The position numbers and the translations under genes were made by a program. This document shows, piece after piece, positions 1 to 64,000 of a stretch of 64,000 nt of DNA. Positions within the stretch are counted from its first letter, which is position 1, and each line of letters opens with the position of its first letter. Below the pieces are notes generated by a model, which worked only from the letters and a program-made list of their open reading frames with translations, searched no databases and had not been told where the DNA came from. The stretch is from Halicephalobus mephisto (taxonomy: Eukaryota; Nematoda; Chromadorea; Rhabditida; Panagrolaimidae), in NCBI GenBank assembly GCA_009193035.1, contig SWDT01000104.1, positions 124,001 through 188,000 of the forward strand, read 5' to 3'.

Positions 1-300
1 AAAGCTGAGTTTGTCTGTCTTTTAGTGCGAGAAAAACATATGACAGACCAGTGAGGGAGTACAACGTGGTCTTTGGTTCACACAGCAAAGGCGGGACAGC
101 CAGAAAAGACGAAAACTCGGTGGGAACGAGCCGCCCTGAGAGAAACCAACCAAAATGACGTAGAAGCCCGACGGAATGACGGACAAACAAACCGACGTGA
201 ATTTCAGAGTTTTCGAACCACGTTATCTTTTTGCTTAGAACGTTTTGCCAGGCGCCAGTCCGTACTTTCGAGTCCTGTGATCTGATCGAACAAATTCCTT
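1..300. other. G+C-richer non-coding island at window edge
   Basis: This stretch is clearly richer in G and C than the next 2 kb, but I find no convincing coding frame. The only open frame is 70 codons, low in hydrophobic residues and unlike a folded protein. It could be a 5' non-coding exon, a promoter, or the tail of a gene outside the window. Nothing in it points to one choice. Confidence 0.3.
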
Positions 301-2640
301 AAATTTTATAAAAAATAAGTTTACAAAATTAAAATTTTTATTTTTATTTATAGAAAAATAAGCTTACAAAATCATATTTTTTTTTGTAAAAAATAAGTTT
401 ACAAAATTAATATTTTTAATTTTATTTATAAAAAAATAAGTTTACAAAATTAATTATATTTTTAATTTTTTTTTGTAAAAAATAAGTTTACAAAATTAAT
501 TTTATTTTTATTTTATTTTTTAATTTTTATTTCACTTAAAAAGTACTTTTCAAATTAATTTTATTTTTATTAAAGTTTTTTAAAATTAATTTTTTTTATT
601 TTTAAATTTTTTATAGAAAAATTAATTATTTAATTTTAGTATAAAATTTAAAAAAATATTTTAAACTACTTTTTATGAAAAATAATTTCTATTAAAAATG
701 ATTTTTTTAATACAAAAAAATCCATGTTTTGAAAACTTTGTTTCGCGAGAATATCTGTCGATGACAGAAAAGCCCATGTCCAAGTTCGATCTTGGAAAAT
801 TTAATTCCGTAACAAAAATCGTTTCGAGACCAATAGACATCCAATTTTTACAATTTTTAATTATTAAAATTTCTTTGATTTTTAAAAATTTTTTTGATTT
901 TTTTACATTTTTTAAAATTTCTTTGATTTTTAAAATTTTTAAATTTCTTTGATTTTTAAAATTTTTTAATTTTTTTGATTATTTGTTCTTTTCTACTTTG
1001 AACTCGTTCTATTTTTTGATCAATCTTTTTTAGTTTTTTTTCGTCACTGTTTTGCCAAAGTGGAATTTAAAACCAAACCCACTCTTGAGGAGATTGATTG
1101 ATTTCCAACTTTTTAAACTTCTGAGACGGGAAATTTGAAAAGACCTCTGTCTCGAAAAGATTTATTGATTTACATTTTGCAAAAAATTCTCGAAATGTAA
1201 TTTTCAAAAAGATAATTTTGGGGAGATTTATCGATTCAATTTTTGAAAAATCTTAAAACGAAAATTTCCAAAAAATGGTCCTGAGAAGATTTTTAGAAAA
1301 TCTTAAAACGGAAATTTAAAAAAAAACGATTTTGAAAAGATTTTTAATTTTTGAAAAATTTTAAAACGAAAATTTTTAAAAAAGTGATTTTGGAAAGATT
1401 TTTGAAAAATCCTAAAGCGAAAATTTCCAAAAAATGGTCCTGAGAAGATTTTTAGAAAATCTTAAAACGGAAATTTAAAAAAAATGATTTTGAAAAGATT
1501 TTTAATTTTTAATTTTTAAAAAATTTTAAAGCGAAAATTTCCAAAAAATGGTCCTGAGAAGATTTTTTAGTTTTTTTGATTCTAAAGGTATTGGTTAAAA
1601 TTCGGAAATATTTTTTAATTTTTGAAATTTTGAAATTATCAATTAAATTCGAAAAATTCTACTTTAAAATTTATTTTTCTAAATTTTTAGAATAATTGAT
1701 TAAATTTAAAAATCGAAAAAAATTTTCTTGAAAAGATTTATTTTTAATTTTTTTTAACTTTTCACGTGATTTGTTGAACCAGGAGTTTTGAAGCAGCTTA
1801 ATCTCAAGAAGATTGATTTATTTTTATTTTTTCTAAATTTTCAACAAAATCGATAAAAAGAAAAAAATTTAAACTTTCAAAAATAATTTAATTTTAAGAA
1901 GATTAATTTTTATTTTTTTCTAATTTTTAAAAATCAATTAAAAGTAAAAAAATAATTTAAAAATTTTTATTTTTTCTAATTTAAAAAAAAATAATTTTAA
2001 AATTTTTATTTTTTCTAATTTTTAAAAATAAAAAAATAATTTTAAAATTTTTATTTTTTTTTCTAATTTAAAAAAAATAATTTAAAAATTTTTATTTTTT
2101 CTAATTTTTAAAAATAAAAAAATTATTTAAAAATTTTTATTTTTTCTAATTTTTAAAAATCAATTAAAAACAAAAAATTACTTTTTCTAAATTTTTTTAT
2201 AAAAAAAAGAGTTTTATTTTTTTAATTTTTTAAAATTGATTAAAACTAAATTTTTTTGGTTTTTTTTAAATAAAAATCTTTTAAAATTTTATTTTTTTGA
2301 TTTTTAAAATTGATTAAAATTAAATTTTTTTGGTTTTTTTTAAATTTTATTTTTTTGATTTTTTTAAGGTTATTAAAAAAATTATTTTTCAACTTTTTCC
2401 AACTTCATAGGTGATTTACCTAGGGAATTGAAATTTTTACAGTACTTTTAACGTACTTTTTTCTTGTAATTGTGGGTGAAGAGTACGTAATTAAAATGAT
2501 ATTTCTGGTTCATCCGTTTCCTAGGCAACTTCATTAGAGAAAATTCTTTTTTCAAGAAACTTCATGCAATTATGATTTTCGAATATCCTGTTGCTCTGAA
2601 AATCTGCCTCCTACATATTTTTCAAACAATTGCCGGAAAA
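301..2640. repeat. Low-complexity A+T-rich tract with short tandem repeats
   Basis: Runs of A and T dominate. Near 340-500 the phrase AAAAATAAGTTTACAAAATT recurs about four times. From about 1200 to 1580 a longer phrase containing AAAAAATGGTCCTGAGAAGA recurs three times at roughly 130-175 bp spacing. No gene, RNA or transposon end is seen. Confidence 0.7.
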
Positions 2641-2759
2641 CCCCTCAGGTAAAAATCCAAATTACTTCCTCAAATAGTCAAGGAAACTTCTGCTGAGACA
2701 GCACCGGACCCGATAAGCCTCCCTCGTTCCCGTTTCCCAAAATTTATCCAATTCAATCA

Positions 2760-3330
2760 TAATGTTAAAAAATTAAAAACAAACGTTTTCGTAAAATTAA
2801 AAATTTTCAAAATTTTTCGAATTATAATTTTATAAAAAATTAAAAATAAACGTTTTTACAAAATTTAAAATTTCCAAAAATTTTTCGAATTATAATTTTA
2901 TAAAAAATTAAAAATAAACATTTTTTATAAAATTAAAAATTTTCAAAATTTTTCGAATTATATTTTTATAAAAAGTTAAAAATAGACATTTTTATAAAAT
3001 TTAAAATTTTTTAAATTTTCAAAATTTTTCGAATTATATTTTTATAAAAATTAAGAATCAAAGTTAAATTTTTTAAAAATTTAAGTTTTTATGAAATTTT
3101 CTATTTTTATAAAAATTTTAATTTGCGAAATTTTTAATTTTTTGAATTCTAAAAATATTGAAATATTTTAATTTGCGAAATTTTTAATTTTTAAAAATAT
3201 TGAAATATTTTAATTTTCGAAATTTTTAAATTTTTGAATTCTAAAAATATTGAAATATTTTAATTTGCGAAAATTTTAATTTTTACAAATATTGAAATAT
3301 TTTAATTTGCGAAATTTTTCTGATCTTTGA
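2760..3330. repeat. A+T-rich tandem repeats (about 65 bp, then 55-60 bp)
   Basis: The phrase TTTTCGAATTATAATTTTAT recurs four times between 2810 and 3050. It is followed by a series built on ATTGAAATATTTTAATTTGC between 3150 and 3310. No gene is visible. A short G+C-richer island follows at about 3395-3500 and is also non-coding as far as I can see. Confidence 0.7.
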
Positions 3331-3719
3331 ACATATTTCACATGATCAATCAATGGTAAAAACAAAACTTGGGAGTACAATTTACTTTGTTTTCGTCGTC
3401 AAACGGGACTCCCCGCTCAGACTCGAGGTCTTCCGTCCTTTCTTGCTTGTTTGCTCTTATTTTGCCCTGTGACGACACTCGAGTCTCGGAACGCTTTTTA
3501 GAATTGCCATTTTTGTTTGAAATTTGAAATAAAAAATGATTTTCGTTCTTGTTACGTAAAATTTAGTCCTTTCTTAGTTTTGTTTATGAGGTGATTGACA
3601 CAACTAATCGATCGCATAGAAATTGAGAATGACGAGAACACATTCGGGCTGATATCAGTCACGACAGAAATGACGCTGTGCGTCCGCCAATTCCCGTTTG
3701 TCGAGTCTCGAACAGAAAA

Positions 3720-4650
3720 CGAGCATTATCGAGTTCCCATTGTTTCTCAGAAGTTGTTTCTTAATATTTTCGATTTCATATATCGATCACTTTTCATATT
3801 TGTTTATTTTTAAATATCTAATTATTAAGGTTAGAAGGTTTCGAGTAAAAAATGAATGAAATTCTCATTGTTTCTCAGAAGTTGTTTCTTAATATTTTCG
3901 ATTTCATATATCGATCACTTTTCTTATTTGTTTATTTTTAAATATTTAATTATTAGGATTAGAAGGTTTCGAGTGGAAAATGAATGAAATTCCCATTGTT
4001 TCTCAGAAGTTGTTTCTTAATATTTTCGATTTCATATATCGATCACTTTTCTCATTTGTTTTTAAATATCTAATTATTAGGATTAGAAAATCTCAAACAA
4101 AAAAAATAGAATTTTCTTTGTTTCTTGATATTTCCGATTTCATTTATCGATCAATGTTTCTGATTATTTGTTTATTTTTTTCTTTTAGTACACCATCTTT
4201 AAGTTTTCGAATCTTGAGCAAAAAAGGAGTGGAGTTCTCATTACGTCTCTGAAGGTGTTTCATAATATTTTCAATTTCATATATCGATCACTTCTCATAT
4301 GTTTACGTTTTTAATATTTAATTATCAGGACTGGAGGGTCTCGAACAGAAAACAAATGAAATTTCTATTATTTTTCAAAAGTTATTTCTTTCATATTTTT
4401 AAATTTAATATATCAACCGTTTTTATTTAATTTTTTTTATATAATTTCTTTAGTATCCTGTCTTTGGAGTTGTCGAGTCTCGCACAAAGTTTTTTCAAAG
4501 TTATTTGTCCTTTAATTTCGTGTTTTGAATTTTATATATGGTCTAATTTTCCTTTAATACTTGATTGTTTCTGCAGTACTCTTTCGATTTGCAAAATTCC
4601 GAGCAAAAAACGAGTTTGTTTTTTCTAAAATTTCTAAAACTTTATGTCGT
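3720..4650. repeat. Tandem repeat of about 127-130 bp
   Basis: Three good copies start near 3741, 3868 and 3998, each with TTGTTTCTCAGAAGTTGTTT followed by ATTTCATATATCGATCAC. Increasingly degenerate copies run on to about 4650. Short open frames inside it are by-products of the repeat and do not look like proteins. Confidence 0.8.
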
Positions 4651-4899
4651 TTTTTGAATTTTATACAAATCGTATTTTTTCATTGTTTTTTTACTATTCA
4701 ATTATTAAATTTCTAATTTTTGAATTTTGTCAAATTTCGAACAGAAATTTTCATTTTTCGAATTTTTTCAAAATATTAAATTTCACACAACTCATATCTT
4801 TTTAATTATTAATATTTCTCTTCGATTACTGTTATTTTAAAAACATTCCACAATGATAAAATAAAAAACGAAACTAGATCAATGTAAATTTAATTTTTA

Positions 4900-5400
4900 G
4901 CATTTTTCGGTTATTTTCCAACGTTCTTCCACATTGATAAATGAAATTTCGTCATTATTTAAGACATTCGTGGCGAAAGTTGACTCTACTTTTTTATTTT
5001 TTTCCGGTCATATCGATAAATGAAATTTCGTGGCGAAAGTTAACTGTATTTTTTTATTTTTTAATCAATGATAGGTAAAATTTCATTGTTTTTCGAAATT
5101 TTCATTGTAAAAATTAACTGAACTTTTTTATTTTTTGATCAATGATAGGTAAAATTTCACTGTTTTTGGAAATTTTCGTTGTAAAAGGTAATTGTACTTT
5201 TTTATTTTTTGATCAATGATAGGCAAAATTTTACTTTTTTAAAAACTTTCGTTGTAAAAGTTAACTATATTTTTTTATTTTTTGATCAATGATAGGCAAA
5301 ATTTTACTTTTTTAAAAACTTTCATTGTAAAAGTTGATTGCATTTTTTTATTGATTTTTTTGTATTTTTTTACTCGTAAACAAGTGAATTTTTATGACAT
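4900..5400. repeat. Tandem repeats of about 72-100 bp
   Basis: Copies carry AATGATAGGTAAAATTTC, a CATTGTAAAAGTTAACTG-like phrase and TTTTTTATTTTTTGATC. The best four lie between about 5065 and 5340 at 70-75 bp spacing. No gene is seen. Confidence 0.75.
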
Positions 5401-5699
5401 CAAGAACTTTGATTTTTCAATGAATCAATTTTTTTGAATTATTGTACTCGTACTGAAAAGTAAAGTTTCGTCATTATTGAAAACTTTCGTGACGATATTC
5501 AGTTTTAATTTTTTGTTTTATTTCATTTACACTAGTAAGTAATTAAATTTTTTACGACAGGAACTTTTTTGACGGAAATTAACTTTAATTTTTGCATAAA
5601 TTTTTTTGCGCACTTCCACTCGCAATGGTAAACAAATCCTCATGATCTTTAAGAATTTTTGTATCGAGAATTAACTTCATTTTTCGTATTTTTTTAGTT

Positions 5700-6000
5700 T
5701 TCTACTCGCTCTGGTAAATAGGTTAATTTTTATTTTTGAAAATCTTCGTTTTTAGATTTTTTTCTAAAATTATTTTTAAATTTTTGTATTAAAAAATAAA
5801 TGTCTTTTTATTTTCGGAAATCTTCGTTTTGGGATTTTTTCTAAAATTATTTTTTAAATTTTTGTATTAGGAAATAAATGTATTTTTATTTTCGGAAATC
5901 TTCGTTTTGGGATTTTTTTCTAAAATTATTTTTTAAATTTTGTATTAGGAAATAAATGTATTTTTATTTTTGGAAATTTTCGCGCTGGGAGTTTACTTTA
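5700..6000. repeat. Tandem repeat of about 70-76 bp, three copies
   Basis: Each unit contains GGAAATCTTCGTTTTGGGAT and then AATTTTTGTATTAGGAAATA. No gene is seen between here and the first exon of sma-9 near 6577. Confidence 0.75.
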
Positions 6001-6576
6001 ATTTTTTCTGTTTCCGTTAGTAAAAAAGTTAGTTTTTGTTTTATTGATTTCTTTCGTATCAGAATTTCGATTTTTTGCATTTTTCCCACTCCCACAAGTA
6101 TATAAACAAATTTTTCACATCTTTGGGATTTTTCGTTTTGGGATTTCTGACTTCGATTTTTGATTCTGTTTCGCGTTTTTCCACTCCTACAGATAAATAA
6201 ATAAATTCATATATGTTTGGAATTTTTCGTTTTAAGATTTTATTTTTGAAACATGTCTGGTATTCCCCGTAGTTGTGACTCTTTGAATTTTGGAAGTTGA
6301 CTGGTCCTTAAAATTCAGACGTCCTTGAAAATTAGAGATTGTTTCGCGTGATTTTTTTTTGAATTTTAAAAAAAAATTTTCTAAAAAGTTTAAAAAACTA
6401 ATTTTATAAATTTTTTTAGGATAATAAATGCGGGCTCAATTAATAGAATTTGAATCATTGCAACCGTGATAAATTCTTGATTCATTCTGTTAATTATTTT
6501 TGGCCCTTGGGGCAATTGGAGCAAAGAACGAAGCTTCTTTTGTTGAATCTTGAATAACGTTTTTATTGACGCTGTG

Positions 6577-9500
6577 ATGGCGTATCTTGCAGGCAGTGGC
6601 AATGGAACACCGCCAGGGGTTTCTGCCACTGCTCCTGCCACGAGTGCCGCTGGAATTAATCCAGACCAGGTTCGTTTTTCATTTTTTTAAACGTGTGAAA
6701 TAATGTTTGCAAAAATAAGAGTTTATAGTGAGGTTATATTTTGTGTGAATTAATAGGTAATACAGTATAACTTGGATATGAGATATCCCCTCGGGACCGG
6801 CCAAAACGTATGTTATTAGAAAGACTATCTTATAGAGGGATAAATTTGAAAACAGACTAACCAAGTTCACTCACTGTATGCTATAACAAGAGATATATCA
6901 TAGGAGATATCGTATCCAAGTTCTACTGTATATGGTTATGAAATAGACTTATGAGTTTAATCTAGGTGTTTATGTATGGATATTCTGGGAGAAATTATTA
7001 AGTTATTTCTGTGGTTCGTATATGGATTCAGTGTGAAAATTTATAAATTTTAAAAAGATTCATATATGGATATGTCATCGTAGGTCGTATGTAAAGTTCC
7101 TGCAAAAATTGGCGAAGTTAATATTGTACTTTATAGAGTTTTGTTGAGATAGTTTAAATGAGTTTATTACTGTAGTTGTTAAATGAATTTTTTTCAAAAA
7201 CTTGTGTTAACTTATTACTGTAATTTAAATATCAATTCATTACTGTAGTTTATATATAAATTTATAAAATCTCAGATAAATTCACTATATTCATTTTGAG
7301 AGTACTTTTTAAATGTTTTTTAGATTTTTATTTTACTTTAGCGGTATTAATAATTACCTTTTTCATTAGTTACTAATTTTCTGAAAGATGGATTATTTAA
7401 AAAAATTAAAAATGAACTTTATTGACTCAGAAAATTGAAACCTCATTTTTTTGCTTTGAATTTTTTTGACCCAGAAAGATTTAATAGTTGTCATAGAAAT
7501 ATCTTTAAATTTGTAGTTTTACCAAGGCAATACAATCTGGTAATCTGCCATAATCGAACGAAACATGTGCTTTTGCACTTTTGATTGAATTTTTTTAATT
7601 TTAAATTAAAAGTTATTTAAAAAGTAATTTTTATGATGACAGGTGCACAGATTTGGAGATAATTAAATTTACTGAATTAAATGTGTGCCGAAAAATGAAA
7701 TCAGTTTATTTAATGTTTTTAGAAAAAATCGAAAAAAATTTTAAATAACAGTGTTAAACTATAATTAATTTTATGTTTTCTGATGACAAATAAGTTGCTG
7801 ATATTTATTTTTTTATGAAATGACGAAATTTAGAATATTAAAATTTTAAAATTTAAAAAAATAGAAGTTTTTAATTTTTTGTAATTTAGTATTTTTTATT
7901 TAGTTTAAAAGAATTTTTTGAAAATATTAAAAATAATTTTTTTTTATTTTTGAAAATATTAAAAAATAATTTTTTTTTATTTTCAAAAATTTTAAAAAAT
8001 GAATTTTTTTATTTTAAAAAATGAATTTTTATATTTTTAAAAATTTAAAAATCGTTTTTGTTTTTTTAAATTTATTTTTAGGATGATTACGGTTATAATA
8101 TTAAATTAATAAAATGCGAAATTTATGGATTGTAATTTTTAAGAAAATTTTGAAAAAAATATATTATTGATTTTTGGAAACAGTTTTTACTTTGATATAC
8201 GGTAAAATTATAATTTTTTTTTTGCCATTATTTCCAAAATTTTCTTCGAAAAAAATTGCGTAAAATTTTACACACTTTTTTCGAAGTTTTGGAAATAATG
8301 ACGAAAATGATAAAAATTATAATAATATATGGTTAATTTTGGAATGGATAGTTTGACTAACGGAATCGTTTTTGTTTGGATTATTGAGATTAAATAAAAT
8401 TTGCGCAACTGACGCTAGGATGAAATTTTATAATTTTTATTTTTTGAAAATGCAATATTGAACATGAATTTGATTTTTAAGTAGTTTTTATTTTTTATAA
8501 TCGGATTTGTTGAGGGTGATCACTATATTTGAGATTACGTCAGACAGAGCGCAAATGATCAATCAATTTTGACCTATGTTCTTTTTACAATGTTTGAAAA
8601 TTTTTTGGATTTATTGATTTTAGATTTTTTAAACTAGACTAATTTTTGATTTTTTGAATTTGTTAATTATAAATTTTTAAAATTAATTTACAAGTTTTTG
8701 AATACACAGATTTTAGGATTTTTTAAATTTAGTTATTTTTAGGTTTTTTTAAAATTAAATTAAATTTTTTTTGGATTTAATTTTATTGAATTTTTTAAAA
8801 TTTAATTTTTTTTGAATTTTTCAAATTTAATTTTATTGAATTTTTTAAAATTTAATTTTTTTTGAATTTTTCAAATTTAATTTTTTTGAATTTTTTGAAT
8901 TTAATTTTTTTTGAATTTTTTTGAATTTAATTTTTTTGAATTTAATTTTTTTGAATTTTCAGTTGAGCTTGTCCCAATTGATGGCATTGATGCAGCAACA
9001 ACAACAACAACAACAGTCTAGTGCCCCTGCTCCTCAATCGGTTCAGCAACAGGGAGGAAATGTGAATCCTGTTGCTCAATTGGCATTATATCAGCAACTG
9101 GCATTACAAAATCAAATTCAACAACAACAATCGATTTCTCAACAATCTAATTCAGGATTAAATCTTCAACAAATTCAACAAATTTCGGCTGCGTTGAATC
9201 AAACACCTACGGCACAGAATATTCAAACAGTTAATCCGGCTTTGTTACAATTACAAGGACAACAAAATCAATTAAATGCTATTATTGCTATTTTACAACA
9301 ACAACAACAAGTTCAACAACAACAAGCTCAAATTAATCCAACAGCAACATTATTGAATAATTTGTTAAATTCAATTCAAGGACCAGCGAATTTTCAACAA
9401 TTGGGTCCTGTATTGAATTTATTAAATCAACAATCTGCTCCAGTTTTTCAGAATTCTATTCATCAAAATAATGTTAATGAAGAAACAAAAGCAATTTTGG

Positions 9501-12500
9501 AATATGTTTTGAGACAACAACAACAACAGGAATTGGCGGCTATGGTTGCTGCGGCTGCTTCGGCTTCTCAGACTCCGAGGGGTAGTTTGAGTACTCAGAA
9601 TAGTTCTAATTCTTTGTTGGGTCAACCGGGAACAGTTCAGAATCATGGATCAAGGAGCTCTGGAGAAGCTGTCTATGTGTCGATTCCACCGTCTACTTCG
9701 GGAATTAACTCTAATTTAGGATCGAATTTTGGTTGTAATGATGGTGGAGCTCCTCCTCCGGCACCTCCTACTACGTCGAGACAGACTTCTGCGGAAAGAC
9801 TTTTGGCTTCTGGACAATCGGTTGAAGATCATATATCGAGATTAATTAGTGAAAATGCTGCTATTGTTGAACCTAATCCTGTGTTGTTGAAACGTAGACC
9901 GTATAATCGACAAAATACTTCAAGTTCGATTACTAGTAGTACAGGTAATAATCAAGAACAATCAGGCAGTACACAAGGCAGTCCTAGCATCGGATCACCT
10001 GGTTTACAATCATCTTTGAGAATTCCAACAACAAGAAGTCAATCATTACATGAACCGGCAATGTTGAACACTTTGAGATTAACTAATGGAAGTTTAACAA
10101 GTGGACAACCTATTGTTAGAAATAATGGAGAAAAAATTTTAACATGTTCTGCTTGTGCAGTTAAATTTGCAAATGAAATTGGATTAGAAATGCATCAAAG
10201 TCGATGTGGAAAGAAAGATTTACTTCTTGTAAGTTTAGAATTTTACATTTTAAAAATTTTTTTGTTAAATTTCTTCAATTTTTAAGAATTTTAAATTTTT
10301 TAAGTTTTTTAAAATTTTATATTTTATTATTTTTTTGTTAAATTTCTTCAATTTTTAAGAATTTTATATTTTTTAAGTTTTTTAAAATCTTACATTTTAT
10401 TAATTTTAAAAATTTCTTCAATTTTTAAGAATTTTAGATTTTTTAATTTTCTTAAAATTTTACATTTTATTATTTTTTTTATCAAATTTCTTCAATTTTT
10501 AAAAATTTTATATTTTATTAATTTTTAAAATTTCTAAAAATTTTATATTTGTCAAGTTTTTTGAAATTGAAGAATGTTTGAAATTTTAGAATTTTTTAGA
10601 AGTTTTTGGAAGTTTAGAATCTCGGGAACTTTCAGAATCTAGTGGGGATTTGGAAGTGATAGGAAATTGAGATTTTGGAAGTTTTTGTGAAATGGAAATT
10701 AATGGTTTTTATATAAATTTGTTTTCAGAAACAGCACAGTCAACCTCAGCTTTCCTTGAATACTAGTTCTGCTTACCAGAGTCCTCAGCAACTTCTCTAT
10801 CAACAGAAACTCAACGCTGAACACCAGGCTAGAGTCGCGGCTTTGATCGGGGGAGGCGCGGGGGTGGCTCCTGACGCGGTTCTTCAGACGAATACTGGTC
10901 GGTCGAGTGTCCCGGTTGGAGCTGGGACTTCTGGAAATGTGATTAATTCTCCGCCAATTGTTCAACAGATTTCTGGAAGTACTGGATCTGGTTCATCGAG
11001 AAAAGGATCTCTTCAAACTCCGTATTTGACAGAACGACAACAAAGTAAAAAAAGACTTTTTGATAACATAAAACCGGAAGAATTCATCGATGTTGTTACA
11101 ATTGGTGATTCTCGTCCAGATAGTGCAGGAAGTAATCCTCCTAATTCTGCTGGAATGTCGACGAAAACAGAACCGATGGATACAGATACAGCTCCAACTA
11201 AAATGGCGAAGATTGTGGGTTTGATTTTTTGGTAGTTTTCCTAGCTTTGGTGGCGGAAATAGGGGCTTGTAGAATCCTAATCAAGCTCTGAAATGTTTCT
11301 ATCCTCTTGTTATATGATTATTTAGTTATTTACTTGATGCAAGAAGATCATATTGACTTTTCGATATATGAAAACCTAATTCTTTTCATATATGAATGTT
11401 TAATTTTTTCGATATATGAGAACTTAATTTTTTTTCATATATGAATGTTTTTTTTGATATCTGAAAATTTAATTCTTTTCATATATGAATGTTTTTTTTG
11501 ATATATGAAAATTCAATTTTTTTTCATATATGAATATTTTGTACTTTTTATATTTGAGAATTTAATTGTTTTCATATATGAATATTTTGTAATTTTTTCT
11601 CTGCATGGGAGTATGATTTTTCTCGTGTGGCAAAATTGAACACTTTTCTTGGTATTTGGAAATTTTTTCATATATCGAAATTTCATAAGTTCTTTAATCT
11701 GTAGAAAATTAACTTTTTCATATATGGAACTGAATTGTTTTCGTAAATATATGGAAAATTAATTTTCTTGGATCACTTGTCTCACTTCTGTCAGCACATC
11801 CATCCATGGAAAAGATTCTCGATGTTTTCAGCTTCGATCTTTCGTTTTCTTTTCTTCGGCACAATCTCGAGATCTTTCCGCCACTGAATTGAAGCAAGGA
11901 TTCTGTAATATCGCTTTATAGGCGTCAGATGACAACTTAAATAGCGCCTATGAGATCCACATGCCTCTGCTTAACTTGTCGCTTATGCAAAAAACGGAAT
12001 GAATGGCAGAGGGATTCAGGAGAAGGATGATATTTCTATATTTTGGCTTCTACTTTAATACTTTGTTGATTTTAAATTAATTTTTTGCACGTTTTTTTAA
12101 AATTTTTCAACGAGAGAACGAAAGAAAGAGAAAACTTCGAGCGCTTTTCCGGTGGGTTTAGAATCGTGGTGATTCTGGATCGTCTCGCTATTGTGCCGCT
12201 CTGTTTTTATTTTCTTTTTTTTCATTGGGTTTTTGTTGGGTATTATTGTGGTTGTTATATATGAATTTTATAAAAATATTAAAAATAATTGATTTTTTTT
12301 CAGCCTTATTGTGAACCTTCAACTTCGACGTTTTCAAAAACAGTTGCAATTGTTCCTAATAAACCTCCAGATGCTGCGGGTTGTTCATCAATTGAAAATA
12401 CAGTAAGTGATTTAACACCAGAATCTAAAGCAACAAGAGAAATGGTGCAAATTCAACTGGCATGTTATGAAAGAAAAATAGAACCGATGCCGTACGTGAT

Positions 12501-15500
12501 CACATACGCGAACAACGAAATGCCGCCGATTGTCGATAATGACGTAAATGCGGCTGTTAATAGAAGAATGTTGAAAACTTTGACGAATTGTAGTAAAACA
12601 TGTGATACTGTATCACATATGAAGATTTATGGATCAAATGAATCTCAATTTTCGCTTTATAAACAAGCAGTTGTTCAACAAGAACAAATCGAACAATTAT
12701 TTCAATATCTGGCTTGTTATTCTATCAAACCAAGGATAAATGTGAAATCTCATTGTATTTACACAATTGCAGCAGATAAGTCAACAGGAGCTCATCCGAA
12801 TCATTCCAGAGCTGTTCCGATGATTATTCCAAGAACTCAACAAGTTATAAATTCAAAAATACAATGTCCAATTACGAATATAAATGAAATTTTATCAAAT
12901 ATTTCAGAACCAGTTATAATGAAATCGACTTGTGGAAATAATATTTCTAAATCAGATGTAATTAAAGATAATTCTGTCAGATATGCAAATAATACGGAAG
13001 AATTAATTTCGAAAAAACAAAGTTTTCCAGGAGCGACTTATGCAGCAGTAGCGGCGAAAATTAAGCCGATTTCTGGAGGTAGAATGGAGGAAGTGGAGGT
13101 GTACGTGAGAGGTCGAGGAAGAGGAAGGTACGTCTGTGACAGATGTGGGATAAAATGCAAAAAACCGTCCATGTTGAAAAAACATCTTAAATCACATACG
13201 AATATCAGACCTTATCATTGTATTACGTGTAATTTTAGCTTCAAAACAAAAGGAAATTTAACAAAACATTTGTTTTCGAAAGCTCATAGAAGGAAACTTG
13301 AAGAACAAGGAAATAAAGAACAACCAAATTCGCCCGGATTGGCGATTGTTGATGAAGAAGATGATGAATCTGTTAAAATGGAAGATAGTGAAAAAATTGA
13401 AAAACATATAAGAATGGAATCACAATTTGTAGATGACTTTGATGAAGAAGAATCAGATGATAATCCTCCTCCACCGATGGCATTTGATGACAGGATTAGT
13501 TACAGGAGATTTGGACAGGAGAATATTATATATGAAAGAGAAACTCATACACCTCCTACTTTGTGGATGTTATGTGAACAAAATGATAAAACTACTTGGC
13601 CGAAAACTAATCTTGATAGAAATTGTCACTCAGCGCCTCCGGTTGTGGATGATAATAGAGAAAAACAATCTTTGATGAGGATTAATTCGAATTTTGTTAA
13701 TCATCAACAAGTTTTGCCTCAAACAGAACCGAATATCGGATGTATTGTTATTCAGCAAATGATGAAAGATGGATCGAAATTTGCAGAATCTGTTTCGAAA
13801 GGGGATCCAGAAGCACAAATGCAATTCACTAATGAAGTCGTAAGGATGTCCAGAGCAATCACGAGTTCTAGATTCATGCTTCCATTAATTAAAAATCAAG
13901 AAATTTTAGAACCTCCGAAAAAAAAATTATTTACTGGAATAACGACGATTCATACTGTAGATGAAAAAGGATCATTAAGTGCATTTGTGTCAAATGATAA
14001 TTTAAATTGTGATTTATGTGACAGAAAATTTCGGAAAGAATCAGAATTGAATCTTCACAAACAAACTCATCTTATTGAAAAACAAATTAAAAATTCAAGA
14101 GCTTCAAAAAATTATCAATGTTCTGAATGTAGAACAATAATGAGATCGAAAACAGTACTAATTAAGCATATTGAAACAGTACATCCTGGAATTGACATTG
14201 AAACAGCAATTAATGCAGCTAGAAGTTCACCAATATCACATACAAATGGATTTTTATTAAATAATCAAATAAATTCAATTAATATTTCATCTAATTCGAA
14301 AAATTCCGGACCACCAAGTGGAAGATCATTCATATGTACCGATTGTAATCTTGGTTTTAGAACTCATGGAGTTTTAGCAAAACATTTAAGAACGAAAAAT
14401 CATGTAAGAGCTTTATGTGCTGCTGGTAGACTTCCGGAAGAAGCTCTAACGTTGGTGAGGGATAATAGTTCTCTTCTTTCTGGAGTCGATACTACTGATT
14501 GCGAATCTGCAAGAAATTCACTCATAGGTAAATTGTTTTAAAATTATGAAAATTTAAAATAATTTTATTACGAAATAACATGGAATTTTCAAAGATTTCA
14601 TGATTTTTAATTTAATTATTGTAGAAATTTAAAATACTTTTATTACGAAATAACTTTTATGATTTAAAATAACTTGAAATTTTCAAAGATTTTATAATTT
14701 TGAATTTAATTATTGTAGAAATTTAAAATAATTTTATTACGAAATAATTCGTATGATTTAAAATAACTTGAAATTTTTAAAGATTTTATAATTTTGAATT
14801 TAGTTATTGTAGAAACTTAAAATAATTTTACTACGAAATAGTTTTAAATTTTTAGTTTTTAAATGAAAAAACGTGAAATTTTTAGTTTTCTTAATAGTTG
14901 TATTTTAATCTTGGATAGTTTCGGAATTTAATTTTTTTGAATCATTTTTTCACACATGTCTAAAAGTTCTCAATCAGGGTCACGGGGTACGTGACTTTTT
15001 GGTTATTTTTGGAAGTTTATTTTTGTGAAAATTTTTAAAATAATGAATTTTCAGAAATAATTGGACGAATTCGGAAATCATCAAATTCAACAATGGAATT
15101 GAAAGTTACTCCGTCATCTAGTTCATTAGAATGTAATGAAGAATTATCATCTATTTCGCCGACTCCGAGATTACCTGATCAGGGTTTTCGGGAACGCGAC
15201 TCGTCGCCCGTCCTGAGGAATGATATAATTGGCTCAAATAAGAGGTCATCAGATGATCCGATTAGTCCTTTACTTGCAAAACGGCGATTAACAATATCGC
15301 CTTGTGATGTTAGACAAACATTCAGCGGTAATGGTCTCCTTGGGGCGAGTCAGATAAATATCTCTCAAAAAGATCAAAAATATTTGGTTTCTGATATTTG
15401 GATACCTCCAAAAGCGGAGGATATTGAAAATTCCGGAACTAGAGCTTCATCTGTAATTGAGAGATGTGTTAACTCAAATGCGACAGATGGCAATTTGAGC

Positions 15501-16217
15501 GATGCGACGAGTCGCAGTGAAACTAGTACTCCTCTTCAGAAATCAGTTATTAATTTGAATACTCCCTTAGGGGTTAATATTACGAAATGTCAATTATGTG
15601 ATGATGAATTTGAAAATTCGAATGAACTTCAAATTCATTTTCAATCAGAACATATATGCATGAGAGATGGATCGTATTTTCAATGTCCAAACGCTAATTG
15701 TGAAAAAGTATATCCTTCAAAAGAAGCTCTTAGAAATCATTTATTAACTCATTATAAATCAGGAAATTTCATTGAATCACCTGTGGCTGATAGAGAAGAC
15801 GAATTTGCACCACCAACTAATCAATCTGCCGTGTCTCCAGAAGAAGTACTGTCGAATGGAGGAGTTGCAAGTCCTGTTGGACTTGGTAGAAAAAGTAGTA
15901 AAACTGCTCATACTGCTCCGAAACACAGTCCTGGAGCTCCTGAAGAATCTCATACTTTAATTGGAATTAAAATTGAAAATACAGTAAATAATGTTAAAAA
16001 TATTAAAGAGGTTAGATTTAATATTTTTATAATTATTAATAAATAATTTTAGAAAATTATTCTAAAATGTAATCAATGCAATTCTGTATTTGCAAATGCT
16101 AATGAACTTCAACTTCATTGTGCTGTTCATTTTAATCGTCCACATGTATGTTCTATTTGTGATGCTGGTTTCACAACTTCAGAAGCTCTGAAAGCTCACA
16201 GTGTTGCTCATGCTTGA
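6577..16217 (+). CDS. sma-9: SMA-9, Schnurri-type C2H2 zinc-finger transcription cofactor
   Basis: Six exons join in phase: 6577-6669, 8963-10228, 10729-11214, 12304-14527, 15055-16010 and 16053-16217, giving 1,729 aa. The N-terminal third is glutamine-rich with CAA/CAG runs. A C2HC finger lies at C426/C429/H442/C446. A classic Schnurri finger pair follows: C893/C896/H909/H913 and C921/C924/H937/H943, the second with H-x5-H spacing. Three more fingers start at C1184, C1221 and C1293, then two near the end of exon 5 and two in exon 6. Acidic and low-complexity stretches separate them. Schnurri proteins act in the nucleus with Smads; C. elegans SMA-9 works in BMP-like body-size and mesoderm patterning. 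The ATG at 6577 is the first in frame, but extra 5' exons cannot be excluded because a weak acceptor lies at 6592 and intron 1 is 2.3 kb. The order of Q-rich region then paired fingers supports the name. Confidence 0.85.
6763..6928. mobile_element. Pogo-type MITE (copy 1), in sma-9 intron 1
   Basis: About 166 bp, bounded by TA on both sides, with inverted ends CAGTATAACTTGGATATGAG and the complement of CCAAGTTCTACTG. The same ends recur at 44717-45275 and 60929-61098. TA target sites and CAGT-type ends fit Tc1/mariner-pogo elements moved in trans. It has no coding capacity. Confidence 0.75.
7300..8950. other. Rest of sma-9 intron 1: A+T-rich, one hairpin
   Basis: I see no exon or RNA gene here. 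At about 8220-8330 an inverted repeat pairs TATTTCCAAAATTTTCTTCG with CGAAGTTTTGGAAATAATG around a 40-base centre. It may be a remnant of a small inverted-repeat element. The last 250 bases before exon 2 are simple TTTGAATTTAA repeats. Confidence 0.5.
11370..11770. repeat. Short-period CATATATGAA repeat in sma-9 intron 3
   Basis: TTTTCATATATGAATGTTTT and its near-complement GATATATGAAAA alternate about every 35-45 bases. The same octamer TCATATATGA recurs in other introns of the window, for example 39205-39300. Its role is unknown. Confidence 0.65.
11780..12240. other. G+C-richer island inside sma-9 intron 3
   Basis: This block differs sharply in composition from the A+T-rich intron around it but has no long frame. 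It contains a possible stem, ATAGGCG paired with CGCCTAT, with about 28 bases between the arms (roughly 11920-11960). It may be an intronic enhancer, an alternative exon or a small RNA; the sequence alone does not decide. Confidence 0.3.
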
Positions 16218-16264
16218 TTTGATTCAGGATTTTAGAAGTTTCGAAACGTCATCGGATAGTCATT

Positions 16265-16760
16265 ATTTGGTTCTTCAGAAGTCTTGGAAGTTAAAATTAT
16301 TGATTATTTTTGGTTTTTTATGACTTCAGAAGTTCTCAAGATTCACGTCGATGGTCGTTTTAGATTTCACTCATGACTTCAGAAGTCTCCAAGAAGTACG
16401 TTGATGATTGTTTTAGATTTCTTTACGACTTCAGAAATTCCAGAAGTTCACATCAATGATCATCTTGGATTCCATTTACGACTTCAGAAGTCTGCAAGAA
16501 GTACGTTGATGATCGTTTTAGATTTCTTTACGACTTCAGAAATTCCAGAAGTTCACATCAATGATCATCTCAGATTTCACTCATGACTTCAGAAGTCTCC
16601 AAGAAGCACATTCTACTCATCTCGGAATCCTTCCATGACTTCAGAGATCTTCAAGAATCATGTCAATGTTCATCTCAGCTACCATTGATGACTTCAGAAA
16701 TCCTCAAGAATCATATTGGTATTCGTCTCAAATTCTTCTCATGACTTCAGAAATCACGAA
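16265..16760 (+). repeat. 52-53 bp tandem repeat resembling the last SMA-9 finger
   Basis: ACTTCAGAA recurs at about 16272, 16323, 16376, 16428, 16481, 16533, 16586, 16638, 16691 and 16743, a spacing of 51-53 bases. The first match lies inside sma-9 exon 6 at 16176, in the codons for the last finger (residues TTSEALKAHSVAH). Two repeat copies read TTSEIPEVHINDH in the same frame as exon 6, keeping the H-x3-H spacing. The array lies beyond the TGA stop at 16215, in the presumed 3' UTR. Confidence 0.8.
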
Positions 16761-16859
16761 GGTTCACGTCATTGCCCATCTTTGATTCCCCTCACTTACG
16801 GGATTTTCTCTTTCTCTCATGACTTGTAAATACCGTATCTCTCGTTTTGCTCAACCCTC

Positions 16860-17640
16860 GATCTCGAAAAAAGGCCGTTTTTTAAATTTTTTTGATTTTC
16901 GAAGGCCCTTTTTCCATTTTTTCTGGTTTTCGAAATTTCTCATTTTTGCACTTGTCCGTTTTTTTATTTAGCACTTTTGGAGTTATTTATTCCAAGATTA
17001 TCATCGAGATGAAAAGAAGATCAGTAACAATTAAAGTAATAATTTTCTCATTTCCCGGTGTTTTTAATTGGAAATAAAGAAATATAAAAATATTTTGTAA
17101 ATAATTACAGTAATCAGAAATAATGTCATAAATGAGAAGATGGTAAAAGTTCTTTGTAGTTACAGTAGGCATAAAAGTAAAGTTTGATTTAAAACAAATT
17201 TAGAATTTGGTTTTTTTAAATAATTTAAAAAATTTTTGAAATTTACAAAGGTCGATATTAAAGTTAAAATTTTTAAAAATTTTGCATTTTGCCTGCAACA
17301 TTCAGATTAGTATTTTTATTTTTATATTTTTTAAAATTACGAAATTGAAGAAAAATTTGCACTTTGCTTGCAACATTCAGATAGATTAGTCAGTATTTTT
17401 ATTTTTATATTTTTTAAAATTATGAAATTGAATGAAAACCTACACTTTGCCTGCAAAATTCGGACTTTTCGCGTTAAGACATGATTTGCTGGTTGTTTTG
17501 GTTTGGAAAATTCAAATAAAGTTCTGTCAATTTAAATAAAATAAAATGGATCTTTTTGAAACAAAAGTTTTTGGATATTGTCTAACGCGAAAAATTCAAA
17601 TTTCGACTTTCAATTTTGATAGTTAGCTTTAATAAAATCG
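16860..17640. other. Intergenic DNA downstream of sma-9
   Basis: A+T-rich DNA with a possible poly(A) signal AATAAA near 17073. Short 60-codon frames on both strands are not protein-like. A phrase around CTTTGCCTGCAACATTCAGA recurs three times between 17285 and 17465. Confidence 0.4.
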
Positions 17641-17642
17641 AA

Positions 17643-17799
17643 TCACAAAAAAGCGCAATTTTTAATTTTTTAATAATTGCGAAATGTGACACAATTGTTA
17701 CATTTTTATGAATATTTGGCATTTTTGATGAAAATTACAAATTAATAGTGACGATTTATATTTGTCATTGTATCAAAAATTACACTTTTTTTATGTAGA
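17643..17799 (-). mobile_element. MITE family A, copy 1 (reverse orientation)
   Basis: About 157 bp with terminal inverted repeats CACAAAAAAGCGCAATTTTT and the complement of AATTACACTTTTTTTATGTAG. The interior has phrases related to AAATGTGACACAATTGTTAC and TAATAGTGACGATTTATATT. Reverse-complemented, it aligns along its length with 28294-28449. It has no coding capacity. Confidence 0.7.
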
Positions 17800-17859
17800 T
17801 TAAAATTTTTTTAGAAAATTTAACTTTAATTTGATTCATTAATAATCTTTTTGGAAACT

Positions 17860-18260
17860 CCAACTCGATCTAGAATGAGTTATTTCGTAAGATTCTGATT
17901 CATTTTGAATCTTTAAAAAATTCGGAACAAAGTTCAGGAAAATTCCGATCTGTCATGAATTTTTTTTTGTTTTTTTTTTGGTTTTTTTTTGTTTTTTACG
18001 AATTTTTTTTGTTCTGTTACGAGTTTTTTTAAAAGGTTCCAGTCCGGATATTTTTAGCAACTCCGGTTCGGCTTGTCGTGGATCTTTCTGAACACTCATG
18101 TTCGGTCTTATATGGATTTTATTGAAAGTTCCAGTCGGGATATTGTTAGAGATTGTAATTCGATTCGTCATAGGACTTTCTATGATATTCGGATTCAGAT
18201 GGATTTTTCTAAAAATTCTAATTCAATCTATTTTGGATCTTTCTAGAAAACCCCAACTGA
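17860..18260. repeat. Degenerate repeat, period near 58 bp
   Basis: Diverged copies carry a phrase like AACTCCGGTTCGGCTTGTC followed by GGATCTTTCTG or GGATTTTATTG. Divergence is high, so copy number is uncertain. No gene is seen from here to the DB gene stop at 18674. Confidence 0.5.
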
Positions 18261-18673
18261 GCTATAAAACTTAAATCGAAAATATTTTAATACAGTAAGA
18301 TTATCCAACTTTTCTGAAATCATTTATTTTCAAAATTTTTTAATGATATAATTTTAATTAAGAAATTTTAAAATATATAATTTTAATAAAAAATTTTAAA
18401 ATATACAATTTTAATTGTATAATTTTAAAATATATAATTTTAGCAAAAATTTTTAAATAAAATGTTCCTCGATTTTTTATGAAAATTTTATTTCGTAAGA
18501 TTTTTGAAAATCATAATTACTTCGATTTTTATGGAAGATTTGTCTTAAAATTTTCGATAAACATCATTCAGCTTTATTGATAGACTTTTTTGGACTAATC
18601 GATAACAGGTTATTATGGCTTTTTTCGATAATTGTGACTCTACAGTTACCCGTGGCCTTCAACCAGTTAGAAA

Positions 18674-20462
18674 CTATCTTCTGATTCCGGAATGATGACA
18701 TTGAAGGAGATCCCCAATGACCTTCTGACAGACCAAATGCTGAAGTCCTAGAGATCCGAGCCCTCCGGCGGGGTTGCAGAAGACTTCACATTGAGGTCCG
18801 CTTTTCTGGGAAATTCCTCTGTATCGACAACATTCGAGATTGTTGTTTCCGTTAGAAGCACATTCGAGGAAAGGAGCCACGTTCAGAATTCCACACTTTC
18901 CAGCATCGAAAGCTGCTTTGATTTCGGATTGAGTGACGTCATAACGACAAAGTTCCAAACATCCCGGAGGCATCAGACGACGTTTGCAACATTCTAGAAG
19001 TTTTTTGCTGGCTTCGAGGGAGGAGACACAGGGGGTGAAGTGAGGGGGGACTCCGCAGGGAGGGGATTCTGTGACTGTCTGGATCAGCACAGGGTCTCCT
19101 GGAGTTGTCGTTCTTCTAGGTGTTACTGTAGATGTCTCCGGAATGAACCCCGATGAAGAAATTCCGGATTTTACAATGCTTTGAGAAAAAGCAGTTTTAT
19201 TTGTAAAAAAAGATCCGATAATTTCTCCGACTTCTGAAATAATAATTTTAAAAAAGTTTAAAATTATTAAAATTACTGTTAGTGAAGATACTGTTCGTTC
19301 GATTTTCGATTTTTGAATTTCGATTACTTCCAAATTCGTCCGTTTCAGACACGACTGCCACGGTTCTCTCTCCTTTGGCCTTGTATTCTTGGGTAATTTC
19401 ACTCGGGGGGACTTCCACGGGTTCCAAATTAGGACCATCATACCCTGAGGGCTTGACCACAAACCTCCATTTTCCAATTCCACTTCCAGATACGTCCTTA
19501 ATTGGAATTGTTGTCCTATCATCGACGTTGTCCTCTGGATATGCTGTAACAGGTCCGACTTTGTGGACAGAGATGGCTGAAGGGGTCCAAGAATCGGGTT
19601 CTCCTCCCACAGGGGGTACAGGGGTCCAAGGATTAGGTTCTCCTCCCACGGGGGGTACAGGGGTCCAAGAATTAACTTCTTCCAATGGAGGTGTAGAAGT
19701 CCAGGGATTAACTTCTTCCAATGAAGGTGCAGAAGTCCAAGAATTAACTTTTTCTCCTTCTGGGGGTACAGGTGTCCAAGAATTACTTCCTTCTCTTCCT
19801 GTTGAAGCCACGGGAGCTGTGTCCGGTTGAGGACCTTCAAAACTACTTTCATATTCTGCATAATCAACTAGTTCGACTAGTTCATCTGGAGCAACTCCTG
19901 GCATTGAAGGAGGTGTCAAAACTCCTTTCTTTTTTCCTTTTTTGGAAATTTCTCCGGCACGGATTTCTCCATCTACTGCCCCATTGGATCCAATGAACGG
20001 CTTTCCTTCGACGTTTATTGATTTTTCTTCGATGAAGGAAGAAATAGCAGGGGTCGTTGAGATCCCCTCAGGCACCAAAGTTGGGAATGGATTAGATGGG
20101 TCTGGTGGGGGAGTTCCAGCAGGGTTAGGGACCCCAATAGAGCCGAACGGATTAGTGTCGGGGGATATAGCGCCTTCAGTCCCGACGTTCCTGGATTGGG
20201 GTAATCCGAACGGAGGAGGAAATGGAGTAAAAGCGAAAGGAACGGGGGTCATTGGGGGTCTGGGGAGATAGGGAATTTTAGTACCTCTTTTTTGACAAGG
20301 AATTTGATAACATAATTGAGGACAAGCAGATCTGATTCTCGAAGAACAACAATGCGAAGAATGGAATCTTCTGCAATCAAACACAGGTCTTTGAAAATAT
20401 TGAAAAAAACTTTGAGAAATTTGAATCAAAGAAAATAAAAATAATCCGACAGCTATCCGCAT
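18674..20462 (-). CDS. Secreted DB-module protein with tryptophan-proline repeats
   Basis: Two exons on the minus strand, 20462-19277 and 19233-18674, flank a 43-bp intron and encode 581 aa. Residues 1-18 form a signal peptide ending ISQS. A small cysteine cluster follows (seven Cys within about residues 30-60). The middle is rich in proline, glycine and serine and carries six copies of a short repeat built on N-x-W-T-P-V-P-P. The C-terminal ~125 residues hold fourteen cysteines, including two CC pairs, in the pattern of the nematode DB module (family hallmark: about twelve conserved Cys, presumed disulphides). The protein is probably extracellular or cuticle-associated; the function of DB modules is not known. 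The repeat block is also open on the opposite strand, which I treat as a shadow. Confidence 0.75.
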
Positions 20463-20644
20463 GTCTAAAATATAAAAATAAAAAACCTGATTGGATTCAC
20501 GTAATCACGAATACGTTAAAGGACAAAAATTATACCGGCCTTCAGAAGCACTCAAATGGAAAACTCGATGAATCAGAGATGACTAACGGCCATGTCGTCT
20601 CATCTGAAGTTTCCGCAGAAAAAAATCAACTTTTCATAACACAT

Positions 20645-20977
20645 GTTTTCTGAAATCAGATCTAACTGAATGGAATCAGCACATAACAACTTTTGATTAC
20701 AGTTTTCACATTATTTGATTCTAACTGAGTATACTCGATGACAGGACTGTAATCCAAAAGAAAATTGAATATAACTGAATGTAATCAACGTGTTTGGACC
20801 ATGTTTGTTTTCTGTTAAAAAAATATCAGTATGTTGACTACATTCAGTTACGATCAATCTTCTTTTGGATTACAGTCCTGTCATCGATTATACTCAGTTA
20901 GAATAAAATAATGTAAAAACTGTAATTAAAAGTTGTTATGTGCTGATTCCATTCAGTTAGATCTGATTTCAGAAAAC
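20645..20977. mobile_element. Large palindromic element (333 bp)
   Basis: Two arms of about 145 bp, 20645-20789 and 20833-20977, are inverted copies about 93% alike by eye, with a 43-base loop. The ends begin GTTTTCTGAAATCAGATCTA. It has no coding capacity and I could not define a target duplication. It is most likely a foldback or MITE-type transposon. Confidence 0.75.
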
Positions 20978-21284
20978 TTGCGAAGAATTAAGCAGAAAAC
21001 ACTACATCAAAAAAATCATTGAAACTTTCATTAAGGGATTCAAGAATGCGAAATAAACACAGAAGGATTTTAAAAATCCAAAAAGTCCTGATTCAATTGG
21101 AAGACTTAAATCAAAAACATAAAAATAAAATAAAATTATAAAATAACTTAGGTCCTGAGATTTTTCAAGAGCTTAACTAGAAATGCGAAAATCGCAAAAT
21201 GGCCTAAAATTTCTTGAAATCTTGTGAAATTTAAATCGGAAAATGAGGATGAAAAAAAACTTTCAAATGATCTAAAAAGTCTCG

Positions 21285-21414
21285 CACATAAAAAATCATA
21301 ATTTTTAGTTCAATAACAAATAAAAATCGTCACTATTAAGTTTCAATTTTTACCACAAATGTCAAATATAAAAATGTGACAATTATTACAGTACCAAAAT
21401 TTACGCTTTTTTGT
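21285..21414 (+). mobile_element. MITE family A, copy 2
   Basis: About 130 bp, starting CACATAAAAAATCATAATTT and ending TTACGCTTTTTTGTG. The interior matches copy 4 (28294-28449): a TCGTCACTATTA phrase, then CACAAATGTCAA, then AAAATGTGACAATTATTAC. It is slightly shortened near its right end. Confidence 0.65.
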
Positions 21415-21455
21415 GAAGGATTGGCAAACTGTTTCTTCAACAGTGATGGAAAAAG

Positions 21456-21713
21456 TGCTCTTATTCCCATAGCCTTGGCGAAACGTTCTTATTAGCACAG
21501 ATTGGCAAAAAGTTCTTATTAGCACAGATTGGCAAAAGGTTCTTACTGCCACAGATTGGCAAAAGGTTCTTATTAGCACAGATAGGAAAAAAAGTTCTTA
21601 CTACTACAGATTGGCGAAATATCCTTATTACCACAGATTGGCAAAAAGTTCTTACTACTACAGATAGGAAAAAGGTTCTTACTACCACAGATAGGAAAAA
21701 AGTTCTTATTACT
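21456..21713. repeat. 27-bp minisatellite, about nine copies
   Basis: The unit is GTTCTTATTAGCACAGATTG plus GCAAAAA, with variants carrying ACTACCACAG or GATAGGAAAA. Because 27 is a multiple of three it stays open in several frames, which explains the repetitive open frames seen on the minus strand. It lies precisely between two family A MITEs. Confidence 0.85.
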
Positions 21714-21864
21714 GCACAAAAAATTATAATTTTTAGTTCAATAATAAATAAAATCATTATTATTTTTTAATTTTCGTCCTAAATGTCAAATAATTGTGAA
21801 AATGTGCCGATTGTGTCACATTTCATAATTATTAAGAACCCAAAAATTACACTTTTTATATATG
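21713..21864 (+). mobile_element. MITE family A, copy 3
   Basis: About 152 bp, starting GCACAAAAAATTATAATTTT and ending AATTACACTTTTTATATATG. The interior holds CTAAATGTCAAATAATTGTG and GATTGTGTCACATTTCATAA as in the other copies. From here to 22599 I see no gene; that stretch is A+T-rich and presumably includes the 3' UTR of the MAM-like gene. Confidence 0.65.
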
Positions 21865-22599
21865 ATTTTACAGCAAGATCTACATCAAAAACACAAAAAT
21901 ACAAAAAATTACAAAATAATTTAACTTTTCAAAACTTAAATTAAATAATGAAAATGAGAGGTAATTTTTCAAATGTCCTGGAAGGTCCTAAGTGGCTTGA
22001 AAAACCCTAAACCAGAAATAGGAAAGGAATACGGGATGACTTAGAAGATCTTTATGTATCCATAAAACTTAAAACTTGAATCAGAAAAATTAAAAATGAT
22101 TCTTGAGAATTTACAAGAAAAAAACTGAAAATTGCAAAAATAATTTTAAAAACCCTCTTGTTCATAAGACCAAAACTACGAACATGAAAAGCTAAAAAGT
22201 TACGAAATGGTTTCGAAATCGTCGTTTTTCTCAATTTTTACAAATACCGGACATTCGGTGAACCAAGGAAGCGGGTTTCTGAAACTTGATCCGAGGAAAA
22301 TTCAATAACGCACTTATCCGGACAATGACCTGGTCAGGAAAATGGACATTGAATTCTTCCTGAAACTTTTCCAACAGTTCAGATTTCGGATCATCCAGCT
22401 AGTTTTCCGTCTTGTTCATTTTTTTTTAAAATCCTTGTCGCCAGTTTAGTCGTCTCCGTGGGAAGAAGACCAGTCAAAAAACCAGTTTTCAAAAAGGACA
22501 AAATCCAAAAATTTCGTATTTTGACAGTTTTAATCCATTTTTTAAATCATCTATGTAAATAAACAATGGCAAAAATTTGAGAAATAAATTCTACAGTAA

Positions 22600-25500
22600 T
22601 TAGTCAAAAGGATCCTTAGGGGGATCTGGATGCCGTCCAATTTTGATCTTGTTGATGTTAATTACAGTACTTCCGGCAAGTTTTTGTCGATGAATGTCTA
22701 TCGAAGATACTGTAGATTCCGGATCGAGGTCGATGAAGGAAGAAAAACTTTCAACGGGTAAAGACAGCGAAGTGTTTGTGGACTTCAACTGGTCTTCGCA
22801 CATGTTTGAGTAAGTTTGGGGATCTACTAACTTGACGGAATCCAGGCCGATATAAGCATAACCGTTTTGAATATCTTCAGCCACGAATTCGAGCTGCAAG
22901 TCGGGATTTAGAAAGTTATTATTTTATACAATTTTAAAGGTTTTATAATTTTAAAAATTTCATAAAATTTAGAAATTTCATAAAATTTTGGAAATTCACA
23001 TAATTTTATAAATTTCATACAATTTAGAAATTTCATATATTTTAGAAAATTTTATATAATTAAAAAAATTTCATATAATTTTGGAAATTTCATATAATTT
23101 AAAAATTCCATATATTTTAGAAATTTCATACAATTTAGAAATTTCATATAATTTAAAAAATTCTATATAATTTAGAAAATTCCATATAATTTTGAAAATC
23201 GAGTTTGAAAAAATCAAAAATCACGTAAATTGATTATCGGCCGAAATTTATTAATTTGTCAAATTTTTTATTTTAATTGATTGAATTATTAATTATAAAA
23301 AATTTTCTAGAAATCCATGCAGAGATAATTTCGTAACAAAATTTATTTTTAAAAATTATTATAAATATTAAAAATTAACTTTATTACGAAATTGTCTCAA
23401 CACGAATTTTTAGAATTTTTAAAATTTATAATTTCATAGAAATTTCTATTCGATTCTGAAAAATTTTATGAATATTCGAAGATTTTAGAAACCTCAAGTA
23501 GATTCTGAATTTTGGAATTTTGTGTTCAATTCTAGAATTTTCAGGAAATTTTCAGAAATTTTAAAAGTTTTGGAAATTTTCAGAAAATTTTGAAGCTTTT
23601 CAGAAAATTTTAAAAACTCTAAAACCTTTGAAAAAATTTTGAAACTTTTTAGAAAATTTTGAAAATTCTAAAACCTTTGAAAAAATTTTCAACTTTTATA
23701 ATCTTCCATTTAATTCTGAAATTTTTTTTTATTTTAAAAAATTCTAAGATCTTCAAGAAAATTTTCAAGTTTTATAATCTTCTATTTGATTTTCAAAAAT
23801 TTTAGAACTTCCTATTTGATTCCGAAGAATTCTAGAACCTTTGAAAAAATTTAAGTTTCAGAATCACCTACTGGACTTTGAAAGGCTCTAGAAACTTCTA
23901 GGCAACTTTAATACATCAAAAAATTAATGGTCATCTACAGTAACTTTTTTCAAAAAAACTTACGGAATCGAAAATTCCTTGATGAAGAACCATCTGTCGA
24001 CAGATCCAGTTGTGGGGCTTTATGGAGATTCTCTCACTTTCGAACATCATGGATCTATTATATCCGTTAATAGTTGAATAAATCTTGAGAGAAACGTTCT
24101 GAGTAGCGATATAGTAGCAGAATTCCAGTAGTCCTTGTCTCGCCATTTCGAATTTTCCGAATCTGAAGATCTTCGTTCCGACGCCTTTGGCGTAGGCGAA
24201 AGATCCTTCATGAAGCAATCTGATTCCAGTGTGGAGGTTCCCAGTGGCTTCGGAAGAGACCCTCCAGCCGGATCCGTGGATCCTCTCGAGACACCTGTTG
24301 GGCTCTCTTGAATCCTCTCCGCCGAAACTGCATTGGATGATTCTGCAAGTCTCCACGGAAATCGGAATCGGAGGATCTACGTGAGGGATATAACGACAAT
24401 TGTAGATAGCCGGAGCATCGTAAGTAATGTCATCGATGACGACGATTCCTCCTTCAACTCCGAAAGCATCAAAATCAAAATGAGAAGCTTCTATGACGAT
24501 TTCGAAGGTGTACATGATGGACCCCGGTATGACCACGAGAGCAGGACCCGGATCCCCCTTCGTGATGGGACAACTGCACCAGTCGTAGAACTTCCCCATT
24601 CCCGGTCTCCTCGTGCAGACTCGGATCTGAGTCTTAGGACTCGTCCAGAATCTGAACTGAATCCGACCATCGCCTTCCTGACACTGTACAGGATCAGACA
24701 CAAGAAGAGCCGCGTGATCTGGAGGTAGCCGATGTTGAGATCCAACGAGGATATAACAATGGGCTGAAAAAAGAAGATTCAGAAAATCGGGATATTCAAA
24801 AAGTTCATCTTTTTCAGAAGAAGATGAATCATTTTTGCAGAAAAAACTGGTTGCAATATTTCGTAAGAGAAAGATGCTTTTTTTCTTTATTTGTTACATG
24901 TTAGAACAGAAACTATACGAGAAAAAAGGATCTGAAGTTATAGTCTGAACATTAGAAAGTGTGGAATACTGTAGAGCTTGAATAAGATCCTCAGTTGTCT
25001 TATGTGATATATGTAATTGTTGTCTGTGATTTATTGTTGAGTAGAGATTTATATATTCTGTTTTCTATTCTAACAGTTTTAATCATTGTAATCCGATCTA
25101 TTATCAGATTACTGTTGAGACAGAAACTAGATTAGAAAGAGAATATCTAAGTTTTTTGTGATTGAATATTTAAAATTTTTATAAATAAATATCTTAATTT
25201 TTTTATAAACATATGTGAAACTTTTATAAATGAATATCTTAATTCTTTGTGAATAAATATTTTAACTTTTTATGGATGAAAATCAAACTTTTTTTATAAA
25301 TATATATTAACTTCTATGAATACCTCACTTCTTTGTGAATAAATATTTCAACTTTTTATGAATGAATCTCTAATTTCTTTGTAATAAGATCTTCCGTCAT
25401 TTGCTGATTGGTTGTTTAGTAAAAATGAAACTTCAGCTAATGAATGAGTTTTTACCGATAACTTATCTACTTAATTAGAATTTTTTATAACACACAATCG

Positions 25501-26468
25501 AGATTAAAAGGAATAATCTTGACTATGAATTTCCGGATTCTTTTTTATTTCTTCATTGGCTGTTCAACGAGAATTAATATTCCAACCAATGAGTGAATTT
25601 TTATTGACAGCTTATCTATATAATTATTGAATTTTTCCAACGTACAATCAAGATTAAGGAAAACGATGATCACATGATAGGTATGATGCAATCATAAGAA
25701 CTAAAGTACGAAAATTCTCTGTATACTATCAAGACAAATTCTGTATAGCATCAAAGAAAATTTTTATATACTATTAAGAAAATTTTACATATTATTGAAA
25801 AAATTCTGTATAGCATCAAAAAAAGTTTTTATATACTATTAAGAAAAATTTACACACTATTAAGAAAATTCTTTATAGTATCAAGATTTTTACATATTAT
25901 TGAAAAAATTCTGTATAGTATAAAGGAAGATTTTTACATAGTATTAAGAAAATTCTTTATACTATCAGGGAAGATTTTTATAGTATTAAAAGAACTTTTG
26001 CAAAACAGCAAGAAAATCCTGCATACTATCAAAAACATTTTTGTATATTGGTTACCTTCACAAAAACTTACTTGCAGTTTCTTCCGTTCCGAATATGGTC
26101 AATCCTTGATCTCGTCCCCAACTGTTCTTCGCCCGGATCCAATCTAGTTCGTCCCCGAGGCCTTCGCAAGTCGTCCATTCATTTCTCCATCGACAAGTCG
26201 GGGTTCCTAGTCCGTCGAAACTGTTGCAATTCAAATCGCAAGGGAATGAAATTTTAAATTGTCCCAGGATACTGGGGTACTTGATTAACGGGTTCAAAGT
26301 GCTGAAATCGATTTCGATATCTCCTCCAAGTTGATCTGGAAGATTTTTAATTTTTAAAAATTTACAAATTTGTAACAAACTTCTCAAAACTGCAATCTGA
26401 TTCTGGATTCCTCCGAAACAACCCAGGGTGGGGGACACGGAGACCAGAAAGCATAGGACGACATTCAT
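22600..26468 (-). CDS. Secreted MAM-like domain protein
   Basis: Four minus-strand exons join in phase: 26468-26381, 26335-26072, 24763-23964 and 22893-22600, giving 481 aa. It starts with a signal peptide (cleavage likely near PTLGCFGG). Two cysteine-containing beta-rich units follow. The first runs from about SFPCDLNCNSFDGLGTPTCR to GGIVVIDDITYDA. The second runs from CSFGGEDS through GSGWRV to AYIGLDSVKLVDP. A Cys-rich start, a central W and a closing I-D-D-I or G-L-D-S strand match the MAM adhesion fold. The C-terminal 75 residues are Ser/Thr-rich with no membrane anchor, so a secreted or matrix protein is likely. Intron 2 is 1.3 kb and intron 3 is 1.1 kb, both filled with repeats. I do not recognise a specific orthologue. 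Confidence 0.65.
22920..23900. repeat. A+T-rich repeats in intron 3 of the MAM-like gene
   Basis: The phrase AATTTCATATAATTTTGGAA and variants recur about every 25-35 bases from 22950 to 23200. A second series around TTCAGAAAATTTTGAAAATT runs from 23530 to 23760. No exon is visible. Confidence 0.6.
25690..26045. repeat. Degenerate repeat in intron 2 of the MAM-like gene
   Basis: Copies of ATACTATTAAGAAAATTTT and TTCTGTATAGCATCAAAGAA alternate at roughly 30-60 base spacing. An older repeat around GAATAAATATTTTAACTTTT lies at 25160-25380. Two related 60-base blocks near 25390 and 25550 share GCTGATTGGTTGTT-type and AACTTATCTACTTAATTA-type phrases. Confidence 0.6.
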
Positions 26469-26900
26469 AAGGCAAATCTTCTGGATACAGATGCAAGAAA
26501 AAAAGATGTATACACAAAAACGGATTTGAGTTCATCTTATTCAAATCCAGTTTATTCAGAAGACAAACATTGCTTCTTGAAACTTTCACCGACCCGTTTA
26601 TTTGTTTTTGGATTCTTGAGCCTCACTCGACCGAAATCGATATAAGCGAAAAAGCGATCGATCGGGACCATGAAGCGAGACCAGCCACACCACTCATCGA
26701 CCGTTTTTTCCTTTTATTTCTGATTTTTTACATTATTTTCATTTCTACTGAATCTCGACGGATATCTAGTTATCAATAGATTAACCTTGGATTAAAATTA
26801 TCCCGCAGAAAAAATTAACAGGCGTAAAATTGGACTGTAAAACACCAGGTAATTGCGTTTTTTATTACTCATAATTACGTAATGTGACAATTGTATCCTG

Positions 26901-27250
26901 GATATTTATATTGTAATTTTAACTACTTTAAATCGAAAATTACAAACAAAAAATTGTTTAAGAGTCATTTTGTGTAACTTTTGTCATTATTAGATAGAAG
27001 TCTGACATAGATGTTCCTTCAGAAGCCCGAACTTCAGAATCCGGGATTCTGAAGGCTGATCCTCAATTCTAACGTCAGATTCAGAATCTACGAGTCCGAT
27101 TACCTTATTCTACATGCTTTTTCTAGAATCCTGAAGACGTCTATGTCAGACTTCTCTATAAAAGCCATACAAATCACATATAATGACTCTTAAACAATTT
27201 TTTGTTTGTAATTTTTGATTTAAAGTAGTTCAGATTACAATATAGATGTC
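26901..27250. mobile_element. Palindromic MITE-like element (about 350 bp)
   Basis: Inverted arms share ACTACTTTAAATCGAAAATT, ATTGTTTAAGAGTCAT and AGAAGTCTGACATAGATGT with their complements on the right side. The centre contains a smaller stem, GAATCCGGGATTCTGAAG-like. Outer flanks carry TGTGACA phrases as in MITE family A, so it may be a nested or composite element. No coding frame is seen. Confidence 0.65.
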
Positions 27251-27352
27251 TGTGACATGGGTGTCATACAACCCATTATTATTGTTGATTTTTTAAGACA
27301 AAAAATACTTCTCATCTTCACGGCATAATAATTTACAACTTTTTTAAAAGTA

Positions 27353-28011
27353 ATGCCAGTTGTCGATGGAATTCACGTCGATTATTTTACGAAATTTGCG
27401 TTATGGAGTGACGAAATGGTCTCGAAGAGGACCTTGACGGACGTCCCTGCGAAACCTTGGAAAGTTTTCAAATATGGAGTGTACTGTCATTTTCTTGCTT
27501 CTATGTTTGGGGTGGTTTTCGGAATTACTTGTTTCTGTGTAGGAGTCCAGAATTCGTACATGTATGAAGAAGTCAACTGCAGCGATGGAACAGACGTGTT
27601 CGTGCCGATTACGAACTCGATCACGGCTTTCGTCGGACTTCTGGCTCTGAAACAAGGTCACATAGCTTGGAATGGATTTTTGCACTTTTTATTCTGCATA
27701 ATTATGATCTTTTACAATATCCTTGCCGTGATAGATACATCCTTAATGGCACAGAGATGGGGAAAGTGGATGAGTCATCCGAGGACGGACCACAACTGGC
27801 CCAAAAGTTTTGTCTGGATGGACTGGGCTTTGGCTTTTGTTTTATTTTGCAATTGTAAGTTTTACAATAATAATTCCATAAAAATTAATTTTTTCTAGTG
27901 ATGATTTGCTGTTTATTGACTTTCATCCACGTTGTCTACCACCGGGACTGCTGCGGCTGGCAAAGAAGACGAGAAAGGTCCTTACTTGCTTCAAGTACTC
28001 AAAACCTTTGA
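27353..28011 (+). CDS. Four-transmembrane orphan protein
   Basis: Two exons, 27353-27854 and 27899-28011, flank a 44-bp intron and encode 204 aa. Hydrophobic segments are seen at about residues 45-65 (HFLASMFGVVFGITCFCVGV), 85-102, 105-128 (FLHFLFCIIMIFYNILAVI) and 160-180 crossing the splice site. Conserved-looking Cys and Trp residues lie in the loops, and the C-terminal tail is short and basic (CCGWQRRRERS). This is a tetraspan layout without the CCG motif of true tetraspanins. I do not recognise the family; similar small four-TM proteins are common in nematodes. A poly(A) signal AATAAA lies near 28078. Confidence 0.7.
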
Positions 28012-28293
28012 TCCCTGTGAATCCGATCTAGTCCAAGCATTCGTTTTTATGAACATTTCATCAACCCGGGTAACGAGGAATAAAGTTTATTCATAATAAA
28101 TCTCAATAAAGATCCATTTAAAATAACTTTTTCTGTTTTTAAATTAAGACACAATTTTTAAAAATAAATAGTTATAAAGTAATTTATTTCGAATTAATTT
28201 GAGTTAAAAATCGAGAGATCCAAACTGAATTTCCAAGTTCAAAGTTCGGAAAAGTCGATTTCGAAAATCGAGAATTTAAGAAATTTAATAATT

Positions 28294-28449
28294 CTACATA
28301 CAAAAAAAGTAACTTTGGTACAGTAACGAATACAAATCGTCACTGTTAGTTTGTAATTTTTGTCACAAATGTCAAGTATTCATAAAAATGTGACGACTGT
28401 GTCACATTTCGCAATTATTAAAAACCTAAAAATTACATTCTTTATATGT
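28294..28449 (+). mobile_element. MITE family A, copy 4
   Basis: About 156 bp, the most complete forward copy. It starts CTACATACAAAAAAAGTAAC and ends AATTACATTCTTTATATGTA. The interior runs AATCGTCACTGTTAG, TTGTCACAAATGTCAAG, AAATGTGACGACTGTGTCAC and GCAATTATTAAAAACC. The reverse complement of 17643-17799 matches it almost end to end. Confidence 0.7.
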
Positions 28450-28459
28450 AACTACAACG

Positions 28460-28819
28460 TTAAAAATTTGTGAAAGATATTTTGACGAAAGCCATCTTTG
28501 AAAGCAGATATTGAAGAATATCTGGACTAAACAAAGAACAGGACAGAAACAGATAGTCCACCAATTTATAAGCTGTCTTTTTTTTCATATTTTTTTTGAT
28601 TTTTAGAATAACTTTAGTCACTATTATGTGTATTTCTTCGTTAACTGCATCTGGTGCAGCACTAGAACCAGAATACAAAATACCGAAACTATTTATTACA
28701 TATCGAAAATCTTCTGTTATACAAAAAATACTCCAAAAGAACACATAATTGAGTAACTGTTGAATCTTTTTGGAATTTTCGTGCCAGGACCCCGTTCTTT
28801 CAAGATGTTTTGAAAACAT
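28460..28819 (-). CDS. Doubtful 119-aa open frame
   Basis: A single frame of 119 codons starting at an ATG at 28819. It mixes hydrophobic stretches (NYVFFWSIFC) with a lysine-rich centre and resembles no family I know. It sits between a MITE and the Merlin element in repeat-rich DNA. It could be one exon of a small gene, a relic, or a chance frame. Confidence 0.2.
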   Translation of the reverse strand: MFSKHLERTGSWHENSKKIQQLLNYVFFWSIFCITEDFRYVINSFGILYSGSSAAPDAVNEEIHIIVTKVILKIKKNMKKKTAYKLVDYLFLSCSLFSPDILQYLLSKMAFVKISFTNF

Positions 28820-28916
28820 AAAAATTATTTAAAATCACTTAATTCTTGCCTTTAATCAACTTTATTAAAATTTTCGACAAAAAAAGGCATTCAGGAATGG
28901 AATAAAGAAAATAAAA

Positions 28917-30082
28917 CTTTTATGGGTATATGTAGGTTACACGGACGGGACGAAAAAAAACTTTCGTGTCGGTTTCATTTTCCTCGGTTTCAGTATTTTT
29001 CCATATATATTAGTTTTCCTTTTTTGTTTTTTTCCCGTAAAAAATGAACAATTTCGCGGAAATTATTGTATACTTTGTTTACTTCTTTTAGCTATGCCTA
29101 CACTCTGGGAATTGCCAACCACAGAAGAATCAGCTTTCGATTTCTTGGTTAGAAGGGGAATCCTTTCCAATGAGCGGCTTTGTCGTAACAGACATCAGAT
29201 GAAGTTAAGCGTTGAAGCCGGATACTTTAGATGTACTAAGCAGTCATGTAATCTCAAGAGCAGTTTGAGGAACCAAACGTGGCTGGATGGTGCCCGGAAG
29301 GACTTAATGACCATAGTTAGATTCATCTACCTGTGGTCAATAGAAAGGAATGAGGTGGGTTTCTGTGAAGAGCAACTCAAGATCTCCAAGGACACTGTTA
29401 TCGAGCGGAATTCGTCGATGAGAGAGGTATGTATTAACAGCTTAGAAGACAGGAATAGAAAAATCAGAAGCGAAGGAAAAACCGTGGAAATTGACGAGTC
29501 TTTGTTTACTAGAAGGAAAAACCACGCCGGAAGATTGCTGTCTCCCCAATGGGTCTTTGATGGAGTCTGTCGTGAAACGAAGGAAGGGTTTCTTGTAAGA
29601 GTCCCAAATCGCAATGCTGTAACACTGATGAAGGAAATACAGAATCATATAGCGAAGGAATCAACCATCTTCTCAGACTCCTGGAAAGGATACAGAACTG
29701 AAAGCTGTCGGATTTCCTTTAAAGTTAATCACTGTTATAACTACTTGAACCCAGATAATCCAGAGGTTAACACTCAAATGATAGAGCAGCTGTGGGGTTC
29801 ACTGAAGTGGCGCAATAAGCGTCATCGTGGCACCGCGCGCCATCAACTTGATTCTTATTTAGCAGAATTTATCTGGCGTCAACAATTTGACAAGAAAAAT
29901 CTGTTTTCTGAAATCTTGGAAGAAATCGCCAAGCAATTTGAACCTTTGAAACAAATAATGTGATTAGTTATTGTTTCAATAGAGTTGTTATTGTTGATTT
30001 TGTGATTGAAACCGAGAAAAATGAACCTGACACGAAAATTTTTTTTCGCGCCATCCGTGTAACCGACAAGTACCCTTTTATG
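28917..30082 (+). mobile_element. Intact Merlin DNA transposon with 8-bp target duplication
   Basis: The element spans 28925-30074 (1,150 bp). It is flanked by a perfect 8-bp direct repeat CTTTTATG at 28917-28924 and 30075-30082. Its terminal inverted repeats begin GGTATATGTAGGTTACACGG on the left and GGTACTTGTCGGTTACACGG (complement) on the right, and extend for about 65 bp with roughly ten mismatches. It carries one uninterrupted transposase frame. Eight-to-nine-base target duplications and an IS1016/ISXO2-like transposase are the defining traits of the Merlin superfamily. Confidence 0.92.
29094..29963 (+). CDS. Merlin transposase (ISXO2-like DDE)
   Basis: An intronless frame of 289 aa that cuts and pastes the surrounding element. 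The N-terminus carries a possible zinc-binding cluster (C..RH..., then RCTKQSC). The catalytic core has D134 in VEIDES, D195 in FSDSWKGY and E231 in NTQMIEQLW, with 35 residues between the last two acids. That is the DDE pattern of ISXO2/IS1595-like and Merlin transposases. The aromatic-rich helix after the glutamate (WRNKRHRG, FIWRQQF) is also typical. Length matches the family (about 270-310 aa). The start is the first ATG after an in-frame stop. There are no frameshifts or stops, so the enzyme may be functional. Confidence 0.92.
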   Translation: MPTLWELPTTEESAFDFLVRRGILSNERLCRNRHQMKLSVEAGYFRCTKQSCNLKSSLRNQTWLDGARKDLMTIVRFIYLWSIERNEVGFCEEQLKISKDTVIERNSSMREVCINSLEDRNRKIRSEGKTVEIDESLFTRRKNHAGRLLSPQWVFDGVCRETKEGFLVRVPNRNAVTLMKEIQNHIAKESTIFSDSWKGYRTESCRISFKVNHCYNYLNPDNPEVNTQMIEQLWGSLKWRNKRHRGTARHQLDSYLAEFIWRQQFDKKNLFSEILEEIAKQFEPLKQIM

Positions 30083-30516
30083 CTTAGTTTCCCTTTTGTT
30101 TTGAAATTAAAAAATTTCCAATAAACATACTGTAGATCAAGCAAAAAGGAACAAATACATGATTTTTACAACTTTTAAAGCGAAAAAGAAATAATTAGTT
30201 TAAGAAAATACATGAAAAATTTTGTTGTTAGTGAATTGAAAAAAAAATATTTGAAACTTTCTCAATCATTAAACAGCAAAAATTTCAAAATCTAGATGTA
30301 TTTTTGGTTGATTTCTTTATATTTTGTAAATAAAAAAATTCGGATTTGAAATGATTGTTTTTTACTCATCGAACGACTGATAAGAATGCAATAAAGTGAA
30401 AATATTAGCTTGACTGTCTGAACTGATAAAAACAAGGTGCTTTCTGGACTTTCCAAATAATTTACTATAAAATGATTGAGATTATTTATGGAATGGATTA
30501 TCTTTCTACATATATA

Positions 30517-30550
30517 CAGTGCTGGACATAAATATAGGTGATTGTGAGTT
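30517..30550. mobile_element. Solo Tc1/mariner-type end
   Basis: TACAGTGCTGGACATAAATA is typical of Tc1/mariner inverted repeats (TA then CAGTGCTGG). I could not find the matching inverted end within the next 1.3 kb nor a recognisable Tc1 transposase, so this is probably a truncated remnant. Confidence 0.4.
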
Positions 30551-30649
30551 CTCATATACTGATTGTAGATTCAGCTAAGTTGGTTTTATAATAAGATAAG
30601 ACACTATTAGTTACTAACAAAAGAAAACAAAGTTTGGCAATTATTGCAC

Positions 30650-31223
30650 AAACACACTGAAAGAAAGGAAAAGAGTAGAGCTCCCACAACTAAAACCGGA
30701 GACCGTCTACTGTTTTGATAACGAATCTTTCTTGTATCTTTGTGCCAAATCTAAGGGAATTAAGTACACTTCTGCCACTCTTGAAGACTTTGCATTTAGC
30801 TGGAAAAATTCCTAACAAGCAACTCATCGATTCTTTGAATGGCTGAAGAAGTCCAAACCACTGAAAACTTCATCTATTACATTACTACAGCATTTGAGAA
30901 ATGTTTTGAATGAGCAGCATGAACTAATTTTGCAACAGTATTCGAAAATGTCAAAGGATGAGAGATACAATGCCTTGATTATTTATCGAATATTAGCTGG
31001 TAACCTGGATAATTTAGAGTTGGCATCATTCGCAAAGGCTCATATTAGATCCATCGATGAAAAAGCACTTCAAACTGCCAAACAAAATACAAAGAAAAGA
31101 ATAGATGTAAAATACCAAATCAAAGGAATAATGGAACTGGTGGAGAATTTTAAAAAATTGATTAAAATCAACAAAACTCCAAATATGGATAATTTTATTC
31201 AGTATTGTTTTCAGCAAAAATAA
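30650..31223 (+). pseudogene. Decayed open frame, family unknown
   Basis: One reading frame stays protein-like from about 30650 to the stop at 31223, with a single in-frame TAA near 30813. The last 109 codons are open and lysine-rich, helical in character (for example NALIIYRILAGNLDN). Upstream the frame encodes a plausible segment including YCFDNESFLYLCAKSKG. No family is recognised. It lies just downstream of a Tc1-type end and may be transposon-derived or an inactivated host gene. If the TAA is removed by a splice I cannot see, it could be live. Confidence 0.4.
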
Positions 31224-31858
31224 TTTAATTCTCTTTAAATTCCGTAAAATTTACTAGAATCTTCTACAATTTTGTGAAAACTTTTAGATTATTTGAAATT
31301 TAAAATTCGGAAAGTTTTTAGATTTGAGAAATTCATGTTATTGTAATTTCGTAGTAAATTGAGTTCTAATTTTTATAATGTTATAAATTTCCTTAAAAAC
31401 TAAGAATAAATATTTCCAGCATGTGTTTACAAAGATCATTGATGCAGGAAGATCTATATCTGGAAACTTTGACTAATTTAGTTCGAAAAATCCTTATCTT
31501 TTCCGTGATCAGAAAATTGCCAAACTGGGTCCTATGATTTCGATTTCGCTCAATTTAAAAATTCAGAATTCTTCTAGTATAAAAAGTTGTTTTCTACTTG
31601 GTCGCAAATTGATTGAGGAATTTGAACGACTTCTGATTCCGTTACACCTGTGGTTTTTTTTGAACAAGACTAAACCACTTTTGTGTCTTCTTCCTTGGAA
31701 CACCAATCAGTCAATTTTTTCGACGATCATCGGTTCACCCAAAAAAAATCAATTTTATCCCAAATTGTAAAAAAAGTATTTCTCGTGATTCTCATCGGAA
31801 TTTATTTTTTTCTTTGAACGAAATTGCTATTTTCATTTTTGTAGAAGATAAAGTCAAG

Positions 31859-33934
31859 ATGAACTGCTGTCGATCAGATGACAAAATGGACAAAGGATCT
31901 ATCTGCTCCGAGGTCGGTTATATTCGGAAATATCGATAAAACTTTAGCCCCAGGACTAGTACTCCATTCTGCCTTGAGGTAGTAACTCCAACTCGAATAG
32001 GAACTTTTTCAACAATCACATTGTAGAATTCTATTTTAGTACTGAATTTAATTCAATCAATAACTTGATTTTGCAATTAAAGTCAAAATTTTTGAGATCG
32101 CGCTCTAACAGTGACGCAAGTTAATTCTCTGAGGAAATTCTATCTAAATCAGAATCGCTAACTTCGTGCGAAATAAGTATTAACTCTGATAAAATAGCAT
32201 ATTTTAAAGAACCAACTTGTATCGCGATTGAAATCTTAAATATAGGTCGCTAATCTTAAATTCACTAATAAATTCATACTAAGCCAAGATTAGTATCTCT
32301 ATTTCAAGGTCCTAACTATGACGTAGGTTACTTCTTTAAAGAAATGGTATTCGGGGAACAGTTGCTGATCTAAGGTAAGATAAGGCACTAACTCTACTCC
32401 GAATACCATTCCTTCCAAGAACTAATCTCCCTTACAGTCAGAACCTGATATCATAAGCATCAACTCTAATGCAATCAGTAGGTTTATGTTAAACTAAGAC
32501 TAATGTCTCTATCTTCAGAGTTATAACTGTGATGTAGGTTAATTCTGAGGAAATGATATTCGGATCAAAGTTGGCACTGCATTCTATTCTAAGTACTAAC
32601 TCTGATCTGAACAGCAGTTCCACAAAAAATTATTCATACCATGGTTAGAACCCTATATTAAGTTTCAACCACAATGCAATCAATAACTTTGTGGTAAAGT
32701 AAGACTAGTGTCCCTATATTCGAGGTTCTACCCATGATGTAAGTGATTCTTTGAAGGAACGTCATTCAGATCAGAATTAGACCCTAGAGTGGAACAGTAC
32801 TAACTCCGATCTGAACAGCAACTCCTTAAAGAATCACTTGCGTCATGGTTAAAACCCTAAAGATCACGTACCAACCCTAATTTAATCAATGGATCAATAC
32901 TAAGCTAAGAATAGTACCCTTATTTTCGGATTGTCAACCCTAATTTGAATGGAATTTAAATTTGCAACGATTTCTGACGAGCCCAAATTCTTCAAACAAG
33001 TTCCGATGTCCAAAGATCGGAATTCTCGAATGTTTCGATCATCATTCTTTTGAGAAATAAAGTTCCTTCTTGGTTCAGAGTAATCAATCAAAAACAAGCT
33101 AGGGTCTCTTCAGACAACCAGACGCTCTTGGTTGTAGCTTCAGATGACCTTGATTTCACTTAAGTGTTTTCAGGTCGATCCGAAACCAAAGTCCAAAGTA
33201 AATTGCGAATGTATCACGACCAACATCGCCGTTTGTCTCACTATAGCTTCGGCTTTAGCCGTTCTGCTTCTGGCGAATTACTTTTACTTTGGATTAGGGT
33301 GTCAGAAATTGAAACACCAAGCATTCAGTGATTCTGTAAGTTTTTTCTTAAATTAAAAGTTATTTTTAATTTTAGATGCAATGGGACGGAGCTGTCAGAC
33401 TCACCTTGGCAGAAAAAGTAAGAAAAAAATTTTTGATTGATTACGGTATTTTTTTAGAATATAAGTGTCCTCAGGACAATGGTCAAACATAGATGTTATG
33501 TCCTTCCGAAAAGTGATCATCCTAACACGATTAAAAAACTTGCTTTCGTCAGAGAAGTCATTGACGAAGAAGATAAATTAAAAATTCTCGGAGATTTCGG
33601 AACTAGATTCTGTCAACATGACAGAATTTACCTCCTCGATATCGTTCTTGCTGATCGCAAAAAACGAGCAGAAACCAAAGATCCCCTTCAACTTCCCTAT
33701 GAAGAAAGATCTCCCAGATGCATGGATATCCTTCTCGACTGTGCCGACGGCAATATCGGAGAAGCTCGTTCTTGTTACACCTGGATAAACGGGGCCATGG
33801 AAATGAAGCAGATCTGTCTCTCCCAAAACGAATTCAAAGTCAGTCTTACCAAGCCCAAAGGCAGGATAACCAAGGTGTTGCAAGAGCAATCCGTCATTTG
33901 CCAGGAAAGAAAATCCAAAAACCTCAGATGTTAG
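31859..33934 (+). CDS. Single-pass membrane orphan protein
   Basis: Four in-phase exons, 31859-31912, 33174-33335, 33376-33417 and 33458-33934, encode 244 aa. Exon 1 gives a short Cys-containing cytoplasmic-type N-terminus (MNCCRSDDK). Exon 2 encodes one membrane segment ([20 protein letters not shown]). The remaining ~165 residues form a soluble domain with six or seven cysteines and the motif [12 protein letters not shown], compatible with an extracellular type II layout. The first donor (GTCGGT) is weak. A poly(A) signal AATAAA lies at about 34029, overlapping the end of the convergent POLD3-like gene. I do not recognise the family. Confidence 0.65.
32080..32870. repeat. About 205-bp tandem repeat in intron 1 of the membrane orphan
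   Basis: A diverged unit runs from a GTCTCTATCTTCAGAG-like phrase through AACTGTGATGTAGGTTAATTC to a stretch with CTAACTCTGATCTGAACAGC and AATCAATAACTT. Landmark phrases fall near 32290, 32503 and 32706, with a weaker earlier copy near 32095. No exon is evident inside. Confidence 0.6.
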
Positions 33935-34039
33935 AAATCCACTTACCGTGTCTGTATATAACCAAGGTCTTTCTTTAGTTTTCAGTAGTTCATGGTTCGC
34001 TTTAAATTACCACAAATAACAGAATTGAAATAAAAAATG

Positions 34040-35407
34040 TTACGGCTTTTTGAAAAAGTTCAATAGTGAACTCTGACCCTTCTTTGACTTTGGTTTCTCC
34101 TTTGCCGGAGGGGCTGGTTTTCCTTTGGCCTTCTTTGGTGGTGGTGGAGCAGTTTCGTCAGTTTCGACCATCTTCTTGCTGACCTCAGTCACTAGAAAAA
34201 GTACAAAATTACCCAAACAATTACTCCGATGGCCTTACCAATAAAAGCTCCTTCGTCATCATCGTTATCGGCCATGTAAGTGTCGGTGACGTTTTGCATT
34301 TTTTTGACTTTTACTGGAGATGAGCTGGATCCAGGTTCGTCTTCGACCTCCTCGACTTCCATCGGGGATACGGAGGGCTCTCCGTGGACCGTCTTGGCAG
34401 TTGCCTTTGCTGACATCTTCTTGGGCCTGTAACGCGACTCTGGCGACTTGGATTTGTGAGAAACAGACTCATCGATAACCAAATCTGGCTCGTCCTCGCC
34501 TGTGGTGAAAACGTCGTCCATCGTCAGATTCTTGACGGCAGGTTTCTTCGGAGACGGCTGGGGAGATTTACTGGTGTCTTTTTTCTTTCTGAAATTGGTA
34601 ATTTCAAAGGATTTTAGGGAGATTAAGACATACCCTTTAGTAGGTGACGGCTTGAAGAAGTCCTCTGCCGGTTTCACGGGCGTCAGATCCTTCTTCTTGC
34701 CTTTAGGAGAAACAAACTTTTCCTTGGTTCCGGCAGCAGCGAAAAGAGCATCAATTCTGGCTGCTTCTTTGGCTTTCTTGGTCTCGGTTTCCATCTTGAC
34801 GAATCCGCTCCGGTCCTCGCCCTTGGGATGCAACGTCGCCAGAGGATGCCGACTTTTCTTTTTTCTTGCTCTGGTTATCCCATCGAATTCGATATCTAGG
34901 AAACGTTCACTGTCCTGTAATGAAGGCATTGGGTGGGAAAAATGGAGATTGGACTTACGTCTAAGGCAGCAGGATGGACGGAATAAAGATAAACTTTAAA
35001 AACTTCGCCTTCTTTCTTCATTTCCTCCAATTCGGTTTCAGTCACAATCACTCCGGCATCGCGGATTTCGGATTTACTTGGTTGTATTTCGACATCGTCT
35101 CGAGTCGGGATTTCCTGGACCACTGAAGTCGGAGGATGACGGATTACGTAATATCCTCGACGAATATCCAAATCTGTCCCGTATTTGTTGTAAAACTGAT
35201 CCAGAATCCTCAAAAATCATTATTGATATATCGATCCCACAAGTTAATGAAAACTTACCATCTGGCTCCGACGGAAGTCACCGGAAATTTGTGCATCAAG
35301 AATCCGACGGTGATTCCGTGATTTCCTTGGTCGATCCATCGCTGCATTCGTCCGAAAATTTTAACCAACTTCATCGAATTCCTAGCTTTAGGAGTCTTCT
35401 TCGGCAT
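34040..35407 (-). CDS. POLD3: DNA polymerase delta subunit 3 (POLD3/p66-like)
   Basis: Five minus-strand exons join in phase: 35407-35259, 35208-34959, 34914-34634, 34588-34239 and 34191-34040, giving 393 aa. POLD3 tethers the polymerase delta accessory complex to PCNA in the replisome. The N-terminal ~135 residues look like the POLD3 winged-helix region: short helices around GITVGFLMHKFPV and ARWILDQFY, then a strand FKVYLYSVHP followed by a D-I-E-F-D patch. The rest is disordered, basic and Ser/Pro-rich, with an acidic stretch (EVEEVEDEPG). The extreme C-terminus is a textbook PIP box, QSSLLNFF followed by KKP, where PCNA would bind. Human POLD3 is longer, near 466 aa. The acceptor of exon 2 (TTTTTGAG) is non-consensus. 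Confidence 0.78.
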
Positions 35408-35639
35408 TTCGGTTAGTAATTACTGTAGAAAATAAAACAAAAAAATGAAATCGAAGAAGATTAAAAAAGTCTGGAGTTTTGCCGCCACTTTGGAAATTTT
35501 CCCGTTCGAAACTCATTTGCGCGCAACGTGCGGCACTACGCTTCTTACTTTTAATTTTCCAACCTTTGTTTTCCTATTTTTCCCCTTTTCAAAATCCGTT
35601 TTTATATATTAATTCCCCTCCTATTACAGTAAACCAACC
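35408..35639. promoter_or_regulatory. Shared divergent promoter, POLD3-like and NOP14
   Basis: Only 232 bp separate the two divergent start codons. The middle is unusually G+C-rich for this window (TTTGCGCGCAACGTGCGGCA). An acceptor CTATTACAG ends 11 bases before the NOP14 ATG, consistent with trans-splicing. Both genes serve growth (replication, ribosome assembly), so co-expression is plausible but inferred. Confidence 0.6.
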
Positions 35640-38600
35640 ATGGCGAAGAAGCCGAAGGAAAGGAGATCCAAGGTTTCCAAACCTAATCCCTTCGATCTCA
35701 AGTACACCATCAAAAAGGCAATGGTAAGAAATGCAATCTTTTTTAAGTTCTTTATATATCGTTTCAGACCAAGAAAGGAGCTAAGAACTATGTAGTTGCT
35801 GGGAAACCTGTGGCTGCCAAATCTAAGGCTATTCAGAAAAGAGAAAAAACGATCGGGATCGAATACGACCGGATGGGCATCGTCAACGAAATCAAAGATG
35901 CCAGAATCGCCGAAAAATCGGATTTATCGAAGGAAGCTAAAGCTGCTCATCGGTTTGTTGCTTTGAAAAAGAAGGATTTAGGAAGAAAGAAGTTCAATCT
36001 AGAAGACAACAATCCGGAATTCGACGAAGGTTTGATTTTTGCTTTTTTAATTTTACCTACTCAGATTTTTCTAGATATAGATTTCCTTCCGAAAGGAAAA
36101 GACTTATCTCAAGTCCAGAGATTTGAACGAGCTGAAGAACTGCAAGAAGAAGAAGGTTTAGATGCTGACGTCATCGCTTTGGCCAACTTCGGCGGAGGTC
36201 AGTTAAATCCGAGACTTAAAGGAGAAGATGGAAAATCCAAAAAACTCACAAGAAAGGATATCTTCGAGGAAATCATGTCGAAAAGCAAAGAAGGCAAAAT
36301 GATCAGACAAATGGCCAAGGACGATCTCGTCGTGATGACTGAAAGCCTAGATGAGAAGTTCAAAAAAATCAGAGATGACGGGATTCTGGCTCCTTTCAAG
36401 AGAAAAGGCACCCAAGAACCGGAAAGGAAATCCGATGACTACGACGAAATCTATGGATCGTTGTTATTCGACACGAAGAAGAAAGCAATCCCGGTTATTT
36501 CTGAAAAACAGAAAGCCGAAAAAGAAGCAGCTAAACTTGCTGAATTAGAAAAACAAAGACTCAAAAGAATGAGAGCAGATTCGGACAGTGAAAATGAGGA
36601 AGAGCATGCTGGAGTCGATGAGGAAGTCAAAGTTGGTAAAAAGAAGCAAAAGAAAGAAGCAACTACCATCGTTTTCGACAAGAAAGGTAAAGGACAAATT
36701 CTGGTTTCTGCTGAAACTCTGGAAAAAGCAGAAGAGAAAACTCACATCGGTGCAGATGAAGAACCTGATTTTTACGATGACGAAGAAGTTGATGGAGAAG
36801 ACATGGATGAAGACAGAGAAGCAGAAGACGAGGAAATCGAAGGGGAAGAAGGCATTGAAGGTGAGGACGACGATGAAGAACTTGAATCTGAAGAGGGAGA
36901 AAATGAACAACTTGAGGAATCAGATGTTGAGGATACTCCACAGAAGCCAGATGACAACTTACCGGAATTGAAAACCAGGAAACTCGATGATTCTAAGGCT
37001 GAAAACTCAGACATGCCATTTGTTTTCGAAATGCCGACGGCATTTGAGGATTTCCGGGATCTTTATTCTTCGTACTTTGATGACCAGTGGATAACGTTGA
37101 CGGAAAGATTAATCAAGTGTAATCACCCTAGTTTGAAGTCAGGGAATAAAGAAGCTCTTGCGAAGGTATTTAAATTTGGCCTCAGATTCTACGACGCTCT
37201 AGCTCAGAAACTAGCTTTTGACCAGATCAAATCGATGATTGCTGTGTTGAGGAAATTCCTGGAGATTAATCCATCTGAATGCGCGAAATCCGTAAGAGCT
37301 CTTCTGGCATTCAAAAGAAAGTTCTACATCCCTACTGTCGAAGTCAACTGGAGACCGACGGCTTCTTTTGATTTGATCGCCTTCTTCGCTCTTGTTTCGG
37401 AACTATTCCCGACTTCAGATGCCTTTCATTGTGTCTGTACTCCGACGTTTTATTTTGCATTAGAAGTTTTGGGATTATCTCAAATTGATTCCTTGAAAAG
37501 TACTGGTGTGACAATTTTATTAACGAAAATTTTAATTAAATGGATTCGGGATTCTAAAAGGTTAGTTTTTTTAAGTTTTTGAATAATCAAAAATTGGATT
37601 TTAGATATGTTCCTGAATTGGTTAAAGTAACAAGAATGCTTCTAGAATTGGCAGTAGAAAAGAAAGATGGAGATTTCTTCAATGATCCTTTCGGATATCC
37701 TAATGTGTCTAGAAAAAATAATAATATTCTTATTTTAAAAGAAAAAATTGAGAAAATGCCAGAAGGACTTTTGAATCCAGTTGAAATTTTCGGAAATTGT
37801 GGAAAAATGGATGAAAATCAACTAAGATGTTATTTTTTGAGAAGTCTATTTCAAGTTGTGGATTCTACAACGAATGTCTATGAATTGTTGAATTTTTCAT
37901 ATGAAGCTATTTTTAAACCGCAACTTGAATTGTTGAAGAGAATTGATGGATCCAAATTACCGAAAGAAATTGGAGAAATTTTGGAAAACTTAATAAAAAA
38001 AATTTCCGAAAAAATTGAAGAATATAAACCGAGAACACATCGTCAGAGAAAAGTTATCAAAAAAGTTCAGTAAGTTTTTAATTTTTTTAAGTTTAATGAA
38101 AAAATAACGTTTTTTATGGAGTAATTGGGTTTTAGTTGTAATTTTTTAAAATACCTACTGGTAATTTTATAACTTTTAATCTTTGAAAATGGAAAAATTT
38201 AACCTAGATATTTTTAGATTTGGGTAGAATATATTTTTTAAAATTGTTTATGAAATTACACAGGATTACGAAATAGCCTAAGAAAAGTTGGAATTTTCCA
38301 GACTGTTTTGGTGTCTAAAAATTTCTAGATATTTGTGCCGAAATTATTTTGTAAAAAAGTTAGATTTTTGTAACGTTATGAAATAATAGCCACCTGAAAA
38401 TTGTAAACTAGTTTTTAAAAATTTTAGGAAATTTATTTCGAGACAATTTTTATAATGGTAATTTTAGGATGATTAAAATGTTGGATCCAGTGATTGAAGA
38501 AGATTTTGATCCATTTAAACCGAAACGAGGAATGCATAAACGTGATCCACGTGCAGAAGAAAAACGAATGAAGAAGCTTATCAAGAATGAACAACGTGGA

Positions 38601-38768
38601 GCGATTAAGGAACTTAGGATGGATGCGAAATTTATTGCAACGGCTCAGCAGAAGAAGAAAGAAGCCCTCAAAGAGGAGAGAGACCTCAAGACGAGGAAGA
38701 TTATTGCAGCTCTACAAGGCCAAGAATCGGAATACAAGAAGAATCACTTCAAACCGAAGAAATTCTGA
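35640..38768 (+). CDS. NOP14: NOP14, nucleolar 40S ribosome assembly factor
   Basis: Five in-phase exons, 35640-35723, 35768-36029, 36075-37560, 37605-38069 and 38468-38768, encode 865 aa, close to human NOP14 (about 857). NOP14 sits in the small-subunit processome and is needed for 18S rRNA maturation. Family marks include the basic N-terminus (PNPFDLKY), the segment KAIQKREKTIGIEY, then RFERAEELQEEEGLDADV. A long acidic Glu/Asp tract follows at about residues 270-400, then a helical C-terminal half, and finally a basic tail with RGAIKELRMDAKFIA and KKNHFKPKKF. Intron 2 is 45 bp with no in-frame stop, so an unspliced reading would also stay open. The last intron is 398 bp. Confidence 0.92.
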
Positions 38769-38825
38769 GATATTGTTTCTTGTTGTTGATTTTGACATTT
38801 TATTGTTAAAATAAGTTAGAATTAT

Positions 38826-39356
38826 TTACAAGGTGGATTTAGAAAGTACAGTATTGAATTTGGCGATAGTGGAATCGAGACGGAGAATGACGGAATTGAG
38901 GTCCTGAATCAACTGATCGATCTTCTCTTCGAACTTGGAGGTCTTCTGAGGACTGGGAGGTGGACTAGGGTAAGCGGGTTCGGGAGATTCAGACACCTCG
39001 GTGGGGATGGTATCAGTGCATTCGGAGGGAGTCTTGGAAATGGGATTCTGATGAGGACGACGAATTAAATAACAGGGAGATTTGCAATCTGTTTCTTCAT
39101 CACTGGATAATCCCGGAAGTGGTTTTAAAATTCTTACCTGAAAATAAATAAATTATAAAAAGTTAGAAAATTATACATGAACTTAAAAAAAAAATAAAAG
39201 AAAATCATATATGAAATTTTAAAAAGTTGGAAACTGAAAAAATCATATATGAAATTTTAAAAAGTTGGGAACTGAAGAAATCATATATGAAATTTAACTT
39301 ACATTTCGTTTTGGAGTGTTAGAAGTGAAATCCAAAGAATCGAAATTGTTGTTCAT
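38826..39356 (-). CDS. Small coiled-coil orphan protein (121 aa)
   Basis: Two minus-strand exons, 39356-39303 and 39137-38826, join in phase 0 across a 165-bp intron containing three copies of a TCATATATGA repeat. The first exon encodes 18 residues (MNNNFDSLDFTSNTPKRN). The second starts with VRILKPLPGLSSDEE, then a Ser/Pro-rich stretch (YPSPPPSPQ), and ends in a heptad-like helix FEEKIDQLIQDLNSVILRLD that may form a coiled coil. It is convergent with NOP14, with only 57 bp between stops. Codon use and the clean frame support a real gene. The family is not recognised; possible Ser-Pro phosphorylation sites are the only functional hint. Confidence 0.6.
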
Positions 39357-39559
39357 CTTCGGGAATCTAGTCAATGAAGAAAAAGCGCATTCGAAGAAGA
39401 GACGTCGTTCTTGGATGATGCAAATTCTCCAAACTTGAGTTTCCAGAGTGGATCGACTCGCTCTGGTTTTACGGACCGTTCAAAATTGTCAAAAAATTGA
39501 TTTTTAAGTTTATCAAAATCTTTACAAGTTTTTAAAATCATCCAAAATTCAATGAAACG

Positions 39560-39790
39560 TCTTAGGATTTTGTAAAATCTAAAAGAAGGATTCTAGAATC
39601 TTCCAAAATTTAAAAAGAAGGATTCTAGAATCTTCTAGAACTTAAAAAAGAGATTCTAGAATATTCTAAAATTTAAAAAGAAGGATTCTAGAATCTTCTA
39701 GAACTTAAAAAAGGGATTCTAGAATCTTCCAAAATTTAAAAAGAAGGATTCTAGAATCTTCCAGAATTTATTTGAAACTTCTGAAATTTA
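39560..39790. repeat. 38-40 bp tandem repeat
   Basis: About six copies of AAGGATTCTAGAATCTTCCA with AAAATTTAAA linkers. The palindrome TTCTAGAA is kept in each copy. It lies upstream of the 121-aa orphan; the 39357-39480 stretch is G+C-richer and is probably its promoter and 5' UTR. Confidence 0.7.
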
Positions 39791-39819
39791 AATTGTAGAA
39801 TTTTTAGAAAGTTCAGGAA

Positions 39820-40700
39820 ATCCATATCGAGACAATTTTTTTGAATATATAATTTAAATTTTTTAAAAATATTTTTTATATATAATTTTTTATTTATTTT
39901 AAATTTTTGTAATTTTTTTTACTAATTTTTACTTTTCTTACAATATATAATTTTTCGTAATATTTATTTATTTTTACAATATGCAATTTCGAACCACTTT
40001 TATGTGAAATTTTTTGAAGCGTGTTAAATTCAAAATTTTCTGTGGAGGAAAAACGACAAATTTAAAACTAAAAGGCCAGATTTTGGGTAGATTCGAAGTT
40101 GAATAGGTCCATAGGAAATACGTCAAAAATAATTTTTTGATCGGTAAAAATATTTTCAAACATCTTTAATCTTTTTTATTAATGTAATTTTTGATTATTT
40201 TAAAGATTTTTAAATTTTTTTTAATTTTAAATTTTTAAATTTTTAAAAAATTAATTTTTTTTTAATTTTCAAATTTAAAAAAAAATTAATTTTCATTTAA
40301 TTTTAAAATTTTTTTTAAAAATTAATTTTTTTATTTAATTTTGAAATTTTAAAAAATTAATTTTTTCTTTTAATTTTGAAATTTTTTTAAAAATTAATTT
40401 TTTTATTTAGTTATATTTAATTATATTTTTTTTACAATTTTTTATTTTAAAAATTTAATTTTTTTTAAATTTATTTTTTATTTAATTTTTTATTTAATTT
40501 TTTTTTACAATTTTTTATTTTTTAAACTTTTTTGAAAATTAATTTTTAATTTTTTTAAAAGAACTTTTTTATTTTTTTAGAGAATTTTTTTTACAAACTT
40601 TTATTTCTCTTTAAAAATAAGTTTTTTTATTTTTTTTCTACAACTTTTTGTTTTAAAAAAATTTGCGTGGTTTATTGGATTAATTATTTCCAAAACTAAA
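39820..40700. repeat. Low-complexity A+T-rich tract
   Basis: Poly(A)/poly(T) mixtures such as AATTTTTTTAATTTTAAATT. No gene is seen. Confidence 0.7.
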
Positions 40701-40829
40701 GGCATTTAGAGTCCAATAAAAATTTCCGAAACTAATATTTTTCATTAAAAGTTTTGGAAATTTGTAAACATTTAAATCCAGAGAATTCCGTGAAATTGTT
40801 TTTAGAATACCATAAAGTACTAATTTTTA

Positions 40830-41140
40830 CTCATTCGCATTTCGCCAGATTCTAATTTGGTAATAGTCACATTTTGCCAAAGATTTTTATTTAGTAACAG
40901 TCACATTTCGCCAAAGATTCTAATTTGGCGATAGTCACATTTGGCCAAAAATTTTTATTTGGCGATAGTCACATTTTGCCAGATCCTAATTTGGCGATAA
41001 TCACATTTCGCCAAAGGTTTTTATTTGACTATAGGCACACTTCGCCAAAGATTCTAATTTAGTAACAGTCACACTTCGCCAAAGATTCTAATTTTTACTC
41101 ATTCGCATTTTGCCAAAGATTCTAATTTGGCGATAGTTTT
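40830..41140. repeat. 34-40 bp tandem repeat, about eight copies
   Basis: The unit is GATTCTAATTTGGCGATAGT followed by CACATTTCGCCAAA. Each copy has TTGGCG near one end and CGCCAA near the other, so a unit can fold on itself. A G+C-richer stretch at 41340-41570 follows with no convincing gene. Confidence 0.75.
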
Positions 41141-41589
41141 TTTTATTTTTTAATTTAAAAAAAATTTTCAGATAATTCTGTTTTTTTAAATTTTTTTTAT
41201 AATTTTAGAAAACTTTTATTTTTTAATTTAAAAAAAATGATTAAAGATTCTTCAGACAACTCTGTAAAAATTTTTTATTTTTTTATAATAATCCAATTTC
41301 CGGAAATTTTGAAAAATTTCGAAAATTTGTATTTTGGTGATTTCAGAAAAACCTCCGTTTCCGTTTTTACAGTATTGTTTCAAAAATTAATTCAATTTTG
41401 CCATTCAAGGCTGTCTGTCCGACGGAAACATGACTGTAGATTTAAAACACGCTTAATCCCTTAATTTTCGTTCTAAATTGAGTATGTGCCATTTCTGATG
41501 AGATGGCCGGAAATCCTCTGACCGTAAGACGTCATTTTTGATGTCGATGTAAATAATTATATAATACGACTGTAAATTCAAAAAAAATT

Positions 41590-41790
41590 TTTAATTTTTA
41601 ATGATTTTTGAAATTTTTTAATTTTTTAATAATTTTTAGAATTTTTTAATAATTTTAAAATTTTTAATGATTTTTGAAATTCTTTAATTTTTTAATAATT
41701 TTTAGAATTTTTTAATAATTTTTAAATTTTTAATGATTTTTGAAATTCTTTAATTTTTTAATAATTTTTAGAATTTTTTAATTTTTAAAA
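41590..41790. repeat. About 60-bp A+T-rich tandem repeat
   Basis: Three to four copies of TTAATGATTTTTGAAATTCT followed by AATAATTTTTAGAATTTTTT. No gene is seen. Confidence 0.7.
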
Positions 41791-42099
41791 TCGGTGAAAG
41801 GTTATCAGGTTTTTGAAAATTTCAGAAGATTTCTAAAATATTTCGGAATACTGTAGAAGTTTCTGGAAGGTTCTGAAGTTCTCAAGAAGCCTTGGGAATT
41901 TTCTAGAATACTGTAGAAATTTATAGAAATTAAGTGAAGTTTCTAAGATGTAACAGAAGATTCTGAAACTTTCAAAAAATTTTTAACTTTTTCAAACATC
42001 TCAGAATCTTTTACGAATTTTCCGATGCTTCTAGACTACTGTAGAAATCAGGTGAAGTTTCTAAGATGTGACAGAAGATTCTGAAATTATTCTAACACA

Positions 42100-43740
42100 A
42101 AAAATCAAAAATTTTTTATTACTGTAATTTGATTTTACAATTTCCAGAAACTTGATGAAAATTAATTTTTTCACTTTTTGGTCCTAAGTGGAAAGTTCTA
42201 AAATCATCTACTAAAGTAATTTTTTTCAATTTTATTAAATCTATTTCTTCTTTATTACAGTAATCTAATTTTAGTTTTCTAAAACTCTATAAAACTAAAA
42301 TTTTATACTTTTCGATTTTATTTGAAAAATTTTTGAAATTTACTTTTGAAATAATTTTTTTCAATTTTATTAAATCTATTTCTTCTTTGTTACAGTAATC
42401 TAATTTTAGAGTTTTCTAAAACTCTATAAAAATAAAATTTTACACTTTTCGGTCCTAAGTCGAAATTTTTGAAATTAGTTATAAAATAATTTTTCAAAAA
42501 TTTTATTTAAAAAAGTTGTTTTCGTTACAGTAATCTAATTTTAATTTTCTAAAACTCTATAAAACTAAAATTTTATACTTTTCGATTTTATTTGGAAAAT
42601 TTTAAAAATTAATTTTGAAATAATTTTTCCAATTTTATTAAATCTATTTCTTCTTTGTTACAGTAATCTAATTTTAGTTTTCTAAAACTCTATAAAACTA
42701 AAATTTTATACTTTTCGATTTTATTTGAAAAATTTTTGAAATTTACTTTTGAAACGATTTTTGAAAATTTTAAAGATTTTTATTTTTGACAATATTGTGA
42801 TTTGTGAACTTTCTAAAACTACGTAGTAATCGAATTTTATAGTTTTTGGTCTTAATTGGAAAATGTTCAACTTTTGCGTCAAGAGAATTTTTGGAATTTC
42901 ATTATTAATGTTTTTTACAGTAATCTAATTTTGAATTTTATAAAATCATAAGAATTATAATTTTTAATTTTTGGTCTTAAATGGGAACTTTAAAAATTTC
43001 ATGTTGACATTTTTAAGAATTTCATTATTTGTGATTAATAATCCGATGTGAAGTCTTCGAAAACCACGCAAACATTAAATTTTACAGTTTCCGGTCTCGA
43101 TTGGAAAATTTTCAATTTTCTTGTTGGGACACTTTTAAAACTCGATCGTAATATTTTTTCATATTAGCAACATAATTTGGAACTTGTTAGAATCACTCAA
43201 ATATCAAATTTTGAATTTTTGGTCTCGGTTGGAAAATTAAAATTTTCTTGTTGGGACACTTTTAAAACTCGATCGTAATACTTTTTGATGTTTACAATAA
43301 AATTTGAAACTTTTTGGAATCACTCAAATATAAAATTTTGAATATTAGGTCTCAGCTGGAGAATTAAAATTTTCGTGTTGAGACACTTTTAAAACTTGAT
43401 CATAATACTTTTTGATGTTAACAACATAATTTGGAACTTTTTAGAATCACCCAAGTGTAAAATTTCGAATTTTTGGTCTTGATTGGAAAATTTTCAATTT
43501 TCGTGTTGAGACACTTTTAAAACTTGATCGCGTATACTTTTTGATGTTAACAATAAAATTTGAGACTTGTTAGAATCACCCAAGTGTAAATTTTCGAATT
43601 TTTGATCTCAGCTGGAAAATTTTAAACTTTTGGGTTGAGATATTTTTTCGAAATTCTGTCACGTATAGCTTCCGGCATTAATGCTATAGTTTGAAACGTT
43701 CAAAAATCATGTAATATTAAATTCTACAATTTCCGGTCTT
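42100..43740. repeat. Long tandem-repeat field (TTACAGTAATCTAATTTT units)
   Basis: Diverged units of about 120-130 bp carry TTACAGTAATCTAATTTTAG, CTAAAACTCTATAAAACTAA and a phrase TTTCGATTTTATTTGAAAAA. From about 43060 the unit shifts to one with TTTAAAACTCGATCGTAATA and TCACTCAAATATAAAATTTT. Related copies return at 45640-46330. No gene is seen from 39357 to 47198. Confidence 0.75.
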
Positions 43741-44716
43741 AACTAGTGTTGATAATACTGTAGTTGGTCAAATAACTAAAGATCGAGGAATCAAAAATAA
43801 AACATCAATTTTCTCGTGATAAAAATTTTTTTAATTTTAAATTTTTCTTATTTTAAAAGTTTCTTTTATTTTTTATTTTTTTATATCTTCTTTTAAAGTT
43901 TTTCTTATTTTAAATTTTGTAATTTCTTTAAATTTTAAAATTTTTCTAATTTTTCTAATTTTTTATTTTTTATTTTAAATTTTCTAATTTTTAGATTTTT
44001 CTTATTTTAAATTTTCTTATTTTTTATTTCTTATTTTCTTATTTTTTATTTTGTTATTGCTTAATTTAACCCGTGATTTTAATAAAGGTTAAATTACTCA
44101 AGTTTGGGACGTCATTCGAAAAGTTTCCGAATTAAGGTCCTCTCAAACAACTGGAAATTTTTAATAATTTGTGTCAAAACGATTTCTCAGGTATCTTTAT
44201 TTTTTGAAATTGACAATATAATTTAGAACTTTTTAAAATTAAAAATTAAATTCGGTAATTTTTGGTCTTAAATGGAAAATTTCAAAAATTCGTGTTGAGA
44301 CAATTTTTAAGATTTCTCTGTTTTTTGAAATAAACAATATAATTTAGAACTTTCTAAAATTAAAAATTAAATTCAATAATTTTCGGTCTTAAATGGAAAA
44401 TTTCAAAAATTCGTGTTGAAACTTTTTTTGCACTTTTTTGTCTTTTGGTATTAATAATAGAGTTTAAAACTTTCTAGAATTCACGTAAACATTGAATTTT
44501 ACACCTTTATCTCGACCGGAAAAGTCTGGAAATTCGTGTTTAGACACCTATTTCGAACCTGATTACGCACGTTTTCCGGTCTTAGTAATCTGATGCGGAA
44601 CCGTCTAGAATCACGTAAGCATTAAATTCTGCACTTTTGACCTCAACCGAAAAATTTCCGAAATTCTCGTTGAGACACTTCTGAAGTATCATTACATATA
44701 TCTTCCGATCTTAATA
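43741..44716. other. A+T-rich intergenic DNA
   Basis: Simple repeats near 43830-44060, then diverged members of the preceding repeat field (phrases like GGTCTTAAATGGAAAATTTC, TTCGTGTTGAGACA). No gene or RNA is recognised. Confidence 0.5.
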
Positions 44717-45275
44717 CAGTAGAACTCGGATATAAGGTATCTATTTAGGACCAGGCAAAGTGTATCTTATAAGAAAGGATATGTTATAGCGGGGGTCAAT
44801 TTGGAGGCAGACTAATTAAACTCAATTACTCAGACCGTATGCTATAATCTGAGATATGTTATAGCGGGGGTATCTTATATCCAAGTTCTACTGTATTACA
44901 ATTTCAAAATAAACTTGTTCTATTTCCATTTTTATGATAGTATTACAGTAAAACTTGGATATAAGATATCTATTTAGGACCGGGCAAAGCGTATCTTATA
45001 AGAAAGGATATGTTATAGCGGGGGTCAATTTGAAGACAGACTAATTAAACTCAATTACTCAGACCGTATGCTATAACGTGAGATATGCTATACCAGGGGT
45101 ATCTTATATCCAAGTTCTACTGTATTACAATTTCAAAACAAACTTGTTCTATTTATATTTTTAAGATAATATTACAGTAGAACTCGGATATAAGGTACCC
45201 CCTTGGAACCGGGCAAAGCGTATCTTTAACAAAGGATATATTATAGCGGGGGTATTTTACATCCAAGTTCTACTG
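44717..45275. mobile_element. Tandem array of three pogo-type MITEs (copies 2-4)
   Basis: Elements lie at 44717-44893, 44946-45122 and 45175-45275, each starting CAGTARAACTYGGATATAAG and ending CCAAGTTCTACTG, bounded by TA. Start-to-start distance is exactly 229 bp twice, because the spacer (TTACAATTTCAAAAYAAACT and so on) is repeated too. So the array arose by tandem duplication of element plus flank, not by three insertions. The third copy lacks an inner segment of about 75 bp. Confidence 0.8.
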
Positions 45276-45639
45276 TAGAATAATTTAAAATTTTCTAGAA
45301 TCATAGAAAAATCAAATTCTGTATTTGTGGTCTCAACTGGAAAATTTCGAAATTTCTTTTCGAGACAATTTTGAATTTGTGTTTTTTATATTTACACTGT
45401 ACTTTAAAATCCTCTAAAATTACGTAAAAATTACATTCTGCACTTTCAGGTCTCAACTGGAAAGTTTCAAAAACGAATTTTAAAAGAATTTTAGATTTTT
45501 TTTGACAAATATGTCATTTTTTAAATAATATTATGAATTGACAGATGTTTTGGAATTTTGCAAATTTATAAACATGGATTAATGCAATTTTTGGTCTAAT
45601 TCGGAAATTTTTTAATTTTACGAAAAATATTTTTATTTT

Positions 45640-46330
45640 TACAGTAATCTAATTTTGGAGTTTTTTAAAATCACGTAATTTTTAATTTTCTGTTTTTTTA
45701 GAAAATTAAAATTTTCGGTCTTATTTGGAGAAATTTTTAAAATTAATTTTGAAATAATTTTTTCTAATTTTATTTAAAAAAGTTGTTTTCGTTACAGTAA
45801 TTTAATTTTAGTTTTCTAAAACTTTATAAAAATATAATTTTATAATTTTCGGTTTAATTTGGAAAATGTTTGATATTTTTTTTCAAATAATTTTTTCAAA
45901 TTTTAATTTATTTTTATTTTTACAGTAATCTAATTTTAGAGTTTTCTAAAACTTTATAAAAATATAATTTTACATTTTTCGATTTAATTTGGAAAATGTT
46001 TGAAATTATTTATAAAGTAATTTTTCAAAATTTTATTTAAAAATATTTTTATTTTTACAGTAATTTAATTTTAGAGTTTTCTAAAACCTTCTAAACATAA
46101 ATTTCGTAACTTTTTGTTCCACCTGGAAAGTTCAAAATTAGTTATAAAATAATTTTTCCAAAATTTTATTTTAAAAAATTTTTATTTTTACAGTAATCTA
46201 ATTTTAGTTTTCTAAAATCTTATAAAAATATAATTTTATACTTTTCGGTTTTATTTGGAAAATATTTGAAATTAATTTTGGAATAATTTTTTCCAATTTC
46301 AATTTATTTTAATTTTACAGTAACTTAATT
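45640..46330. repeat. Second block of TTACAGTAATCTAATTTT tandem repeats
   Basis: Five or six diverged units of about 125-130 bp like those at 42100-43060. No gene is seen. Confidence 0.7.
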
Positions 46331-46339
46331 TTTTTGAAT

Positions 46340-47190
46340 AATGAAATTCAACAAATGTTCATAGCTCCACCTTCGCAGTAAATTTCGGAAAATTTAATTT
46401 TCTCTGAAATTCATTGTTGTATAAACGGTCAAAATGTCAAGGTCAATCTTTCGTCATTAAGATTCCAACGCTGGATTTTTGGTCATTTTTTAAATTTTGT
46501 TGACTTTCGCCCCTTCATTCATCAAAAAGCTTTTTGGTGTTTGTTTTGGAGCCTCGGGGTTTTTGGAAATAAGCATTCTGAAAAAATTCACTTTTTGTCT
46601 TCTTTGAAGTTTTTTGGAGATTTTTAGAATCCTCCAGAATCCGTTGGAAATTTCTGAAACCTTCCAAAATAAAAATTTTCAGAATTGTTTTAGTAAAAAA
46701 TCTCGAAAATTCGTGTTAAAATTAGTTTTAATTTTCATATAAGAATTCTCCAGAATCCGTTGGAAGTTTCTAAAACTTTCCAGAATAGGATAAAAAATTT
46801 CACAATTTTTTTCGTAAAAAATTTTTAATTTTTAGAAAATCTCGAAAATTCGTTTTAGAACTAGTTTTAATTTTCATATAAGAATTCTCCAGAATCCGTT
46901 GGAAGTTTCTAAAACTTTCCAGAATAATATAAAAATTTCACAATTTTTTTAGTAAAAAATTTTTAATTTTTTTATAATTTTATAAAAACTTTTAAAATTT
47001 AGAAATTTAGAAAATTATAAAAATTCCTGAAATTTATAAAAAATTTTTAATTTTTCCATAATTTTGAAGAATTTTAAAAATTTTCTAAACTTCATAAAAA
47101 CTTCAAATTTCAAAAATCCGTGTCGAGATAGTTTTGTAATAAATTTATTTTTTTTAATTATGTTAATTTTTAGATTAGTATTTTGGGTAG
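46340..47190. promoter_or_regulatory. Region upstream of the neuropeptide gene
   Basis: A G+C-richer block at about 46345-46570 (for example AACGGTCAAAATGTCAAGGT) stands out from the repeats and could be the promoter. Between 46615 and 46930 a repeat with AGAATTCTCCAGAATCCGTT occurs three times. An acceptor-like TTTTTAG ends at 47172, 26 bases before the chosen ATG. This is inference only. Confidence 0.35.
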
Positions 47191-47198
47191 CTGATGAA

Positions 47199-48586
47199 AT
47201 GAATAAAATTGTATTTTGTGGAATTTTGGTTTTGTTTTTGATGACGAATTTTTCTGATGCAACTTTGGATGGAGTTCATCCGATGATGAGGTGAGCAATA
47301 AAATTATTCATTTATTTTCTAGGAAAATTAAACTTTCACACATGAAAGATTACGCTACAAATTCATTTTTAATAATGAAATCATAAATAATTTTTATAGT
47401 TACTTATTAATTCTTAATCACTATCCTTAGAATTTCTTTCTTTTCAAACTAGGATAGTGACTAATTTTTGAAAATAATTGGTAACTTTAGTCACTATCCT
47501 TAGAATTTTTTTTTCAAACTGGGATAGTGACTAATTTTTTGAAGATAGTTGGTAACTTTAGTCACTATCCTTGAAGCTTCTTTTCAAATTACTAGGATAG
47601 TGACTAATTTTTGAAGATAGTTGGTAACTTTAGTCACTATCCTTGAGAATCCCTGTTAAGATCCCTGGATAGTGACTAGTACTTTCATTTTCCTGCGAAC
47701 TTTAGTCACTATTTTACAAATTTATTTTAAAATTTTTTGAATAGTGACTAATTTCGGAAGTTATTTATTTACTTCAGGCACTGGCTTTGAAACTTCCTTG
47801 TTTTAAATTTTATTTGGAAATTATTTAATTTTAAAAGTTATTTAATAATCCCAGTCACTGTCCTTGCAAATTCGACTTCGATATTGTCTAATTTTCCAAA
47901 TTTGGTTTAATTTAATTTTTTTTAATATTTTCCACTTTTTTGACGTTAAAGTTTTAAAAAGTGCAAATTTAATATTTCTGAAAATAATAGAACACCTGGA
48001 ATCTGGAGGTGGAACTTAATTAATTTTTTTTTTCAGATATCGATTCCAACGAGAACTTTCGCCTTTTACCGGATTATATCTCAAGTTCGTTATTTTATTT
48101 ATTTATTTTAAATTCAGTATAAAAATCGAAAATTAACTTAAATACGAAATTTTCAAAATTGAAATTTAAAGTTTTCAACAACTTTTAAGATTACTGTAAA
48201 AAAAGTAAAATTTAAAAATAAATCAAAAATAAAATTTTCTATAAATTTCAGTTTTTTCAAAAAAGTCACATTTTTTTGTAAAATTAATTAAAATAATTTC
48301 TTTTTATTAATTTTAATTTTAAAAAATAATTTTTTCTATTAATTTTAATTTAAGAAAAATAATTTTTTCATTAATTTTAATTTAAAAATTTTTATAAAAA
48401 TTATTTTTTAGATCAACAGCTAAACGTCTTCGTTATGATCAAATAGCAGGAACAAGCAGAAATTGTTTTTTTTCTCCAATTCAATGTCGATTACCTGTTG
48501 CTGAAATAACACCTCAAAAAATCGAAAATCCTTTGGCTGAAAGATTACGAAGACGAATTTCTACATCATTTCGTCCATTTGAATAA
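47199..48586 (+). CDS. Neuropeptide precursor, allatostatin-C/somatostatin-like
   Basis: Three small in-phase exons, 47199-47290, 48037-48084 (48 bp) and 48412-48586, encode 104 aa. Residues 1-21 form a signal peptide (MNKIVFCGILVLFLMTNFSD). A dibasic KR at 51-52 precedes the likely mature peptide, whose core is C65-F-F-S-P-I-Q-C72. A two-cysteine loop with six residues between and an F-x-P-I centre matches allatostatin-C peptides (consensus C-Y-F-N-P-I-S-C), the invertebrate relatives of somatostatin that act through GPCRs. A further basic cluster (RLRRR) lies at 91-95. The exact N-terminal cleavage is uncertain. An earlier ATG at 47194 is followed at once by a stop. A poly(A) signal AATAAA lies near 48640. 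Convergent with cul-3. Confidence 0.75.
47412..47760. repeat. 71-72 bp hairpin repeat in neuropeptide intron 1
   Basis: Five units start TAGTCACTATCC at about 47416, 47488, 47559, 47631 and 47703. Each contains the complement GGATAGTGACTA 25-40 bases later, so every unit can form its own hairpin. Linkers carry GAAGATAGTTGGTAACTT. Confidence 0.85.
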
Positions 48587-48897
48587 AAATTTTTCTTTAT
48601 ATGTCTCAAATATCATGAGACTATTTTTTATTTTTCACAAATAAAGTGACAGTTACACGTTCTGTTCACCAAAAAAAAACAATAATTACATTAATCGACT
48701 TACAGTACTCCGACCAACCGTACACTAAAGCCTCCCAAGCGATATTTCCTTTTTGTAAACTTCCATTTTTATACCAGTGTCGTTGGTAGTTGGATTAACT
48801 TAACATCCAAGAAAAAACTGATTTAAAAATAATTTCAAAACCACTGCAAATTCAATAAGAATCAACCATCGCAAAGGAGTACTTGTTGTACAGCTCT

Positions 48898-51800
48898 TCA
48901 AGCCACATAGTGATATCTTCTTGAATCATTTTCATCACGTTTCAGGAACTCACGTTCAATCAAAGACTCGATACGTTGTTTAATCAACATTGGATCTGGC
49001 CTAAATCGAATTTGTAGCTGTTTCGTAACTTCAGTGATCAATTCATTATGGAACAACGTTTTCCTGGCCTTCATAACACGAACAATAGCCGCTTCAATTT
49101 CATGTTTACGATCGCCATCAACCTAAAATACCACAATTATAAAACTCAAAAATACAAATTTATCTCGAAAAAATCCTTTAAAATTCCAAAATTCTAAAAT
49201 TTCTCAATTTTTAGAAGATTTTAGAAATTTTCACAAAAATCTAAAAACTTCAAAATCATCTATACAATTCTGAAAATCTATTGAATTAAAAAATTTCCAA
49301 CAATATTATAAAATTCCAAAAATTTTTTTAAAAAATTCAAATAAAATTAAACTTTTCATACCTTTTTTCTTGTTTCAATTCTTTCCTGATCAGGTTCTCC
49401 ACCACTCTTATTAGAAACCATTTGAATACGGATACGTGTCAATTTAGATGAAAAATTATCATTAACTCCAAATTCATCGGAATCTTCTAAAAACAAAAAT
49501 TATCATAATTGTGAAATTCAAACTTTTACAAAATAATCCCAAAACGAATTTTTAGCAGTTTTCAAAAACTAAAACAATTCAAAATTTCTATTTTTTTAAA
49601 TGCTTATTTCGTAATTAATTTTCAAAAAATACATCCTGCTCAGATTAAGAATTCCTAAATCAGGGATATATAAAGTACATAACTTTCTATGCATTTCCAC
49701 GTCTTAATAATTATATATAAAATTATTAATCAAAATCTAAGAATTAAAATCAATTTTGAAAGTTATACAAAAATTAAAAACAATTTTGAAAAGTTATGTA
49801 AAAATTAAAAACAATTTTGAAAGTTATGTAAAATGAAAAACAATTTTAAAAAGTTATGTAAAAATTAAAAACAATTTTAAAAAGTTATAAAATTAAAAAC
49901 AATTTTGAAAACTAAAAACTTACCGATTTCTCTTCCACTCCCAGATCGTGCTAGGACCCTTTGAGTCGGTTTACCCATTGCTAAAGACATCAAAGCACGT
50001 TTTAATTCTCTTTCTGGAATTTCTGTATCATTTTTAAGTTGACTATATGTAAATTTCTCTCCATGATTAAATCGTAGTAAAATACACATTTGATAAGTTG
50101 TAACTGTTAAAATTTTCGTTTCTTCTTTTGGTTTACAATTAGCATCATCTGGATTTTTCTTATAAAATATGGCTTTCACATCTGCAAATCCCAATACTGG
50201 ATTTAATGTCAAAACACGTCCATTGTGTTTATTTAAATAAAATTGTTCAAAATTTTTAAAAGCTGATTCAGCACTCAATGGCAAACGACAAATTTTAACT
50301 TCTGATGTTGGCCAATAAACTTTTGTCAAAACTTTCATATGTAATTCAACTTCTCCATGTTGTTCTCTTTCTCTGAATGCAGTCATTAATGAATTCGAAA
50401 ATTCTATATCCTTAAACATTCCTTCCAATTTAGAAGTAAAATGTGCACCACATTCTGTTTTCAATTTCGAAATCATTGATTTTTCAGCATCATCGGAGCT
50501 ACTTTTAGCATACAGTAATCTTTTAGCCAAATGTTGTTTATAATATCTAAAAAATAAATTTCACAATTTCCTTAATTTCAAAAAAATTTAAAAAATCCAA
50601 AAAAATAAAATTTCTGGTAAATTTTTTTAAAGAAATTAAAAATTTTTTACATTTCAAGTATAAAAAAATTCAAAAAACAACAATTTAGAAATTTTTTTAA
50701 ATTAAAAATTATTTTAAAAATAAAAACAAACCTTTCAAAAACATCTTTTTCTTGCAAAAATCTAAAAAGTACCATAGCTTTATCCAAAACGCTGTCTGCT
50801 TCGCCTTCATTCAATGATTTAGTTCCACGTTTTAATTTTTCATCAACATATAGTGATAAAAATTCTGGACTTTTGTTATTTAAATTCAAAAAGTAACCAA
50901 AATCTCCTTGAATTCTATTTTTAAAATCTTTGTCATTTTGGAAGGCATTTTGTAAAAAATGATCAAATTGATCTTTTAAATCAATTAAATTCTGAATATA
51001 TTGAACTGGATTAATTGGATTTTCATCATCTCCACCTTTGACTAATGCTTCACCACGTGACCTCAAATATGAACTCATAGCATCCATCATAACTTCACTG
51101 CCCTTCGGAACCCGTTTCAACAACTCATACAGTAACTTTAGGTCCTCAATTCTGTCATTATTGAGCATGAATACAAGTCCACTGTTTTCCATCTCAACTA
51201 CAGTATTCATATGTTTCACAATTAATTCATCTTGAAGAACAGTCAAAATTTTCGCTCCAGTTGTAGCATCGAGATACTTATCTGCCCGTTCCTTTTCTTC
51301 CAAAAGACATTCATTAACTTTCCTCACAAAAATTGAGGCACTATTTTCATTTAAAAATTTTTGACCAGCAGCACGATAATATTCGGCAGATTCACGAAGA
51401 AAGTGCGATTCAAATTGGCTTTCGTAATAACTACGAGAATTAATACCCAAAGACAGAAGCATTTGACAAGCTGCTTTCAAACCCATCCTAAAGTCATGTC
51501 GTTAAAAAAATAAATTCAGCCATAAAACCTATTTAGTGCAAACCCTTAAAACAGAATTTTCAGTTTTATACAATCCCTAAATTCAACATTGGATTCTAGT
51601 TTTCATGCAATTTCGCTGTTGTAATAAAACTAAAAAAGTAGATATTTTTATAAAACTACCCCAAAGTGAATTTCCAAAAACTAAAAATCTTTGATTTTAG
51701 ATAGTTTCAAAATTCCTTACAGAATTCCAACACTAAAACAAAAAAAATTAACATTTTGGTCAAATTATCTCAGTAAAAATCTAGAAATTTTCAGAATTTA

Positions 51801-52901
51801 GATTTAGATTTAAATAATTTCGAAAGTCCTAGAAGCTTTGAAAAAATTTTAGGAAGTTCTACAGAATCCTAAAAACATTAAAATAAAACCAACCAATCAA
51901 TAGGCTCCTTGGCTCTTTCACTGGAGATCATACTCAGCATCGTAATTTTCAAATGGTCGTTGATGTGCTGGTAATTGACGACTTCATCACGGAAAAGTCG
52001 GAGTCCAAGATTGTATACAGTATCGACGGCATGTTTTTGTTGTACAACAAATACTCTATCCAAGTACATCAAAATGTCCCGGATCATCGTCATCGCGGTT
52101 GTGTGATCGTTCCAAGCCTTGATTAGTTCACTGAGCATATTAGTATTCACGGATTCCTCGACATAAGGCCGTACTTTATGTCGTAAATGATTAGTCACTG
52201 CATCTGTTAATCCATTATACAACCGATCTCCGTACTTGTGCAGAACCTGGAAAAATAAATTCCCAAATAAAATAAACTCTAAATAAACTGCTGTATTTCC
52301 ATATAAAAACTGTTTTTCAATTGAAACATATTTTATAAAAATTTCTATATTTTTGTTCAGAATTTGGTTTTCATATAAAAATTATTGATTTCCAAGTAAG
52401 AAATCACATTATAGAAGAAAATCGTGTTTTACAGTAAAAATATTGTTTTTAATACAGAAAATTGCAAATTTTAAACGAAAAATTATATTTTTTTTTAATA
52501 AAAAGTTGTAATTTTTGTGTAAAAATCAAGCTTTTGTAAAAAAGTACATTTTTTAGTTAAAACTGTACTTTTAAAAAGAAATAGCTTATTTTTGGGCAAA
52601 ATAGTGTATTTTTTAAATAGAATATTGGATTTTTTAGAAAAAGTCCAAATTTTTAAGTAAAAATTCACAAAAAACCAACCAAAGTGTAAGCGTTCCGATA
52701 GAGCTCCTCAAAACTTATACCAGAGTTGTTTTTGTTCTGGATCTCGACTATGGCCCGTTTTAGCAGTTCTAACGTATGGTCCACGTAGGGTCCATTCATA
52801 GCAGCCTGGAAAAATTCATATATCATCGGTTTTCGAAAATTCCCAAAACTCACCGGAAACGGTCGGATTTTCATTTTTTCTCGACTTCCACCTTTGCTCA
52901 T
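48898..52901 (-). CDS. cul-3: Cullin-3
   Basis: Seven minus-strand exons join in phase: 52901-52854, 52805-52680, 52246-51894, 51487-50732, 50546-49924, 49486-49362 and 49122-48898, giving 751 aa (human CUL3 is 768). CUL3 is the scaffold of CRL3 ubiquitin ligases, binding BTB adaptors at its N-terminus and RBX1 at its C-terminus. Clear family segments are [60 protein letters not shown], then [44 protein letters not shown] and GKPTQRVL. The C-terminal winged helix contains the NEDD8 site K695 in IVRVMKARK and ends in YHYVA. An acceptor TTTTCAG ends seven bases before the ATG, suggesting SL trans-splicing. Confidence 0.96.
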
Positions 52902-53039
52902 AGCCAACCTGAAAATGCAAATTTTATATTTATATAAAAATTAGTATCAAATTTTATAAAAATAAATAAATTTTTAAAAATCTCGATGTTAGGTCATTTG
53001 ATAAATAACAAAAACATTATTTCATCGACAATTACGCAA

Positions 53040-53600
53040 TTCGAACGTCGAGGAAGTCCAAAACATGTGAGACGGAAAAACAATGACCGACAATAATCGA
53101 CAAACCGGGATCCGGATTTAGATTCGCCCAATGAAAACCAAGCGAGAGGAAATTTCGCGGCGGGACCTACCGCTCCAAAATATACTGCTTTTTCCTAAAA
53201 ATTACTATTACTTCTTCATTTTTCATCTTATATATTTTATATTTTCATTTTTACTAATCTATTAATTTAATAAAACGTCATTCACTAAAGTCGTCAATGA
53301 AAACCAAGCGAGAGGAAATTTCGCTGCAAGACCTATCGCTCTAATATGTTTTACTTTTTTCTACAAATTTATATTTTAATTTTAATTTTTTATTAATTTA
53401 TTAGTTTAATAAAATTTTACTTTCTAAAGTCACCAATGAAAATTGAAAAAGAGAGACTTTCGCGGCGGGACCTACCGTTCTGAAGACTATTTATTTTTTT
53501 GATACAAATTTTAATATTAATTTAATTATTTTTAATTCATTTATTACTTTATTGAAAATCTCTATTGAAAACCAGTATCAGAAAACCTTGTCGAAATTTT
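53040..53600. repeat. 130-165 bp repeat upstream of cul-3
   Basis: CAATGAAAACCAAGCGAGAG followed by AAATTTCGCGGCGGGACCTA recurs near 53127, 53294 and 53433, with a weak fourth copy near 53563. The repeated part is G+C-richer than its surroundings. It lies just 5' of cul-3 and may include promoter elements; no gene is seen in 52910-53873. Confidence 0.65.
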
Positions 53601-53873
53601 GTTTTTCTTTCGTTTTTTTTAAATTATTAATTTTTTTATTTTTTAAAATTCACCAATTTATAAAAAACTGAATTTTCTACAATCTACTAAAAACGAATTC
53701 ACAAATCACTTTCTCAGGATCTTGTTTTTAAACATACTGTATTTTTTAAAATTTTTTAATTTACCAAAAATCAAAAAATTCCCAAAATCCCCTCAGGGCT
53801 TTCTTTATTTTTTCCAAAAACAATGATTTTTATTTTCCATCCATCACGACCAACATAAACAAAAATCCGAAAT

Positions 53874-56499
53874 TTAAACTTTTTTTTCTTCTTTTCCTTC
53901 CAGAAGATCAAAAACTTGTTTTCTTTCTTCCTCTCCGTCTTCTAGCGCAACACCGTGGAATCTTGGCCACCAAGTCCTCCGTTCATTCCATTCTCCAACA
54001 ATCCAGTCAGGAAACGGAAATAAAATTTTTAAATTCACCAGCAGACATTCCCAAGCTTCCGGAAACGCCCGATTCTGGATGTGATCCAGAAACTCAAAAA
54101 GCATCCTAACATGCATTTCAGCGTCTTCTCTCTTGATTACTGTAGCATTATTTAGTGATCTTTGATGAACAAAATAAAGAATTAAGGGAAATTTCGACAA
54201 AAATATTTCATTTTCTGGTGTTGATTGAAGTACTTCCGTAATAACGGCTCCGATAAATCTTCTTTCATCACATCTACTGAGGATATCAGCCACGTACGGT
54301 AGAAGTCCCGGGGCCTGACAGCAGATACCAGTGATCAATTCCATAGCTTCTTCTCTATTGTCTGTAAATTGAGCACAAACAACAAGAGGTTCAACAAAAA
54401 TCAACATTTTTGACGGATTATGACTTGATTCCACGACGGAGTAGATTTTCTGGTATATCCCTGGCCATCTGAAGTCCGTAGAAGACGTGTCAGATTGCTT
54501 CAGGATTTTTATATAATCATAAAGATAACCGTAAAACTTGAATTGTTGAAAATACTAAAAAAATATTTTTAAAATTACATTGTAAAACTAAAAATTAATT
54601 TTTTAAAAATAATCTCAAAACGAATTTCCCAAATTTCTAACTTTATTAACTTTTAGAAATTATTAAAAAATTCTAAAATTCTACAGTAACTTTTTCAAAA
54701 TTTAAAAATTTCCAAAATATTTCAAAATTTTTAGATTTTTTAAAATTTTTAGATTTTTTAATTTTTAATTTTTAATTTTTGAAAATTTTAAGATTCTTTA
54801 ATTTTTAAAAATTTTTTTGATTTTTTAATTTTTTAAAATTTTAAGATTTTTTTTATTTTAAAAAAACTTACTTCGGCGTCTTTGAGAATATTAGGAATTT
54901 CCAATTCTAATAAATTATTTACAAAATTTTCTTGTTGATTCGCAATACCGTATACCAAACAAGAAGTTAAATAATAAACAAAACTGTTTCTTGAAATTGC
55001 AGGATTAAATTTGCAAGTTTCTTTGAAACAAATTAAAACTTGTTCCAAAAAATTACATTTTTCTTCAGGATCAGATTTCATCTGAATAATCCACTCGAAC
55101 GTAACATTGAAGAACTCTGGCCAACGATAACTGAAGAGATCACTTATGTATTCTGAATAAAAAATATTATTTCCGGCCATATTTTTCGGATTAAAGTCAA
55201 TTTCGCTCAAAATCAGTCCGATATGGCTCCAATTGCCCTCGGCTATGGCTTTCTGGACGTTGATCTGGATGTGGAAAACCTTTTGCGAAAAGAAAATCGT
55301 CGTTGTCGAATTATAATTAATTCTAAAAAATTAGGTTTTTTATATATTTTAAAAAACAAACTCACAGAGCCGGAGGCGAAAGATAATTCGAAAACCACTT
55401 TGAAAATTTAAAAGAATCATTCAACTTCGTAAGTCGTTGCAATCTGAAAAGTTATTCATATATGAAAAATAACAATATAAAAGTTGGGAAATTTCGAGAA
55501 TTTTTTAGGATTTAAAGTGACCTATATAACAGTTTAAATTTAGTTTGACTATTTCGTAATTTTATGTAATTTCAAAGCAAATTACAAAAATTCAAAATGA
55601 ATATTATCGTAAAGTGAATTTTTGGAACTTTTTAGGATTTAAAACAACTCATGTAAAAACTCAAATTTACTTCGACTATTTCGTAATTTTATATAATTTT
55701 GCAACTCATTTTTGGAAATAAACCTTTTTAGATAAATCCGGGAACTTCTAGGTCAGAGTGACACGATATATTAGATCAGTCGATCTCGTAGGATTAATTT
55801 CCATATAAAAATACCGATGAATACTGAAAACATAACTACCTCTAAAGTAACCCTTGAGCCGCTTTTCATATGTTAAGAATACGAATGTCACTAGAATGAA
55901 ACCGAAAACTCACAGTGAAACAAGATTGAAAACTCCCCGGACAGTCATTCCTGAGTCTATGTCCGGACGAGTAACCTTCCTCGTGATGTTGTTCAACTTC
56001 TTGCTGTCCAAAGTAAGATCAGACATTCCATAGTACTTCAGAACCGTCATCAAGTTCAATTTTAAATATCCAGTAACGTTCGTGAAGCGACATTTATCCA
56101 GAAAATAACAGACAGATCGAATGATGGATAAGAAGTCTGAAATTCTCATATATCAAATTTAAAAAAAACAAAAAATATATGTAAAAATAATTTTAAAATA
56201 TTGAAAAATTTTGAAAATATCTTAAAATTCTCAAAAAGTATATGTAAAAATATATAAAAATATGTAAAAATATATAAAATTTTAAAATATTTCAAAAAAC
56301 TCTCACCGTTGTTTTTGATTTCTTTTTCTCTGAATTCTGCTACTTTGAAATTTGTGAAAATAGATAATTCTAAAGTTTCATTTTCCTCAGGAATCTCGAA
56401 AATTTCAGTAAGGTCGGCTTCTATGTCCTCTTCCAGGGTTTCTGGTTGTTTTCTTTTTCTGGAACGGCCACTTGGGGTCCTTTCTTCTGAATTCATCAT
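53874..56499 (-). CDS. Predicted nuclear helical protein, family unknown (541 aa)
   Basis: Five minus-strand exons join in phase: 56499-56307, 56136-55914, 55443-55366, 55322-54872 and 54554-53874. The N-terminus has a likely nuclear localisation signal (SGRSRKRKQPET) then an acidic patch (EEDIEADLTEIFEIPEE). The remaining ~450 residues are helical and rich in aromatic and leucine residues, with no repeats I can align, no membrane segment and no obvious catalytic motif. The tail is charged (EDGEEERKQ, EGKEEKK). Such a layout suits an all-alpha scaffold subunit of a nuclear complex, but this is inference and I do not recognise an orthologue. Two ATGs are adjacent; the upstream one is used. It precedes cul-3 on the same strand with 970 bp between them, too far for a classic nematode operon. 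Confidence 0.65.
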
Positions 56500-56559
56500 T
56501 CTTCCAAGACTTATTCATCGGTCCAAAATGAACGGACGGTTTCAGAAATTGAGAAATTT

Positions 56560-56870
56560 CGGAAATTATAGTGGTTTTTCTGTCCGAGACACCTCAAAAA
56601 CAATGATTTAACAATTTTTACCACTTTTCCTGTCTAAAACGTCCGGAAAACACGATTTCGAAATACTTTACCACTCAAGAAAGAAAAATTGGTGATTTTT
56701 TACCATTCTTTCTCATCAAATTATTTCGAAAAGAAAAATGTAGCAATTTTTTACCACTCTTTCCTATCTGATAAATATGAAGAAGAAACATTTGGCGATT
56801 TTTTACCACTTTTTCCTGTTTAAATCAACCCGAAAGGAAACATGGAGAATTTCTCCACCAGTTTTTGCCG
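56560..56870. repeat. About 65-bp repeat between divergent genes
   Basis: Four or five units contain GATTTTTTACCACTTTTTCC followed by a TGTCTAAAACGTCCGG-like or TCAACCCGAAAGGAAACATG phrase. The region separates the 541-aa orphan from the RAMP4 gene and should hold both promoters. Nothing else is recognised to 57229. Confidence 0.6.
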
Positions 56871-57229
56871 TTCAAAACACTTTGGAATGGTGTCGACAGT
56901 TATAGGAAATTTTCTGGTCGGGACACTTCGACCAGTTTTTGCAGCTCGCTCGTTGTCTCTCTTTGGTTTGCGTGTCTCCATCACTGGCTGTGGAAATTCG
57001 CAGCTCTTCCACCTTTTCCTGTAATCAGGAAAAGTCCACGTTGTCACATGAATCCTAACCGACGTAACTCCATATTGGCGAAAAATATTTTCTTGTTTCT
57101 AAATTTTTAATTTTCGTTTTAATTAAGTAATTGAACGTGATTTAAACTTTAATCGTGTTCGCCACGTGGATTTCGAAATGATGGGTTTAATTTTAGGTAA
57201 AAGATAGGCTTCAAGGATTAACGGCTAGA

Positions 57230-57527
57230 ATGGCTCCCAAACAGCGTATGAATGTGGCTAATCAGCAGTTCACCAAGAACGTCACGAACCGCGGAAACGT
57301 ATCCAAGGCATCTGTGAGTTTTGTGTGGAAATTTTTGCTTTTCATATATCAATTCCTTCAGAAATCGGGTTCTCAAAGCCCTGTTGGTCCCTGGCTCATC
57401 GGTATGTTCGTCTTTGTCGTCTGTGGATCTGGTAAGTGCATTTATGTTCAAATTTCCGACTTGTTTATGAATAAACCCATTTTCAGCTGTGTTCGAGATC
57501 GTCCGATACATCAAGATGGGCTACTAA
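57230..57527 (+). CDS. SERP1: RAMP4/SERP1, stress-associated ER membrane protein
   Basis: Three in-phase exons, 57230-57313, 57362-57431 and 57487-57527, encode 64 aa (vertebrate SERP1 is 66). The family is a tail-anchored ER protein bound to the Sec61 translocon that stabilises membrane proteins under stress. The basic N-terminus (APKQRMNVANQQF, then NRGNVSKAS) and the single C-terminal membrane segment (PWLIGMFVFVVCGSAVFEIV) follow the family closely, as does the ending with M-G-Y where vertebrates have M-G-M. An acceptor TTTTAG ends 33 bases before the ATG. Confidence 0.95.
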
Positions 57528-57734
57528 TTCGACAAGGAACATTGCAATCGATTCACCGAAATAAGCAAACATGGATTATTCTGGTTATTTTGAATTTATT
57601 TATCGTAATAATGTATTTTACGTTAACGCCTTTTACAATTGAGTAAGGCTTGAAGCCGGAAATTGGTTGAATAAACCTAAGGCATTCCTGAATTAGTTGC
57701 ATCGAAGTTTTTAGGTAAAGCTGAAATTTAATTT

Positions 57735-58210
57735 CGGATAGTGTCCATTTGGTTGTTTTTCGGACACTATTTAGAGGATTGGTCAGGAAAGAAAGAATTT
57801 CTAAATTTAGGTTTTTTCAAAAGTTGGACAAATATGAACATTCAATTTTTAGTAGGGGAGTTTCTGGATACTATCCATTGTGATGGATTTTCAGACACTA
57901 TCTAGAGTTGGAGAGAAAGTTAATATATGGAAAATAGAAGAAAACTTATTTTTTTCTGAACTTAGTATTCGGAAATTTCCTTATTAGAAAATTAGATAAT
58001 GTCTATTGTAGTGAATTTTTAAACACTATCTAGAGAGAGAGAAAGTCGATATATGAAGGGTAGAGAAAAATCCGTTTTTTGAGTTTAGACTTCTTCGAAA
58101 GTTAGACAAATATGAGTATCCAAAATTTTCCCTACTTGAAATTTGGATAGTGTCTATCGTGGATTTTTAGATACTATCTAGAGCTAGAGAGAAAGTCGAT
58201 ATATGAAGGG
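57735..58210. repeat. About 128-150 bp repeat with GATAGTGTC palindromes
   Basis: Four units near 57736, 57866, 57994 and 58146 carry GGATAGTGTCCATT followed by GGACACTATCTAGAG-like complements, so each can fold. Linkers share GTTGGACAAATATGAGTATTC. The design resembles the hairpin repeat at 47412-47760, but the core word differs. Confidence 0.7.
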
Positions 58211-58279
58211 TAGAGGAAAGGCCATTTTTTGAATTTAGACTTCTTCAGGCGTTGGACAAATATGAGTATTCAATTTGCT

Positions 58280-59587
<1,308 letters not shown>

Positions 59588-59599
59588 TCTTTCCATTTT

Positions 59600-60190
59600 C
59601 GCTTATAATCAACGGATAAGTCTTTTGCCATTTCCAATGTCGAACAACTTACCAGTCTGTCAGCTTAAACAAGCGACTTCATGATTTTCTCGCAAGTATA
59701 TGAACAGCCTCGGTTAACATTTCCCCTAATAATCGAGTCTAGTAGCTGCAAATTATCATTGTAAATAAGCAAATGTATTTCCTTAAGTAATTTCAATTTT
59801 CTAAACAGATGAGAATTGCAATAAATTATTGAATTACTGTAGAAATTTTAAAATTAGAATAATTTTGGTTTTTTAAAATTTTAAATATTTTTGAAAAAAT
59901 TAGTTGATTTTAACGAATGTAAAAAATACACTAAATTACAAACATTAGTAAAGATAACAGTAAGAGTTCGAGAAGTAAATGATCGATTGCTCGACAACTA
60001 GATAAATGTATTCATTTTTTAAATTTTCGATTATGAGATGTTAAATTTTTATTTACCTTTTTTCAGAAAAGTAAAACATAATTGGAAAAGAAAATTAGTA
60101 AATTTTAAACAAAAATTTTTTGAAAATAGTTTATTGGAAATTTAAAAAAAATAAAAACTCGCTTAAGAAAACAGAAAATTCGTTTAAAAA
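59600..60190. other. Intergenic DNA downstream of rab-14
   Basis: The presumed 3' UTR, then A+T-rich DNA with no gene or repeat that I recognise. Confidence 0.4.
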
Positions 60191-60540
60191 GTAAGCGAAT
60201 ATAAACTGTCGAAGAATATACTATGAAGGCCACGTGTAAATTTCTTGTGTTCGATTGGGTCTGGAACAAACACCAGAACTTGATGCTAAATTGTCAGAAA
60301 TCACGATTAGAATATGTTCAAAGTGTGAACTGCAGTTTGTGAAGTAAGATGGATGCAATAAGACAGTCTGTAGGTGTAAAGCCAAGTACCGGCATCTCTG
60401 CAAGGCATCCATTGAAGATTTTTCTCATTTTTGCCAATATGGCTGGAATGGCACAAATGGACGATGTCTAGAGTGCCGCAAATCCTGTTATCTTTATGAA
60501 CATACTGATCATAAGAACAATTAGGATATAGAAGTCAAAG
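60190..60540 (+). pseudogene. RBR-domain pseudogene related to the 61.9-63.9 kb gene
   Basis: The plus strand reads as a decayed copy of residues ~137-235 of the RBR-RRM protein downstream. Recognisable pieces are RIYYEGHV, ELDAKLSEITIRICSKCELQ, then DGCNKTVCRCKAK, IEDFSHFCQYGW and GRCLECRKSC. At least two in-frame stops interrupt it (near 60237 and 60345), and a zinc-ligand position has changed. The catalytic-type cysteine context (GCNK) is still visible. An Asn/Asp-rich coding-like tail follows to about 60650 beyond more stops. No RRM sequence follows, so either the copy is partial or it descends from an unfused RBR gene. Confidence 0.8.
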
Positions 60541-60928
60541 TTGAACCCGGAAAAAAGGACAAATAATGATCTCAATCTATCTACGAGCAACAGTATCAAT
60601 GACAGCGAAAATGATAATAATGATAATGATGATGATAATGATGATTACGATTAATTATATGAATTATTGAGCATTTAAGACAGGCTTTTTAAAATACTCA
60701 AATTAAATCTTTATTACCTTTCAAATTAATGCTTATCTCGATCACTGTTCTAAATTATTATTTATAATTTAATAAAGAAAATAATTACCGAAGTTGGAAT
60801 TCTGTTTGATGAATTTCATCACTTTAACTTTTCATTTTTAGTTTGTACTTCTACAGTAAAAAAATTTATCTTTCTGTAAAAAGTCTCTTTTACAAACATA
60901 AAGATGGAATGAATTGCCAAAGTGTATA

Positions 60929-61098
60929 GAGTAGAACTTGGATAAGATATCTCTACTAAAACATATCTCACGTTATAGCTTACGGTCTGAGTGTTTTTGG
61001 TTAGTCTGCTTTCAAATTTATCCCCGCTATAATATATCCTTTGTTAAAGATACGATTTCCCCAGTCCCGAAGGAATATCTTATATCCAAGTTCCACTG
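60929..61098. mobile_element. Pogo-type MITE (copy 5, reverse orientation)
   Basis: Ends are GAGTAGAACTTGGATAAGAT on the left (first bases mutated) and TCCAAGTTCCACTG on the right. The interior ACATATCTCACGTTATAGCT and CCCGCTATAATATATCCTTT matches the complement of the 44.7-45.3 kb copies. Confidence 0.7.
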
Positions 61099-61181
61099 TA
61101 TATGATCATAATATGTGTACAATAAAACCAAAATCCTCAATTTGCTCTACATGAATTAGTTCAAATTAAAATTTACCTTAT

Positions 61182-61410
61182 ATACACAAAAAAGTACATA
61201 ATTTATAATGTAAGGATATATTAAAGCGGTTTTTATCAGATTCATTATATTCCACGTATCCATGGATTAGAACTTTGAATGTACCACTTTTTTGTGTATG
61301 AGTAAAACAAAATAACTAAAGCAATACACAAAAAAGGACACATAGTATATAATGTAGGGATATACTAAAATAGCTTTTATTTATCAGGGAAATTATATTC
61401 AACCTATCCA
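61182..61410. mobile_element. MITE family B, one full and one half copy
   Basis: A 119-bp unit at 61182-61300 has ends ATACACAAAAAAGTACATAA and the complement of TACCACTTTTTTGTGTATG. A second copy of its left half lies at about 61323-61410 (ATACACAAAAAAGGACACAT, then TATAATGTAGGGATATACTA). The ends resemble those of MITE family A. Confidence 0.6.
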
Positions 61411-61462
61411 TCTGTTGAATATAATACCAATACATTATTATTCAATATATTGGTATATTAAA

Positions 61463-61649
61463 TACCGTATTTGCTCTAATAGAGGCACATGTGCCACAAT
61501 TTTTCAATTGATCTGTTAGGATGGGCCACTATTAGAGATGCGCCACAAATAGAGAGTGTGCCACTATTTTTCGATTAATGCGTTAGGGTGGGCCACTATT
61601 AGAGGTGTGCCTCAAATAGAGATGTGCCTCTATTAGAGCAAATACGGTA
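61463..61649. mobile_element. MITE family C (TACCGTATTTGCTCTAATAG ends)
   Basis: A 187-bp palindromic element with near-perfect inverted ends TACCGTATTTGCTCTAATAG. The interior contains repeated GGGCCACTATTAGAG and GTGCCACTATTTTTCGATTA phrases in both orientations. It has no coding capacity. TA-flanked elements with TACCGTATTT-type ends occur widely in nematode genomes. Confidence 0.75.
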
Positions 61650-61951
61650 TAATGTATCCGATACATTAAAATCGATTTAATGCAATCTTTTTTATGTGCA
61701 GTTCGAAATCAATAACATACGTTAGTTTTGCTTTACAACCACACAATTCTAACCCTTTTTTGATAATACAACACTGGTTATCATGGTTCACTAGTGCATT
61801 TTGAGAAGAAGATCAATAAAAAAACGACTTTTAACTGCTTTGTTCTATATCAATTCGATTAGGTATATATTGTTCAATCGTGATTTCTCTCTCATCGACG
61901 AAACTTAACGAAGAAATTGTTCGAAAATTATTGCATAAACCGAATTCCAAG

Positions 61952-63919
61952 ATGGAATTTAAATGTATTATTTGTCTTGAATCTTGTTCTGTCAACAACG
62001 GCATCGTACGTTGTTCTTTCTTCAATAACAACGAAGATTCGGAAACGACCCATGAGACATGTGCAGAATGTATCAAACGCCTTGCGAGATCCGCGATTAC
62101 AAACGCCTCTATAGCCAAAGGGGGAATCGGATTACTGTGTCCTTTTCTCGAATGTAACAATATTCTTTTTGTTAGTAAGTTTTACTCTTACTTTATTCCA
62201 TGATATTATTTTTTTAGACGATTTTGATGCCTTTTTGGATGAAAATACTTCTTTCGCATTGGCTCGACGACTTCAGGACGAAGCCATCTTTGCTGCTGAA
62301 TTGGAGGATCTCGTAACTTGTTCTGGATGCGGGACAAAATTTTGCGTTGATCCAGATTTGAACTTTTTCGATTGCCAGTGTGGGAGAAGACAATGCCGAA
62401 CCTGCCCCAGAATCTACGACGAAAACCACATGGGAGTGCCCTGTTCGGAATTCGATGAACAAGATAGACAAGACAGATTGGAACCTAAGCTCTCAGAAAT
62501 CGCAATTCGTGTGTGTCACAAATGTAAAGTATCATTTGTAAAAGAAGAAGGATGCAATAAGATGGTCTGCAGATGTGGGGCTAAGCAATGTTATCTCTGC
62601 CGTCAGGCGGTTGAAGACTACTCTCACTTCTGCGAATGTGGGTGGAAAGAAACTTCTGGGAAGTGCCCGAGATGCCATAAATCCTGTCCTCTCTTTGGGG
62701 ATCCTGAAGAAAGAGATAGGATCCAGATGGAAGAAGTCATAGTGGCGTTCAATAAGACAGAGAACTCTACTATATCCACAAATCTTTTCATCAAAAACTT
62801 TGGAGACGAGCTGGATCATGAAGACCTCTTTGATCTCTTTGAGAATTTTGGAGAAATCACTAACTATGCGGTCATGAAACATCCGGACGGGAAAGCAAAA
62901 GGATTCGGATTCGTAGCATTTGTGGATTCTAAAGCCGCTGAAGCAGCTATCAAAGCAATGAACGGATATGTGCTTCCGATTTCGAAGAATAAGTTATACG
63001 TCGCACAAGCTCAGATAAAAGCTGAACGACAGGCTGTGCTGGATAAGAGCGTTAATCTCTACATTAAAAACCTCAATAGCTCTGTTACCAATGACGATCT
63101 TCTTCGATATTTTGAACCTTTCGGCAAAATTATCAGTGCCAAGGTAATGTGTAACGAAAATGGCCAATCTAAAGGCTTCGGATTTGTTTGTTTTTCGGAT
63201 TCCAAAGCTGCTGAAACCGTCATCAAGAATCTCAATGATCGTCAACTTCCAATTTCGAAGACGAAGATATATATCGGAATAGCTCAAAAGAAATCCAAAC
63301 GACAGGCGCAACTAGTTCAAGGAATTAAAAATAACGAAAACAATACCTTGTATGTAAAAAACTTGGACAAATCCATCGACGAAAATTGCTTACGAGAGGA
63401 ATTTGGAAGGATTGGGAAAGTCGTGAATGCCAAAGTTAGTTTTAATTCACTATTAATCACTTATATAATATTTAGATCATGTATGATGGAACAGGTGTCT
63501 CGAGAGGCTTTGGATTTGTTTCTTACGAGAACTCTGATCATGTCGCCAGAGCTATTCGGGTCATGAACAACAGAATGATTCGTAGAAAGCCCATCGTAGT
63601 CAGGCTGTATAGAAGAAAGGAAGGAAAACTTTCAAACACATCGAACACTAATGCTATGAACAGATTCAATCCTGCCGATATTCCTGGGCCGTCTGGAATC
63701 TCTCAACCTCGAGTATTACCGTCTCAACGCCCCATTCCTCTACCTCGTTCACTTCTTACTACAAACCCGAATCATATGGTATCCAGACCGTCCGAGAATC
63801 AAAGACCCCAATCCAATGTTAATCCCTCTCCTCCCCAGAATCATATCACATTGCTCCAAACGATGAATGTTAGTGGTATTTCTGCTGAGAGTTTTAGTTT
63901 TTTGCTAAAAAAAGAATAG
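61952..63919 (+). CDS. RBR ubiquitin ligase fused to three PABP-type RRMs
   Basis: Three in-phase exons, 61952-62174, 62218-63434 and 63476-63919, encode 627 aa. The N-terminal third is a complete RBR module: RING1 (C5, C8, C21, H34, C37, C40, C63, C68), IBR (C109, C112, C127, C129, C134, C137, H145, C150) and RING2 (C174, C177, C192, C194, C199, C202 and others). The putative catalytic C187 sits in EEGCNKMVCRCG, the form seen in RNF216/TRIAD3. RNA-binding domains follow, with RNP2/RNP1 pairs LFIKNF/KGFGFVAF (264/302), LYIKNL/KGFGFVCF (355/393) and LYVKNL/RGFGFVSY (452/490). Linkers such as QIKAERQAVL and KKSKRQAQL copy those of cytoplasmic poly(A)-binding protein RRM2-RRM4. The tail is Pro/Asn-rich and I see no MLLE domain. 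Exon 2 runs from the IBR into the third RRM without a break, so the fusion is not an annotation join. Poly(A) signal AATAAA is near 63974. Confidence 0.88.
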
Positions 63920-64000
63920 ATTAAATAACTTCAAAAAAAGACTCATCGTTTGGAACGATTGATAATTGTGTCAATAAAAGATAATATTATTGATTGTTGA

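Follow-up and report, generated by a model that had tools for sequence, protein, structure and literature searches.

Ubiquitin ligases of the RBR class move ubiquitin from an E2 to a cysteine of RING2 and then to the substrate; RNF216, a member of this class, is described in excerpts of the same source as having K63 linkage, activation by K63 di-ubiquitin, an active-site mutant C688A, an RBR construct that starts at residue 511 and, in the legend of Fig. 7, a zinc-binding extension of RING2 (PMC9834252). RBR subfamilies often carry extra domains, and a plant helicase RBR subfamily unites RBR and RNA helicase in one protein (PMC2904391, in excerpt). For the cytoplasmic poly(A)-binding protein (PABP), excerpted sources report that RRM1-2 binds eIF4G and poly(A) and that the 40S and 60S subunits are contacted through RRM2-3 or RRM3-4 (PMC6261967), that RNA binding by RRM3 and RRM4 is weak (PMC6547884), and that the MLLE domain is the mapped site for PAM2 proteins (PMC2854688). 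A link between the two fields is provided by MKRN1, a RING E3 that binds PABPC1, depends on PABPC1 for its position upstream of poly(A) tails, and has RPS10 and PABPC1 among its substrates (PMC6805484, in excerpt).

The gene analyzed here, gene A, we classify as an RBR of the RNF216 type whose targeting module is new. MKRN1 is its nearest functional parallel, in the sense only of working alike as an E3 near poly(A) tails; its catalytic domain is a RING and not an RBR, and it is placed through PABPC1 without PABP-type RRMs of its own. UBR5/HYD is a HECT E3 with a PABP-type MLLE domain, and thus another E3 with a domain common to PABP, although catalysis is of the HECT kind and MLLE stands in place of RRMs. 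The plant helicase RBRs of the DEAH11/12 type likewise join an RBR to RNA-related domains in one protein, but they bear a helicase, belong to another RBR subfamily, and have RRMs that are not of PABP type; the membership of DEAH11 in that group and its domain order are our assumption. The Pfam models RBD_DEAH11 and RRM_DEAH11 weakly match the RRMs of two paralogues of gene A, called B (E 1.6e-6) and C (E 8.4e-5) below. Word searches of the open-licence literature yielded no description that we recognized of an RBR joined to PABP RRMs: PMC3305615, in its excerpted part, names no RRM, and PMC12898128, which matches both RBR and RRM words, concerns Ataxin-2 in the part consulted. Nematode proteomes may already contain such a fusion that has drawn no comment.

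Gene A occupies 61952..63919 of a 64,000-nucleotide stretch of the Halicephalobus mephisto genome (the window; C38:124001-188000, contig SWDT01000104.1, in an assembly of 59.9 Mb and 331 contigs), and bare coordinates below are those of the window; gene A, its parts and a decayed RBR fragment ahead of it are on the + strand. The genome carries the nematode SL1 leader, with 375 matches at ≤2 mismatches against 0 for the reversed control; the Rfam SL1 model gives 47 matches of 38.5-49 bits, none above its cut-off of 75. A model made from sequence alone gives three exons and 627 residues, with the ATG at 61952 and the stop at 63917-63919 where the preliminary description had put them. Exon 1 (61952..62174) holds RING1 and the start codon, which falls at an identical alignment position in paralogues B, C, and D; intron 1 (62175..62217; GT..AG, phase 1) matches the models of the same three paralogues in place and phase. 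Exon 2 (62218..63434) is open throughout its 1,217 nt and encodes IBR, RING2, a cysteine cluster, the linker, RRM-a, RRM-b, and the first 31 residues of RRM-c, so that the junction between the RBR and RRM halves lies within a single open exon. The exon had been credited with most of the IBR, all of RING2, and most of the RRMs, of which the first item needs correction, since all IBR ligands are in exon 2. Intron 2 (63435..63475; GT-AG, phase 0) splits RRM-c, and exon 3 (63476..63919) supplies the end of that RRM, a fast-evolving tail (63632-63916), and the stop; a possible poly(A) signal, AATAAA, follows at 63973..63978. A single-sequence AlphaFold2 model of exon 2 has a mean pLDDT of 41.5 and is unusable. 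Elsewhere in the window, short near-repeats (61182-61411 and 61490-61634, 78% and 86% identical) lie just upstream of gene A, and an open frame at 28869-29963 contains an ISXO2/IS1595-like DDE transposase domain (Pfam PF12762, E 2.6e-12).

The closest solved RBR to the N-terminal half, by search of PDB sequences, is RNF216 (7m4m, E 3.9e-29; 8eb0, E 2.5e-28), the next RBR being ARIH1 (1wd2) at E 0.0021. Predicted zinc ligands were placed in an RBR alignment of 11 rows, made up of 10 of the 12 RNF216-like loci of the genome and part of RNF216; the first of two loci on contig C216 and a decayed fragment in the window were left out of this alignment and of the corresponding tree. They are C5, C8, C21, H34, C37, C40, C63, and C68 for RING1 (61964-62155); C109, C112, C127, C129, C134, C137, H145, and C150 for IBR (62319..62444), where the RNF216 alignment concurs; and C174, C177, C192, C194, C199, C202, H211, and C213 for RING2 (62514..62633), which the RNF216 match also covers. 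Gene A thus has Cys or His at all 24 ligand columns, eight per domain, although only five of the eight RING1 columns are comparable with RNF216 itself, the printed match beginning at query residue 32. Inside RING2, all 11 rows have Cys in the column of the catalytic-type C187 (62553-62555), whose counterpart in RNF216 is C688, the residue that is Ala in 8eb0. The likeness to RNF216/TRIAD3 (7m4m, 8eb0) comprises the RING1-IBR-RING2 ligands where they can be compared, a catalytic Cys at the C688 position, and the cysteine cluster after RING2 (C215, C224, C227, and C231, 62637..62687), a putative zinc-binding-type extension in which only C215 differs, being His in RNF216. The difference lies at both ends: the region before RING1 is absent from gene A, whose first RING1 ligand is residue 5, and RRMs and a tail follow RING2.

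A full RING1-IBR-RING2 with a catalytic-type cysteine, as first described, is accordingly upheld by the RNF216 match and the ligand columns. Scoring of the N-terminal half by HMMs, named beforehand as a finding that could overturn the RBR reading, gave a divided answer. Pfam reported no RBR, IBR, or RING family in this half of gene A at E up to 1, nor in B or C; on the other side stand the RNF216 match and a homologue on contig C87 that matches the RBR half (E 6.1e-33, 31% identity) and passes the Pfam IBR cut-off (37.4 vs 24.3 bits). These two results overrule the Pfam verdict, and we read the miss as a limit of the model, a Pfam score being no defining trait of an RBR. Judged by its sequence, then, the N-terminal half is an RNF216-type RBR. 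Because Pfam is blind to the RBR in A, B, and C, the search for "IBR plus RRM_1" in one protein that had been suggested would miss gene A.

The C-terminal half is of PABP type. It matches yeast Pab1 among PDB sequences (6r5k, E 9.3e-60), and Pfam RRM_1 finds three stretches (E 3.5e-58), which we compared with the four RRMs of a PABP of the same genome, on contig C136. RRM-a (62778..63041) is 61% identical to RRM3, against 43% for RRM4, 33% for RRM2, and 19% for RRM1. RRM-b (63051..63314) is a hybrid, resembling RRM4 as far as the intron column (65%) and RRM3 over the last third (52% vs 37%), and RRM-c (63342..63631) is 47% identical to RRM4 and 27-30% to the others. Gene C shows the same assignment with equal or higher scores, and B the same with weaker ones; the extra RRM of B is mixed, and in the last third of its third RRM the score favours RRM3 and the identity RRM4. 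For 10 of 10 RRMs in the three genes the best score falls on RRM3 or RRM4, for none on RRM1 or RRM2. RRM-a and RRM-b also share an LPxSK loop, common to the PABP RRM3 of this genome and two residues longer than in RRM1, 2, and 4. In a tree of the RRMs, one of 11 inner branches is well supported and seven are open, so the identities rest on pairwise scores and the intron. An RRM2 identity for RRM-c, suggested by an intron at the corresponding position of RRM2 in the C136 PABP, was rejected: in all three fused genes RRM4 gives the better score, and in two PABPs on contig C230 it is RRM4 that has this intron.

Compared with cytoplasmic PABP (Pab1/PABPC1), gene A has RRM3/RRM4-type RRMs, the LPxSK loop, and the RRM4 intron site of two PABP genes of this genome; it differs in having an RBR in front, a hybrid middle RRM, and neither RRM1, RRM2, nor MLLE (no Pfam match to the last in A at E 0.1, nor in B or C at E 0.01). 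By eye, A and C seem to have shortened or lost the charged helix that follows PABP RRM4. The array had been read as RRM2-RRM4 with RRM1 replaced by the RBR. What stands of that overall interpretation is its core, the union within one nematode gene of an RNF216-type RBR and PABP RRMs, which we confirm as real; the numbering gives way to RRM3, RRM4/RRM3 hybrid, and RRM4, and the replacement of RRM1 to the absence of RRM1 and RRM2 alike.

The RBR half belongs to a family of some breadth in this genome. A genome search with it gave 23 rows, which we read as 12 RNF216-like loci: A, B, D, and a decayed fragment on C38; C on C17; and others on C87, C103, C8, C212, C216 (two), and C321. Continuation into PABP RRMs occurs in three of the 12 (A, B, and C), and a genome-wide RRM search together with the fetched regions revealed no RRMs beside the others; as 150 of 171 candidates were scored in that search (RRM_1, 127 matches), the count of fused loci is a lower bound. 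Gene C (605 residues) has a complete three-exon model with the junction as in A. Gene B (720 residues, four RRMs) begins 118 nt after the end of A, 38 nt past the end of the window. Both B and the diverged C keep the order, exon plan, and junction of A. A region of C17 (L011, C17:527501-533500) was considered as a fourth fusion and set aside, being an RRM gene with no RBR seen and no row of the RBR search. Paralogue D (L014:4007-5445, C38:197907-199345) has an RBR similar to that of A followed by a different tail of ~200 residues, with no Pfam match over cut-off and no RRM seen there. The decayed fragment (60204..60533), upstream of A, is most like type D, has no RRMs, and contains three stops inside the match. 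The RNF216-like gene on C103 (L025:4966-6543) has tandem repeats of ~55 residues before RING1 in its first long frame. Between B and D, open frames at L014:1093-2851 look like polymerase and protease pieces of what we take to be a large Maverick-type transposon; Pfam found no family in the two of them that were submitted. A scan of viral contigs with exon 2 gave one stretch matching a pattern and no relatives.

The 118 nt between the neighbouring genes A and B contain AATAAA and TTTTAG, an arrangement that may resemble an operon. Residues 1-115 of B group with D and the C103 gene, apart from A and C (support 97/96, five rows), and 20-codon windows of B starting at 121, 201, and 221 are 93, 97, and 100% identical in nucleotides to A, against 50-80% in the others; the near-identical stretch (windows 201-240) ends close to the RBR/RRM junction. 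B is thus a mosaic, likely produced by conversion or crossing-over, and in the RBR tree, where the RNF216 row is partial and long, B and D are not resolved beside A+C. Because of this exchange the junction of B is tied to that of A; the junction of C is independent.

Divergence among the fused genes indicates that both halves look selected. Nucleotide identity between A and C is 72% in the RBR half and 71% in the RRM half (B: 71% to A and 66% to C in the RBR half), and BLASTN similarity starts 7 nt ahead of the start codon and reaches into the tail. For this pair dN/dS (NG86) is 0.214/1.678 in the RBR half and 0.237/1.313 in the RRM half, values to be taken as rough guides to ratio and age alike, as dS exceeds 1 for most pairs and is near saturation. 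Differences by codon position run 56/43/110 and 68/51/119, respectively (third-position excess p 7e-9 and 8e-8), and constraint on the RRM half looks comparable to that on the RBR half. At least two loci have long maintained the two halves as a unit. Evolution is fast in the tail, which makes up the last 95 residues of A (dN 0.6-0.8), and the A-B differences there, at 39/46/35, have no third-position excess.

The origin of the RRM array has left a trace in its intron. In A, B, and C, intron 2 has the codon and phase of the RRM4 intron of the two PABP genes on C230, and exon 3 of A starts with ATC ATG, as in both those genes; the C136 PABP has no intron at the RRM4 site. From the retention of this intron it follows that the RRMs were, as the sequences indicate, taken from genomic PABP DNA with the intron included. 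A retrocopied PABP as donor is ruled out, since the RRM4 intron came along. The order of RRMs would be explained if an RRM3-RRM4 pair was copied in tandem and its inner RRM4 and RRM3 then fused. The two C230 genes (L034, C230:29501-32500; L035, C230:104601-107600) are very similar, PABP-like, and 75 kb apart; several frames of L035 are broken, by decay of the copy or by assembly error.

What such a protein does can be envisioned from its parts, and we lean toward an RNF216-type RBR whose RRM3/RRM4-type array, captured from genomic PABP DNA, docks the ligase on mRNA or ribosomes. RING1 would bind the charged E2, and C187 in RING2 would take over the ubiquitin as a thioester before handing it to the substrate, the anatomy being that of gene A and the chemistry that of RNF216. 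The RRM array would replace other targeting parts and recruit the ligase to ribosomes or to mRNA rich in A or in AU, where ribosomal proteins, PABP, or other mRNP proteins would be likely substrates. Because RRM-b is a hybrid, PABP binding properties are not to be assumed for gene A, and with RRM1-2 and MLLE gone the product would be no full PABP. For the same reason the decoy PABP that had been proposed is a weak idea where eIF4G is concerned: the main unit for binding eIF4G and poly(A) is missing, as is MLLE. The most likely product is an RBR ligase that docks on mRNPs or ribosomes; its catalytic anatomy is seen in the conserved ligands, and its docking is suggested by the array.

It is also possible, if rather unlikely, that the array is a protein-docking module that imitates PABP RRM3-4 and catches PABP partners, or PABP itself, for ubiquitination. 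The hybrid RRM-b and the internal duplication of the array suggest freedom from exact PABP geometry, and the RRMs of B are constrained relative to C (dN/dS 0.273/1.235, with the roughness noted above) despite loss of three of 12 RNP aromatic positions, counted by eye. At the same RNP positions, which presumably are position 2 of RNP2 and positions 3 and 5 of RNP1, aromatics are nevertheless kept at nine of nine in A and nine of nine in C (by eye on the alignment). Two mapped partner sites of PABP are, moreover, missing, namely RRM1-2 for eIF4G (PMC6261967) and MLLE for PAM2 proteins (PMC2854688), as far as the excerpted sources map them. That the fusion is fixed yet idle, the RRMs being a tail that an active RBR ligase tolerates, is very unlikely: paralogue D indicates that the RBR can do without RRMs, and the last 95 residues of A change rapidly, but the RRM half is held about as tightly as the RBR half in anciently diverged loci. 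An assembly join, or two adjacent genes misread as one, is barely credible and largely refuted, and the fusion is no assembly artefact: an in-frame ATG does lie at the junction (62727, MEEV), but purine-rich bases precede it, unlike a nematode splice acceptor, a single open exon spans the junction, and the identical junction in A (C38) and in C (C17), at 72% nucleotide identity of the RBR half, and in B, with order and exon plan kept and both halves apparently selected, dismisses that reading.

For the docked ligase that we prefer, a wider and decidedly speculative role can be sketched. The expanded RNF216-like family could provide a nematode lineage with RNA-sensing ligases whose C-terminal targeting modules are exchangeable, D having another tail in place of the RRM array of A, B, and C. 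When a foreign or aberrant transcript is A-rich, be it from a transposon or a virus or a stalled mRNA, the RRM forms would ubiquitinate the ribosomes or mRNP proteins on it, as a defence or quality-control arm; we know of no such arm in any model nematode. Whatever its role, this family allows domain capture to be traced within one genome, where the kind of donor, the intron, and a subsequent exchange among paralogues are all legible. If docking is as we propose, gene A would encode an animal thioester-forming ubiquitin ligase wired to mRNA or ribosomes by borrowed PABP modules in a single chain, and would make it possible to test within one protein how mRNPs come to carry ubiquitin marks, a task for which MKRN1 uses a separate PABP.
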